From Armatimonadota bacterium (GTDB lineage: Bacteria; Armatimonadota; UBA5829; DTJY01), in contig JAGONM010000002.1 of the NCBI GenBank assembly GCA_017993055.1, positions 132,821 to 182,898 of the forward strand: DNA of 50,078 nt. Direction: 5' to 3'. Positions 1 to 50,078 of this stretch are shown piece by piece (position 1 is the stretch's first letter; each line of letters starts with the position of its first letter). Position numbers and translations under genes: made by a program. The notes under the pieces were generated by a model. It was given only the letters and a program-made list of their open reading frames with translations. It did no database searches and was not told the origin of the DNA.

Positions 1-1376
1 ACCGCCGTCTCCTGCCACCTGCTGCACCTGAAGACCGCCAGCATCACCAGCCCGGAGAGTATAGCCGTCGCAGACATCGCGATCCACGCCCCGTTTGCGC
101 CCATTTGAAGCGTGATCGCCAGGTAATAGGTCAGCGGCAGCCGTGCGAACCAGAGTGTTGCTATCGTCGCAATCGCCGGAACGCGAGTCGCGCCCGCCCC
201 CTGCATCGCGCCCGTGAGGATCATTGAGAGCGCGAGGAACGGCTCGGAGATCGCGTTGATCCGCAGGTAGCTCACGATCAGCGACCGAACTACCGCATCA
301 TTGGTGAAGAGCCCCGCGATCGGCGCGGCCAGCACGAAGAATATCACCCCCGCAATGCTCATCACCCATATGCCCTGCCACGCGGCCGCCCATGCGCTCG
401 CGGTGGCTCGCTTCGGTTGATCGGCCCCGAGGTTCTGCCCGACCATCGAGGTCGCCGCCGTGCTGAAGGCGAACCCGAGCATGAATGCCAGCGCCTCGGT
501 CCTGATCCCCGCCGTCAGCGCTGCGATGGCGAGATAGCCCTGAGAGGTCAGCCCGAGTATCGAGTAGTAGGTCATGGACGCGCCCGTCCGCAGGACTCCC
601 TGGACGGCAGCCGGCAGCCCGATGCTCAGGATGCGCCTGAACCATCCCCAGTCCGGCGACCATCCGCGCATGAGCGATCCGCGAAGCGGGGACCGCGCCA
701 GGTATACAGAGAGCATCAGCGCGCCCATCAGACGTGAGATTCCGTTCGCGATTGCCGCACCTGCGACCTCAAGCCGGGGGAGAGGTCCTATGCCGAAGAT
801 CAGCAGATAGTCGCCGCCGACGCTCACCGATGTCACGACCGCCATGACGATCAGCGGCGTCCACATGTCGCCCATGCCGCGAAATACGCCGGTGAGGATC
901 AGCAGTAGGTAGTAGGGCGTCACCGAGAGCATCAGGATATACAGATAGCTGAGTCCGAGACGGAGCGCATCGCCCTCCGCGCCCATGAACCTGAGTAGCG
1001 GCCTCCCGATACCGACGAGCAGCAGCCCCGAGACGATGGAAGCGATCACGCCCAACAGGATCGACTGCCGGACGCTCTCCTCGGCCTCTTCCGGCTCGCC
1101 GGCGCCGATGAACCGTGCCACGAGCGCGGTAGTGCCGACCCCGACCGCCGTGACCAGCGCCATCAGCACCATGTTGACCTGGCTGGCGAGTCCGACTCCG
1201 CTCAAGGCCGCCGGTCCGAGCTGCCCGACGAAGATGCCGTCGAGCATCCCGTTCATAGTCATCAGGAACATGGTGATCATCGTCGGCCAGGACAGCCACC
1301 AGACCGTAGCCCAGACTCGGTCTTCGCCGACGATGCGGTCTCTCGTAGTCACGGCGGAATCTGGTCTTGTTTCCAT
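1..1376 (-). CDS. MATE family multidrug/Na+ efflux transporter (3' end outside window)
   Basis: I translated the minus strand from the ATG at 1376 and found 458 open codons to the window edge with no stop, so only the last few residues are probably missing. The protein is a run of about twelve hydrophobic segments in two similar halves. It shows MATE landmarks: a GMLDGIFVGQLG stretch near residue 42, VGVGTTALVARFIGAG near residue 80, and the half-repeat QNLGADQPKRA near residue 320. The family exports cationic drugs or metabolites in exchange for Na+ or H+ across the inner membrane; the substrate here cannot be told. It starts 5 nt after the DUF1232 gene ends, so the two are probably cotranscribed. 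An upstream GAGGGG about 12 nt from the ATG is a weak ribosome binding site. The family call is firm. Confidence 0.9.
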   Translation of the reverse strand, partial: METRPDSAVTTRDRIVGEDRVWATVWWLSWPTMITMFLMTMNGMLDGIFVGQLGPAALSGVGLASQVNMVLMALVTAVGVGTTALVARFIGAGEPEEAEESVRQSILLGVIASIVSGLLLVGIGRPLLRFMGAEGDALRLGLSYLYILMLSVTPYYLLLILTGVFRGMGDMWTPLIVMAVVTSVSVGGDYLLIFGIGPLPRLEVAGAAIANGISRLMGALMLSVYLARSPLRGSLMRGWSPDWGWFRRILSIGLPAAVQGVLRTGASMTYYSILGLTSQGYLAIAALTAGIRTEALAFMLGFAFSTAATSMVGQNLGADQPKRATASAWAAAWQGIWVMSIAGVIFFVLAAPIAGLFTNDAVVRSLIVSYLRINAISEPFLALSMILTGAMQGAGATRVPAIATIATLWFARLPLTYYLAITLQMGANGAWIAMSATAILSGLVMLAVFRCSRWQETA

Positions 1377-1381
1377 AATGG

Positions 1382-1873
1382 TCAAGACCCCTCGGACTCG
1401 CGGCCGGCCTTCAGGCTGTCGCGGATCTCCCTGCCGGCGTACCTGCCCACGCCGAGCGTGAACGCCGCTCCGAGCGAGAGGCTGAGGCGTATGCGTTTCA
1501 GTACCCGCAGGCCGTGGAGTTTGACGGTTTCGAGGTCGGCGTCCAAGGTCTCCGGGCCGAGCCCGCACTGCTCCAGGAGTGCGCTCGAGCGGCCCGGCGG
1601 GAGGGATCGGAGGATGTAACGAAGGGCGAGAAGGACCACCGCTAGGTCGTCCATCTGGCCGATTACGGGAATGATGCCCGGTATGGCATCAATCGGGCTG
1701 ACGGAGTAGCCGAGCGCGCCCATCAGCGCCGCGCGCTGCCTTGTGGAGAGACTGGAATCACGGATTAGCAGCCACGAGAGCTTGGCGTACTTCGGCAGCC
1801 GTTGTACTATCTCAGAGACGTCGCGGGCGAGCAGTGGGTTGCTGCGTCTTGAGGTCGGGTCCTTGTCGTGCAT
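1382..1873 (-). CDS. DUF1232 (YkvA-like) small membrane-associated protein
   Basis: This 163-residue protein carries the DUF1232 signature around residues 55-80, where YSVSPIDAIPGIIPVIGQ is followed by MDDLAVV; the family motif is Y-x-x-S-P-I-D-x-I-P-D-x-I-P-x-x-G-x-x-D-D. The hydrophobic P-rich stretch suggests membrane association, and a second weakly hydrophobic segment lies near residue 130 (LSLGAAFTLGVG). DUF1232 has no established biochemical function. The gene sits 48 nt after the HDAC-fold gene and 5 nt before the MATE gene on the same strand, so it is the middle gene of a probable three-gene transcript. The ATG at 1873 is the only good start. Confidence 0.85.
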   Translation of the reverse strand: MHDKDPTSRRSNPLLARDVSEIVQRLPKYAKLSWLLIRDSSLSTRQRAALMGALGYSVSPIDAIPGIIPVIGQMDDLAVVLLALRYILRSLPPGRSSALLEQCGLGPETLDADLETVKLHGLRVLKRIRLSLSLGAAFTLGVGRYAGREIRDSLKAGRESEGS

Positions 1874-1921
1874 GCGGAGATTCTAGTCGCTGATGCGGAG
1901 CAGTGTCAAGACGGTTGCCGT

Positions 1922-3046
1922 TCAGTCAGGACTCAGGCCGTGCAGCGGGAAGACGAGGCGTTTGATCGCGGCCACCGCCTCCTCCGCGTCGGGCCTTACG
2001 TTGTGCCTCTGGTGGCGCGAAACCGGAGGGCGGACCGTGTCGTGCAGTCGAGCGGTGCCGTACTTGCGGGCGTACTCTTCGGGAATCTGGTCCGGGAGAT
2101 CTCGGCCGGCCATGAGGCCGTACGCGAGCGTCCAGAGTCGGGGGACCGCCAGAAGATTGTAGCCCCCGCCGCCGAGGGCGACCACGGGCCGCCCGAATGA
2201 GAGGATTCGATCCACCAGCGACGTGAAACCGCTGCTCGTGAGAATGAGGTGTGCCAGAGGGTCGTCGAAGTGGGCATCGACGCCGAGTTGGGCCACTATC
2301 GCGTCTGGCTGATATGCCTCGATGAGTGGCGGTACGATCTGGTCGAAGGCCCAGAGGTACACGTCGTCGGGCGTGGAAGGCGTGAACGGGATGTTCACAG
2401 AGCAGCCCTTGCCGGCCCCGACCCCGATCTCTCTCGGGTAGCCCGTGCCGGGAAAGAGGTAGTCGCCGGACTCGTGAAGCGAGATTGTCAGAACTTGGTC
2501 GGTGTCGTAGAAGATGGATTGCACGCCGTCGCCGTGATGCGCGTCCAGGTCTATGTACGCGATGCGCTTGAACCTGGGTCTGAGACGCTCGACCGCGATC
2601 GCCGCGTCATTGAACACGCAGAAGCCGCTGGCGCGGTCAGGCAGCGCATGGTGTAGACCGCCCGAGACGTTGAACGCACGGTCGCATTCTCCGCTCGCTA
2701 CCAGTTCGGCGGCAAGCACGGATGCACCGGTATAGATCAGAGACGCCTCGTACATCCCTGGGAACGGAGGGTTGTCCAGCGAACCGAACCCGCTCCTGGT
2801 CCTGGCAGGGCTGTAGTCGCCGTCGCTGAGGGCCTTCACGACGTCAATGTAGGCTGGAAGGTGCACGGTTTCCAGGTCCTCGCGCGTGGCTGGTTCGGGT
2901 GGCACGAGCACGGAATCGCCGCCGATGAACCCGCACGCGGAGACGAGTTCGTATACGAGCCTCAGCCTTTCCGGTCTCAGAGGGTGATTGCGCCCCAGGT
3001 CGTAGCAGGTCATTTCGCGGCTGTATATGAGAGCAGTCTTCGGCAT
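1922..3046 (-). CDS. Histone deacetylase family protein (AcuC-like zinc deacetylase)
   Basis: The 374-residue product has the class I arginase/deacetylase fold. Visible are the His pair SGGLHHAL (H132, H133), the zinc ligands in DLDAHHGDG (D168, H170), the third ligand in the QLGVDAHFDDPL motif (D262) and the catalytic Tyr loop GGGGYN. Bacterial members such as AcuC remove acyl groups from protein lysines or small amines, for example on acetyl-CoA synthetase; the substrate here is unknown because no acetoin or acs genes are nearby. I prefer the ATG at 3046 (protein begins MPKTALIY, as relatives do) over an in-frame TTG at 3058; neither has a strong ribosome binding site. It heads a minus-strand set with DUF1232 and MATE and is divergent from rpmE. 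A candidate promoter on the minus strand (TTGTGT, 16 bp, GATACT) lies near 3080-3110 but is weak. Confidence 0.9.
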   Translation of the reverse strand: MPKTALIYSREMTCYDLGRNHPLRPERLRLVYELVSACGFIGGDSVLVPPEPATREDLETVHLPAYIDVVKALSDGDYSPARTRSGFGSLDNPPFPGMYEASLIYTGASVLAAELVASGECDRAFNVSGGLHHALPDRASGFCVFNDAAIAVERLRPRFKRIAYIDLDAHHGDGVQSIFYDTDQVLTISLHESGDYLFPGTGYPREIGVGAGKGCSVNIPFTPSTPDDVYLWAFDQIVPPLIEAYQPDAIVAQLGVDAHFDDPLAHLILTSSGFTSLVDRILSFGRPVVALGGGGYNLLAVPRLWTLAYGLMAGRDLPDQIPEEYARKYGTARLHDTVRPPVSRHQRHNVRPDAEEAVAAIKRLVFPLHGLSPD

Positions 3047-3157
3047 GTTTCGGTGCAACTTCGCGATCCAACTATGAGTATCTGTTCAATCCCGAGCGAC
3101 ACAAGTCCTTCATACCCGAAACCGCCGGCCGCACCGCCGTCCGAGTCCCAGGGAGGG

Positions 3158-3186
3158 TTGCCATGCGCGCGCCATTGTGGTATAAT
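3158..3186 (+). promoter_or_regulatory. Sigma70-type promoter of rpmE cluster
   Basis: TTGCCA (3158-3163), a 17-bp spacer and a perfect TATAAT (3181-3186) lie 79 nt upstream of the rpmE start. Transcription should begin near 3193. The bases after the -10 box (ACCTTGTT) closely resemble those after the rRNA P1 -10 box at 49419, which suggests shared growth-rate control. Confidence 0.8.
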
Positions 3187-3264
3187 ACCTTGTTTCCGGG
3201 GAGCGCAGATCGCATCGCCGGACTGCCTTGAAACCCGGCAATCGCTGACGAGGGAGAGATTCGT

Positions 3265-3498
3265 TTGAAGAAGGGCATACATCCAACATACGGGCCGGCT
3301 ACGGTGCATTGCGCGTGCGGCAACAACTTCGAGACTCAGTCTACTACCACTGATATAAGAGTCGAGATTTGCTCCGCGTGTCACCCGTTCTTTACCGGTC
3401 GGCAGAAGATTGTGGACACCGAGGGACGCGTCGAGAAGTTCCTGCAGAAGTACAAGATGGCCGACAAGGGCTCCGAAGCTCCGAAGTCGGAGAAGTAG
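3265..3498 (+). CDS. rpmE: 50S ribosomal protein L31, zinc-binding type
   Basis: This 77-residue protein begins [10 protein letters not shown], typical of bL31. It keeps four cysteines of the zinc-binding (C+) form: C16 and C18 (CAC) and C36 and C39 (CSAC). It binds the 50S central protuberance and contacts the 30S head. The start is a TTG at 3265 with GGGAGAG six bases upstream. The C-terminal tail after residue 65 is lysine/glutamate rich and somewhat long. It is the first gene of the thyX-yqhQ-prfA-prmC-tsaC cluster, a gene order familiar from Firmicutes. Zinc-retaining L31 is usually the zinc-replete paralogue. Confidence 0.97.
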
Positions 3499-3500
3499 TC

Positions 3501-4196
3501 TTGCGGGTCTTGCTGCTCAGTCACACCCAGCAGCCGGAGAAGACGGTTGCCGCGGCGATAAGGCTGTGCTATTCTTCCGCCGGCATCGAGAGCATTCGAG
3601 ACCGCATGGACGATGCAGAAGCGGCTCGGCTGATTGAGAAGGTGCTCGGGCTGGGCCATTTCTCCGTGCTGGAGCATGCGTCGTTCACCCTCGGCATCGA
3701 GGGAATATCCCGGGCCTGCTCGCATCAACTGGTGCGTCACCGGCTTGCTTCCTACTCTCAGCAGAGCCAGCGCTACGTCACGATGAAGAACCTTGAGTTC
3801 TTCGCCCCGCCTGCTGTCGCCGCCGACGAGCATATCGCCGAGCGGTACTATTCGCTTATGGCCCAGTGCAGGCAGTGCTATGATGAACTGCTCGCGTCCG
3901 GGATCGAGGCCGAGGACGCCAGGTACGTCCTGCCGAGTGCGGCCGAGACGAACATCATCATGACCGCCAACGCGCGAAGCCTTCTCAACTTCTTTGAGTT
4001 GCGAATGTGTACCCGAGCGCAGCACGAGATCAGGGAGCTTGCGGCCCTGATGCTCGCGGAGGTCCGGAAGGCGGCTCCGATTCTCTTTGCTAACGCGGGG
4101 CCGGCCTGCGAATCCCGTGGGTATTGCTCCGAAGGCGAGATGACCTGTGGTCGCGCCGAACCGCTCGGGCATCCTTCGGACGACGATCAGTCCTAG
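3501..4196 (+). CDS. thyX: Flavin-dependent thymidylate synthase ThyX
   Basis: ThyX makes dTMP from dUMP with FAD, NADPH and methylene-tetrahydrofolate and needs no dihydrofolate reductase step. The diagnostic RHRLASYSQQSQR motif (RHRxxSxxxxSxR) is at residues 79-91, followed by a C-terminal region typical of the family. I place the start at the TTG at 3501, three bases after the rpmE stop, because GGAGAAG lies about six bases upstream and the protein then begins LRVLLLSHTQ as relatives do. This gives 231 residues, a normal length. Tight coupling to rpmE is clear. Tmk, which phosphorylates the product, is encoded about 5.7 kb away on the other strand. Confidence 0.95.
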   Translation: MRVLLLSHTQQPEKTVAAAIRLCYSSAGIESIRDRMDDAEAARLIEKVLGLGHFSVLEHASFTLGIEGISRACSHQLVRHRLASYSQQSQRYVTMKNLEFFAPPAVAADEHIAERYYSLMAQCRQCYDELLASGIEAEDARYVLPSAAETNIIMTANARSLLNFFELRMCTRAQHEIRELAALMLAEVRKAAPILFANAGPACESRGYCSEGEMTCGRAEPLGHPSDDDQS

Positions 4197-4269
4197 CGGT
4201 TTTGACTCCATCTCAATCTTCGACGCAGTATGGTCTGTACCGAGGCTCGGCCGCTGCATAGGAGGGAAC

Positions 4270-5238
4270 GTGTCAGAGAATACCGCATACGGCGGACAGG
4301 CGGTCATCGAAGGTGTCATGATGCGCGGCCCGAAGTTCTACGCCGTCGCGTGCCGCCGCGCGAACAACGAGATAACCGTCCGTCAGGAATCGGTGGATGC
4401 GATCCTTGGCAGGTTTCAATGGCTGAACAAGCCCTTCCTTCGCGGCACTCTGGCGATAATTGATGCGATGGCCTTGGGGATGAAAGCCCTCATGTTCTCC
4501 GCGAACCTTGCGATGGAGGACGTCGAGAAGGCCGAGGCTGAGAAGCCCGATAAGTCGGGCAAGCCGAGGAAGGTCAAGGCCAGGAAGCCCGGCGTCCAGA
4601 ACATCAATGACATCGCCGTCTGGGGTACGATGGTTTTCGCTCTCGCGCTGGCTGTCGGAATCTTCTTCGTTCTGCCTCACCTGATCACCGGACTCTTTCA
4701 GAACACGATCAAGAACCCTTACTGGTTGAATGCTATCGAGGGGCTGGTGAAGTTCGTGATATTCATCGGGTACATCCTAGCGATCTCGATGATGAAGGAC
4801 ATCCGCAGGGTGTTCGAGTTCCACGGCGCGGAACACAGGGTGATAAACACTTACGAGGCCGGGCTGGATCTGACTGCCGAGAACATAGACAAGTACGGCA
4901 CCATCCATCAGCGCTGTGGAACGAGTTTCATACTGATCGTGCTGGTCGTGAGCATCATTGTCCATATGTTCCTGGGCTGGCACTCGGCCTGGTACCTGAG
5001 GGTCCCGATCAGGCTGGCGTTTCTGCCCGTCATAGCCGGAATCGCGTACGAGACGATCCGCTACGCCGGGAAGCACAAGGAGTCCAGGGTACTGAACGCG
5101 CTTCTCTCTCCCGGGCTGCTGCTCCAAAGAGTTACGACTCGCCCGCCGTCGGACGATCAGGTAGAGGTTGCGCTTGCTGCGCTGAACGCCGTGTTCGAGA
5201 AGGAGCGCGAGTCCGCTCCTCAGCAGGAGACCGTTTAG
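4270..5238 (+). CDS. DUF1385 membrane protein, YqhQ family
   Basis: The 322-residue product begins with the family signature [14 protein letters not shown] (residues 8-21) and has the [13 protein letters not shown] motif near residue 220. About four transmembrane segments are visible around residues 115-140, 155-175, 218-240 and 250-270. The function of YqhQ/DUF1385 is not established; it is often encoded between rpmE and prfA, as here. I chose the GTG at 4270 because GGAGG (4261-4265) is ideally placed; an in-frame upstream extension would add about 41 poorly conserved residues overlapping thyX. A Lys-rich linker (residues 92-107) separates the N-terminal part from the membrane part. Confidence 0.92.
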
Positions 5239-5287
5239 CGAACTCGCCCTTGGCACCGGCCGGACTACCTATAGGGGGCATTCCGCC

Positions 5288-6361
5288 TTGTACGAGCGAT
5301 TGAAGGAAGTCGAAACGCGATACGAGGAACTCACCCGCAGGATGAGTGATCCGGGGGTCTTCAACGATCCAAAGGCGTATCAGCAGGTGGCCAAGGAGCA
5401 CTCGAGCCTGACGGAACTCGTCACCAAGTATCGGGAGTACAGCAGCGTCCGACAGCAGAAGCTCGATACCGAGGAACTCCTGCACGAACAGCTCGACGAG
5501 GAGATGCACGCAATGGCCCAGGCCGAACTCGATGAACTCAAGGAGAGGGAGTCGAAGATCGAGGAGCGGTTGAGGGTCCTGCTTCTGCCGACCGACCCGA
5601 ACGACGATAGGAGCGTCATGATCGAGATTCGAGCCGGTACCGGAGGGGAGGAAGCCGCCCTTTTTGCCGGGGAGCTTCTGCGGATGTATATGCGATATGC
5701 AGAGCGACGGCATTGGAAAACCGAACTGATGAGTGCGAATGAGACCGGTATCGGTGGATTCAAGGAAGCCGTCCTCGCGGTTGACGGTCGGGGAGCATAC
5801 AGCGTTCTCAAGTACGAGAGCGGCGTGCACCGTGTTCAGCGGGTGCCGGAGACCGAGAGCGGCGGCCGGATTCACACCTCGGCGGCGACGGTTGCCGTCA
5901 TGCCGGAGGCGGAGGAAGTTGAAGTCGAGATAAACACGGACGATCTCGAGGTAGATACCTTCCGCTCGTCGAGTGCCGGCGGACAGCACGTGAACAAGAC
6001 GGACTCGGCGATTCGGATCACCCACAGGCCGTCAGGGATCATCGTGAGCTGTCAGGACGAGCGCTCCCAGCTCCAGAACAAGGAGAAGGCGATGCGCATG
6101 CTTCGAGCCATGCTGCTCGAGCGAATGATCCGGGAGCAGCAGGCCGAGATCAGCGCTTCCCGCAAGAGCATGGTCGGTAGCGGCGATCGAAGCGAGAAGA
6201 TCCGCACCTACAACTTTCCTCAGGGTCGCATCACAGATCATCGTATCGGGTACAGCGTCTTCAGCATGGACGCCTTCATGGAGGGCGACATCCAGGACAT
6301 GCTCGATCACCTCATCGCGGCCGACCAGGCTGAGCGCCTCAAGGGAGCGGAAGGAAGCTAG
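5288..6361 (+). CDS. prfA: Peptide chain release factor 1
   Basis: RF1 recognises UAA and UAG in the ribosomal A site and triggers peptidyl-tRNA hydrolysis. The sequence shows the catalytic GGQ at 231-233 in [11 protein letters not shown] and the PxT codon-recognition element as PET at 187-189, which marks RF1 rather than RF2. Length (357 residues) is normal. Translation starts at a TTG at 5288 with AGGGGG about nine bases upstream. prmC, whose product methylates the GGQ glutamine, follows after 19 nt, so the substrate and its modifier are made together. Confidence 0.98.
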
Positions 6362-6380
6362 AGATTGAGAGGAGGGGAGT

Positions 6381-7229
6381 GTGGGTGATTCGACCGTCCA
6401 CGATCTCCTGAGTGACGCGGTCGCGCTGCTCATCAAGTCAGGAGTAGATACCCCCGCGCTCGATGCCGAGCTTCTGCTTGCCGAAACCGTCGGCTTGTCG
6501 CGCACCTTCGTGATTGCCCACCCGGAGTACGTCCCTTCGGGCGAACACCGAGTCCGTTTCCTTGAGCTGTTGAATAGGCGCTCCGAGAGAATGCCGCTCG
6601 CCTATATTCTGCGCCGCCGCGAGTTCTACGGCCTCGAGTTCGAGGTCGGACCCGGCGTGCTGGTGCCTCGGCCCGAGACGGAGAGACTCGTCGAGACCGC
6701 CGTCGCCGTGCTGAGCGGCGCGCAGCGGGCAATCGCCGATATCGGTGTCGGAAGCGGCGCGATAGCTGTTTCCCTCGCCGTCTCGCTCCCGAATGCGCAG
6801 GTCTACGGTACGGACACTACTCAGGTTTCGCTCGACATGGCCCGAAGGAATGCGGAGCGGCACCGGGTGGCGGATCGTGTGCATCTAGGTCTGGGCGATC
6901 TGTTCCAGCCCCTCATAGGACTGCGGTTCGATGCCGTAGTCTCGAACCCGCCGTACATTCCGTCTGCCGACATTGCCGGCCTTCAGCCTGAGATATCGCT
7001 GTACGAACCGAAGGACGCGCTCGACGGAGGCCGGGACGGACTTGACTACTACCGGCGCATCATTCCGTCGGCGAGGACGTTCCTTCAGCCAGGGGGATGG
7101 CTGTTGGTGGAGGTCGGCTCGAACCAGGCGAAGGATGTATGCGAGATGTTTCGCGAAAGCGGGTACGAAGAATTGCAGGTAGTCAACGACTATGCGGGCC
7201 TCGAGCGGGTTGTTCTTGGGCATATGTGA
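6381..7229 (+). CDS. prmC: Release factor glutamine N5-methyltransferase PrmC (HemK)
   Basis: The 282-residue protein has an N-terminal helical substrate domain and a Rossmann SAM-binding domain. The VGSGAIAV glycine-rich loop is near residues 123-130 and the catalytic SNPPYIP motif at 188-194 (N189, P190, P191, Y192) positions the glutamine amide. It methylates the GGQ glutamine of RF1 and RF2, raising termination efficiency. The start is a GTG at 6381 with GGAGG (6371-6375) five bases away. It lies between prfA and tsaC. Confidence 0.97.
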   Translation: MGDSTVHDLLSDAVALLIKSGVDTPALDAELLLAETVGLSRTFVIAHPEYVPSGEHRVRFLELLNRRSERMPLAYILRRREFYGLEFEVGPGVLVPRPETERLVETAVAVLSGAQRAIADIGVGSGAIAVSLAVSLPNAQVYGTDTTQVSLDMARRNAERHRVADRVHLGLGDLFQPLIGLRFDAVVSNPPYIPSADIAGLQPEISLYEPKDALDGGRDGLDYYRRIIPSARTFLQPGGWLLVEVGSNQAKDVCEMFRESGYEELQVVNDYAGLERVVLGHM

Positions 7230-7248
7230 CCGGACTGGAGGTGTCGGA

Positions 7249-7899
7249 ATGGATACGGCGATTCTGAAGGTGGATGCTCAACACCCTGCTCCCGAGGCCA
7301 TTCGATTTGCCGCCGAGGCGATCCGGCGTGGTGAACTCGTCGCTTTCCCGACCGAGACCGTCTATGGACTCGCCGCCGATGCGCTCAACCCCGTCGCCGT
7401 CGCCCGTGTCTGCGAAGTCAAGGGACGTCCTGCAGACAACCCGCTTCCCGTCCAGGTCGCGGGCGTTGACAGGCTGTGGGGAGTCGCCGCCGAGATTCCT
7501 GAGATCGCCTTCGAACTCGCTCGTCGGTTCATGCCCGGACCGCTTACCATAGTCCTTAGATCTCGATCCGAGTTGCCCGAATCTGTCACTGCAGGTACTG
7601 GCACGGTCGGCATCCGAGTTCCAGCCCATCCCGTCGCGCTGGCGTTGCTCAGGGCGGCCCGAACTCCCATCGTTGCCCCGAGCGCGAACCCGTCGGGCCA
7701 ACCGCCGCCGCTCAACGCGGAGGAAGTGCACGCGTATCTGGGAGGCCGCATAGGGTGCATTCTCGATGCCGGCGAATCGCCTCTTGGAGTTGCGTCGACC
7801 GTCATTGACCTGACTGCCGATTCGCCGAGGATTCTGCGCGATGGCTCGCTCAGTCGAGATGAACTGCTGGAGTTCCTGGGTCAGGCTCGGGAGCGCTGA
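7249..7899 (+). CDS. tsaC: L-threonylcarbamoyladenylate synthase (Sua5/YrdC/YwlC family)
   Basis: The enzyme makes threonylcarbamoyl-AMP from threonine, bicarbonate and ATP, the first step of t6A37 tRNA modification. The YrdC core is visible from FPTETVYGLAADA (about residues 36-48) through KGRPADNPLPV to APSANPSG (about 144-151). At 216 residues it lacks the extra Sua5 C-terminal domain. The ATG at 7249 has GGAGG (7237-7241) seven bases upstream. The partner subunit TsaB is encoded at 24256, so two t6A genes are in this window. Its last 19 nt overlap holB tail to tail. Confidence 0.96.
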   Translation: MDTAILKVDAQHPAPEAIRFAAEAIRRGELVAFPTETVYGLAADALNPVAVARVCEVKGRPADNPLPVQVAGVDRLWGVAAEIPEIAFELARRFMPGPLTIVLRSRSELPESVTAGTGTVGIRVPAHPVALALLRAARTPIVAPSANPSGQPPPLNAEEVHAYLGGRIGCILDAGESPLGVASTVIDLTADSPRILRDGSLSRDELLEFLGQARER

Positions 7900-8936
7900 T
7901 CGGGACGCAGGCCGAACAGCATGTTCTCGAGCGCGAGTTGTGCGGTGATGTTGCCCTCGAGGTACCGCCTCGTCCTCATGATCCCCTCGATCCCCGAGCT
8001 TATGCGCTTCCGGGAGTACATCGCGGCGTGGTCGGCCAGAGCATCCGCGAAATCCACGTTGCAGAGGACGGCGCTATCGCCGCGCACCGCTATGGAAAGC
8101 ATATCCGCGTACCACGATTGCACGTGGTCGAGGAGCACCTGCAGCCTTCGCGCCGATGTCAGGCCTTCCTCCTTTTCGCTCTTGCTCGGCTCGGCGATCT
8201 TGCGCAGCATCTCCGCCGCCCTCAGAGTCGCAATCGGAGGGGACTCCGCCCACCACCTGACTGCTTCCAGTGCCGCCCGTCGGTCCTCCATCGTCCTCGG
8301 GTCTTCGGCCATGCCTATGGCCCGCCCGACGGCACCCTCGGCCGACGCGGCGATGATCCGGATCTGCTCGTCGGGAAGGTCGCATCTCAAGCGGAGGACG
8401 GCCTCGATTTCGGACGCGCTCGTGGTGTGGAATCTGACCAGCCGGCACCTGGAGCGGATCGTCTGAAGCAGCGAACTGGGGTTTCGGGAGAGCAGTATGA
8501 TGATCGCGTAGTCCGGAGGCTCCTCAAGAGCCTTCAGGATGCTGTTCTCGGCATGAGTGTTGAGAGTGTCCGCCTGTTCGATGATGTAGACCCGGCGTTT
8601 GCCGTTCACGGGAGCGTATACGAGATTCGCGACCATGTCGCCCGTCTGCTTGATGAGCGTCTGGTTCTTCTCCGGGCATATCACCCGCACGTCGAGGTCC
8701 GTGCCTGCCTCGATCCGAATGCAGGAGAGGCAGTTGCCGCAGGAGTCACCGTCGGGCCCGGGGTCTTCGCAGTTCAGGGCGGCCGCGAATGCGAGAGCCG
8801 TCGAGGTCTTGCCCACGCTCTTCGGTCCGGCGAACAGATACGCATGCGCGAGGCCGACCGTGCCGGATTCCCTGTGCAGCGAGGATCTAAGGGCCTGGAC
8901 AGCCGCGTCCTGCCCATGAATATCGGCGAACCTCAT
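7881..8936 (-). CDS. holB: DNA polymerase III delta-prime subunit
   Basis: This 351-residue clamp-loader ATPase-fold subunit has Walker A GPKSVGKT (residues 37-44) and a four-cysteine zinc module at C56, C66, C69 and C72. The SRC-type motif appears as IRSRCR. It begins MRFADIHGQD, as relatives do, so I start at the ATG at 8936, one base after the darA stop; a longer reading frame to 9095 overlaps darA and is not credible. With Tau/Gamma and Delta it loads the beta clamp. The gene order tmk-darA-holB matches that of Firmicutes. The 3' end overlaps tsaC by 19 nt on the opposite strand. Confidence 0.95.
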   Translation of the reverse strand: MRFADIHGQDAAVQALRSSLHRESGTVGLAHAYLFAGPKSVGKTSTALAFAAALNCEDPGPDGDSCGNCLSCIRIEAGTDLDVRVICPEKNQTLIKQTGDMVANLVYAPVNGKRRVYIIEQADTLNTHAENSILKALEEPPDYAIIILLSRNPSSLLQTIRSRCRLVRFHTTSASEIEAVLRLRCDLPDEQIRIIAASAEGAVGRAIGMAEDPRTMEDRRAALEAVRWWAESPPIATLRAAEMLRKIAEPSKSEKEEGLTSARRLQVLLDHVQSWYADMLSIAVRGDSAVLCNVDFADALADHAAMYSRKRISSGIEGIMRTRRYLEGNITAQLALENMLFGLRPDQRSRA

Positions 8937-8937
8937 G

Positions 8938-9267
8938 CTAGAACCGCTCGAACCTCTCCACGTCAACGACGAAGATGACCGCACCGCCGACAAGCACCTT
9001 GACCGGGCTCGGCATGAACACCCCGACGGGGCCCGCATCAGGCGGTACGAAGTTCGCGTACTGCTCTCGTGTCTTGCAGCTCTCCTTGATGACATCTACC
9101 AGTTCGTCAAGGCGCTTGGCCTCCACGCCGATCAGAAACGTGACGTTTCCGTCCCTCAGGAAACCGCCGGTGCTCGCCAGCTTGGTAAACTTGAAGTTGT
9201 TGCGAAGGAGCGCTTCCGAAATCCTGTTCTTGTCTCGATCGTGTATGACGGTGATGACCAGTTTCAT
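8938..9267 (-). CDS. darA: Cyclic-di-AMP receptor, PII-like (DarA/PstA, YaaQ)
   Basis: This 109-residue protein matches the PII-like cyclic-di-AMP receptor family: MKLVITVIHDRD at the N terminus, the TKLASTGGFLRDGNVTFLIG loop at residues 28-47, and a C-terminal VGGAVIFVVDVERFERF. Family members are trimers that bind c-di-AMP at subunit interfaces, and the downstream target is unknown in most species. It overlaps tmk by 4 nt (ATGA) and is followed by holB after one base, so it is translationally coupled inside a replication operon. Its presence implies a c-di-AMP cyclase elsewhere in the genome. Confidence 0.93.
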   Translation of the reverse strand: MKLVITVIHDRDKNRISEALLRNNFKFTKLASTGGFLRDGNVTFLIGVEAKRLDELVDVIKESCKTREQYANFVPPDAGPVGVFMPSPVKVLVGGAVIFVVDVERFERF

Positions 9268-9902
9268 CGTTCGCCTCCCGGTTGTGTGCTGAGTTCCAGC
9301 TTCCGCTCGACAATGGCGAGGATCTGCTGGTGAATCGTCTCGATATCACTCATAGCGTCCAGTATCGTAATGCGCTCGGGGTTCAGCGAAGCCTCTCGCA
9401 GGAAGCCCTGCCTCACTCTCTCATGATAGTTCAGGGCCTTGCGCTCCATCCTGTTCCATTCCTGTTGGCGCTTCAGTCCGGTCTCCGTGTCAATGTCGAG
9501 CAGAAACGTCATGTCCGGCTCGAGTCCGCCGGTGGCGAACGAGTTGAGTCGGCGGATGACGTCGAGATCAACTCCGCTTCCGTAGCCCTGATAGGCCACT
9601 GTGGAATCCGCGAATCGGTCGCAGATGACGACGCATCCCTGCGCGAGATGCGGTCGTATCACGGACTCGGTGTGCTGAGCGCGCGCCGCCTCGTAGAGCA
9701 GGACCTCCGTCCTGTCGGCGACCGAGTGGTCGGCGCCGTCGAGGAGGATCTTTCTGATCTCCTCGCCGACCGGATCGCCCCCCGGCTCTCTCGTGAGCTT
9801 GACCGATACTCCCCGTTCCAGTAAGGCGTCGGCCAGCAGTCGGGCCTGCGTGGACTTCCCGCAGCCTTCCGGTCCCTCCAGGGTGATGAAGCAGGACGGC
9901 AA
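9264..9902 (-). CDS. tmk: Thymidylate kinase
   Basis: Tmk phosphorylates dTMP to dTDP. The P-loop GPEGCGKST is at residues 10-18, the DR(F/Y) motif appears as CDRFADSTVAYQG near residue 95, and a LID segment follows near residue 150 (RQQEWNRMER). The length of 212 residues is normal. Translation begins with a TTG at 9902 preceded by AGGAGG five bases away. The gene is 9 nt downstream of the R3H/AAA gene and overlaps darA by 4 nt. ThyX, which makes the substrate, is encoded nearby on the other strand. Confidence 0.97.
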   Translation of the reverse strand: MPSCFITLEGPEGCGKSTQARLLADALLERGVSVKLTREPGGDPVGEEIRKILLDGADHSVADRTEVLLYEAARAQHTESVIRPHLAQGCVVICDRFADSTVAYQGYGSGVDLDVIRRLNSFATGGLEPDMTFLLDIDTETGLKRQQEWNRMERKALNYHERVRQGFLREASLNPERITILDAMSDIETIHQQILAIVERKLELSTQPGGER

Positions 9903-9911
9903 GCTGTCCTC

Positions 9912-11501
9912 CTATGGTCGCGATATGCGTACGTGTCGGTACGGCTCCGTGCCGATACTCTCCGAGACCAGACCGTGCTCTCCTGCAAGCTGGTGCTGGA
10001 GCCTGCGGACGTAGCTCGTCTGAGGCATCAGTTCGATATGGTCTTCGTCGCCGTCGAGAATCCGTTCGATCGCTGTCCTGGCCTGGGAGAGTGCGGCATC
10101 CTCGTCGCCGAAATCGGACACGCGGAAGATGGACCTGACGACGTTCGCGATCTGTGTGTAAGTATTGCTCTTGACGACGTAGACCGGGACATCGCCGGAT
10201 GATGCCTCGCGCAGCCTTGTGGGTTCCTTCCGAGAGTGCGCTTTGAGGGTTATCACGACGTCGGCGCTTCCCGCGTCCTTGGTGATGTAGGCAGGCACCT
10301 TCATCTCGCGTATCGCGCGTTCGAGTCGGTTCCTGCTGACCCCGTAGGGGAAGATACGCACTGTCGCGGGCAGGGGTTTTGTCCCTGATATCGGTTGCTC
10401 GTCCAGCGAGAGCTCCTCAACCGTTCTGGTCTCGATATCGGCCTGCTGAAGAACCTCGACCTCGCCCTCCGGGTTGCGGACTCGTATCTCGGGCCTGGGA
10501 GGCGATCCCCTGAGCAGTCGGTCTACCACCATCGCCACGTCGTGGTGGATCGCCAGCTTGTCCATGTCCATGATCTCGATGACGGCGTCGAACGTCGGTG
10601 GCGCTTTTCGCTCGAGCACGGTTTTCTGAGTACCCCGCCGCTTGGCCTCCTCGTCGCTCAGCGTCACCGCCTGGATTCCTCCGATGAGGTCCGATAGTGT
10701 GGGGTTCATGAGCAGGTTCTCCAGGGAGTTTCCGTGCGCGGTGCCGATGAGCTGTACGCCGCGCTCGGCGATCGTCCGCGCGGCAAATGCCTCCGCCTCC
10801 ACGCCGATCTCGTCAATGACCACGACCTGCGGCATGTGGTTCTCGACTGCCTCGATCATCACGGCGTGCTGCATTTCCGGTGTCGCGACCTGCATCCGGC
10901 GCGCGTGGCCGATCGCGGGGTGGGGGATGTCACCGTCCCCCGCGATCTCGTTTGAGGTATCGACGATCACCACCCGCTTCCTGAACTCGTCGCTCAGGAC
11001 CCGGGCGACCTCGCGCAGCTTGGTGGTCTTGCCGACGCCCGGTCGGCCCAGCAGCAGGATGCTCCTGCCGCTCTCGACAACGTCCCGGATAATGTCTATC
11101 GTGCCGTAGACCGCTCGACCTATCCGGCACGTCAGGCCGACGATCTTCGACTGGCGGTTGCGTATCGCCGATATGCGGTGTAGGGTTCGCTCGATTCCGG
11201 CGCGGTTGTCCTTGCCGAACTCGCCGACTCGTGACACGACGCAGTCAATGTCCTGCGGCGAAATCTCGATCTCGCAGAGTTCGAGGGTTCTTGTCGGAAA
11301 TCGCGCCTCAGCCGGACGCCCCAAGTCCATCACGATCTCCAGGAGGTCTTCTAGGTCCGGTTGCTTGTCGAGGCATTCGCGGATCGGCGGCGGCAGCACG
11401 TCAAGCAACTGGGCCAGATTGTCGGTAATCCTCTCCTGTCGCATCAGGATATAGTCCCCCAACAGGCGTCTCGCAGGAATCGTTGCGGGCGCCAGTTCCA
11501 T
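9912..11501 (-). CDS. R3H domain AAA ATPase (Ycf45 / SpoIIIAA-like)
   Basis: The 529-residue protein has an N-terminal helical region, a P-loop ATPase domain with Walker A GRPGVGKT at 152-159 and Walker B VVVIDEIG near 222-229, a middle region of unknown role, and a C-terminal R3H single-strand nucleic-acid-binding motif (R-x3-H in RRLQHQLAGEHG, followed by SESIGTEPYRHV). This matches the Ycf45/SpoIIIAA-related family in cyanobacteria and other phyla; no precise function is known. The start at 11501 is uncertain, and an ATG at 11444 (beginning MRQERITDNL) is an alternative with GGGGG upstream. It leads into tmk-darA-holB with a 9-nt gap, which suggests one transcript. Confidence 0.88.
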   Translation of the reverse strand: MELAPATIPARRLLGDYILMRQERITDNLAQLLDVLPPPIRECLDKQPDLEDLLEIVMDLGRPAEARFPTRTLELCEIEISPQDIDCVVSRVGEFGKDNRAGIERTLHRISAIRNRQSKIVGLTCRIGRAVYGTIDIIRDVVESGRSILLLGRPGVGKTTKLREVARVLSDEFRKRVVIVDTSNEIAGDGDIPHPAIGHARRMQVATPEMQHAVMIEAVENHMPQVVVIDEIGVEAEAFAARTIAERGVQLIGTAHGNSLENLLMNPTLSDLIGGIQAVTLSDEEAKRRGTQKTVLERKAPPTFDAVIEIMDMDKLAIHHDVAMVVDRLLRGSPPRPEIRVRNPEGEVEVLQQADIETRTVEELSLDEQPISGTKPLPATVRIFPYGVSRNRLERAIREMKVPAYITKDAGSADVVITLKAHSRKEPTRLREASSGDVPVYVVKSNTYTQIANVVRSIFRVSDFGDEDAALSQARTAIERILDGDEDHIELMPQTSYVRRLQHQLAGEHGLVSESIGTEPYRHVRISRP

Positions 11502-11671
11502 CGCAGCCTGTCTCTGTACGTTTCGACCAAGGACGCGGAATTCCTTTGCGAGGAGGTCGGCACAAGGACGGACTCCGGGAACGGCCGGTCACAGGGACTC
11601 GACCGATAGCGGGCAAGAGGTCATCACCGTCGGACGCCCTGCGAGTGCGAAACGGCCGTGCCACTTGTGAC

Positions 11672-11708
11672 AAGGGACAGCAACCCGGAGCGGGCCCTGC
11701 TGTCCCTT
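11672..11708. repeat. Intergenic palindrome, 11-bp stem with nested hairpin
   Basis: AAGGGACAGCA (11672-11682) and its exact reverse complement TGCTGTCCCTT (11698-11708) flank a 15-nt loop that itself can pair (CCCG with CGGG). It lies in the 232-nt gap between the pseudopilin cluster and the R3H/AAA gene. It could end the upstream transcript, but no T tract follows on either strand, so a REP-like dispersed repeat is equally possible. I found nothing else in this gap. Confidence 0.6.
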
Positions 11709-11733
11709 CGTTCGGCAAACTCGCCCAAGCTAT

Positions 11734-12435
11734 CTATGGGTTTGGCTTCGGTCCGGTGAGCCTCAGCCAGACCGCTCTGTCAGTCTGATTGTCCAGAAGA
11801 CCGTATCGGTCCGGCGTCATCGAACTGGCATGGCCGTCTATCCAGAGGACGCTTCCTGTGCCGTTGTGCCTGCCGGGGAACTTGCGCCCGTCATTGACGG
11901 TCGGATCCGGCGCGAATGCGCTTCCCCCCTGTCCCTGTCCGGGGGCGGGCTCCCAGTCACTTTCTGCGATGCGGACTGTCTGGGATGGATATTTCGCCTT
12001 TGACACCGAGTAGACGATAGGGTTGTTTCCCGCGTTGAGCCAGCCTCCGACGCGGCTGCTCATGCCGTACGACCTCTGGTAAGCCCATCCGAGCAGTTCT
12101 TCCTCGGCGGCGGCCGGACAGCGGAAAATCTTGCCGAGGTTGGCATTGTTGAACGTTCCGCCTTCAATCTGTCTGAGATAGGGGTCGAGAAGCGAGTACC
12201 ATATGCCCGTCATGGCATTGAAGGGGGCGCCCCAGGGGACCAGCACGTCGCCCCATGCGGATTGGTACATCTCGCATGCGACGCCCAACTGCTTCATGTT
12301 GTTCAGGCATGTAGTCTGTAGGGCTTTCGCTCTGACCTTGGCAAAAACGGGGAAGAGAATCGCCGCCAGAATGAGAATGATGGCGATGACAACCAGAAGC
12401 TCGATGAGGGTGAATCCTCGCTGGGTTCTGCGCAT
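11734..12435 (-). CDS. Pseudopilin-like secreted protein, H-X9-DG type (paralogue A)
   Basis: The 233-residue product begins with a type III (prepilin) signal, MRRTQRG then [12 protein letters not shown], to be cut by a PilD-like peptidase after Gly7 and N-methylated; Glu5 of the mature form is present. The C-terminal half has RHNGTGSVLWIDGHAS, the H-X9-DG motif of the processing-associated/DUF1559 group abundant in Planctomycetes and Armatimonadetes. Its role is probably as an exported pilus- or T2SS-like component, but it is unproven. The ATG at 12435 has GGAGG eight bases upstream. The C terminus [12 protein letters not shown] is shared with paralogue B. It is the last of three genes on one strand. 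Confidence 0.9.
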   Translation of the reverse strand: MRRTQRGFTLIELLVVIAIILILAAILFPVFAKVRAKALQTTCLNNMKQLGVACEMYQSAWGDVLVPWGAPFNAMTGIWYSLLDPYLRQIEGGTFNNANLGKIFRCPAAAEEELLGWAYQRSYGMSSRVGGWLNAGNNPIVYSVSKAKYPSQTVRIAESDWEPAPGQGQGGSAFAPDPTVNDGRKFPGRHNGTGSVLWIDGHASSMTPDRYGLLDNQTDRAVWLRLTGPKPNP

Positions 12436-12526
12436 CGTCGTGTCCTCCAGGTAAGAGTTAGAGGAATCTGAGCGACGGACATCTCTGAGGATGCCCGCCG
12501 CCCTCAACAAACCGAGCAATGCGTGC

Positions 12527-13249
12527 CTACGAAGGGTTCGGTTTGGGACCAGTCAGTCGTAGCCACACCGCAGAGGCTCGGGTGTACCCGGCCGGCGCGA
12601 GGTACGTCGCCATTGTCATGGTTGACACGTGGCCGTCAATCCACAGCACGCAGCCTTGGTCGTTGTGCCTGGTTGCGAATCTGTGGCATGTCGGATCATT
12701 GTCAACGTAGGCCGAAGGCAACGCGGCAAAGAACGATCCGCCGACGGCTCTCCACTCGGTTTCTGCGATTCGTATCGTCTGTGACGGATACTTGGCTTTG
12801 GAGGTGGAGACGACTATGGCCTGCGCCGGCGTCGGGTTGACGGCCTGCCAGCCGCCGCAGTACGTGTTCATGCCGTATGAGCGCTCGAAAGCCCAGCCCG
12901 CAATCTCTTCTTCCTGCGCGGCGGGGCATCTGAACAGCTTGCCGAGATTGCCGGCAACGGCCATGTTATCGGCTGTGATCTGCTTCAGGTAAGGGTTGAG
13001 CAGCATAGGCCACATGCCGTTTGGTGTCCATGCGAACGGAGCGCCGTACGGTACCAGGACGTCACCCCAGGCGCTCTGGTACATCTCGCACGCGATGCCG
13101 AGCTGCTTCAGGTTGTTGAGGCACGTTGTCTGCAGTGCCTTCGACCTGACTTTCGCAAACACCGGGAACAGGATGGCGGCCAGTATAAGGATGATTGCGA
13201 TTACAACCAGCAGTTCAATAAGGGTGAAACCCCTTTGTCTGCGAACCAT
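12527..13249 (-). CDS. Pseudopilin-like secreted protein, H-X9-DG type (paralogue B)
   Basis: This 240-residue protein is a close paralogue of A: both share [47 protein letters not shown] blocks, the RCPAA-EEE segment and the C-terminal LTGPKPNP. The prepilin signal (MVRRQRG before FTLIEL) and the H-X9-DG motif ([16 protein letters not shown]) are intact. The ATG at 13249 has GGGAGG about seven bases upstream. A and B are a tandem duplication that has diverged mainly in the middle. Two conserved cysteines (in TTCLNN and RCPAA) may form a disulfide. Confidence 0.9.
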
Positions 13250-13291
13250 TTTGATTTACCTCCCATCACTCCGATTCACATCGGGTGGTCA

Positions 13292-13322
13292 GGCAGGAGC
13301 GGCCACAAGGACTGCTCCTGCC
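13292..13322 (-). terminator. Strong hairpin between pseudopilin genes C and B
   Basis: GGCAGGAGC (13292-13300) pairs perfectly with GCTCCTGCC (13314-13322) across a 13-nt loop. It lies downstream of pseudopilin C and upstream of B on the transcribed strand. No T tract follows, so it may be a partial terminator or an mRNA-stabilising stem that sets the C to A/B expression ratio. Confidence 0.55.
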
Positions 13323-13360
13323 GCTAGTCTCATCAGCGCAAGCGGACGATGCCTCGCCTG

Positions 13361-14191
13361 CTAGTAGTATATGGGCTTGTCCTTGATAACATCCCACAGC
13401 TTGTTGTTGAGGGCCGCGCCTCTGCGGCTGCCGCTCTTCAGCCAGCGGTTGTTGGTAACGAGGTCTTGGGCATCGAACGCCTTGACATGCCCGTCGCAGA
13501 ACGCGACGTTTGTCTTGTCGTTGTGCCTGGGGCTGACGAACAGGGAGTTCTCCGCGATTTGTGCCCCAAGTGTGTTGTCGCCGACCGGAGTATTCGCATA
13601 GGGCGGGAACGCCCAGATTGACCTGCCTTCAACCAGCAGAATCGTGTCCGAGCTGCTCTCGAGGCGGGATACCCTGGTCGCGGCTGATCTGAACTGCCAG
13701 GAGCCGTACTGCGACGGATTGGTTAGACCTCCGCCGGTCGAGCGAGGGTTGATCGGCAGTCCGAGATATAGGAAGTTATAGCCGTAACTGTGCCAGTCGG
13801 GAGGCAGGTTGTATACCTTCCATTTCCTCTCGCGTTCGGCGCAGTTGAACACGCCTCCCATCAAGCCCTCGGGGCCGTTGACGATGGAACCCTTTTGTAC
13901 GTAAGGGTCAATCCGTTCGACCCATGTCGCTCCGACCGCATTGGCAGAGATGTTCTTCTCGCCGGCTGTCGGGGTGGATGGCCATCTGGTGCACGGGAAC
14001 TTGTCGTCGTTATCTCCCGCGTACGATAGAATCGACTTCGAGAGCTGGCCCATATTCGCCATACAACTGCTCGCTCGGGCCTTGGCTCTGGCGGCTGCGA
14101 AGACCGGGAACAGTATAGCAGCCAGGATAGCGATGATTGCTATGACGACCAGCAGTTCGATCAGTGTGAATCCTTTCCTGTCTCTGATCAT
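13361..14191 (-). CDS. Pseudopilin-like secreted protein, DUF1559/H-X9-DG type (paralogue C)
   Basis: This 276-residue protein is the first and most divergent of the three. The prepilin signal is MIRDRKG before [20 protein letters not shown], followed by [19 protein letters not shown], a typical DUF1559 start. The H-X9-DG motif is [27 protein letters not shown] lies just before the ATG at 14191, one of the best ribosome binding sites in the window. A clear promoter sits about 180 nt upstream. The C terminus (KDKPIYY) differs from A and B. The function is inferred only: an exported subunit assembled by type IV pilus or T2SS-like machinery encoded elsewhere. Confidence 0.9.
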
Positions 14192-14309
14192 GAGTCACCT
14201 CCTCCTTCAAGGTGTGAAATGATGGCGGATGCCTGAAGCAGTACATCACCGAACCTGCGATGATACTCTTCGCTCCAATGACAATAACGGATTTGGTCGG
14301 ACAAAGGTT

Positions 14310-14338
14310 ACGCCCCTGCAGGAGAAACGCCGGGGCGT
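14310..14338 (-). promoter_or_regulatory. Leader hairpin upstream of pseudopilin C
   Basis: ACGCCCC (14310-14316) and GGGGCGT (14332-14338) form a 7-bp stem in the 177-nt leader between the mapped promoter and the ATG at 14191. The leader is long for this genome. It does not match any riboswitch consensus I can recall, including GEMM (c-di-GMP), so this is only a structured 5' UTR candidate. Confidence 0.4.
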
Positions 14339-14374
14339 GCGCGTAAACCTCTGAAAACCAATTATTCCACGCAC

Positions 14375-14403
14375 AATCTAGCATACGCGGATCGTTTTGT
14401 CAA
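14375..14403 (-). promoter_or_regulatory. Promoter of the pseudopilin cluster
   Basis: On the minus strand, a perfect TTGACA (14403-14398) is separated by 17 bp from TAGATT (14380-14375). Transcription should start near 14368 and read the three pseudopilin genes. The strength of the -35 box suggests high expression. Confidence 0.8.
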
Positions 14404-14461
14404 GGAAGTTTTTGCCCCTGTAACCGAGGATTCCTTCGCGGTATTTCCGCGGCGATACGTG

Positions 14462-15193
14462 CTACCCCAGAGCCGAAATCAGTATCGCCGAGGCCGCTAT
14501 CGCGGCCGTCTCGGTTCTCAGCGTTCGTGCCCCAAGTGATATCGGTGTCGCCCCGGACTCTCTTGCCGCTTCGACTTCCCCGGCCGTGAGTCCGCCTTCG
14601 GGTCCGACTATCATCGTGACCCGAGTCTCACCCCTTAGACGAGGTAGCATCGAAAACAGTTCCACATCCCGTTCCCGTTCCCAAGCGACGAGAACGGCGC
14701 CTGAGCCTAGCGTCCGGTCCAGTGCCTCTCGATACTCGAGAACGCTCTCGACGGAAGGCAGGCGGACCCTGCCGGACTGCTCGGCCGCCTCCCTGACTAT
14801 TGCCCGCCATCGTTCCATCTTCGCTTCCACCTTGTCTGAGGCGATTCTGGCGACAGAGCGTTCGGTTGTCGTTACAATGAACTCAGCGGCCCCAAGCTCG
14901 GTGCACTTCTGGAGGATAAGATCGAGCTTGTCGCTTCTGGGAAGGCTCTGGATGATCGCAAGGCTGACGCGCGGCTCGGTGTCAGGGCAAGATGTGTCCA
15001 GTACTCGGGCGGCCGGCCGGCCTGACTCGTCGAGTTCGATCTCGACGCCGTACTCCCGTCCGGATCCATCGAAGATCGCCGCGCGGTCGCCGGGCTTCAT
15101 GCGGAGTACGTTCCGCAGCTGCCGCTGCTGATCCTGCGAGAACGATGCTCGACCCGCCGCGATGCTGTTTTGGGGGACGTAGAATCTGTGCAT
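14462..15193 (-). CDS. rsmE: 16S rRNA (uracil(1498)-N(3))-methyltransferase RsmE
   Basis: RsmE methylates U1498 in helix 44 of 16S rRNA using SAM. The 243-residue SPOUT-class protein has an N-terminal PUA-like domain (MHRFYVP; LRNVLRMKPGD; FDGSGREY) and a knotted C-terminal domain with CTELGAAEFIVTTTERSV, IVGPEGGLTAGEVEAA and SLGARTLRTETAA, all family motifs. The ATG at 15193 is chosen because the family begins with M-R-F/Y; an in-frame extension to 15226 would add 11 residues. It stands alone between the pseudopilin promoter and the CBS-GGDEF gene. Confidence 0.96.
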   Translation of the reverse strand: MHRFYVPQNSIAAGRASFSQDQQRQLRNVLRMKPGDRAAIFDGSGREYGVEIELDESGRPAARVLDTSCPDTEPRVSLAIIQSLPRSDKLDLILQKCTELGAAEFIVTTTERSVARIASDKVEAKMERWRAIVREAAEQSGRVRLPSVESVLEYREALDRTLGSGAVLVAWERERDVELFSMLPRLRGETRVTMIVGPEGGLTAGEVEAARESGATPISLGARTLRTETAAIAASAILISALG

Positions 15194-15397
15194 GGTCGTA
15201 GAGTCCGCGGCACGGGTCGACCTCACCGTTGACCCCGGTATGCCCCACTAACGCCCGTGCTTGCTCTGCCGAAAACGACTACACACGAACGAAGATGTGT
15301 TCCGCGGCGGTGTGCGGGACTCCTCCTGCGATAGCCGGGGTGTCTCGGAGGTTCTTTTGTGCGGAGGATATCTTGATGAACGGTCAGTGCGCGGGAC

Positions 15398-16696
15398 TCA
15401 GATGATGCCGGACAGCTGGCGGTTGACCGCGTCGAGGAGTGCGGCGGCGGTCGTGCGGTATCTGTCCTGCCTCACGATCGCGCTGCCGGTCAGCCTGATC
15501 TCGGTCTGAGGCGTCACCAACACGGCCTCGACGAGCACGACCTCGTCCCCCAGTCCGCTGTTTATCGGATGCACGCTGTCCACAACGATGCCGTAGCCTT
15601 CGGGAAGGAACTTGTGTATCGCGCCGGCAACCGCCTCCCCGACCAGGCGGAGTGCGTTGTTTCCCAGAGCGAATCCGCCGGAGACCTGAGACTCGGTGAC
15701 GTCTCCGTGAGCAAGGTGCACTTCCACCCGGGCGATTGAGCCGCTTTCCCAGGAAAAGTTGAGCGATCTGATCTCGAGCCGCGTGCCGACCGTCGGCTTA
15801 TCGTGCTCCGATGCGGGCTCGATCGCGGCTGCAGCGGGCCGTTCAGCGGCGCGAGCGGCCTGGGTTGCCGTTGCGGCCGCGCCGGGTTTGTTTTCGGTGC
15901 AGGCTTTGCTCGCGAGGTTGATCAGGTTGTCCAGGGTGGCCGCATAGTGCATGTCCTCGCGTTCCTTCGTGCGCTTGCCGCCGAAAATCCCGAATGAAGC
16001 GGTAACCGGCTCGGGGAGTTCGTGGTTGACGGCGTTCCTGAGCTTCCCGTCGAGCAGAGCTGCCAGTTCGCGGGCGTCGTCCCGGTTTCTCAGGGTAACG
16101 ATCGCGAACTCGTCGCCTGCGTAGCGGCAGAGCATGTCCGTGTCCTCGTCGGTGTTCGCCAGCAGAACGTCGGCAACGTGTTTCAGCACCTTGTCGCCGA
16201 CGATATGTCCGTACTGCTTATTGAAGTGGCCGAACCTGTCCAGGTCTACGAATATGACGGTAATCTCCGAGCCGCCCTTGAGTGCCGCGATTCCCCAGTC
16301 TCGCATAGCGTCAGCTCTCGGGAGTCTCGTCAGTTCGTCGAGTGACTTTCCGAGTTCCGGCAGCAGCATGGCGGCGGTGACGACTCCGATCAGCCGGCCG
16401 TCCTGAACCACGAGCAGTCGTTCGGCGGCGGTCTTGGCCATCAGGTCGGCGGCGTTGGAGACGCTCAGTTCTGGAGGTATGGTCACGAACTCGCGGTCCA
16501 TCACGTGCTCGATGGGGATGTCGTTGTCCTTGCCGAGAAGGTTCATGTGTTCGACGACGCCGACGATGCGCTCGCCTTCGATGACCGGCAGCCCGCTGAC
16601 ATTATGGTTCTTCATAAGGAGAATAGCGGTCTTTACCTTGTTTTCGGGACCAAGTGAGACGCCGTCCCCGGCCATAATATCGCGAACTGTGCCCAT
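15398..16696 (-). CDS. Two CBS domains plus GGDEF-type domain and an unassigned C-terminal domain
   Basis: The 432-residue cytosolic protein has two CBS repeats (about 5-57 and 65-115), a diguanylate-cyclase-like domain (about 120-270), an Ala-rich linker (275-310) and a conserved-looking C-terminal domain (312-432) that I cannot assign. In the cyclase domain the substrate region DLDRFGHFNKQYGHIVGD is good, but the signature reads YAGDEF rather than GGDEF and no RxxD inhibitory site precedes it. Some AGDEF enzymes are active, so it may still make c-di-GMP, with adenine nucleotides sensed by the CBS pair. There is no transmembrane segment. The ATG at 16696 lacks a clear ribosome binding site. 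Divergent from the phosphoesterase gene. Confidence 0.88.
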   Translation of the reverse strand: MGTVRDIMAGDGVSLGPENKVKTAILLMKNHNVSGLPVIEGERIVGVVEHMNLLGKDNDIPIEHVMDREFVTIPPELSVSNAADLMAKTAAERLLVVQDGRLIGVVTAAMLLPELGKSLDELTRLPRADAMRDWGIAALKGGSEITVIFVDLDRFGHFNKQYGHIVGDKVLKHVADVLLANTDEDTDMLCRYAGDEFAIVTLRNRDDARELAALLDGKLRNAVNHELPEPVTASFGIFGGKRTKEREDMHYAATLDNLINLASKACTENKPGAAATATQAARAAERPAAAAIEPASEHDKPTVGTRLEIRSLNFSWESGSIARVEVHLAHGDVTESQVSGGFALGNNALRLVGEAVAGAIHKFLPEGYGIVVDSVHPINSGLGDEVVLVEAVLVTPQTEIRLTGSAIVRQDRYRTTAAALLDAVNRQLSGII

Positions 16697-16846
16697 GAGG
16701 TGGAAGGAACCTTTCGTGAAGTTATGTGCAAGTTACCCTGCTGTAGTATATCACGCTTGGCAGGAATTGTGTACCCGCAGAAATACGGGATTGAAGGTTG
16801 TTACGGGGCAATCGGAGTAATGAGTGCCATGGGTAGCGGAGGCCAT

Positions 16847-17338
16847 ATGATGTCCGAAAAGGGTTTCCTGAAAGAGTATACGGAGAAGCGTCAGTTCGAC
16901 AAGACGCCTGAACCCGTGCCGGAGGTTCGGGATACCGGCCTGCGCCGTTTTGTGGTGCAGGAGCACCATGCGTCCAGGCTGCACTGGGATTTCCGGCTTG
17001 AGATGGACGGCGTGCTGAAGAGCTGGGCCGTTCCCAAAGGCCCTCCTGAGGAGTCAGGCGTGCGGCGACTGGCCGTGCAGACGGAGGACCACCCCGTGGC
17101 GTACATCGACTTCGAGGGCGAGATAGAAGAGGGCCAGTACGGCGCGGGATCCGTGATGATCTGGGATACAGGCACGTACGATCTTGAGGAGAGGGACGAG
17201 AAGAAGCTCGTGTTTGTCCTGCGCGGGGAGCGGCTCTCGGGCGACTATGTACTTGTCCACACCGGGGACGAAAACTGGCTGATGCTCAAACGGAAGCATG
17301 ACAGCGTGTCGGGGCAGGAAGAGAGCGATCGCGCGTAG
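16847..17338 (+). CDS. Stand-alone LigD-type DNA 3'-phosphoesterase
   Basis: This 163-residue protein is just the phosphoesterase module normally fused to NHEJ ligase LigD. It has FVVQEHHASRLHWDFRLE (HxxxxxHWDxRLE metal-binding core), the GVLKSWAVPKGPP strand, and the YIDFEGEIEEGQYGAGSV block, in the usual order. Family members remove 3' ribonucleotides or 3' phosphates from primer ends to give ligatable 3'-OH. No Ku, ligase D or polymerase is nearby; the window's ligase is the NAD type at 39943. I start at the ATG at 16847 (a second ATG follows at once at 16850), with GGAGG four to seven bases upstream. Confidence 0.92.
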   Translation: MMSEKGFLKEYTEKRQFDKTPEPVPEVRDTGLRRFVVQEHHASRLHWDFRLEMDGVLKSWAVPKGPPEESGVRRLAVQTEDHPVAYIDFEGEIEEGQYGAGSVMIWDTGTYDLEERDEKKLVFVLRGERLSGDYVLVHTGDENWLMLKRKHDSVSGQEESDRA

Positions 17339-17417
17339 AAGGTATTTTGGAAGGGCATGATCTACCGACAAGATGCTTCATGCGCTTTGCGGAGTGTGCC
17401 TGGGAGGTCATGCTGTC

Positions 17418-17816
17418 ATGCTTGAGATCAACGGAATCAGGGAAGGCCGGTGGATCGTCGGCGATCTCGGCAACAACCGCGGCATCCACACCGCCAGACT
17501 GGCCGGAAGCCTTGACGAGCACACGGTTGGGCAGCTTCGGGAGATGTCCGAGGTGGTTTTCGATCAGAAGGGCTTCTCGATCGGGGACGACTTTCTCATC
17601 GACTTGGGTGCTGTAACCGAGATTGACCACGTCGGCTTGGCGGCTCTGATCGGCATTCTGATCGCGCTGTCCGCCAAGGCTGGGAGTCTCGGTCTGGTAC
17701 TTCCGGAAGAGCATCCCGTGAAGCGTGCGCTTCAAGTTACCGGTCTTGAACGCGCCTTCGACATATTCGACGATCAGGCCGCAGCCTACGAGAAACTGGC
17801 CGCGGCGACCGACTAG
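17418..17816 (+). CDS. STAS domain protein, anti-sigma antagonist-like, without the usual phospho-serine
   Basis: The 132-residue protein fits the STAS fold: a strand-rich start, LIDLGAVTEIDHVGLAALIGIL in the centre (about 64-85), then a second half ending in VTGLERAFDIFDD. In SpoIIAA/RsbV proteins the central motif is D-S-x-G with the Ser phosphorylated by a switch kinase; here it reads IDHVGLAAL with no serine, so partner switching by phosphorylation is unlikely. It may act as a constitutive binding module. The start at 17418 is supported by GGAGG about ten bases upstream. It is 79 nt after the phosphoesterase gene and upstream of tRNA-Lys. Confidence 0.75.
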   Translation: MLEINGIREGRWIVGDLGNNRGIHTARLAGSLDEHTVGQLREMSEVVFDQKGFSIGDDFLIDLGAVTEIDHVGLAALIGILIALSAKAGSLGLVLPEEHPVKRALQVTGLERAFDIFDDQAAAYEKLAAATD

Positions 17817-17867
17817 CTAAGGCGGGTCGGGAGGGTTCTCCGGCGTGGTTCGCCATGAACACGACGG

Positions 17868-17896
17868 TTGAATCCTGGATGCGGATGTGATACAAT
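17868..17896 (+). promoter_or_regulatory. Promoter of tRNA-Lys
   Basis: TTGAAT (17868-17873), 17 bp, then TACAAT (17891-17896). Transcription from about 17903 gives only a five-base leader before the tRNA. Confidence 0.75.
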
Positions 17897-17907
17897 TCCG
17901 TATCTGT

Positions 17908-17983
17908 GGGCCCGTAGCTCAGCCGGTAGAGCAACGCCCTTTTAAGGCGTGGGTCGTGCGTTCGAGTCGCACCGGGCTCACCA
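17908..17983 (+). tRNA. tRNA-Lys (anticodon TTT)
   Basis: A complete 76-nt cloverleaf with encoded CCA. The acceptor stem GGGCCCG pairs with CGGGCTC (one G-U). The D arm starts TAGCTCAGCCGGTAGAG, the anticodon stem ACGCC/GGCGT encloses the loop CTTTTAA with anticodon TTT at 34-36, and the T arm has GTTCGAGTC. It decodes AAA and AAG. A promoter lies immediately upstream. Confidence 0.97.
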
Positions 17984-18122
17984 GTCCTCTGCAGTTCGCC
18001 CCCCAAGAAAAGCAGGTATTGTTCCCGCGGCCGAAGTATAGTATAATGACGTTAGCCAAGCTCGGCGTCTGACTGGCGAATCGCCGAGTGGGATCGTACA
18101 ACTCAAAGAGGAGGTGTAGCGA

Positions 18123-18335
18123 TTGTCACCGATGACCATTGCAGGGACCCCGGTTGACATCAGGCTCTCGAAGACGCCGGAGGGCGGCTGGATTGCACGC
18201 GGCCGCATCTACGATGGCGTACTTCCGGGTGATGAGCAAGTGGATGTCACGGGGGCCAGCCGCAGAGAAGCGGAGTCCCAGTGCAGGGAGAGGCTAGAGC
18301 GGCTGATTCACGCCCTGGAGCACGGGACCGAATAA
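18123..18335 (+). CDS. Small hypothetical protein (70 aa)
   Basis: I do not recognise this protein. It has a strand-rich first half (VDIRLSKTPEGGWIARGRIYDG) and a C-terminal amphipathic helix (REAESQCRERLERLIHALE), an arrangement loosely like small HicB-type folds, but no toxin partner is adjacent. Its reality is supported by an excellent ribosome binding site, AGGAGGTG (18109-18116), six bases before a TTG start at 18123, and by a hairpin just after its stop. An ATG at 18132 is the alternative start. It lies between tRNA-Lys and UPF0182. Confidence 0.65.
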   Translation: MSPMTIAGTPVDIRLSKTPEGGWIARGRIYDGVLPGDEQVDVTGASRREAESQCRERLERLIHALEHGTE

Positions 18336-18363
18336 TCCGTGTGCCACGTGAGTCTTCGGATGC

Positions 18364-18392
18364 GGGGGACTGCCGAGTTTCGGTCGTCCCCC
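18364..18392 (+). terminator. Hairpin terminator candidate after the 70-aa gene
   Basis: GGGGGAC (18364-18370) pairs with GTCCCCC (18386-18392), and the 15-nt loop can extend pairing by CCGA/TCGG. There is no long T tract. It separates the small gene from the UPF0182 promoter ten bases downstream. Confidence 0.6.
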
Positions 18393-18401
18393 GTATCGCG
18401 T

Positions 18402-18430
18402 TTGACACGGTATTAGCCCTGTGCTAGCAT
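18402..18430 (+). promoter_or_regulatory. Promoter of the UPF0182 gene
   Basis: Perfect TTGACA (18402-18407), 17-bp spacer, TAGCAT (18425-18430). Start of transcription near 18437 leaves a 40-nt leader to the ATG at 18477. Confidence 0.75.
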
Positions 18431-18476
18431 TGTGCAGCCTCTGATCGAGGGGTTCTGTTTGGCAAGGAGTCCCACC

Positions 18477-21218
18477 ATGAAACGCAGCCTCTGGCCGATC
18501 GTCGGCGTTGTCGCTCTTCTGCTCCTCGTCTTTGGAGGCTCTATCGCCCGGTTCTACACCGACTGGCTCTGGTTTGGCGAAGTCGTCTACCGGACGGTGT
18601 TCTGGACGGCGATCAAGACAAAGCTGGCGATGGGATTCATCGCGGGCGCCGTCTTCTTCCTCATTATGTTCACCAACCTCTGGCTCGCGCGGAAACTCGC
18701 GCCGCCCGTGCTCGAGCACTACGACGGAAACGTCCTCCGCGCCCGGTTTGGCAGGATAGCTCGGAAGGGGCTCACGTTTCTGATCTTCGGCGCGGCCCTC
18801 GCCGCAAGCGTACTGGTCGGCCTTGAAGCCTCCTCTCACTGGATGAGTTGGCAGATGTACGCCAACGGAACGAAGTTCCTGGATACCGATCCGATCTTCG
18901 GCCGTAACGTCGGCTTCTACGTGTTTCAACTCGGCTTCCTCAGGTACGCCTACGGGTGGCTGATGTTCACCGTCGTTGTGACCGCGCTCGCAACCGCGGC
19001 GGTCCACTACCTCGACCGGGCGATAGAGATTCTCGCCGGGATGCCGACCTTCGCGCCGCACGTCAAGGCCCACCTCTCCCTGCTCTTCGCCGCAGCGCTG
19101 CTCGTCAAGGCGTGGGGGTACAGGCTCGACGCATACAACCTGCTGTACTCGCCGAGCGGAGTCGTCTTTGGCGCCGGTTACACAGACATCCATGCGCGTC
19201 TGCCGGCCTACAACGTGTTGATCGTCATCGCCGTTATGGCCGCGATTCTGGCGCTCATTAACATCTTCCGCCGAGGCATAATGCTCCCGGCGGCCGCGCT
19301 GGTGATGCTGGTCGGCGGGTCTCTCATTATGGGTGCGCTATACCCGGCCGGCGTGCAGTTTGCCAAGGTCAAGCCGGATGAGATCAGGCTGGAGTCGCCG
19401 TATATCAAACACAGCATCCAGGCGACTCGCAAGGCCTTTGATCTGAACAGGATAGAGTCGAAGGATTTTGCGGCGCTCACCAACCTGACCGCGAAGGACA
19501 TCGAAAACAACCGTGCCACCATCAACAGCATCCGGCTCTGGGACTACAGGCCGCTGAACAGAACCTACGGCCAGCTTCAGGAGTTGTGGCAGGCATACGA
19601 TATCGCCAACGTTGACGTGGACCGCTACACTATCAACGGAGAGATCCGGCAGGTCACTCTGGCCGCGCGCGAACTCTCATCCGAGCAGTTGAACAAGGTT
19701 ACGGAGCCGACCTGGCAGAATCAACGCCTGCAGTTCACCCACGGCTATGGGGCGGTCATGAGCCCCGTGAACCGCGTCGCCGGGGAGGGCCTTCCCGACT
19801 TCTTCATCAGTGGCATACCTCCGACCTCGCCCGTCGGCATCAGCATTGAAGTGCCTCAGATCTACTTCGGCGAGAGAACTTACGACTACGTCATCTCGAA
19901 CACGAAGCAGGCGGAGTTCGACTATCCGCACTCCGGCGATCCCAAATACACGAACTATTCCGGCAACGGCGGCATCCGACTCGATTCGTACATCAAGAAG
20001 CTTGCTTTCTCTACCCGATTCTCCGACATCAACATGATCTTGCCGAACCCGCTCACCAAGGACAGCCGGATCATGTTTCGCCGGGAGATCACCGAGCGCG
20101 TTAGGACGATCTTTCCTTTCCTGATGTACGACCCGGATCCGTACCTCGTAATATCGGGCGGCCGGATGTACTGGATGATTGACGCGTATACCGTCTCGAG
20201 CAGATACCCTTACTCGCGGCCGCATCAAGTAGGCAACTACCCTGTCAACTATATGCGCAATGCGGTCAAGATCGTCGTGGACGCCTATCATGGCACAGTA
20301 GATTTCTACACCGCCGACGCGGACGATCCGTTGCTGAAGACATACGCCCGCATCTTTCCGGGCGTGTTCAGGCCTCTCGACTCGATGCCGGCCGATCTGC
20401 GGCAGCACGTGCGGTACCCGGAACAGCTCTTCCTGGCGCAGTCGAACGTTCTGCTCACCTACCACATGCAGGATCCAAGGGAGTTCTACGCCAAGAACGA
20501 CCGGTGGGACATACCGAACGAGATCGTCGAGACGGGTGGGGGACAGCAGCCGGTGGAGCCTTACTACGTCGTTACCAGATTGCCCGGTGAGAAGAAGGAG
20601 GAGTTTCTGATGATGCTCCCCTTCACTCCCGCGAACAAAGACAACATGATTGCATGGATGGCGGCGAAATGCGGCCCCGACGACTACGGCCGGATGATTC
20701 TCTATCACTTCCCCAAGGAGAAGTGGATATCGGGGCCGGCGCAGATCGAGGCGCGCATCAACCAGGATCCGGCGATCTCGCCTCAGTTGAACCTGTGGAA
20801 TCAGCAGGGATCGCGAGTCAACCGCGGCAACCTGCTGGTGATCCCGATTGAGAAGTCGCTCATCTACGTCGAGCCGCTGTACCTGGAGTCGGATACGAGC
20901 AAGATCCCCGAACTGAGGCGTGTGATCGTCGCGTACGGCGACCGCATAGCGATGGAGGATACTCTCGACGCGTCCCTGGCGCGCATCTTCGGAGGGGAAG
21001 TCGGCCGATCCGAGCCGGCGAGCAGCCCCGCCGCCCCGGCTACGGGCGCCCCTTCCGCCGCTCCGGCTACCGATGCGGGCAGGCTCTCAGAGCAAGCGTT
21101 CGCTGAATACCAGCGGGCGAAGGAGCTTCAGCGGAAGGGTGACTGGGCAGGATACGGTCAGCAGCTCGATAAGCTGGAGGACACCTTGAAGCGCCTCCGC
21201 GCGTTGAGCAGGAAGTGA
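18477..21218 (+). CDS. UPF0182 family large membrane protein
   Basis: The 913-residue protein has about seven transmembrane helices in its first 300 residues (near 7-24, 50-70, 99-117, 160-182, 206-222, 248-266 and 275-292), then a roughly 600-residue soluble domain, and an Ala/Pro-rich linker (850-875) before a short charged helix. Family hallmarks include IARFYTDWLWFGEVVYRTVFW at the start and RGNLLVIPIEKSLIYVEPLYL near residue 785. UPF0182 proteins occur in Actinobacteria, Cyanobacteria and others, and no activity is established. The ATG at 18477 has AAGGAG eight bases upstream; a longer frame is rejected because the promoter overlaps it. Confidence 0.95.
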   Translation: MKRSLWPIVGVVALLLLVFGGSIARFYTDWLWFGEVVYRTVFWTAIKTKLAMGFIAGAVFFLIMFTNLWLARKLAPPVLEHYDGNVLRARFGRIARKGLTFLIFGAALAASVLVGLEASSHWMSWQMYANGTKFLDTDPIFGRNVGFYVFQLGFLRYAYGWLMFTVVVTALATAAVHYLDRAIEILAGMPTFAPHVKAHLSLLFAAALLVKAWGYRLDAYNLLYSPSGVVFGAGYTDIHARLPAYNVLIVIAVMAAILALINIFRRGIMLPAAALVMLVGGSLIMGALYPAGVQFAKVKPDEIRLESPYIKHSIQATRKAFDLNRIESKDFAALTNLTAKDIENNRATINSIRLWDYRPLNRTYGQLQELWQAYDIANVDVDRYTINGEIRQVTLAARELSSEQLNKVTEPTWQNQRLQFTHGYGAVMSPVNRVAGEGLPDFFISGIPPTSPVGISIEVPQIYFGERTYDYVISNTKQAEFDYPHSGDPKYTNYSGNGGIRLDSYIKKLAFSTRFSDINMILPNPLTKDSRIMFRREITERVRTIFPFLMYDPDPYLVISGGRMYWMIDAYTVSSRYPYSRPHQVGNYPVNYMRNAVKIVVDAYHGTVDFYTADADDPLLKTYARIFPGVFRPLDSMPADLRQHVRYPEQLFLAQSNVLLTYHMQDPREFYAKNDRWDIPNEIVETGGGQQPVEPYYVVTRLPGEKKEEFLMMLPFTPANKDNMIAWMAAKCGPDDYGRMILYHFPKEKWISGPAQIEARINQDPAISPQLNLWNQQGSRVNRGNLLVIPIEKSLIYVEPLYLESDTSKIPELRRVIVAYGDRIAMEDTLDASLARIFGGEVGRSEPASSPAAPATGAPSAAPATDAGRLSEQAFAEYQRAKELQRKGDWAGYGQQLDKLEDTLKRLRALSRK

Positions 21219-21305
21219 CGATTCGGGCGAAGGGGCGACATACCGGCACTATGGGTAGCGGCTCACCCGCAGACGGAGTTGCCGACGCTTCACCCTGAAC
21301 CACCG

Positions 21306-21488
21306 ATGCAAGTGGACAAGATAACAGAGTTCCTGGTAGTCCTGATATTCGCGCTCGCGGTCGGCACGGGCGCAATCCTTTCGATCCTCTATCTGGAGGA
21401 GACGCCGCGTGCGGTCGCCATCGTCCTCGTGCTGATCTTGGCCCTCGTGTCGTGGCAGTATCTCCGCAGACGTTTCGGGCGAGCATAG
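21306..21488 (+). CDS. Tiny membrane protein (60 aa)
   Basis: I do not recognise a family. The product has two hydrophobic segments (FLVVLIFALAVGTGAILSIL and AVAIVLVLILALVSW) joined by a short YLEETPRA turn, and ends in a basic RRRFGRA, which by the positive-inside rule places both ends in the cytoplasm. There is no convincing ribosome binding site at the ATG at 21306; an in-frame TTG at 21279 adds nine residues. It is 87 nt downstream of UPF0182 and could be cotranscribed. It converges with the GHL10 gene. Confidence 0.55.
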   Translation: MQVDKITEFLVVLIFALAVGTGAILSILYLEETPRAVAIVLVLILALVSWQYLRRRFGRA

Positions 21489-21510
21489 GCGACCTGCTCG
21501 GTCTTCGTCG

Positions 21511-23457
21511 TCAGGGACTCATGAAGGCCTCTAGCGTCTTCACCAGTTCCGACGAACCTCCGTAGAAGATCCATCCTCTCTCGGGTTGTTGCGGGCTGAT
21601 CACCGGTATGAGTTCCAATAGCCGGGCCATGTCGCCGCCATCTCGCAGTAGCGGCACGACTGCAGCGTACTTGGATGCCGCCGCGTAGAGCGCATTCACC
21701 GACTGTACGTCCGGGTGTTCGGCAACGTGCCCCAGGTCCGTAGCGCCCAACCGCACCTCGGGCAGGACTGCGCCGACTCCTGGGAGTTGCGCCCAGCGTC
21801 CCGGCGACTGAGCGTCGGAATCGAAGTCGAGCGTCACCGAGAATACCGCATCCGGTTTGATGGCCTTGAGCGCCGTGCCCGTTTCGCCGATCAACCCTGT
21901 CAGCTTTCCTCTGCGGAATCGGTCCCAGATCGCCTGCGCCTCGAGGTCCTCCGGCGACCTCGCGCCCTCGGAATCCACGTCAATGGGGTCCACCTGGTGC
22001 GCGCGGATCATCTCCTTGCGAACCTCGACGGTGTAGCCGAAGGGCACGGACATGTCGCGTCCGTTCACAACGAACGGCCCGCTCCTCGGGTACTCGACCC
22101 GGTCGAGGCATACTCCCGAGATGTCGTACTTCGAGGCGATCTCCCGCACTACTGACCGAAGCAGTCTCGCGGTCTGAGACGATGCCGGACAAAGGTATAC
22201 CTCCGTCTCCGGCGATTCTGGTGCCGTGTTGCTCGGACCCAGTTCGGCCGATGCCGACTGCTGCCATTTCGACTGCTCCGCGTACGTTCGGTCGAGCAGG
22301 TTTCGGTCCTCCGACGCGCGGAATCTGGCGGGCGGCGGCGGGGGATGCGATGCATCGCCCCAGAGCGTCGCGTCCACGACGGCGTGAACCTTCATGCCGT
22401 GTTCGTCTGCTCTGCGGATCAACGCCGCCAGACGGTCTTCGTCCCCGGATCCGGGCTCTCCGATCGTGAGGACCCTGCTGGGATAGATGGCCTGGCCGCG
22501 CCGGATGACCGGCACGAAAACGTTCTCGAAGTTGCGTTCCTTTGCAGTCTCGAACAGCGCGGTCAGGTCGCCCGGCTTCTCGTCAGTGAGCCAGATGCCG
22601 TACAGGTGATCGGGTAGCGATGCCTCCTTGGTGGGTTCGCCTACGTTTACGGTGACGGTTCTAGGTCCCATTTCCGTGGTTGTTAGGTCGTCGTCGGGCT
22701 CGGTCGGGACCGCGGTGAGCGGCGACTCGACCATGAACCTGCCGCTCGGCGAGTCAATCACCATAGCCGCGGTCATGCTGATTCCGAGGCGGGGCGCTTG
22801 CGTCACTAGCAGGTTGCTTGGAATCCACGTCTCGCGCGGCTTGAAACCCTTCGAGAGCAGCGCAGAGTTGAGCCATTCGAGTTGGGAACGAGTCATGGTA
22901 GCGACAGTCAGCGCGCCGTCATAGGCGATCTGCTCGCGCTGAAGTGGGGTCAACTCCCACTCGGGATCGAAGCTCGGAGGGAACGGCATCGTGTCGTAGA
23001 GCCACTCGCTGACAGCGGTCTTCACGGTCCTGGCGATCTCGGTCTTCCGGGCCTCGCCATAGCGTTCCTCCCATCTGGCGACCGCCGTCCCCCGTGCGTC
23101 CTTCGTCAGGAAGAAGATGTCGTCCACAAGCCGCCACTGCAGGCCCGTGACCTCCTCGACGCAGGTCATCACAGTCTCTAGGCGTGCTGCGGAGGCCTGT
23201 ATCGAAATGGCGGACTCGGCGAACCGCCGGTCAACGTTGAACTCGGCGGACGTCTGCCGGTCGAGCTGGGCGCAGATCTCGCGCAGGGAGATGGACCTTC
23301 CGGATACGGTGACCAGACTGATCATCATGGGGTCGGACCGCCAGTCGAGTTCGGCCTTGCGGTCCGCATTCGAGGGAAGGGATGCCAGCGCGACCAGGAC
23401 CGTCAGCACCGCCGGCAGCACACGATGCGCCTGATTGGCGACGTTCTCACTCGGCAT
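21511..23457 (-). CDS. Secreted STN-like / GHL10 (DUF187-type) glycoside-hydrolase-like protein
   Basis: The 648-residue product has an N-terminal export signal (hydrophobic VLPAVLTVLVALASLPSNA), a region about 43-125 resembling the short secretin/TonB N-terminal (STN) domain, and a TIM-barrel-like domain from about 285 to 600. The latter includes LYGIWLTDEKPGDL, ADEHGMKVHAVVDATLWG, YDISGVCLDRVEYPRSGP and AIKPDAVFSVTLDF, a pattern like glycosyl-hydrolase-like 10 (YngK/DUF187) proteins. Catalytic residues cannot be fixed by eye; D and E in CLDRVEYP are candidates. The ATG at 23457 lies inside the end of the upstream gene (11-nt overlap) with GGGAGGTGATT upstream, so translation is coupled. The STN-GHL10 combination is unusual. 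Confidence 0.75.
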   Translation of the reverse strand: MPSENVANQAHRVLPAVLTVLVALASLPSNADRKAELDWRSDPMMISLVTVSGRSISLREICAQLDRQTSAEFNVDRRFAESAISIQASAARLETVMTCVEEVTGLQWRLVDDIFFLTKDARGTAVARWEERYGEARKTEIARTVKTAVSEWLYDTMPFPPSFDPEWELTPLQREQIAYDGALTVATMTRSQLEWLNSALLSKGFKPRETWIPSNLLVTQAPRLGISMTAAMVIDSPSGRFMVESPLTAVPTEPDDDLTTTEMGPRTVTVNVGEPTKEASLPDHLYGIWLTDEKPGDLTALFETAKERNFENVFVPVIRRGQAIYPSRVLTIGEPGSGDEDRLAALIRRADEHGMKVHAVVDATLWGDASHPPPPPARFRASEDRNLLDRTYAEQSKWQQSASAELGPSNTAPESPETEVYLCPASSQTARLLRSVVREIASKYDISGVCLDRVEYPRSGPFVVNGRDMSVPFGYTVEVRKEMIRAHQVDPIDVDSEGARSPEDLEAQAIWDRFRRGKLTGLIGETGTALKAIKPDAVFSVTLDFDSDAQSPGRWAQLPGVGAVLPEVRLGATDLGHVAEHPDVQSVNALYAAASKYAAVVPLLRDGGDMARLLELIPVISPQQPERGWIFYGGSSELVKTLEAFMSP

Positions 23458-24112
23458 TCTGAATCACCTCCCTCTCGGCTGCCAGTTTCGCGTACGGCGT
23501 GGAATCGAGGGGGAGCGCCTGGCCGTCGCCGCCTTCGGTCGCCGGGATGTTCAGGTAGGGCATCACGCGGAAGAACACCGCGGTCTGCTCGGGCTTCGGA
23601 ACGGATACATCGTCGGCAAACGGTGCTAAGATCGCGGTCACAGTCTGCTGCTGGTCGGGAGTCATGTCCGCGTAGGAAAGAGGTGCTCCTCGAGAGACGT
23701 AGAAAAGCTGCATCTCGCTCAGCGACGCGAGCAGTGCGGTCATTCCTTGTTCCGGAGTGAGCTTCTCCTTCGGCGGGGTGGCGACATTCTCAAGCTTGAC
23801 GGGTCGTTTGAACACGATCACGGTGTCCTCTATATACCAGCTCAGGCCGCTGATCTTGGCGAGAGCGTTGAGGACCTCGCGCAGGGTCTCCCGGGTCCAT
23901 GAGGCGATGAGGCCGGTCGGCTCGATCGGCGCCGCGATGCTGACGCCGGCCGCGCGCCCGATCGCCCATGCCGCATCGCCCATCGAGGTGCCGTCCAGAA
24001 CGAGGTCAACGCGATCGTCGAGCTTGGAGAAGTCGAACGCACCGGCGCACATCACCGGCATCCAAAAGATGAGAGCGACAAGAACCAGCCTGCTGAACAC
24101 GGGCAGTTTCAC
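23447..24112 (-). CDS. Secreted STN-like domain protein
   Basis: This 221-residue protein has a signal peptide (VKLPVFSRLVLVALIFWMPVMCAGA) and an STN-like region: VDLVLDGTSMGDAAWAIGRAAGVSI, then LREVLNALAKISGLSWYIEDTVIVFKRP, the two-helix, three-strand pattern also seen in the neighbouring GHL10 protein. STN domains usually precede secretin or TonB-receptor channels, but none follows here. The GTG at 24112 has GGAG about eight bases upstream and starts the signal peptide cleanly. It overlaps the GHL10 gene by 11 nt. Both are read from a divergent promoter shared with tsaB. Confidence 0.7.
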   Translation of the reverse strand: MKLPVFSRLVLVALIFWMPVMCAGAFDFSKLDDRVDLVLDGTSMGDAAWAIGRAAGVSIAAPIEPTGLIASWTRETLREVLNALAKISGLSWYIEDTVIVFKRPVKLENVATPPKEKLTPEQGMTALLASLSEMQLFYVSRGAPLSYADMTPDQQQTVTAILAPFADDVSVPKPEQTAVFFRVMPYLNIPATEGGDGQALPLDSTPYAKLAAEREVIQNAE

Positions 24113-24183
24113 GGCAGTTACTCCTCTGCTTATAGGTTCATCGGCGTCAGGCCCATCATGCCCAATACATGCAGTCCGCACGC

Positions 24184-24212
24184 ATTCTATCACCCGCGAG
24201 GTGGATTGGCAA
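24184..24212 (-). promoter_or_regulatory. Promoter of the STN / GHL10 pair
   Basis: Minus strand: TTGCCA (24212-24207), 17-bp spacer, TAGAAT (24189-24184). Transcription from about 24177 gives a 65-nt leader. Its -35 box lies only two bases from that of the divergent tsaB promoter, so the two probably compete for polymerase. Confidence 0.7.
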
Positions 24213-24214
24213 TG

Positions 24215-24243
24215 TTGACTGTGCATCCGGGTAAGCCTATAAT
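24215..24243 (+). promoter_or_regulatory. Promoter of tsaB giving a nearly leaderless mRNA
   Basis: TTGACT (24215-24220), 17-bp spacer, perfect TATAAT (24238-24243). The ATG of tsaB is at 24256, so with a usual start 6-8 bases after the -10 box the 5' leader would be about 4-7 nt and could not carry a Shine-Dalgarno sequence. Confidence 0.75.
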
Positions 24244-24255
24244 CGCAGTGAGTTC

Positions 24256-25035
24256 ATGATCTGCCTCTCGCTCGAAACTACGACTGACATAAGCAGCATC
24301 GCGATCACCGACGGCGCGGAGATCCTCGGGGAGTACGACTTCGCGCACCACATGGATCTCTCCCAGCGGCTGATGCCAAACGTCGTCAACCTGATGAAGG
24401 ACTGCAAGCTGGCGATGAGCGACCTGCAGGCCGTGGGTGTTTCGCTCGGGCCGGGGTCATTCACCGGGCTTCGGATCGGCGTCGTCACTGCGAAGACGCT
24501 CGCGCAGACCCTCGGCATCCCTATCGCGGGGATCGTCACCCTCGACCTCCTCGCCCGCCAGTTCGACTACCTGCCCGGCGCGCTCGTCTGCCCGCTCATC
24601 AAGGTCCGCAAGGGCGAGGTCTACTACTCCTTCTACCGCACCGGCCTCATCGCGGTGCACCGCCTCACCGGGTACGAGGCAGGTCCGATCGAGGACGTCG
24701 TGAGCATGGCCCGGACCGCCCCCTTACCTGCAAGCGGAAAGGGGTCTTCCAGCACCACCACCTCTCCCTCGAAGGGAGAGGGCCGGGGTGAGGGTAGCAG
24801 CTCCATCATCTTCTGCGGCGATGCCCTCAGAGCCAACCTTCCCGCCTTGACGGAAGCTCTCGGCGGCCGGGTTATCGCCGCGCCTGAGTGGCTCTCGTAC
24901 CCCAAGGCCTCTACGGTCGGAAGGCTCGCAGTCGAGAAGATCGAGGCCGGGGAGGCGAGCGATCCTTTCTCGCTCGTCCCGTTTTACATCCGCCGCTCAG
25001 CCCCGGAGATGCGCCTGGGCGATACCTGCGAGTGA
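24256..25035 (+). CDS. tsaB: tRNA threonylcarbamoyladenosine biosynthesis protein TsaB, with in-frame repeat insertion
   Basis: TsaB is the dimerisation partner of TsaD in t6A37 formation. Family motifs are MICLSLETTTDISSIAI at the start, VGVSLGPGSFTGLRIGVVTAKTLAQTLGIPI (about 60-90) and a C-terminal PFYIRRSAPE. The ASKHA-like fold is intact up to residue 150. Residues about 155-184 are a low-complexity Ser/Gly/Lys insertion encoded by a palindromic repeat; the conserved FCGDA element then resumes. Because the frame and both flanking conserved blocks are kept, the gene is probably functional. TsaC, the other t6A enzyme, is encoded at 7249. Confidence 0.93.
   Translation: MICLSLETTTDISSIAITDGAEILGEYDFAHHMDLSQRLMPNVVNLMKDCKLAMSDLQAVGVSLGPGSFTGLRIGVVTAKTLAQTLGIPIAGIVTLDLLARQFDYLPGALVCPLIKVRKGEVYYSFYRTGLIAVHRLTGYEAGPIEDVVSMARTAPLPASGKGSSSTTTSPSKGEGRGEGSSSIIFCGDALRANLPALTEALGGRVIAAPEWLSYPKASTVGRLAVEKIEAGEASDPFSLVPFYIRRSAPEMRLGDTCE
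24718..24799 (+). repeat. Palindromic repeat element inserted in frame in tsaB
   Basis: Two hairpins in tandem: CCCCTTACC with GGAAAGGGG around a TGCAAGC loop (24720-24744, one A-A mismatch), and CTCTCCCT (24762-24769) with AGGGAGAG (24773-24780) around CGA, followed by GGCCGGGGTGAGGG. The same text style (a CTCTCCC-type palindrome followed by CCGGGGTGAGGG) is a common dispersed intergenic repeat in many bacterial genomes. Here it is read through as about 28 codons. No target duplication could be defined by eye. Confidence 0.75.
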
Positions 25036-25053
25036 ACCGCCCACCGACTGAAT

Positions 25054-28000
25054 CTACGGGGCTACGCGTCGCTTCCACGGCCAGTCGTCGGACATATCGG
25101 ATACCCCTCGCTGTATCAGCACTGGAGGGCAAGGTTTCCCCGACGCATCGGTGTACAGTAGAATTTCTGAAGGGCTGATGATCGCGGACCGACCGTCGGG
25201 TAGAGTGGTGCGTGTAGCACCGTGCACGTCTATCTCGAACGACCGTGCCGTGAGCCGTTGGATCGGCTGGTCGAGTCGCAGTACTAGCCGTGGCTGCTCA
25301 GGAAGTGGCTCGCCGATATCCTTGAGTCCCCAGGTCATACCGTCGTCAGATACCGAGACAACCATCACCCCGTTCAGCTCGACGGTGGAGCCGACGGGTC
25401 TTGACAGCACAGTGTCGATTTCGCTCCAGAGAGCCCGCTGGGAATCAGCCGGCGAAGTCACGTATACATCATCGAGAGCTAGAAGTTCGAAACTCTGGGA
25501 CTGCCCTGATGCTTGTGACCTGTATGTCAGGTAGATTGCCGTAGGAGTTACCTGAGCCCATCCGTACTGGTTCTGACCGGCAAAGTCGCTGAGTACAGTG
25601 ATGTAGTCGCCGACCACCAGGGCGGTGGTTGCTGCCATGGAAGTGCAGGCATACATGTGAGCCGGATCTGTCTCAGATACCCAGACCTCACTGGCTGACG
25701 TGTACTCGACGCACTGATTCACTAGGCGCACGGCCGCGCCGACAGGCACATCGGAATTGTCGGGCCACACGAGCCTCGTGGAAGCGCCGTACGCTCTGGG
25801 GTACTGGCGACGGAGTACGATACCCGAAGCGTCCTCCACCCTGAGCATCGGGCAAGAGCCCTCGTTGACCTCATACAGGCTGCTGACGCCGGTAACGATC
25901 GCATAATCACCAACACCCGGTGCGGAAGCCAGACCCGGGCAGTATACACGAAGCCCCCTGGCCTGATTCGGTGCCTGCGGGATCGGCGCTCCATCGAGAG
26001 GAACCTGTATCGGCTCATAGACGCCACTGGCATCTACGAGGCTGCACCCGTCGTCAACATAGGCATAGCCGGAGTCATCGCACGTTATCCGACCGCACGC
26101 CGTGACCAGCAAGCCTGTGTTGTACACGCCGTTCGCCGAAGAGACACCCGTGATGCCCTCCGGCGAGATTCCGCCGATCGATCTAGTCGCCATCGCGAGT
26201 GCACGGGGCATCTCTGCGGGCCCCATATCCCATATCGGATACGTTGCCTCGATATACCGTTCGCCGCCAACTGTGTGCAGAACGCCCCCGATAGCGACCT
26301 CCCTACCTCTGGATACCGACTTCGATGCCTGCACCATAATCCCCGAGGCGCGATCGTAGTCCTGCACATAGAACCCACCGTCATTTGCAGGTGACGTCCC
26401 CGATGTCACGGGGACGCCTACGAGAAACACATCAGTGCCGTCGAGTGCATCGGACAGCGGAGAAACCGAGGTGATGCCGAGTGCGTTGTTCGCCAACACT
26501 ACCTTGCGGGGCGGACTGAACGAGATGGAGTGCTCACTGTAATAGTATGCAGCCGCCTGGAGCTCATATGCACCGTTGTCGGCTACCGAGGGTGCTATGG
26601 CGCACTGATATGGAGCGATGGTCGCGGTCCCTGCCAGTATCGGACTGCCCTGTCCCAACAACCAGAACTCGACCTTCGGCGGCAAGCAGTCAGGCTGCGC
26701 CTGAACCGGCGTTGACTCGGATACGATAGCGTACTCAGCGTCAGGCGCGGTGATCAAGACCGACGGCAGGCTGGTATTGTCGAGCGTAACAGACTTGGAA
26801 ATCCTGGCGCTGCCGCCGGCTCGTTCATCCTGATAGACCACAACCTCGATGGTGTAACCGCCATCGGGATAGACCGGATTGCCATCCGACAACTCGGGGG
26901 AGTTCCACCGTGCCTCGTAAGGCGCGATGGTGTCGGTACCTATGAGCCTCCGCGTGCTCGTCGCACTGTCCGTGACGCAAACCTCAACGCGGACAATGCT
27001 GCCGAGGTCGGGTGTGACCGAGATCGCCAGCGGGACTATGCCCTTGACGGTATCTCCTTCATTGGGTGTCGGTTGCATAGTAATGACAGATAGATAGTCA
27101 GCGAAGGGCGACATAAGCGGGTCACCAATTATCAGAGCCTTGTACGCCAGGCGGTTTGTTGCCATGTATGCCGACTCAGCCCAGGAATACCCCTTGGCAT
27201 ATCTAGCAAGCGTCGTCGCGCCATCCACGTAACCGCCACCGGGCTCGGAGACCGCCGCGGTAATGCCGGTGCAACCGCCGCGGATATACTCCGATGCTTT
27301 CTGTCTGCCGAGCAGCAGCGGCAGCCTCAAACCCTGGCCCTGCGACATGAGGATGTGCAGGTCCCGAGATCCTACGCAGTCGAAATACCGCAGCAGCGGT
27401 TCGTTATCATGATATCCATTGTCGTCAGTAGGGAAGAACACGCGTACCCGGAAACCTTCGCTCTGTTGTGGCCACTCTATCGTTTGGTCGCTCAGGTCTA
27501 TCTCGGCCACTCCGCCAGCCGGTACGTGCGTCTCCACGTCGCACAACTGCCCGTTGCGCATCCAGCGGAGCGGACTGTCGTCGTGCTTGTCGAATATGCC
27601 GACTCGGTAGCTCGGGAGCGGGACGACGTGGCGCACGCCGCCAAACAGGTATATCCCCGCGTCTACCCGCAGCACAGGCGTGTTCAGGGTCTCGACGTTA
27701 TCATCGTCCCAGAATGCGAACAAGCCGGTCCGCAGGCTCGAACCTCCGTATGATTCCTGGATCACCGATATCGCGCCCGGTTTCCAGTTGAAATAGGGAC
27801 GACCCCACTCGGTACTCTCCAGAATGTCGGTATCATGCATGCCGTAGCTGCTGTACGCCATGACGCCGAGTTGATCCGCGAAGGTCTTGACATAGCACGT
27901 GCTCGCGTCGCAGTCATGGATGATGAGATCCGGTTCCAGGATGGGATCAAGCCACGAGCAGTCGGTGCCCGAGTGGTCAACGGGCAGGTAATCGCAGGTC

Positions 28001-28698
28001 CACGGCAAGTCGTGAACAAACCTGCCTCGCTGACCAGCCGAGTCGTGTGCCCGGTCGATCATGTCCATCACGTCCTGAGGAATCTGCCCATCGTAGCCTG
28101 TGACGGTCACCAGCGGGTCTGTGTATCCATCCAGACGGCAGACAAGGTAGCGCATCTTGTAGGTATCCTCGCCGCAGGGGATGCTGTTGTCCGGGGAAGC
28201 CCGGAAGGATGCGAAGTCAATGTCCTTGCCAAGATAGGGATTTGTGGCGCCTGCGAAGGTCAACGGGCCCAGGTCCGGGTCCTCGTTGAACAGCAGGGTA
28301 AGGAATGAGTCCACCGATTTCTGATCATCCTGAACGGGCGCATTGATCTTGAACGGTATGCCGTAGCACATCACCAGGCACTGGATCGGGTCGTTCGCCG
28401 GATCCTCCGGGTCCACACCGATCTGGTTGACGAGGGCGTTCCGAATATCCTCAGCAAGCTCGGCGTACTCGGAGGGGGTTGCACTCTCGACCCTCGCAGT
28501 CTGGACACGGATCAGATTCGACGATGGTATGCCTGCCTGCGCGCAGTAGTATTCACCAACAGCAGTGGACTTACCGCCCAGAAAGGAGTCCGTGTTCACT
28601 ATCACTGCTACGTTGTGCGGAGCGATGCCAGCTTCCAGGGAACATGAGAGAGCCAGCAGCACTGCGAGCACAACAATCGCGTTGGGCAAGCGTCTCAT
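25054..28698 (-). CDS. TIGR03790 family secreted protein, 1214 aa, with C-terminal OB-like modules
   Basis: After a signal peptide the first 520 residues match the TIGR03790 family: GIAPHNVAVIVNTDS, GEYYCAQAGIPSSNLIRVQT, LVMCYGIPFKINAPVQ, YLVCRLDGYTDP and IIGDPLMSPFADYLSV. This uncharacterised family is known to occur only in genomes with exosortase. Residues 530-735 look like Ig-like/Big repeats (ending VVVYQDERAGG, AAAYYYSEH). From about 745 there are at least two OB-like modules with the signature YVQDYDRASGIMVQ / YVDDGCSLVDASG / LRVEDASGI and a degenerate last one near 1100. There is no C-terminal anchor. Its ATG overlaps the stop of a PEP-CTERM gene (ATGA), so the two are translated together. 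A truncated paralogue lies at 29441. Confidence 0.88.
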   Translation of the reverse strand: MRRLPNAIVVLAVLLALSCSLEAGIAPHNVAVIVNTDSFLGGKSTAVGEYYCAQAGIPSSNLIRVQTARVESATPSEYAELAEDIRNALVNQIGVDPEDPANDPIQCLVMCYGIPFKINAPVQDDQKSVDSFLTLLFNEDPDLGPLTFAGATNPYLGKDIDFASFRASPDNSIPCGEDTYKMRYLVCRLDGYTDPLVTVTGYDGQIPQDVMDMIDRAHDSAGQRGRFVHDLPWTCDYLPVDHSGTDCSWLDPILEPDLIIHDCDASTCYVKTFADQLGVMAYSSYGMHDTDILESTEWGRPYFNWKPGAISVIQESYGGSSLRTGLFAFWDDDNVETLNTPVLRVDAGIYLFGGVRHVVPLPSYRVGIFDKHDDSPLRWMRNGQLCDVETHVPAGGVAEIDLSDQTIEWPQQSEGFRVRVFFPTDDNGYHDNEPLLRYFDCVGSRDLHILMSQGQGLRLPLLLGRQKASEYIRGGCTGITAAVSEPGGGYVDGATTLARYAKGYSWAESAYMATNRLAYKALIIGDPLMSPFADYLSVITMQPTPNEGDTVKGIVPLAISVTPDLGSIVRVEVCVTDSATSTRRLIGTDTIAPYEARWNSPELSDGNPVYPDGGYTIEVVVYQDERAGGSARISKSVTLDNTSLPSVLITAPDAEYAIVSESTPVQAQPDCLPPKVEFWLLGQGSPILAGTATIAPYQCAIAPSVADNGAYELQAAAYYYSEHSISFSPPRKVVLANNALGITSVSPLSDALDGTDVFLVGVPVTSGTSPANDGGFYVQDYDRASGIMVQASKSVSRGREVAIGGVLHTVGGERYIEATYPIWDMGPAEMPRALAMATRSIGGISPEGITGVSSANGVYNTGLLVTACGRITCDDSGYAYVDDGCSLVDASGVYEPIQVPLDGAPIPQAPNQARGLRVYCPGLASAPGVGDYAIVTGVSSLYEVNEGSCPMLRVEDASGIVLRRQYPRAYGASTRLVWPDNSDVPVGAAVRLVNQCVEYTSASEVWVSETDPAHMYACTSMAATTALVVGDYITVLSDFAGQNQYGWAQVTPTAIYLTYRSQASGQSQSFELLALDDVYVTSPADSQRALWSEIDTVLSRPVGSTVELNGVMVVSVSDDGMTWGLKDIGEPLPEQPRLVLRLDQPIQRLTARSFEIDVHGATRTTLPDGRSAIISPSEILLYTDASGKPCPPVLIQRGVSDMSDDWPWKRRVAP
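28124..28370. repeat. 247-bp near-identical block, copy 1 (inside full-length TIGR03790 gene)
   Basis: Base-by-base comparison with 29460-29706 shows only two differences in 247 positions (a C/G change and a T/C change). Outside the block the two genes diverge quickly: the N-terminal coding parts share roughly half their residues, and the other side is unrelated. Confidence 0.95.
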
Positions 28699-29291
28699 CG
28701 CGGCGTCCTCCTTCTGATGACGCCGGCGGCTATCAGCACTCCGGATGCGAGAGCCAGAAGTCCTGACGGTTCCGGGATGGCAACAAGCCGAAACACAAGG
28801 TCATCGCCCGGTTGAATAGTTGAGCTCAGCCATATTGGTCCGCCACCAACTACTGCTCCGGATTGTAGCTGACTCCACAGCAGTTCGTCGTTCGATCGCC
28901 CCGGCCGGTGTGTATAGATCCTGAGCTGGAGTTTCTGGGCATCATAGTTCGTTGCCCAGCCCAGGTCTATGCTATCATAGTAAGGACCGGAAGATGAGTA
29001 CGTGCCCCAATCCTCGAACAAAGTTCCACTCGCGACGTCAGAGGTTTCAGCTATTGTCACGGTTCGCCCTCGTGAATACCTCTCCGCGACTGTTACCGGG
29101 CCGAACTGGCCGATCGCACTGGTTGCATACCACGGAGACTCCCAGTATTGGTCTGGGTATGCTGATCCCATCAACCACACATAGGCAAACTCAGCATACC
29201 ACCCCTCCTCGAGCTGCACGGCGTGGGATGAGGGTGCGAGGCCGATGGCCATCGTGAAAACCAAAATCAGGACAAGCGCGAACTTCTTCAT
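28695..29291 (-). CDS. PEP-CTERM sorting domain protein (module copy 1)
   Basis: This 198-residue exported protein has a signal peptide (MKKFALVLILVFTMAIGLAPSSHA), a beta-rich middle with WYA-F and LFEDWGTY motifs, and a canonical PEP-CTERM tail: AIPEPSGLLALASGVLIAAGVIRRR, that is PEP, a transmembrane helix and a basic end. Such proteins are cut and re-attached by exosortase, which is not encoded here. The function of the middle domain is unknown. It overlaps the TIGR03790 gene by 4 nt and is paralogous to the gene at 30040. Its own consensus promoter lies upstream. Confidence 0.9.
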   Translation of the reverse strand: MKKFALVLILVFTMAIGLAPSSHAVQLEEGWYAEFAYVWLMGSAYPDQYWESPWYATSAIGQFGPVTVAERYSRGRTVTIAETSDVASGTLFEDWGTYSSSGPYYDSIDLGWATNYDAQKLQLRIYTHRPGRSNDELLWSQLQSGAVVGGGPIWLSSTIQPGDDLVFRLVAIPEPSGLLALASGVLIAAGVIRRRTPR

Positions 29292-29376
29292 CGTCGGCGC
29301 TCCTCTCCAGGATTCGACTGTGTTGAAAAACGCTCCCGGCGATGAGGCTGCCGGAAATACCGGGTGAAGCTATTTT

Positions 29377-29405
29377 ATTATAGCTGACGGCTTGCTTGCC
29401 GTCAA
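29377..29405 (-). promoter_or_regulatory. Promoter with embedded palindrome, PEP-CTERM/TIGR03790 module 1
   Basis: Minus strand: TTGACG (29405-29400), 17-bp spacer, perfect TATAAT (29382-29377). The 7-bp inverted repeat TGACGGC-TTGCTT-GCCGTCA (29385-29404) begins in the -35 box and fills the spacer, the usual position of a repressor operator. Confidence 0.75.
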
Positions 29406-29440
29406 CGATAGCCGGCGAAAACAGGTAAATCTACCGGTAT

Positions 29441-30052
29441 TCAGGCCGGGTCGTCGCCATATCCATCCAGACGGCAGACAAGGTAGCGCATCTTGTAGGT
29501 ATCGTCGCCGCAGGGGATGCTGTTGTCCGGGGAAGCCCGGAAGGATGCGAAGTCAATGTCCTTGCCAAGATAGGGATTTGTGGCGCCTGCGAAGGTCAAC
29601 GGGCCCAGGTCCGGGTCCTCGTTGAACAGCAGGGTAAGGAATGAGTCCACCGATTTCTGATCATCCTGAACGGGCGCATTGATCTTGAACGGTACGCCGT
29701 AGCACAGAACCAGCGCCTGGATCGGGTCACTGGCAGGATCGTCCGGGTCCACGCCCAATTGGGTCACGAGCTTCGCGCGGATCTGGGCTGCGAGCGCCTG
29801 ATATGTTGCAGCCGGGACATATTCCTCTTTGTCCGAGTAGACTTCGATAATATTGCCTACCGGAATACCTCTCTGGGCACTATAGTAATAGCCTACCGCC
29901 TGAGACATCGTTATCAGGTCTTCGGGATCAGCGTTGAGATTTGGGTTCGTGTTGACGATTACTGCTATATTGTGCGGCGCAAGACCCGAGGAGGCAGTAG
30001 AGCACAGCGCAATAAGGAATGCGCTGGCTAGGCATATCGTTATTCTCTGCAT
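29441..30052 (-). CDS. Truncated TIGR03790-like protein (203 aa)
   Basis: It has a signal peptide (RITICLASAFLIALCSTASSG) and the same order of N-terminal motifs as the 1214-residue neighbour: GLAPHNIAVIVNTNP, YYYSAQRGIPVGNIIEV, LVLCYGVPFKINAPVQ, then YLVCRLDGYGDDPA and a stop. Only about a third of the TIGR03790 domain remains, lacking the later GDPLMSPFA region, so it is probably non-functional or a remnant. Residues about 116-197 are encoded by the 247-bp block that is nearly identical to the full-length gene, whereas the first 115 residues are much more divergent. The ATG at 30052 overlaps the upstream PEP-CTERM gene by 13 nt. Confidence 0.8.
   Translation of the reverse strand: MQRITICLASAFLIALCSTASSGLAPHNIAVIVNTNPNLNADPEDLITMSQAVGYYYSAQRGIPVGNIIEVYSDKEEYVPAATYQALAAQIRAKLVTQLGVDPDDPASDPIQALVLCYGVPFKINAPVQDDQKSVDSFLTLLFNEDPDLGPLTFAGATNPYLGKDIDFASFRASPDNSIPCGDDTYKMRYLVCRLDGYGDDPA
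29460..29706. repeat. 247-bp near-identical block, copy 2 (inside truncated TIGR03790 gene)
   Basis: Partner of 28124-28370 in direct orientation, 1336 bp apart. Its left end coincides with the point where the truncated gene loses homology, so the truncation and the recombination boundary are the same. Confidence 0.95.
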
Positions 30053-30660
30053 GACCTGTTCCTTCTTGCCACTCCGACGGCTAAGATGCTAGTCATGAAC
30101 AACAGACTGATCAGTCCAGGGCGTTCCGGCACAGCCGTGACACGGAAGGCAATACCGTCACCAGGCAGAAGGTTCCCCGGTACATTGATCTGACCTGGAC
30201 CCAGCGCATGACCGGATTGCGTCTGGCTCCAGAGTAGCTCGGCCGGCCCCCCCGTCCTTGTACGCCATATCTGCACTTGCATTCTGCCGGCATCATACGA
30301 CGTTTCACAGCTGAACCGCACCTGCTGGTAGTAGGGTGCACTGAAGGCGAAAGCCCCAGAATCCTCGAAGAGAACTCCGGGGCCAACGTCGACGTTTTCC
30401 GCAATCTGAACTCTGCGTCCGAAACCATATACCGGATAGGATTCCTCCACACGTACTGGCCCGGTCGACACGAGCGCACTCGTCGGATACCAACCGGTCA
30501 GCCATTCCTCCTCATGGTCACCGTTCCACACAGAGGTATACAAGGTTACGAAGTCAAAAGTCGCATACCACCCTTGTCGAAGCTGCACGGCATCGGACGA
30601 GCCTGCGAGGCCCATCGCCATGATGGAAGCCAAGATCAGAACCAGCGTGAACTTCTGCAT
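30040..30660 (-). CDS. PEP-CTERM-like protein with degenerate sorting signal (module copy 2)
   Basis: This 206-residue paralogue of the 28695 protein shares its signal peptide style (MQKFTLVLILASIMAMGLAGSSDA), VQL-xGWYA-F, LFEDSGAF, and ELLWSQTQSG blocks. The C-terminal tail reads AVPERPGLISLLFMTSILAVGVARRN, so the PEP motif is PER while the hydrophobic helix and basic end are kept. Exosortase recognition may be lost or relaxed. It is followed, with a 13-nt overlap, by the truncated TIGR03790 gene, mirroring the intact module. A promoter is present upstream. Confidence 0.82.
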   Translation of the reverse strand: MQKFTLVLILASIMAMGLAGSSDAVQLRQGWYATFDFVTLYTSVWNGDHEEEWLTGWYPTSALVSTGPVRVEESYPVYGFGRRVQIAENVDVGPGVLFEDSGAFAFSAPYYQQVRFSCETSYDAGRMQVQIWRTRTGGPAELLWSQTQSGHALGPGQINVPGNLLPGDGIAFRVTAVPERPGLISLLFMTSILAVGVARRNRSCRE

Positions 30661-30719
30661 CGTCGGCGCTCCTTTCCAAGGATCGACAGCAAGCTTGTCG
30701 AGCGTGGCTTACGCTTGCC

Positions 30720-30747
30720 ATTATCGCGCATTTGTGTGAGTTGGCAA
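30720..30747 (-). promoter_or_regulatory. Promoter of PEP-CTERM/TIGR03790 module 2
   Basis: Minus strand: TTGCCA (30747-30742), 16-bp spacer, GATAAT (30725-30720). CTTGCCA (30714-30720) and TGGCAAG (30742-30748) also form an inverted repeat that spans the promoter core. The leader to the ATG at 30660 is about 50 nt. Confidence 0.6.
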
Positions 30748-30845
30748 GTGCTACGTGGCCGTTCTGCTCCGGTTTCAACGCGTCAATGCGGCCCATCACG
30801 TCCATCGGCTAAGCGCTCTCCGGCCGTTCCCGCGCCCACGAAACT

Positions 30846-30863
30846 TTGTGAAAAAAATCACAA
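30846..30863. promoter_or_regulatory. CRP/FNR-type palindrome upstream of serA
   Basis: TTGTGA-AAAAAA-TCACAA is a perfect 18-bp palindrome and contains the exact consensus TGTGA-N6-TCACA of CRP sites. Its centre (30854.5) is about 61.5 bp upstream of the expected serA transcription start, the classical class I activator position. Confidence 0.6.
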
Positions 30864-30880
30864 CATGCCTCCCGAAACCG

Positions 30881-30909
30881 TTGACATGGGTGCGTGCCTG
30901 GTGTATGAT
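30881..30909 (+). promoter_or_regulatory. serA promoter
   Basis: Perfect TTGACA (30881-30886), 17-bp spacer, TATGAT (30904-30909). Transcription should start near 30916, leaving about 59 nt of leader. Confidence 0.85.
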
Positions 30910-30921
30910 TCAGGCACGCAC
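30890..30921. promoter_or_regulatory. Operator-like inverted repeat around the serA -10 box
   Basis: GTGCGTGCCTG (30890-30900) and its exact reverse complement CAGGCACGCAC (30911-30921) flank ten bases that contain the -10 box. A protein bound here would block open-complex formation. The stem would also start at +1, so it is more likely a DNA operator than an RNA element. Confidence 0.65.
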
Positions 30922-30974
30922 TTCGTTTTCGACTTGCGGTGCATCACGATCTTACAGCGGAAGGACGGGTGACT

Positions 30975-32570
30975 ATGCCGAAGGTACTGGTTAGCGATCC
31001 GATAGCGAAGGAAGGAATCGAAATCCTTCAGAAACACTTCGACGTTGACGTCAAGACCGGGATGGAGAAGGACCAGCTCATCGCGTGTATCGGTGAGTAT
31101 GATGCTCTCGCGGTCAGAAGTGAGACGAAGGTCACAGCCGATGTCCTGGAGGCCGCGAAGAACCTGAAGATCATCGGCCGGGCCGGGGTCGGAGTAGACA
31201 ACATTGACGTGCCGGTCGCGACGGAGAAGGGCATCATAGTCGTCAACTCTCCGGCCGGCAACACCATCGCCGCCGCCGAACTGACGATGGCGATGATGCT
31301 CTCCATGTCCAGGAACGTACCCCAGGGGCATGAGATGCTTCGGGCGGGCGAGTGGAAGGCCGCGCGCAAGGCGCTCATCGGCGTCGAGCTCTACGGCAAG
31401 ACCCTCGGCGTCTTCGGCCTCGGCAAGATCGGCTCCGAGGTCGCCAAGAGGGCAAAGAGCTTCGAGATGAACGTCATCGGCTGCGACCCATTCGTCTCCG
31501 AGGAATACGCTGGCAGACTCGGCATAGAACTCGTCGGCTTCGAGGACCTGCTGAAGCAGAGCGACTATATCACTCTTCACGTCCCGGCGAACAAGGACAC
31601 CAAGGGTTCGATCAACGCCGAGCAGATCGCCATGATGAAAGACGGCGTGCGGATCGTCAACGTCGCCCGCGGCGGGATCATTGACGAGGCCGCGCTCGCC
31701 GACGCCGTCAAGTCCGGCAAGGTCGCGGGCATTGCGTTCGACGTTTATTCCTCCGAGCCGCCTGAGGCGGACAACCCGCTGCTGAGCCTCGATCACGCGG
31801 TCACGACCCCGCACCTCGGCGCTTCCACCGAGGAGGCGCAGGTGAACGTCGCGATAGACATTTCCGAGCAGATCGTGGACGTTCTGAACGGCAAGCCGGC
31901 CCGCAGCGCGGTCAATATGCCCGCCCTCAGCGCCGAAGTCATGGCGGCGGTCAGTCCGTACCTCACACTCGGCGAGCGGATCGGCGCCATGCTCACCCAG
32001 TTGGCGGACGGCCCGGTCGAGGGAATCGAGATCTCGTACTGCGGCGAGCTTTCCTCTCTGGAGACAGGTCCCGTCGGCCGCGCGGTGCTCAAGGGCCTCT
32101 TCCAACCGATTCTCACGGAGCAGGTCAACATGGTGAACGCCCCCGTGATCGCCGAGTCGAGAGGAATCCGCGTGACGGAGAGCAAGACGAAAGACTGCGA
32201 GGACTACAACAGCCTGCTCTCGGTGAAGGCCAAGGTCGGCAAGAGCGCTCTCACGATCGCCGGAACGCTCTTCGGCAAGAAGGACATCCGGATCGTCCAC
32301 CTCGACGGCCACTCCATTGATATCGTTCCCAGCGGCGCGATGCTTGTCACCACGCACATAGACAAGCCGGGCATCATCGGGCGCGTGGGTACGCTTCTCG
32401 GCGGCCGGGGCGTCAACATCGGCGGCATGCACGTCGGACGAGAGGGTATCGGCAAGCACGCCGTGATGGTGCTCAACGTTGACGGCGTCATGTCGGAGGA
32501 TGTGATCCGGCAGATTCAGGAGATGGACGGTATCGAGAGCGCCAGACAGGTGCACTTCGGCGACATCTAG
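30975..32570 (+). CDS. serA: D-3-phosphoglycerate dehydrogenase
   Basis: SerA oxidises 3-phosphoglycerate to phosphohydroxypyruvate with NAD+, the entry to serine synthesis. The 531-residue protein is the long form: substrate/NAD domains with GRAGVGVDNID, the nucleotide loop GVFGLGKIGSEVA (about 145-157), VARGGIIDEAAL, and the catalytic His region TPHLGAS; then an allosteric substrate-binding domain (about 320-450) and an ACT domain (IDIVPSGAMLVTTHIDKPGIIGRVG, about 455-531) for serine feedback. The ATG at 30975 is set by homology to MPKVLVSDPI. Its promoter carries a CRP-like site and a palindromic operator candidate. Confidence 0.98.
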   Translation: MPKVLVSDPIAKEGIEILQKHFDVDVKTGMEKDQLIACIGEYDALAVRSETKVTADVLEAAKNLKIIGRAGVGVDNIDVPVATEKGIIVVNSPAGNTIAAAELTMAMMLSMSRNVPQGHEMLRAGEWKAARKALIGVELYGKTLGVFGLGKIGSEVAKRAKSFEMNVIGCDPFVSEEYAGRLGIELVGFEDLLKQSDYITLHVPANKDTKGSINAEQIAMMKDGVRIVNVARGGIIDEAALADAVKSGKVAGIAFDVYSSEPPEADNPLLSLDHAVTTPHLGASTEEAQVNVAIDISEQIVDVLNGKPARSAVNMPALSAEVMAAVSPYLTLGERIGAMLTQLADGPVEGIEISYCGELSSLETGPVGRAVLKGLFQPILTEQVNMVNAPVIAESRGIRVTESKTKDCEDYNSLLSVKAKVGKSALTIAGTLFGKKDIRIVHLDGHSIDIVPSGAMLVTTHIDKPGIIGRVGTLLGGRGVNIGGMHVGREGIGKHAVMVLNVDGVMSEDVIRQIQEMDGIESARQVHFGDI

Positions 32571-32594
32571 CTCCGACCGATGAGGCATGCAACG

Positions 32595-32662
32595 TAAGGG
32601 GCAAGCGGATGGAGCAGGGGCGGCATCTGACCGGCGCCCTCTGGTTCTGTACCCTTGCCCCT
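32595..32662. repeat. Inverted repeat in the serA-MFS gap
   Basis: AGGGGCAAG (32597-32605) and CTTGCCCCT (32654-32662) are perfect complements, with an inner pair GGGCG/CGCCC. The pyrimidine-rich run that follows (CTTCCCTTGTCCCTCTCC) and the open reading frame across it resemble a dispersed palindromic repeat rather than a terminator. Confidence 0.5.
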
Positions 32663-32697
32663 CTTCCCTTGTCCCTCTCCTGAAAGGATTTGAGACG

Positions 32698-33939
32698 TTG
32701 TTCTTCGCGAAGGCGGTGCGGGCCGACGCTCGAGACGCATACAAGAGGGATTCCGTCGGCGGCATGCTGGTGGGTTTCTACACCGGAGCCATCTTCCCGT
32801 TCATAGGCTTCATCGCAAGAGACAAGCTCCACGCGAGCGTTTCGCTCATCGCGCTTATGACTGCGGCGCCGTTTATCGGCAATATGTTCGCGCTCTTCTA
32901 CGCCAATGCCATGGAGGGCCGGAAGAAACAGCCGTTCGTCGTCTGGTCCGGCGGCGTTGCGCGGGCCCTGTTCTTCCTCATGCTCTTTGCGACCACTCCG
33001 CTCAGATTCGCGCTGATAGTATCCGTGATCCAGATCGTCGCCACGGTAGCCACCCCCGCCTATGCCGCCGTGATGAAGGAGATCTACCCGGACGAACAGC
33101 GCGGGCAGATCATGGCTTACATACGCGTGGGCATGGCGATGATGACCTTCTTCTCGACGTTGCTGGTCGGACCTCTACTGTCGGGCGACAACTTCAGGTA
33201 CATATTCCCGATCGCGGGACTGATCGGCGTGGGATCCTCCATCGCCTTCAGCACCATTAGGACCGCCGATGTTGATCCAAGCCATCCGGATAACAGAAAG
33301 ACCCCTACGTGGCAGTTCCTGCGGTCCACGATGCTCATACTGCGCGACGACATCAACTACCGCTGGTTCGCCATCTCGATCTTCATCTTCGGGTTCGGCC
33401 ATCTGTTGATCGCGCCGCTCTTTCCCGTGTATCAGGTGGATCGCCTCCGCATCACGGCGACCCAGGTGGCCGTCCTCTCCAATGTCACCAATGTCTTCTG
33501 GATGCTCTCCTATTTGTTCTGGGGCAAGTACGTGGACCTGCGGAGCCCGCTCAAGGCCGTTACGATCAACGTACTGCTGATCTGCTTCATCCCGCTGATC
33601 TACTTCTGGTCGAACAACGTATGGATGCTTCTGCCCGCCTCGGTCATCGCAGGCATTACCACCGGGGGGATTGACCTGAGCTACTTCAACAGCATCCTGA
33701 GGCTTGCGGATGAGGGAAAGGAATCGCAGTATCAGGCGCTCCACTCCTTCTGGCTGGGTGTCCGAGGAACTACTGCTCCCTTCGCGGGCGCGGCGCTGGT
33801 ATCGCTCTTCAAGGCCAACGATCTGCAGATGCGGTATGTCTTTCTCATCGGGCTGGTGGTGATGCTGGCCGGGCTTGTCGCGCAGGTCGTCGGCGTGCGG
33901 GAGCGATACGGAACGCATAGCGCTGGCCTTCCAGGCTGA
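32698..33939 (+). CDS. MFS family transporter
   Basis: The 413-residue protein has about eleven or twelve hydrophobic helices. The first loop is LHASVSLIALMTAAPFIGNMFALF, the loop 2-3 region reads ANAMEGRKKQPFVV, and helix 5 onwards is typical of major facilitator proteins (AAVMKEIYPDEQRGQIMAYIR). The substrate cannot be inferred. I start at the TTG at 32698 with AAGGA nine bases upstream; the frame stays open for 37 more codons, but those run through a palindromic repeat. A charged N-terminal helix (AKAVRADARDAYKRDS) precedes helix 1. Confidence 0.85.
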   Translation: MFFAKAVRADARDAYKRDSVGGMLVGFYTGAIFPFIGFIARDKLHASVSLIALMTAAPFIGNMFALFYANAMEGRKKQPFVVWSGGVARALFFLMLFATTPLRFALIVSVIQIVATVATPAYAAVMKEIYPDEQRGQIMAYIRVGMAMMTFFSTLLVGPLLSGDNFRYIFPIAGLIGVGSSIAFSTIRTADVDPSHPDNRKTPTWQFLRSTMLILRDDINYRWFAISIFIFGFGHLLIAPLFPVYQVDRLRITATQVAVLSNVTNVFWMLSYLFWGKYVDLRSPLKAVTINVLLICFIPLIYFWSNNVWMLLPASVIAGITTGGIDLSYFNSILRLADEGKESQYQALHSFWLGVRGTTAPFAGAALVSLFKANDLQMRYVFLIGLVVMLAGLVAQVVGVRERYGTHSAGLPG

Positions 33940-34011
33940 TCAGACGGAAGGCCGAGCACCGTCACCCCGCTTCGGCGGCTTGGTTAGTCTGCCGTACCGG
34001 GGAGAACAGCC

Positions 34012-34040
34012 TTGCGGAGATGACCGCAAAGCCGTATAAT
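34012..34040 (+). promoter_or_regulatory. Promoter with palindrome upstream of the 105-aa gene
   Basis: TTGCGG (34012-34017), 17-bp spacer, perfect TATAAT (34035-34040). TTGCGG-AGATGA-CCGCAA (34012-34029) is a perfect 6-bp inverted repeat whose left arm is the -35 hexamer. Confidence 0.7.
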
Positions 34041-34097
34041 CCATAGCGTACCCTCGTCACGTTTTCTCGTGGGAACTTCCGTCAAGGAGCGATTCAG

Positions 34098-34415
34098 TTG
34101 TCCGATACTTTCAAGCTGTCCCGGGTGGTTCGCACCGTTGCCTCGGAGATATATGTGATCTGGGAGGGTGAGCGCCGCGTCGGGCAGCTTCATCTGCACT
34201 ATGCGCACTACACCATCCACGTCACGTTCATCTTCGAAGTGGACGTCTCCCTCTCCGAGGAAGAAGAGCTTCTCGCTATGGTTGACGACGATGTGGTGTC
34301 CTCGTACCTTCCCAGTTTCGAGCGTGAGGAGATGCTCGTGACGGTCTATCGGGGAGAGGAAACCAACGCGTTCAGCTATGCGCCCGACGGCCTCGAAGAG
34401 ATTGACGACGAGTAG
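34098..34415 (+). CDS. Hypothetical protein (105 aa)
   Basis: I do not recognise the family. The protein is cytosolic, acidic at both the middle (VDVSLSEEEELLAMVDDDVV) and the end (DGLEEIDDE), with a strand-rich first half (SEIYVIWEGERRVGQLHLHYAHYTIHVTFIFEVD). A TTG start at 34098 is supported by AAGGAG seven bases upstream and by a consensus promoter. It is 25 nt from the endonuclease IV gene and is probably cotranscribed. Confidence 0.75.
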   Translation: MSDTFKLSRVVRTVASEIYVIWEGERRVGQLHLHYAHYTIHVTFIFEVDVSLSEEEELLAMVDDDVVSSYLPSFEREEMLVTVYRGEETNAFSYAPDGLEEIDDE

Positions 34416-34440
34416 AACCCTGCCGAATCCAACCAAGGGC

Positions 34441-35295
34441 ATGAGAATCGGGGCGCACGTCCGCACCGGAAAGGGTCTCGACGAAGCCGTCGAACGTGCC
34501 GGCGAGATCGGATGTGAGGCGCTCCAGGTCTTCGCGGCGAATCCGAGCGCCTGGCACACGCGTCCGATCCCGTCGGACATCGCGGCCGCGTTCCGATCCG
34601 GGATGACCGAGCGCGCTATGCGTCCCGCGGTGATCCACACGCAGTATCTCCTCAACCTCGCATCGCCCGACGACGAAATCCACGGGAGGTCAGTGCATGC
34701 CCTCGCGGACTCGCTGGTTCGGGCGGACGTGCTGGGCGCGGAGTTCGTGGTGACGCATATCGGAAGCCATCGGGGTCTCGGCGAGGAGTTCGGCCTGGAG
34801 CGAGTCCGGAATGCCGTCCGAGAGGCCCTCTCATCAGTCGAGTCGCCGGCGGTCCTGCTGCTCGAGAACGCCGCCGGGGCGGGCGATCTTCTTGGGGGAA
34901 GGTTCGAGGACCTGCGCGCCATCCTGCAGGGACTATCGCCGCTCGACGATCGTCTCGGGGTCTGCCTGGACACCGCGCATCTGTGGGGCGCCGGGTTCGA
35001 TCTCTCCGATTCCGAAGGTGTGGAGCGCACCCTGGACCAGTTTGACGGTCTTGTCGGGCTGGATCGCTTGAAGGTCGTGCACCTCAACGACAGCCGGAGC
35101 GCCCTCGGCTCGCGCTCGGACCGTCATGCGAACATAGGGCAGGGGGAGATCGGGATGGTCGGGATCGAGGCCGTGATGCGCCATCCGGCGATGTCCGGGA
35201 TGACCATCATCATCGAGACGCCGATGAAGACAGACGATGACCACGCGCGCGACATCGCGCTTCTCAAGGAAATGCGTTCGAGGATCAGTCCGTAG
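34441..35295 (+). CDS. nfo: Deoxyribonuclease IV (AP endonuclease)
   Basis: Nfo cleaves 5' to abasic sites and removes blocked 3' termini in base excision repair. The 284-residue TIM-barrel protein starts MRIGAHVRTGKGLDEAVERAGEIG and contains the three family signatures: HIGSHRG, ENAAGAG-LGG, CLDTAHLWGAGFD, and HLNDSR plus HANIGQGEIG near residue 225, with the conserved zinc-binding His, Glu and Asp residues. ATG at 34441 follows AAGGGC. UDG, which makes abasic sites, is encoded on the other strand at 37868. Confidence 0.96.
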   Translation: MRIGAHVRTGKGLDEAVERAGEIGCEALQVFAANPSAWHTRPIPSDIAAAFRSGMTERAMRPAVIHTQYLLNLASPDDEIHGRSVHALADSLVRADVLGAEFVVTHIGSHRGLGEEFGLERVRNAVREALSSVESPAVLLLENAAGAGDLLGGRFEDLRAILQGLSPLDDRLGVCLDTAHLWGAGFDLSDSEGVERTLDQFDGLVGLDRLKVVHLNDSRSALGSRSDRHANIGQGEIGMVGIEAVMRHPAMSGMTIIIETPMKTDDDHARDIALLKEMRSRISP

Positions 35296-35358
35296 ACCAG
35301 AGACTGTCAACGGAAGCTTCGGACTCTCGAGAGTTGCAGCCCGCGGGTCTGACTGGCG

Positions 35359-35574
35359 TCAACTGGGGAGCCGGTTCCTGGTCTGTTTCTCGAGGGCCCT
35401 TTCGAGTTGCCCGGTCGTCAGGTAACCGGTCTTGATAAGGAGTGAACCGATCGGCACCTTGTCTAGCCCCTTCTGATGTATCTCCGTCTGCATGTTCAGG
35501 CATTCGATTATCTGATCGCGGGACGCGAACCCCATATCCACGATTATCTCACCGAGCGGTTTCCTGTCTGCCAT
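35359..35574 (-). CDS. Stand-alone MshEN-like domain protein (71 aa)
   Basis: The small protein contains two copies of the LGxxLxxxGxxxxxxLxxxLxxQ pattern seen in the N-terminal domain of GspE/PilB/MshE ATPases: PLGEIIVDMGFASRDQIIEC ending in LNMQ, and PIGSLLIKTGYLTTGQLERA ending in LEKQ. In MshEN domains this tandem motif binds c-di-GMP. Here it is free, with no ATPase domain. GGGGAG eight bases upstream of the ATG supports the start. It is the last gene of the ligA operon, 32 nt after pabC. c-di-GMP binding is an inference from the motif. Confidence 0.75.
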   Translation of the reverse strand: MADRKPLGEIIVDMGFASRDQIIECLNMQTEIHQKGLDKVPIGSLLIKTGYLTTGQLERALEKQTRNRLPS

Positions 35575-35606
35575 CTCCTATACTCCCCGTGATATTCTAT
35601 ATGATG

Positions 35607-36515
35607 TCATGCCCTGCCGACTCGGGAAGCCGGCGGCTCGGAAGTCAGCGATCGCACGTGTTCGCGGTACAGGTCGGACAGTCTGATCGTAGTCGGCCCG
35701 GGCGCCCCCGTGGCGAAGACCTTGTCCTCAATGGAACGAATCGGCGAGAGTTCCGCCGTGGAACTGGTCAGGAATGCCTCATCCGCCGCGAGCAGGTTTT
35801 CCAACGGGAACGCGCCCTCCGAGACGGTTATTCCATGTTTTCGGGCGATGTCGGCAATCACCGCGCGCGTGACTCCCGGCAGTATGCCGCATTCGAGCGA
35901 CGGAGTGCAGAGCATGTCGTCCTTCGCCCAGAAGATGTTTGCGGAAGTTCCCTCGGAGACGTTCCCGGCAGTATTCAGGAGCAGCGAATCATCGAAGCCC
36001 CGGCTCTTTGCTTCGTTTCTCGGCAGGATCTTCCAGAGTATTCCTGTGTGCTTGATCCGGCTGAGCGGACTCCGCTCGTCGCTGCGGAACGAAGGCGATA
36101 CCGTCATTCGCAAGCCATCGCCGAAGTCCGGTGGAGAAAACGGCTTGGCCAGCAGTATCAGCGTGGGCTTGTCGTGGACGAGGTCATACCACATCAACCC
36201 GGTTGCTCCTCGCGTAACCGTAATCCGCAGGTACGCATCGCCCGTCAGCCCGTTAGCGTCCAGCACCTGGCGCGCGGCTCCTCGAATCTCGTCCGCTTCC
36301 GGCGGGGTCATGCGGATTACCGAACACCCGCCGGCCATGCGGTCAATGTGCGCGTCCAGCATGAACGGCATGCCGTTGTAGACCCGTACTGTCTCGAATA
36401 TCCCGTCGCCGTAGAGCAGCCCTCGGTTGCAGGCGGAGACCATTCCCTCGCTCGCCGGCATCAGCCTGCCGTCCACGTAAACGCTGCCCCAGGTCGTTCC
36501 CAGGTCCTTGCTCAT
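35607..36515 (-). CDS. pabC: Class IV aminotransferase, probable aminodeoxychorismate lyase
   Basis: The 302-residue PLP enzyme has the fold-type IV pattern: GSVYVDGRLMP at the start, NRGLLYGDGIFETVRVYNG, the Schiff-base lysine region SRIKHTGILWKILPRNEAK, the NVSEGTSANIFW cofactor loop and GILPGVTRAVI. Branched-chain aminotransferase is the main alternative, but a 4-nt ATGA overlap with pabB strongly favours 4-amino-4-deoxychorismate lyase in p-aminobenzoate synthesis. I chose the ATG at 36515 for that overlap; an ATG at 36524 would add three residues. Confidence 0.85.
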   Translation of the reverse strand: MSKDLGTTWGSVYVDGRLMPASEGMVSACNRGLLYGDGIFETVRVYNGMPFMLDAHIDRMAGGCSVIRMTPPEADEIRGAARQVLDANGLTGDAYLRITVTRGATGLMWYDLVHDKPTLILLAKPFSPPDFGDGLRMTVSPSFRSDERSPLSRIKHTGILWKILPRNEAKSRGFDDSLLLNTAGNVSEGTSANIFWAKDDMLCTPSLECGILPGVTRAVIADIARKHGITVSEGAFPLENLLAADEAFLTSSTAELSPIRSIEDKVFATGAPGPTTIRLSDLYREHVRSLTSEPPASRVGRA

Positions 36516-37852
36516 TGCGGACATCCCAGTACCTCGAAGAAGGCGCGCCCCTTGTCGAGCGTCTCCTCGTATTCCATATCCGGGTCGGAATCCGCCACTA
36601 TCCCGCCCCCTACGTGCAGATAGCAGACACCGTCCTTGAAGACTGCCGTTCGGATCGCGATGCTCAAGTTCATCGAGCCGTCGCAATCCATGCAGCCGAT
36701 CGCCCCGCAGTAGACGTATCTGCGAACCGGCTCCAGTTCGGCGATGATCTCCATCGCGCGAATCTTCGGCGCGCCGGTGATCGAGCCTCCCGGGAAGCAG
36801 GCCTCCAGCAGATCCACCCGGTCGCGGTCCTCTCGGAGCCTGCCCGTGATGGTGGACACGAGATGGTGCACCGTCGGATGGCTCTCCAGCGCGAACAGGT
36901 TGGGCACAGCGACCGTCCCGAACTCGCATATCCGGCCCAGGTCGTTTCGCTCCAGGTCAACGATCATCACGTTCTCGGCGCGGTCCTTATCACTGGCGAG
37001 CAGTTCGTCCGCCAGGCGCCGATCGAGTCCGCTCGTCGTGCCCCTGGGTCTCGTGCCCTTGATGGGCCGCGTTTCGACCCGACGGGTGTTCGCGTCGAGC
37101 GTCAGGAAACACTCGGGCGAGGAACTGACGATCTGCGCACCTCCAAGGTTCAGATACGCCGCGTAGGGTGCGGGATTCCTCTCCCGCAGGGCAAGGTAAG
37201 TCTGCCAGGGCGGTGCGTCAGTCGGTATCGCGTACCTCTGCGACAGGTTCACCTGGTACGTGTCGCCTGCGGTGATGTATGCCTTGACCCTGCTGACCGC
37301 CTCGCGGTACTCCGATCTGGTGAAGCCGGATGCGGGCCTCCCGGAACTCCATCCGCGTCGGAGGAACGGGCCGGGGCTGTCCGTCAGTCCGAATGGATCG
37401 GTCGAACCGTGCCGCGTCAGTCGCCGCTCCACATGATCGAAGACGAGAGCGGATTCGTAGAAACCGATCCAACAGTCGGGCAGCGGCGGCTCGGACGGAG
37501 GAGGCGCGGGGATCGGGTCGTCTCTGAGGTGGTCGTGAACCTCGTACCCGAGATACCCTACGGCGGTCGTGCCGGGCGGAACCTCCCGCAGAGCGTACCG
37601 GAGTCCCTGGAGGATCGAATCATACGACTTCTTGCCGCTGCCAGAGGTTAGAGTCGCGGCGCCGTTCCGTCCCTCGAGCACCGAGTGCGGCCTGACGCAA
37701 ATCACCGAGAGCCTCCCGCCGGAGCCGGGCTGGCTCTCGAGGAGCGCCGATCCGGTCCGGCCGGCGAACCCGGCAAACACATCGCCCGGATCGGCCCACG
37801 GCAACTCAACCCGTCGAGCGTCCTTGTCTGTGATAGCGAGGTTAAGCGGCAT
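36512..37852 (-). CDS. pabB: Aminodeoxychorismate synthase component I
   Basis: PabB converts chorismate plus ammonia to aminodeoxychorismate for folate. The 446-residue protein has the catalytic PIKGT motif (PIKGTRPRG, near residue 265), whose lysine distinguishes it from anthranilate synthase TrpE (PIAGT), plus DRAENVMIVDLERNDLGRI, GGSITGAPKIRAMEII and GGGIVADSDPDMEYEETL. A glutamine amidotransferase partner (PabA) is not in the window. The ATG at 37852 is 15 nt from the UDG stop. Folate made here would feed ThyX. Confidence 0.93.
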   Translation of the reverse strand: MPLNLAITDKDARRVELPWADPGDVFAGFAGRTGSALLESQPGSGGRLSVICVRPHSVLEGRNGAATLTSGSGKKSYDSILQGLRYALREVPPGTTAVGYLGYEVHDHLRDDPIPAPPPSEPPLPDCWIGFYESALVFDHVERRLTRHGSTDPFGLTDSPGPFLRRGWSSGRPASGFTRSEYREAVSRVKAYITAGDTYQVNLSQRYAIPTDAPPWQTYLALRERNPAPYAAYLNLGGAQIVSSSPECFLTLDANTRRVETRPIKGTRPRGTTSGLDRRLADELLASDKDRAENVMIVDLERNDLGRICEFGTVAVPNLFALESHPTVHHLVSTITGRLREDRDRVDLLEACFPGGSITGAPKIRAMEIIAELEPVRRYVYCGAIGCMDCDGSMNLSIAIRTAVFKDGVCYLHVGGGIVADSDPDMEYEETLDKGRAFFEVLGCPQ

Positions 37853-37867
37853 GGAGGTGTGATCTCT

Positions 37868-38524
37868 CTAGAAGAGTGTCAGGTTCTGCGGCTCGGCCTT
37901 TGGCTCTGCCTTAGGTTCCTTCTTCAGTTCGATAACCTTACGACGCGCCGAAGCGATGTCGTCCGACAACTGTCGCCGCGCAGTTTCGAACTCGGCCCCG
38001 TGCTGCCGAAGGACGTACGCGGGGTGAAGCGCCGCCATCGCGTATCTGGCGTAGGTGCTGGTGAACCAGATGCCTCGTTCCTTGGTCATGCGGAAGTCGC
38101 GGTGAATTATCACATTGGCGGCCGGCGCGCCGAGGCACAGGATGACGAGCGGCTTCATGATGTCGAGTTGCTGTCGGAGCCAGGGGAGGCAGGCGGTAAC
38201 TTCCTCCGTGCGGGGTGGACGGTTTCGCACACTGGCGCCCTCTCGGATACTCGCCCTGCACTTCACGACGTTGCAGATATAGACGTGCTTTCTGGTGATC
38301 CCGTTCTCCCGCAGCACCTCGTCGAGAAGCTGCCCCGCGCGTCCTACGAACGGCCTCCCCGTAGCATCCTCGTTTGCTCCGGGGCCCTCGCCGACGAGCA
38401 CCAGCGGCGTGTTCGGATTGCCCTCTCCGAAGACCACGTTCGTGCGAGTCTCCGAGAGCTCGCAGGACTCGCAGACGATCGCCTGCTGTCTGACTTCCTC
38501 CAGCCTCTCCTCGATTTCCGTCAT
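37868..38524 (-). CDS. Family 4 uracil-DNA glycosylase (Fe-S type)
   Basis: The 218-residue enzyme excises uracil from DNA. Iron-sulfur cluster cysteines are at C18, C21, C89 and C112; motif [10 protein letters not shown] (45-53) is followed by [16 protein letters not shown], and the C-terminal motif is [10 protein letters not shown]. This is the UdgA-like family common in thermophiles and high-GC bacteria. A Lys/Pro/Glu tail ends the protein. Its ATG is one base after the HIT stop (TAG-C-ATG), so it is tightly coupled in the ligA repair operon. Confidence 0.94.
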
Positions 38525-38525
38525 G

Positions 38526-39047
38526 CTATGGGTCCCCCAACTCGGCCATTCTGCGCAGGAGTTTGTCGTAGGTCGCCTCGATGCTCTCGGGCAGTACCTT
38601 TGTGTTGCCGACTATCGGCATGAAGTTGGTGTCTCCGTTCCATCGGGGAACGATGTGCCAGTGGACGTGATCCGCAAACCCGGCGCCGGCAGTGCGCCCG
38701 AGGTTCACGCCGAGGTTGAAACCGTCCGGCCCCATAGCGGTTCCGACTGCGTTTATAGCATACCTTACCAGGCGGTTGACCTCCAGCATCTCCTCGTCGC
38801 TGAGTTCGTTCAGGTCGGCGGTGTGTCTGTAAGGCGCGACCATGGCGTGGCCGGTGTTGTACGGGAACGCGTTCATCATGACGAACGCCGTCTCGCCGCG
38901 ATACAGGATGCCGTTCTCGCGATCCCTGGCCTCGGCGGGCTTCACGCAGAATATGCACCCGGGAAGATCGTCCGCCTTCTCGATGTAGTCCATTCGCCAG
39001 GGCGCCCAGAGAGTCCGCATCGGTTCTCGTCGTTGGTCGTCGGACAC
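38526..39047 (-). CDS. HIT family hydrolase/phosphorylase
   Basis: The 173-residue protein has the histidine triad [10 protein letters not shown] near residue 128, the N-terminal [10 protein letters not shown] and CIFC segments, and [17 protein letters not shown], typical of the Ap4A-phosphorylase-like or AMP-hydrolysing HIT branch. The exact nucleotide substrate is not known. A GTG at 39047 with AAAGGA about eight bases upstream is the start; the ATG at residue 10 is an alternative. It lies between DUF1844 and UDG. Confidence 0.93.
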
Positions 39048-39070
39048 TTATCGGTCCTTTCTTCTGGCGC

Positions 39071-39508
39071 TCAACTCTGCCGGACGAAATTGATTCGCAG
39101 GTCGCTAAGCATAGACTGAAGCTCCTTGGAGTCCGCGTCAGAGATCTTGCCGTCGAGTTGTGTCGCCAGCGCCGCGATAGAGTCAATCGCGACCTTCGCC
39201 TGAACGAGGTCCTTCTCGATCTTTCCGGTCGAAGGGTCCGTCACAAGCCCCATCCACTGCCATGCCTGCGCGCCCAGCATGCCGATGAATGACATCAGGA
39301 GCGTGTACACATCTATCGGAGGCATTGCGGGAGGAGTCTCCTCCGAGGGACCCTCTGATTCGACGGTCTCGTCGCACGAGGCCTCTGCGAACGTCTCGAT
39401 CTCTGGCGATTCATCGGGCGGCTCGGGCGCCGGACCGTCCGAATCCGGCGCGTCGGCTCTCACCCGGCGTTTGTCAATCACTTCATAGCCTTTTTCTTCC
39501 TCGGACAC
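39071..39508 (-). CDS. DUF1844 domain protein
   Basis: The 145-residue product has an acidic, Pro/Glu-rich N-terminal half and a conserved C-terminal DUF1844 region starting near residue 65: [20 protein letters not shown], then [23 protein letters not shown]. The function of DUF1844 is unknown. A GTG at 39508 with GGAGGG about seven bases upstream starts it inside the end of the vanZ gene (26-nt overlap). It could mark a membrane-peripheral adaptor, but nothing proves this. Confidence 0.88.
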
Positions 39509-39941
39509 TTGTTGTCCCTCCGTTTCCCAAGATACTACCGATCAGAACGATCAGTGATACCGCCGCGAGTGTTCCGGTCGCGTCGGCCAACCAGTCATTC
39601 AACTCCGCGTTGCGTCCCGGAACGAAGTACTGGTGCGCCTCGTCCGAGAGGCCGTGCAGCATGGACACGAGCATCGCCTGAGCGACTGCCGTGAGTTTCG
39701 CGCCTAGAGAAACCATCAGTGCCCCCCGGTAGGCCAGCATCGTCAGTCCGAAGTACGCACCTGCGTGAATCGCCTTGTCGGAGAGGGAAGTCCTGCCTTC
39801 GAGCGGCATGTCCGGCTGGGCCGAGGCGAAGAAGATGATCGTCATGTATGCTATGACGGGTCCCCACGCGTAGACCGCGCGTGTCCAGCCGATGTTCTGC
39901 TGAGCGTGTCGGCCTATCATCTCTGTGCTCCGCACGCCCAT
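39483..39941 (-). CDS. VanZ family membrane protein
   Basis: The 152-residue protein has about four hydrophobic segments and the VanZ-like signature LSDKAIHAGAYFGLTMLAYRG, then GLSDEAHQYFVPGRNAELNDWLADATGTL. VanZ-like proteins are linked to teicoplanin resistance in enterococci, but most members are of unknown function. The ATG at 39941 follows the ligA stop after a single base. Its 3' end overlaps DUF1844. Confidence 0.9.
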   Translation of the reverse strand: MGVRSTEMIGRHAQQNIGWTRAVYAWGPVIAYMTIIFFASAQPDMPLEGRTSLSDKAIHAGAYFGLTMLAYRGALMVSLGAKLTAVAQAMLVSMLHGLSDEAHQYFVPGRNAELNDWLADATGTLAAVSLIVLIGSILGNGGTTSVRGRKRL

Positions 39942-39942
39942 C

Positions 39943-43543
<3,601 letters not shown>

Positions 43544-43576
43544 CAAGGCGCTCTCGCGCAATCCGACAGACGCGCA

Positions 43577-43607
43577 GACGCCCCGCCTCGAGGAGAGACG
43601 GGGCGTC
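43577..43607. terminator. Hairpin between convergent GH42-like gene and greA
   Basis: GACGCCCCG (43577-43585) pairs perfectly with CGGGGCGTC (43599-43607) across a 13-nt loop. No T run is present, but its position between two converging genes fits a bidirectional terminator. Confidence 0.65.
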
Positions 43608-43627
43608 GGGACTTGTGCCGGGCCGCG

Positions 43628-44104
43628 CTACTCTATACTGACGACCTCGAACTCCAGCACCCCGCAGGGCGCCTCGACGGAGATGCGTTCGCCAGCCTTC
43701 CGGCCGAGCAGTGCGGCTCCCATGTTCGATTCGTACGATATTCTTCCCTCGGATGGGTCCGCTTCCGGAGGACCTACTATGGTGTAGTGGTCCTCGAACC
43801 CGTCGGCGACGTCTCGGACCAGCACCTTGGAGCCGACGCCTATCTCCTCGATCGGGCCGTTGCCCTCGAGTACAGTCGCCGTATCCAGAATCCGCTTGAG
43901 ATCCCTGATTCGGGCCTCCATCAGCCCCTGTTGGCGCTTTGCATCATGGTAGTCGAAGTTCTCGGCGAGATCGCCGAGAGCCATCGCCTCCTTCAGTCGT
44001 AGCACGACGGCGGGACGCTCGATGGTTAGCAGACGATTGAGTTCGCGCCTGATGTCGTCGTATCCCTGCTGTGTCAGTATCGTTCCTCTGTGCTCAGTGT
44101 CCAA
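43628..44104 (-). CDS. greA: Transcription elongation factor GreA
   Basis: The 158-residue factor inserts its coiled coil into the RNA polymerase secondary channel and rescues backtracked complexes. The acidic tip is visible in GDLAENFDYHDAK (near residue 45), and the C-terminal FKBP-like domain shows YTIVGPPEADPSEGRISYES then GAALLGRKAGE. A TTG at 44104 with AGGTGAT about eight bases upstream starts it. A possible promoter (-10 box TAGAAT on the minus strand near 44160) has a poor -35 box. Confidence 0.95.
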   Translation of the reverse strand: MDTEHRGTILTQQGYDDIRRELNRLLTIERPAVVLRLKEAMALGDLAENFDYHDAKRQQGLMEARIRDLKRILDTATVLEGNGPIEEIGVGSKVLVRDVADGFEDHYTIVGPPEADPSEGRISYESNMGAALLGRKAGERISVEAPCGVLEFEVVSIE

Positions 44105-44249
44105 TGCTCTATCACCTGCAGTATTACCCGGGGGCCGCCGTAACGGTCGGTGCCGTGCTTGGATTCTACCACAGATTGGCCGAGAACGGAACTGGTGTGT
44201 GCCTGGTCTCAGAGTTTCCTGGTATTTGTGCTGGGTTTTGAGAAATCAC

Positions 44250-44278
44250 TTGACGCATCGGGCATAGCGTGATAACAT
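44250..44278 (+). promoter_or_regulatory. Promoter of the 1100-aa secreted protein
   Basis: TTGACG (44250-44255), 17-bp spacer, TAACAT (44273-44278). Expected start near 44285, which leaves an unusually long leader of about 287 nt. Confidence 0.7.
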
Positions 44279-44284
44279 TTTCTT

Positions 44285-44571
44285 ACGAATACTGTAAGTA
44301 TGCAGTGTCGTGAATCTTCAGTCTGGTAAGTCCAGCGACCTGTGTGCTTCATTCCAGGCGGGACCTTGGAAAGCAGCACTCTACAAGAAAGAACGCGGTG
44401 GGCAGTGACATGATCCGTCGCCCACCAAACCCTCGATTCCGCCTGTCTTGCGAACCGATGTACTCTCCTGAATCTGCGCCGAACGCGCTCCGGACGGCGA
44501 ACGTCCGGGCGCGAACCGCGTTCGACAGGGAGTGTTTCGCTTACTTCGGAGGCATAAGAAGGAGGAGCATC
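44285..44571 (+). promoter_or_regulatory. Long structured 5' leader of the 1100-aa gene
   Basis: No gene is evident here. Several stems can form: GTGCTT with AAGCAG near 44343-44377, GGTGGGC with GCCCACC (about 44397-44426), and a strong stem GCGC-T-CCGGACG with CGTCCGGGCGC around the pentaloop GCGAA (44485-44512, one bulged T). The ribosome binding site AGGAGG (44560-44565) follows. It does not match a riboswitch class I know. Confidence 0.45.
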
Positions 44572-47500
44572 ATGTCACGAAAGATCGCGCTGTTGGCAGC
44601 TATCCTGTTGATTTGCGGCGGGATCGCCTGCGCGGATCCGCCGCCGCCGGGTCAGGCGGATCCGATCTCTTTGGACAAGCCTTCGCCCTCTGTGGCAAAC
44701 TTCGGCTGCTGGCCGAGCCACATCTACGGCGAGGCCTTCGGACCCATGGGCATGGGATTTGATGTCGGCGGACCGGGACCGATCATTCACGTCAGAGCCC
44801 CGTTATACGGCCTCGGGATGATGGACGAGAACGACGCGCACTCCCTTGCAGACAACAACCCCAATGCGAGGCCCATTGTCTACTTCTCGGCCACGCGCCG
44901 ATCGCGAGGCGCCTGGAACACTCAGTATCGCCACCAGGCAAATCGAAACCAGGCCGCCGGCGATCGGTTCGTGACCAACGGCTGGATGAACCTGAGTCCG
45001 GCCCAGTCCTATATGATGAACATGCCGGCCAGCTTGGTCCTATGGCAACCGGGATTCGGGCCGAACCTCCTGAGCGCCAACCAGACGCGCTACAACGAGA
45101 TACCGTCAATCATGCCCGCCCAGGTCAACCCGACCATGGACCCTCTGAAGATAGACGACATGGACGCACTCGACTTGCTGCCGATGGATCTGAACGGCGA
45201 CGAAATGCACGATATGCCGATCTACTTCTCACTCGCGCCGGGATCACCGAGCCTGCCGCCCACGAGGTCGCCGGCGGACATCTTCGTGAGCTGGCCGGGT
45301 TCGGGAGCGTTCAACCTGTGGGCTCCCGCCGCTTCGATGGGGCTCTGGCCGAACGACAATATTGACGCGCTGGTGGTGTATTTCGTCAGCGGCGTCGGAC
45401 AGATGCCTCAGCCGGGCGTTGACTACGCATTGTTCTCCCTTGCACCGGGTAACAGCTTCGGCGCGTCTCCGTCCGACGTGTACGTGACGTCGTTCCAGGG
45501 CTACTCTACGCTGTACTTCCACGGTTCTCAAATCGGGCTCATAGGCAAAGACAATCTGGACGGGTTGGATGTCGAGACGGGGGTAGAGCAGGGCGCACTG
45601 CCCCAGATCTGGGATGAGCTTCCGACGGTGGTGGCTCCGCCTATGACCCCGATAGGTCCCGGACGCCGTGTTCCGGACAACACGCTGGTCAATCTCCACG
45701 GCATAGTGACGTTGATCGGCCCGGACTACATCTACATAGAAGAGCCCACCAGGGCCAGCGGGGTCCGCATTCAGACCATTCCGCCGTGGTATGTGAGCCT
45801 TGGGGATGACCTGCAAGCGGTCGGGATCATCGGAATGTACGACGGCGAACGGGCGGTGTTCCCGAGCGAGCCGGTCTCCGAGATCAGCTCGGACAACCCT
45901 ATACCCGCTCCATTCGATCTGCGGACGCGTGCCGTCGGCGGAGGCGACCTTGATATCTCGAACCCGGGAGTCTCGAACGGCAGAGGCGCGCTGAACGTCG
46001 GTCTGAAGGTCAGGGTCATGGGGATGGTCACTGCGGTTGACCCCTCTCCCGTTCCTCGGTGGTTCTACATATGGGATGGCGCCAACAGCGACACCCAGCC
46101 GCTCAATGACGGCTCCGGCAATCTGGGTGTCAGGGTCGAGCAGACCGCGTTGACCACCCCGTGGATTCCCTGGAAAGACTGGGTCGAGGTGTTCGGTGTC
46201 GTCAGCACCGATGCGGCGGTCGTTCCGGGCCGCGTGATTCCGCTGATACTGCCCACCGCGCCCCCGGGCAAGGTGACCTCGTTCGACGCGATTCAGGCCC
46301 ACCTCCGCTCGAGCTGGAACCTGACTGCGCTCCCCGTGGCTCCGGCGGGAACGAGCGACGGCATCGAGCACTCGGCGAAGCCGTGGGATCCGCCGGTCGT
46401 ATTTGCCGGTGGCGATCCGACCCAACTCGACGGGCGCATGTACCGGTGGGAGTCGTGCAGCCAGAGCCTCTACACCTACGATATGTGGTCTGACGACCAC
46501 GTCTCGAACGGGGCATGGGGTCCATTCGGCGGAGCGCTACTCGGCGACGGATACTGGGTAGATTCCTTCTTCGATGTTACGTTCACCTACTCGGGCAAGA
46601 AGTCCATTGAGGATAAGTGGGTGAGCGTGTGCAAGCCGGGATGGATAATCCTCGGTCATCCGAAGGAACAGATGATGCCTTGGGAGGACGTCAGAGTCCA
46701 CGACGGAGCGCAGATAAAGACCCTCCGCGATGCATCTCAGTACGGGGCAAACTGGCTCAGTTCCGTCGGATATTGGTGGGACGCCGCCACGCAGAGCCTG
46801 ATTGACGTCGGCATCCCGGACGACTGGCCTTCATCGCTGGACCTCGACAAAGGTCATGGGTACTGGTTCCAGTTCTACGAGGGCAACAAGGCACTGCTCT
46901 TCCCGGCCGATGCCACCGCGAGGTTCGAGCAGGTGGACTGGAATCTGGATGGATTCCTCACGCCGAACTCCGAGTGGGGAAGCCTCGATCTGACGTTCAG
47001 CGGCTCGGAGGACGTGCAGTATTTGAACCTGAGCGTGAACGGATCGTGGCAGGCGCAGAACGTTCCGCTCCTGAGCGTCGGCGGCACCAGCGGCCCGAAG
47101 ACGCTGAACGTGATGTTCGACCTCGGCACGCCGCGCGGCATGCCGGTCGGAAACATCAGCTACGGCTACACAATAACCAAGCAGCCGCAGTACGCTGTGC
47201 CGTTGTCCGCCGGCGGAGCACTGGTTGGCGATCGGGAGTTCGAGCTCTACTCCGGGACAGAACCGGAGTCCATCGCAGGTCCGCCGGAGCCTGCGTCGGC
47301 GAACAAAGGCGAAAAGGCGACCAAGTCGGCGGCGCACAGCAAGCCGTTCCCGAACCAGGAGGCCGGCAAGAACGAGTGCGTTCCGGCCGCGGTCTCCAAC
47401 AGCCTGCAGTTCCTGAACTCCCAGCACAGCCTCGGCATGGATGCTGGAGCCATTGACATCGGCGACATGAAGTCGGCGACCGGCTGGACGGCGCCCGGAT

Positions 47501-47874
47501 GCGGCTGGACATGGTACAACAACAAGGCCGCATGGATGGCTGAGAAGAAACTGCCGATCAAGACCACGGCGAAGACCGCCGCGGCCGGGATCAACATGGA
47601 TGACGTCATCAATGACATTCAGAACGGCAATGATGTCGAGTTGGTGGCGAAGTCGCCTAAGGGTGGCGGGCACTGCGTAGCGGTTACGGGATGCACTAAG
47701 AACGCGGACGGCACCTACTCGGTAACGATATCCCACGATACCGACCAGACCGACAACAGCAAGGGGACCACGACCGAAACCGTGACCTACGATCCGGCTA
47801 CGGGCAAGTTCACCGGCGGGAGTCTGAACGGTTGGTCACTGCATCACGTAGTGACGGAGAGCCCGAAGAAGTAG
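44572..47874 (+). CDS. Large secreted protein with OB-like modules and C39-like peptidase domain
   Basis: The 1100-residue product has a signal peptide (MSRKIALLAAILLICGGIACA), a long unassigned N-terminal region (25-350), two OB-like modules (about 370-450 and 470-560; the first has YIYIEEPTRASGVRIQ), a region 570-910 rich in Trp and Gly, and a C-terminal domain (930-1100). The last has NECVPAAVSNSLQFLNSQ (C936), GGGHCVAVTG (H1034) and TISHDTDQ (D1056), the Cys-His-Asp layout of C39/papain-like peptidases. It may process or crosslink partner surface proteins; two PEP-CTERM genes follow. ATG at 44572 has AGGAGG six bases upstream. No membrane anchor is seen. Confidence 0.75.
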   Translation: MSRKIALLAAILLICGGIACADPPPPGQADPISLDKPSPSVANFGCWPSHIYGEAFGPMGMGFDVGGPGPIIHVRAPLYGLGMMDENDAHSLADNNPNARPIVYFSATRRSRGAWNTQYRHQANRNQAAGDRFVTNGWMNLSPAQSYMMNMPASLVLWQPGFGPNLLSANQTRYNEIPSIMPAQVNPTMDPLKIDDMDALDLLPMDLNGDEMHDMPIYFSLAPGSPSLPPTRSPADIFVSWPGSGAFNLWAPAASMGLWPNDNIDALVVYFVSGVGQMPQPGVDYALFSLAPGNSFGASPSDVYVTSFQGYSTLYFHGSQIGLIGKDNLDGLDVETGVEQGALPQIWDELPTVVAPPMTPIGPGRRVPDNTLVNLHGIVTLIGPDYIYIEEPTRASGVRIQTIPPWYVSLGDDLQAVGIIGMYDGERAVFPSEPVSEISSDNPIPAPFDLRTRAVGGGDLDISNPGVSNGRGALNVGLKVRVMGMVTAVDPSPVPRWFYIWDGANSDTQPLNDGSGNLGVRVEQTALTTPWIPWKDWVEVFGVVSTDAAVVPGRVIPLILPTAPPGKVTSFDAIQAHLRSSWNLTALPVAPAGTSDGIEHSAKPWDPPVVFAGGDPTQLDGRMYRWESCSQSLYTYDMWSDDHVSNGAWGPFGGALLGDGYWVDSFFDVTFTYSGKKSIEDKWVSVCKPGWIILGHPKEQMMPWEDVRVHDGAQIKTLRDASQYGANWLSSVGYWWDAATQSLIDVGIPDDWPSSLDLDKGHGYWFQFYEGNKALLFPADATARFEQVDWNLDGFLTPNSEWGSLDLTFSGSEDVQYLNLSVNGSWQAQNVPLLSVGGTSGPKTLNVMFDLGTPRGMPVGNISYGYTITKQPQYAVPLSAGGALVGDREFELYSGTEPESIAGPPEPASANKGEKATKSAAHSKPFPNQEAGKNECVPAAVSNSLQFLNSQHSLGMDAGAIDIGDMKSATGWTAPGCGWTWYNNKAAWMAEKKLPIKTTAKTAAAGINMDDVINDIQNGNDVELVAKSPKGGGHCVAVTGCTKNADGTYSVTISHDTDQTDNSKGTTTETVTYDPATGKFTGGSLNGWSLHHVVTESPKK

Positions 47875-47886
47875 CTCGGGCATTGC

Positions 47887-47919
47887 GGCGCGGGGCGGTC
47901 TTCGGGCCTGCTCCGCGCC
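47887..47919 (+). terminator. Hairpin after the 1100-aa gene
   Basis: GGCGCGG (47887-47893) pairs with CCGCGCC (47913-47919). It has no T tract and may only attenuate transcription into the next gene. Confidence 0.5.
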
Positions 47920-47987
47920 TGCCGGCATCGCGGCGGCTGACTCCGCAGCTGACCGATACGCTGGTAGTTGAGAGGAGGTGAGAAAAG

Positions 47988-48527
47988 ATGACGCGGATAC
48001 TGTACGCGGTCCTTGCGGTCGTGTTTCTTCTGAGTCTCGCAGTGTCTGTTTCAGTTGCGAGTCCGCCGGTGATCGCTCCCTGGGTGGTTACCAAGGCGTA
48101 CGACGCTCAGAAACAGATGAACGAGTATATCTACACGCTCGACTACCAGCACGGTTGGGACTATGCTGGACCCATATTCGACTTCCATCTGAATCTCGGG
48201 AACTGGACACCCGGCCAGATAGAGATCGTTCCGCCCGAGAACTGGGCAGGGTCATGGGACGGCGGCACATACGGGTGTCAGGATCCAAGCGGGAACTACC
48301 CCATCACGGTCGGCAACTACTGCTGGGGTTACTGGAAGATCTACGTGCGCCCCGGATATGGAGATGGCACCACTACGTGCTATTTTACCGACTGGCCGCA
48401 CATGCCGGGCGTAGTCGCACAGCAGATGGGCGTGCTGATCCCTGCGGTTCCTGAGCCCGGATCGCTGCTCGTACTGGGCTCCGGCCTTATGGTCCTCGCG
48501 GGTTCGATCGTCCGGAAGCGCCGATAA
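47988..48527 (+). CDS. PEP-CTERM sorting domain protein (179 aa)
   Basis: An exported protein with a signal peptide (ILYAVLAVVFLLSLAVSVSVA), an aromatic-rich middle (WDYAGPIFDFHLNLGNW; YCWGYWKIYVRPGYGDG) and a canonical tail AVPEPGSLLVLGSGLMVLAG then SIVRKRR. Exosortase processing is inferred from the tail. The middle is of unknown function and resembles the next gene only loosely. GGAGGTGAG lies about five to seven bases before the ATG at 47988. It is 113 nt downstream of the peptidase-like gene. Confidence 0.88.
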   Translation: MTRILYAVLAVVFLLSLAVSVSVASPPVIAPWVVTKAYDAQKQMNEYIYTLDYQHGWDYAGPIFDFHLNLGNWTPGQIEIVPPENWAGSWDGGTYGCQDPSGNYPITVGNYCWGYWKIYVRPGYGDGTTTCYFTDWPHMPGVVAQQMGVLIPAVPEPGSLLVLGSGLMVLAGSIVRKRR

Positions 48528-48630
48528 GAGCGTGCAACAGAGCGGCATATCGTATGATGAAGAGCAGAGCCGGAGTCCGGCTCTCCCTTGGTCTGCCGAT
48601 GTGCCGGAAACTGTAAGGAGGTGACGTGAA

Positions 48631-49131
48631 GTGAAAAAGATGTTAGTAGTTGCATGTCTCTGCGTCATGGTCGCGTTTGTGTCGGTCCCCGCCGTGGCCG
48701 CGCCGCAGGTCGTCCTGGACGGCTCGCCGGTCCCGGTCTCACCCGGTGTCTGGCAGTTCAACTACATCGTCAAGAACTACCAGAGTCCTCAGCACATCAA
48801 TGATCTCGAGGTGGACGCTTCGATGTGCTATGGCTGGATCGAGATGGGCTGCCCCAATGACTGGATAGTCGTGATGCCGATCACGGGTCCGATGGCGCGG
48901 TGGGTCACGGAGGCTGCTCCGGTCTACGCGGAGACCGAAAAGTCCGGCTTCTGGGTCAGGGCTGCCGTTCCGACGTTCTACTACGGAGGAGCCATGTTCA
49001 CCTACGGTCCGAACCACGAGGTGTTCGCTACGGGCACGATGGCGCTGCCGGTGCCTGAGCCGACCGGGCTGCTCGCGCTGGGAAGCGGGCTGTTCGGCGC
49101 GGCGGTGATAGCGCTGAAAAAGCGCAGGTAA
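48631..49131 (+). CDS. PEP-CTERM sorting domain protein (166 aa)
   Basis: It has a signal peptide (KKMLVVACLCVMVAFVSVPAVA), a beta-rich middle with WIEMGCPNDWIVVMP and FWVRAAVPTFYYGG, and a tail PVPEPTGLLALGSGLFGAAV then IALKKRR. The GTG at 48631 follows AAGGAGGTGA (48615-48624), a full-length Shine-Dalgarno match six bases away, so high expression is likely. A rho-independent terminator follows. It is probably a surface or periplasmic structural protein. Confidence 0.88.
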   Translation: MKKMLVVACLCVMVAFVSVPAVAAPQVVLDGSPVPVSPGVWQFNYIVKNYQSPQHINDLEVDASMCYGWIEMGCPNDWIVVMPITGPMARWVTEAAPVYAETEKSGFWVRAAVPTFYYGGAMFTYGPNHEVFATGTMALPVPEPTGLLALGSGLFGAAVIALKKRR

Positions 49132-49161
49132 GTCCGTGGGTGACTCCGAGCAGATCACTTG

Positions 49162-49193
49162 AGGGGAAGTCGCACCGGCGCCTTCCCCTTTTT
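49162..49193 (+). terminator. Rho-independent terminator after the PEP-CTERM gene
   Basis: AGGGGAAG (49162-49169) pairs with CTTCCCCT (49182-49189), followed by TTTTT (49189-49193). It is the clearest intrinsic terminator in the window. Confidence 0.85.
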
Positions 49194-49289
49194 GTCGGAC
49201 TGATCCGGCGCCCGAATCCGCGCGCAGCAGCTGTGGTTTGGGACCGATCGAGCCGGCGAGATACATCAGCAAACAATTCTGGATTTCCC

Positions 49290-49318
49290 TTGACATACCG
49301 AATCGCACGTGCTAATAT
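49290..49318 (+). promoter_or_regulatory. rRNA promoter P2 (upstream)
   Basis: TTGACA (49290-49295), 17-bp spacer, TAATAT (49313-49318). It is the first of two tandem promoters, 106 bp upstream of the second. Confidence 0.75.
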
Positions 49319-49395
49319 GTCGGTCGCCGCTGGTTGTCACAGCCGTGCCCGAAAGAGGGACGCGAAAAAAAAGTTCCGCGCAGGGCAAAAAAGTG

Positions 49396-49424
49396 TTGAC
49401 AGGCCCGCGAGCGTGAGGTATAAT
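49396..49424 (+). promoter_or_regulatory. rRNA promoter P1 (downstream, full consensus)
   Basis: Perfect TTGACA (49396-49401), 17-bp spacer, perfect TATAAT (49419-49424), preceded by an A-rich stretch (49364-49393) that can act as an UP element. Expected start near 49431. Confidence 0.88.
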
Positions 49425-49543
49425 ACCTTTTGTTCGCTGGATGGAAAGCCTCCGGCGAGAACCTTGACAACTGAATAGTGCAAGCGGAGCAAACGTTGAT
49501 TTCCAGTGGATAACGACGTGTGCCAGGTGAGTTTCAAACCAGG

Positions 49544-49565
49544 CTTGTTCGAGCAATCGAACAAG
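49544..49565 (+). promoter_or_regulatory. rRNA leader hairpin with GCAA tetraloop
   Basis: CTTGTTCGA (49544-49552) pairs perfectly with TCGAACAAG (49557-49565) around GCAA, a GNRA tetraloop. It lies midway in the 16S leader and could serve RNase III processing or an antitermination (boxB-like) role. Confidence 0.6.
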
Positions 49566-49669
49566 TCCGTTAGTCTCTTATGAAAGCTGAGAAACTGAGT
49601 GCTTTCCTCTAAGATCTGTCTCCCCAGTGGAGCGCTTCTTTCTGGAAGGCGGTCGGTTTTTTCTGTTTT

Positions 49670-50078
<409 letters not shown>

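Follow-up and report, generated by a model that had tools for sequence, protein, structure and literature searches.

A recent copying event probably explains a near-identical block in two diverged TIGR03790 genes of tandem PEP-CTERM cassettes in Armatimonadota

Intrachromosomal gene conversion between bacterial paralogues has been described, for example, for the class-I release factor genes (PMC4530459). In Salmonella, main and orphan Rhs genes share a 522-bp stretch at 95% identity and recombine to give a chimera (PMC3967940), and antigenic variation from silent cassettes is described for vlsE of Borrelia (PMC2632889) and the pilin of Neisseria (PMC4023411). Here, we describe a locus in a 50,078-nucleotide stretch of DNA (hereafter the window) from an Armatimonadota bacterium, in which a full-length TIGR03790 gene and a truncated relative share a short stretch that is almost identical at the DNA level.

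A two-gene cassette, encoding a PEP-CTERM-type protein followed by a TIGR03790 protein, is present twice at this locus, head to tail and both times on the minus strand. In both cassettes the start of the TIGR03790 gene overlaps the end of the PEP-CTERM gene, and the two genes are translationally coupled. The duplicated unit is the whole PEP-CTERM plus TIGR03790 cassette, not TIGR03790 alone. The downstream cassette consists of PEP-A (28695..29291, minus strand), a 198-aa PEP-CTERM-type protein ending in PEPSGLLALASGVLIAAGVIRRRTPR, which is joined by an ATGA overlap to TIGR-A (25054..28698, minus strand), a full-length protein of 1214 aa with a signal peptide, the TIGR03790 domain, a Big_7 Ig-like domain (PF17957, aa 544-607) and a long tail. 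With 81.6 bits against TIGR03790.1, TIGR-A exceeds the curated cut-off of 67 and belongs to the family. The upstream cassette consists of PEP-B (30040..30660, minus strand; 206 aa), which overlaps the start of its partner TIGR-B (29441..30052, minus strand), a shortened paralogue of 203 aa. TIGR-B scores 53.3 bits, below the same cut-off, and its residues 49-168 cover only profile positions 13-131 of 316 (the first 40%); by cut-off and domain test it is a truncated relative of the family rather than a full member. PEP-A and PEP-B are 46-48% identical in amino acid sequence. The tripartite tail expected of PEP-CTERM proteins is visible by eye in PEP-A, whose C-terminus scores under the cut-offs of the corresponding models (14.9 bits versus 16 for TIGR02595, 14.4 versus 20.7 for PF07589). 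PEP-B matched neither of these two models and gave only a very weak LEVG/PEP-CTERM match. An exosortase is encoded in the same genome (PF09721, 186 bits, contig C14).

Each cassette is preceded by a promoter-like site. The one ahead of PEP-A (29405-29377, minus strand), found by a promoter scan, reads TTGACG-17-TATAAT and matches the consensus at 11 of 12 positions, while the one ahead of PEP-B (30720..30747, minus strand) is a consensus match only, at 10 of 12. Within the spacer of the sigma-70-like PEP-A site lies an inverted repeat, TGACGGC-AAGCAA-GCCGTCA, which is possibly an operator. The PEP-A site sits in a 168-nt spacer (29292..29459, minus strand) that starts at the point where TIGR-B is truncated and leads to PEP-A. 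This spacer matches the leader of PEP-B in its last ~28 nt only, and the genome holds no second copy of it such as a mobile element or other repeat would leave.

An earlier note on this DNA had pointed to a 247-bp block shared by the two TIGR03790 genes at 245 of 247 positions, with the copies 1336 bp apart, and comparison at base level bears this out. The copy in TIGR-A (28124..28370, minus strand) spans codons 110-192, and the copy in TIGR-B (29460..29706, minus strand) is in the same frame, its left end being the truncation point, beyond which the gene ends in GYGDDPA-stop. The only mismatches, at 28168 (GAG/GAC, Glu/Asp) and 28359 (ATA/GTA, Ile/Val), both replace an amino acid, and the exact runs inside the block are 44 and 190 nt long. 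No further copy that could have served as a donor was found in the 3.72-Mb, 82-contig assembly. Identity extends to silent sites, as had been claimed: when the count is restricted to codons whose amino acid is shared by the two copies, none of 75 differs silently in the block, as against 27 of 39 in the N-terminal part upstream (Fisher p = 3.5e-17) and 46 of 89 in the PEP-A/PEP-B pair. The tract is thus silently identical inside and strongly diverged at silent sites outside, as expected of a gene conversion tract.

The two sides of the block differ, largely in the way that had been described. Upstream, the genes agree at only 50% of positions in their N-terminal parts, in DNA as well as in protein (54 of 109 aa), and beyond the truncation edge there is no alignable homology: in the ~160 nt past this edge, the Smith-Waterman score against TIGR-A was reached by 54% of shuffles. 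A remnant of a deleted TIGR03790 3' end in the spacer was rejected on the same ground. The claim that identity gives way abruptly holds at the truncation edge, with which one end of the block does coincide, but not at the other edge, where the change is graded over about 50 bp. This edge zone (28371..28423, minus strand) encodes GVDPEDPANDPIQCLVMCYG and is of intermediate divergence; codons 92-113 of TIGR-A show ~79% DNA identity to their counterparts, and 5 of 17 codons differ silently. Its silent rate is distinct from those of both neighboring zones (p = 0.008 and 1e-4) for a zone of only 22 codons, and the N-terminal, edge and block zones of the pair all differ significantly from one another in silent sites. 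The silent rates of 0/75, 5/17, 27/39 and 46/89 therefore point to different ages along one gene pair.

The history that we consider fairly probable is an old tandem duplication of the cassette followed by homologous recombination that recently copied ~250 bp from one TIGR03790 gene into the other. The cassette would have been duplicated long ago, with the upstream TIGR03790 gene left shortened, and the two heads would then have diverged in place to near saturation, rather than one having been brought in from elsewhere. Recombination, presumably of the RecA type, would recently have copied about 250 bp, starting within or just after the conserved CYG[VI]P motif and running to the end of homology, that is, the truncation. 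That the copying is recent follows from the silent sites, since selection on the protein cannot equalize these beside a stretch that is nearly saturated. The earlier note had offered conversion or unequal exchange in place of purifying selection; the recent copying stands, and the unequal exchange is not required. Since conversion can run no further than the homology does, the coincidence of edge and truncation calls for no extra event, and unequal crossing-over, which was set aside, would have duplicated long flanks, which are absent. Copying probably went from the full-length gene into the truncated one, a direction weakly favored by a single short GC3 comparison, in which the block (0.74) lies nearer to TIGR-A (0.69-0.72) than to the head of TIGR-B (0.61). 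The graded 5' edge suggests that copying happened more than once, the intermediate zone being the putative trace either of one earlier, longer event or of several events.

A matching arrangement is found in another Armatimonadota MAG (G017, contigs C193, C194 and C84), which belongs to a different family of the same class. The order on its contig C193 (L049) is PEP-CTERM gene, truncated TIGR03790 (497 aa), PEP-CTERM gene, full TIGR03790. Here, too, the heads have diverged, with 47% protein identity between the PEP-CTERM proteins, 52% between the TIGR03790 N-termini and silent differences in 30 of 47 codons, and from the same CYGVP motif onward there is a block of about 0.9 kb, mostly at 83-92% DNA identity. 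This block is older than that of the window. Over its 275-codon core (codons 128-402) dN is 0.043 and dS 0.54, with omega between 0.05 and 0.13 (0.046-0.132). Had one copy been neutral and the other constrained, a far higher ratio would be expected; the truncated copy was therefore under constraint for most of this period, or lost its end late. In each genome the two copies are each other's closest relatives, and the two cases therefore look independent; judged by these sequence relationships, the pattern in G017 apparently arose on its own, and recombination that separates head from tail seems to recur in the TIGR03790 family rather than being a one-off.

The chief rival to conversion is displacement of the head, which would explain the layout by one event. 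A foreign or allelic head, comprising promoter, PEP-A and the TIGR-A N-terminus, would have recombined in at the conserved block and taken over the resident tail, so that the previous head was pushed upstream and orphaned in truncated form and the block was left as a direct repeat. The import of one foreign head in a single event would leave a similar footprint. The layout is exactly as such an event predicts: head B and a block are followed by the spacer, then by head A with its own block and the tail, all in frame. The loss of one repeat would give an intact protein of 1220 aa, encoded in a single open frame, with the B head on the TIGR-A tail. In its strong form, the cassette is also patchily distributed, being confined to 7 genomes of the class. 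G017 provides a further argument, as the full gene of contig C193 and a third cassette on contig C194 have an identical end of exactly 141 nt, which is also the end of the 14.5-kb contig C84 (L049:1-141, L050:1-141 and L077:14408-14548), so that two different heads end in the same 141-mer of a single tail contig. When C84 is joined on through this 141-mer, each head is continued by the common tail into a complete open frame (1572 and 1548 aa). However, 141 nt is the k-mer length given in the contig names (k141), and such a graph branch reflects either two strains whose heads differ but whose tail is the same, perhaps as head alleles within a single population, or a long identical duplication; it does not bear directly on the locus in the window. 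Head displacement further demands a donor that was already mosaic, given the graded edge zone, and the composition of the heads is not clearly foreign (GC 0.54-0.59). We therefore regard it as unlikely and retain conversion after an old duplication as the preferred reading. Under either of these explanations, the locus now carries the block as a direct repeat whose copies are in frame.

It is quite improbable that the assembler produced the arrangement, by joining strain variants or two loci or by collapsing or duplicating the block. Such an origin would suit a MAG-like assembly of 82 contigs, an exact repeat run of 190 nt that exceeds common k-mer lengths, and the fact that related genes break assemblies elsewhere. 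Yet two mismatches distinguish the block copies, none of their four flanks is like another, a 183-kb contig passes through both of them, and the same architecture in the independent, unrelated assembly of G017 makes an artefact less likely. Purifying selection on the block, which does lie in a conserved part of the domain, can be dismissed as the cause of its identity because silent sites are identical as well, both remaining differences are replacements, and protein identity in this region falls to 38-51% when genomes are compared.

TIGR03790 occurs in 172 of 291 genomes of the phylum, while the close form of the cassette, at high score, is found in only seven, all in the class of the window. 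A search of the genome contigs with peptide patterns found no direct relative of TIGR-B; an alignment-based search gave five loci, all from relatives in the class. One genome (G026) has a single intact cassette. Family members in two others have been cut short by other means than in the window. In G018 (L055:3093-5111), a TIGR03790 gene stops at 290 codons beside an IS3-type transposase, and the gene preceding it encodes a PEP-CTERM-like tail. In G020, a 170-bp repeat (96%) lies near the end of a shortened TIGR03790 gene and again at the other end of the contig (L079:423-592 and 7480-7649). Contigs C55 and C258 of a further genome, G014, were considered as head and tail of one gene and rejected: their ends do not overlap, and they cover overlapping homologous positions with different sequence, as two genes would. 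Several TIGR03790 proteins (L049, L051 and L052, from contigs C193 and C37 of G017 and contig C10 of the window's own genome) carry an insertion of ~300 aa that interrupts the domain between positions ~130 and 138 of the profile and has the look of a beta-propeller (repeated GWAVG / TxDGGxTW).

We found no paper naming TIGR03790 in the literature searched, and no solved structure for the domain by sequence. A model of the TIGR-A domain (27064-28641, minus strand) has a pTM of 0.69; with a mean pLDDT of 61, it matched the gingipain structures 4ief, 1cvr and 4rbm (RgpB/Kgp) with VIA-align Z scores of 19.3, 18.4 and 16.7, the next match being at 7.9. Foldseek returned no match for this model at E <= 0.001. 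Gingipains carry a GHG motif. TIGR03790 proteins have a conserved site that we take to resemble it, which reads SWGS in most members, and peptidase activity is therefore doubtful. Judged by the structural match, TIGR03790 may represent a family of the caspase/gingipain fold in which the His motif is altered (SWGS), and the gingipain-like model offers a testable idea of its identity. The model of TIGR-B is a coherent, compact N-terminal subdomain (pLDDT 83.7, pTM 0.78), suggesting that TIGR-B may be a folded product, not debris.

Conversion between paralogues is ordinary. The wider interest of the present case is that two distant genomes show it at the same motif, in the unstudied TIGR03790 plus PEP-CTERM family; in both genomes a variable head is set apart from a conserved rest. 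A more ambitious reading, which we hold tentatively and rate as somewhat unlikely, is that the cassette is a modular system for exchanging heads. The PEP-CTERM partner and the TIGR03790 N-terminus would form a swappable head, the conserved start of the remaining domain would be the recombination site, and displaced heads would be kept upstream as truncated open genes that repeat loss could switch back in frame. Two heads joined to one tail are suggested for G017 by its assembly-graph branch, and a role in head switching is possible on this sequence pattern. Were head exchange true, Armatimonadota would have a surface-protein diversification system mirroring polymorphic toxin tips.

How does this locus compare with the systems above? 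Like the PEP-CTERM/exosortase surface proteins (PMC1569441), PEP-A has a tail of the PEP-CTERM kind and an exosortase is present in the genome, but the PEP matches fall below the curated cut-offs and TIGR03790 itself is without such a tail. With vlsE and pilin (PMC2632889, PMC4023411), it shares a truncated copy beside a full copy homogenized by conversion. In contrast to those systems, the locus has no array of silent cassettes but a single truncated copy that possesses a start codon and a promoter-like site, and we see no evidence of high-frequency conversion. The paralogue conversions of PMC4530459 show the same local near-identity, silent sites included, in otherwise diverged paralogues; here, unlike in those cases, copying was probably into a truncated gene, the paralogues belong to complete two-gene cassettes, and the event is read from sequence. 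As in the Rhs system (PMC3967940), a full-length gene lies beside a truncated relative; the shared stretch is 522 bp at 95% identity in Rhs and 247 bp at 99% in the window. Rhs loci differ in that the C-terminal tip varies and is displaced, together with immunity genes, whereas in the present family it is the N-terminal head, along with the PEP-CTERM partner, that varies on a common tail, with no evidence of a toxin or immunity gene at this locus and with head switching only putative. Nonetheless, recombination between the repeats would yield an in-frame chimera here too, and displacement of a head would be the mirror image of the orphan tips in Rhs/CDI loci.
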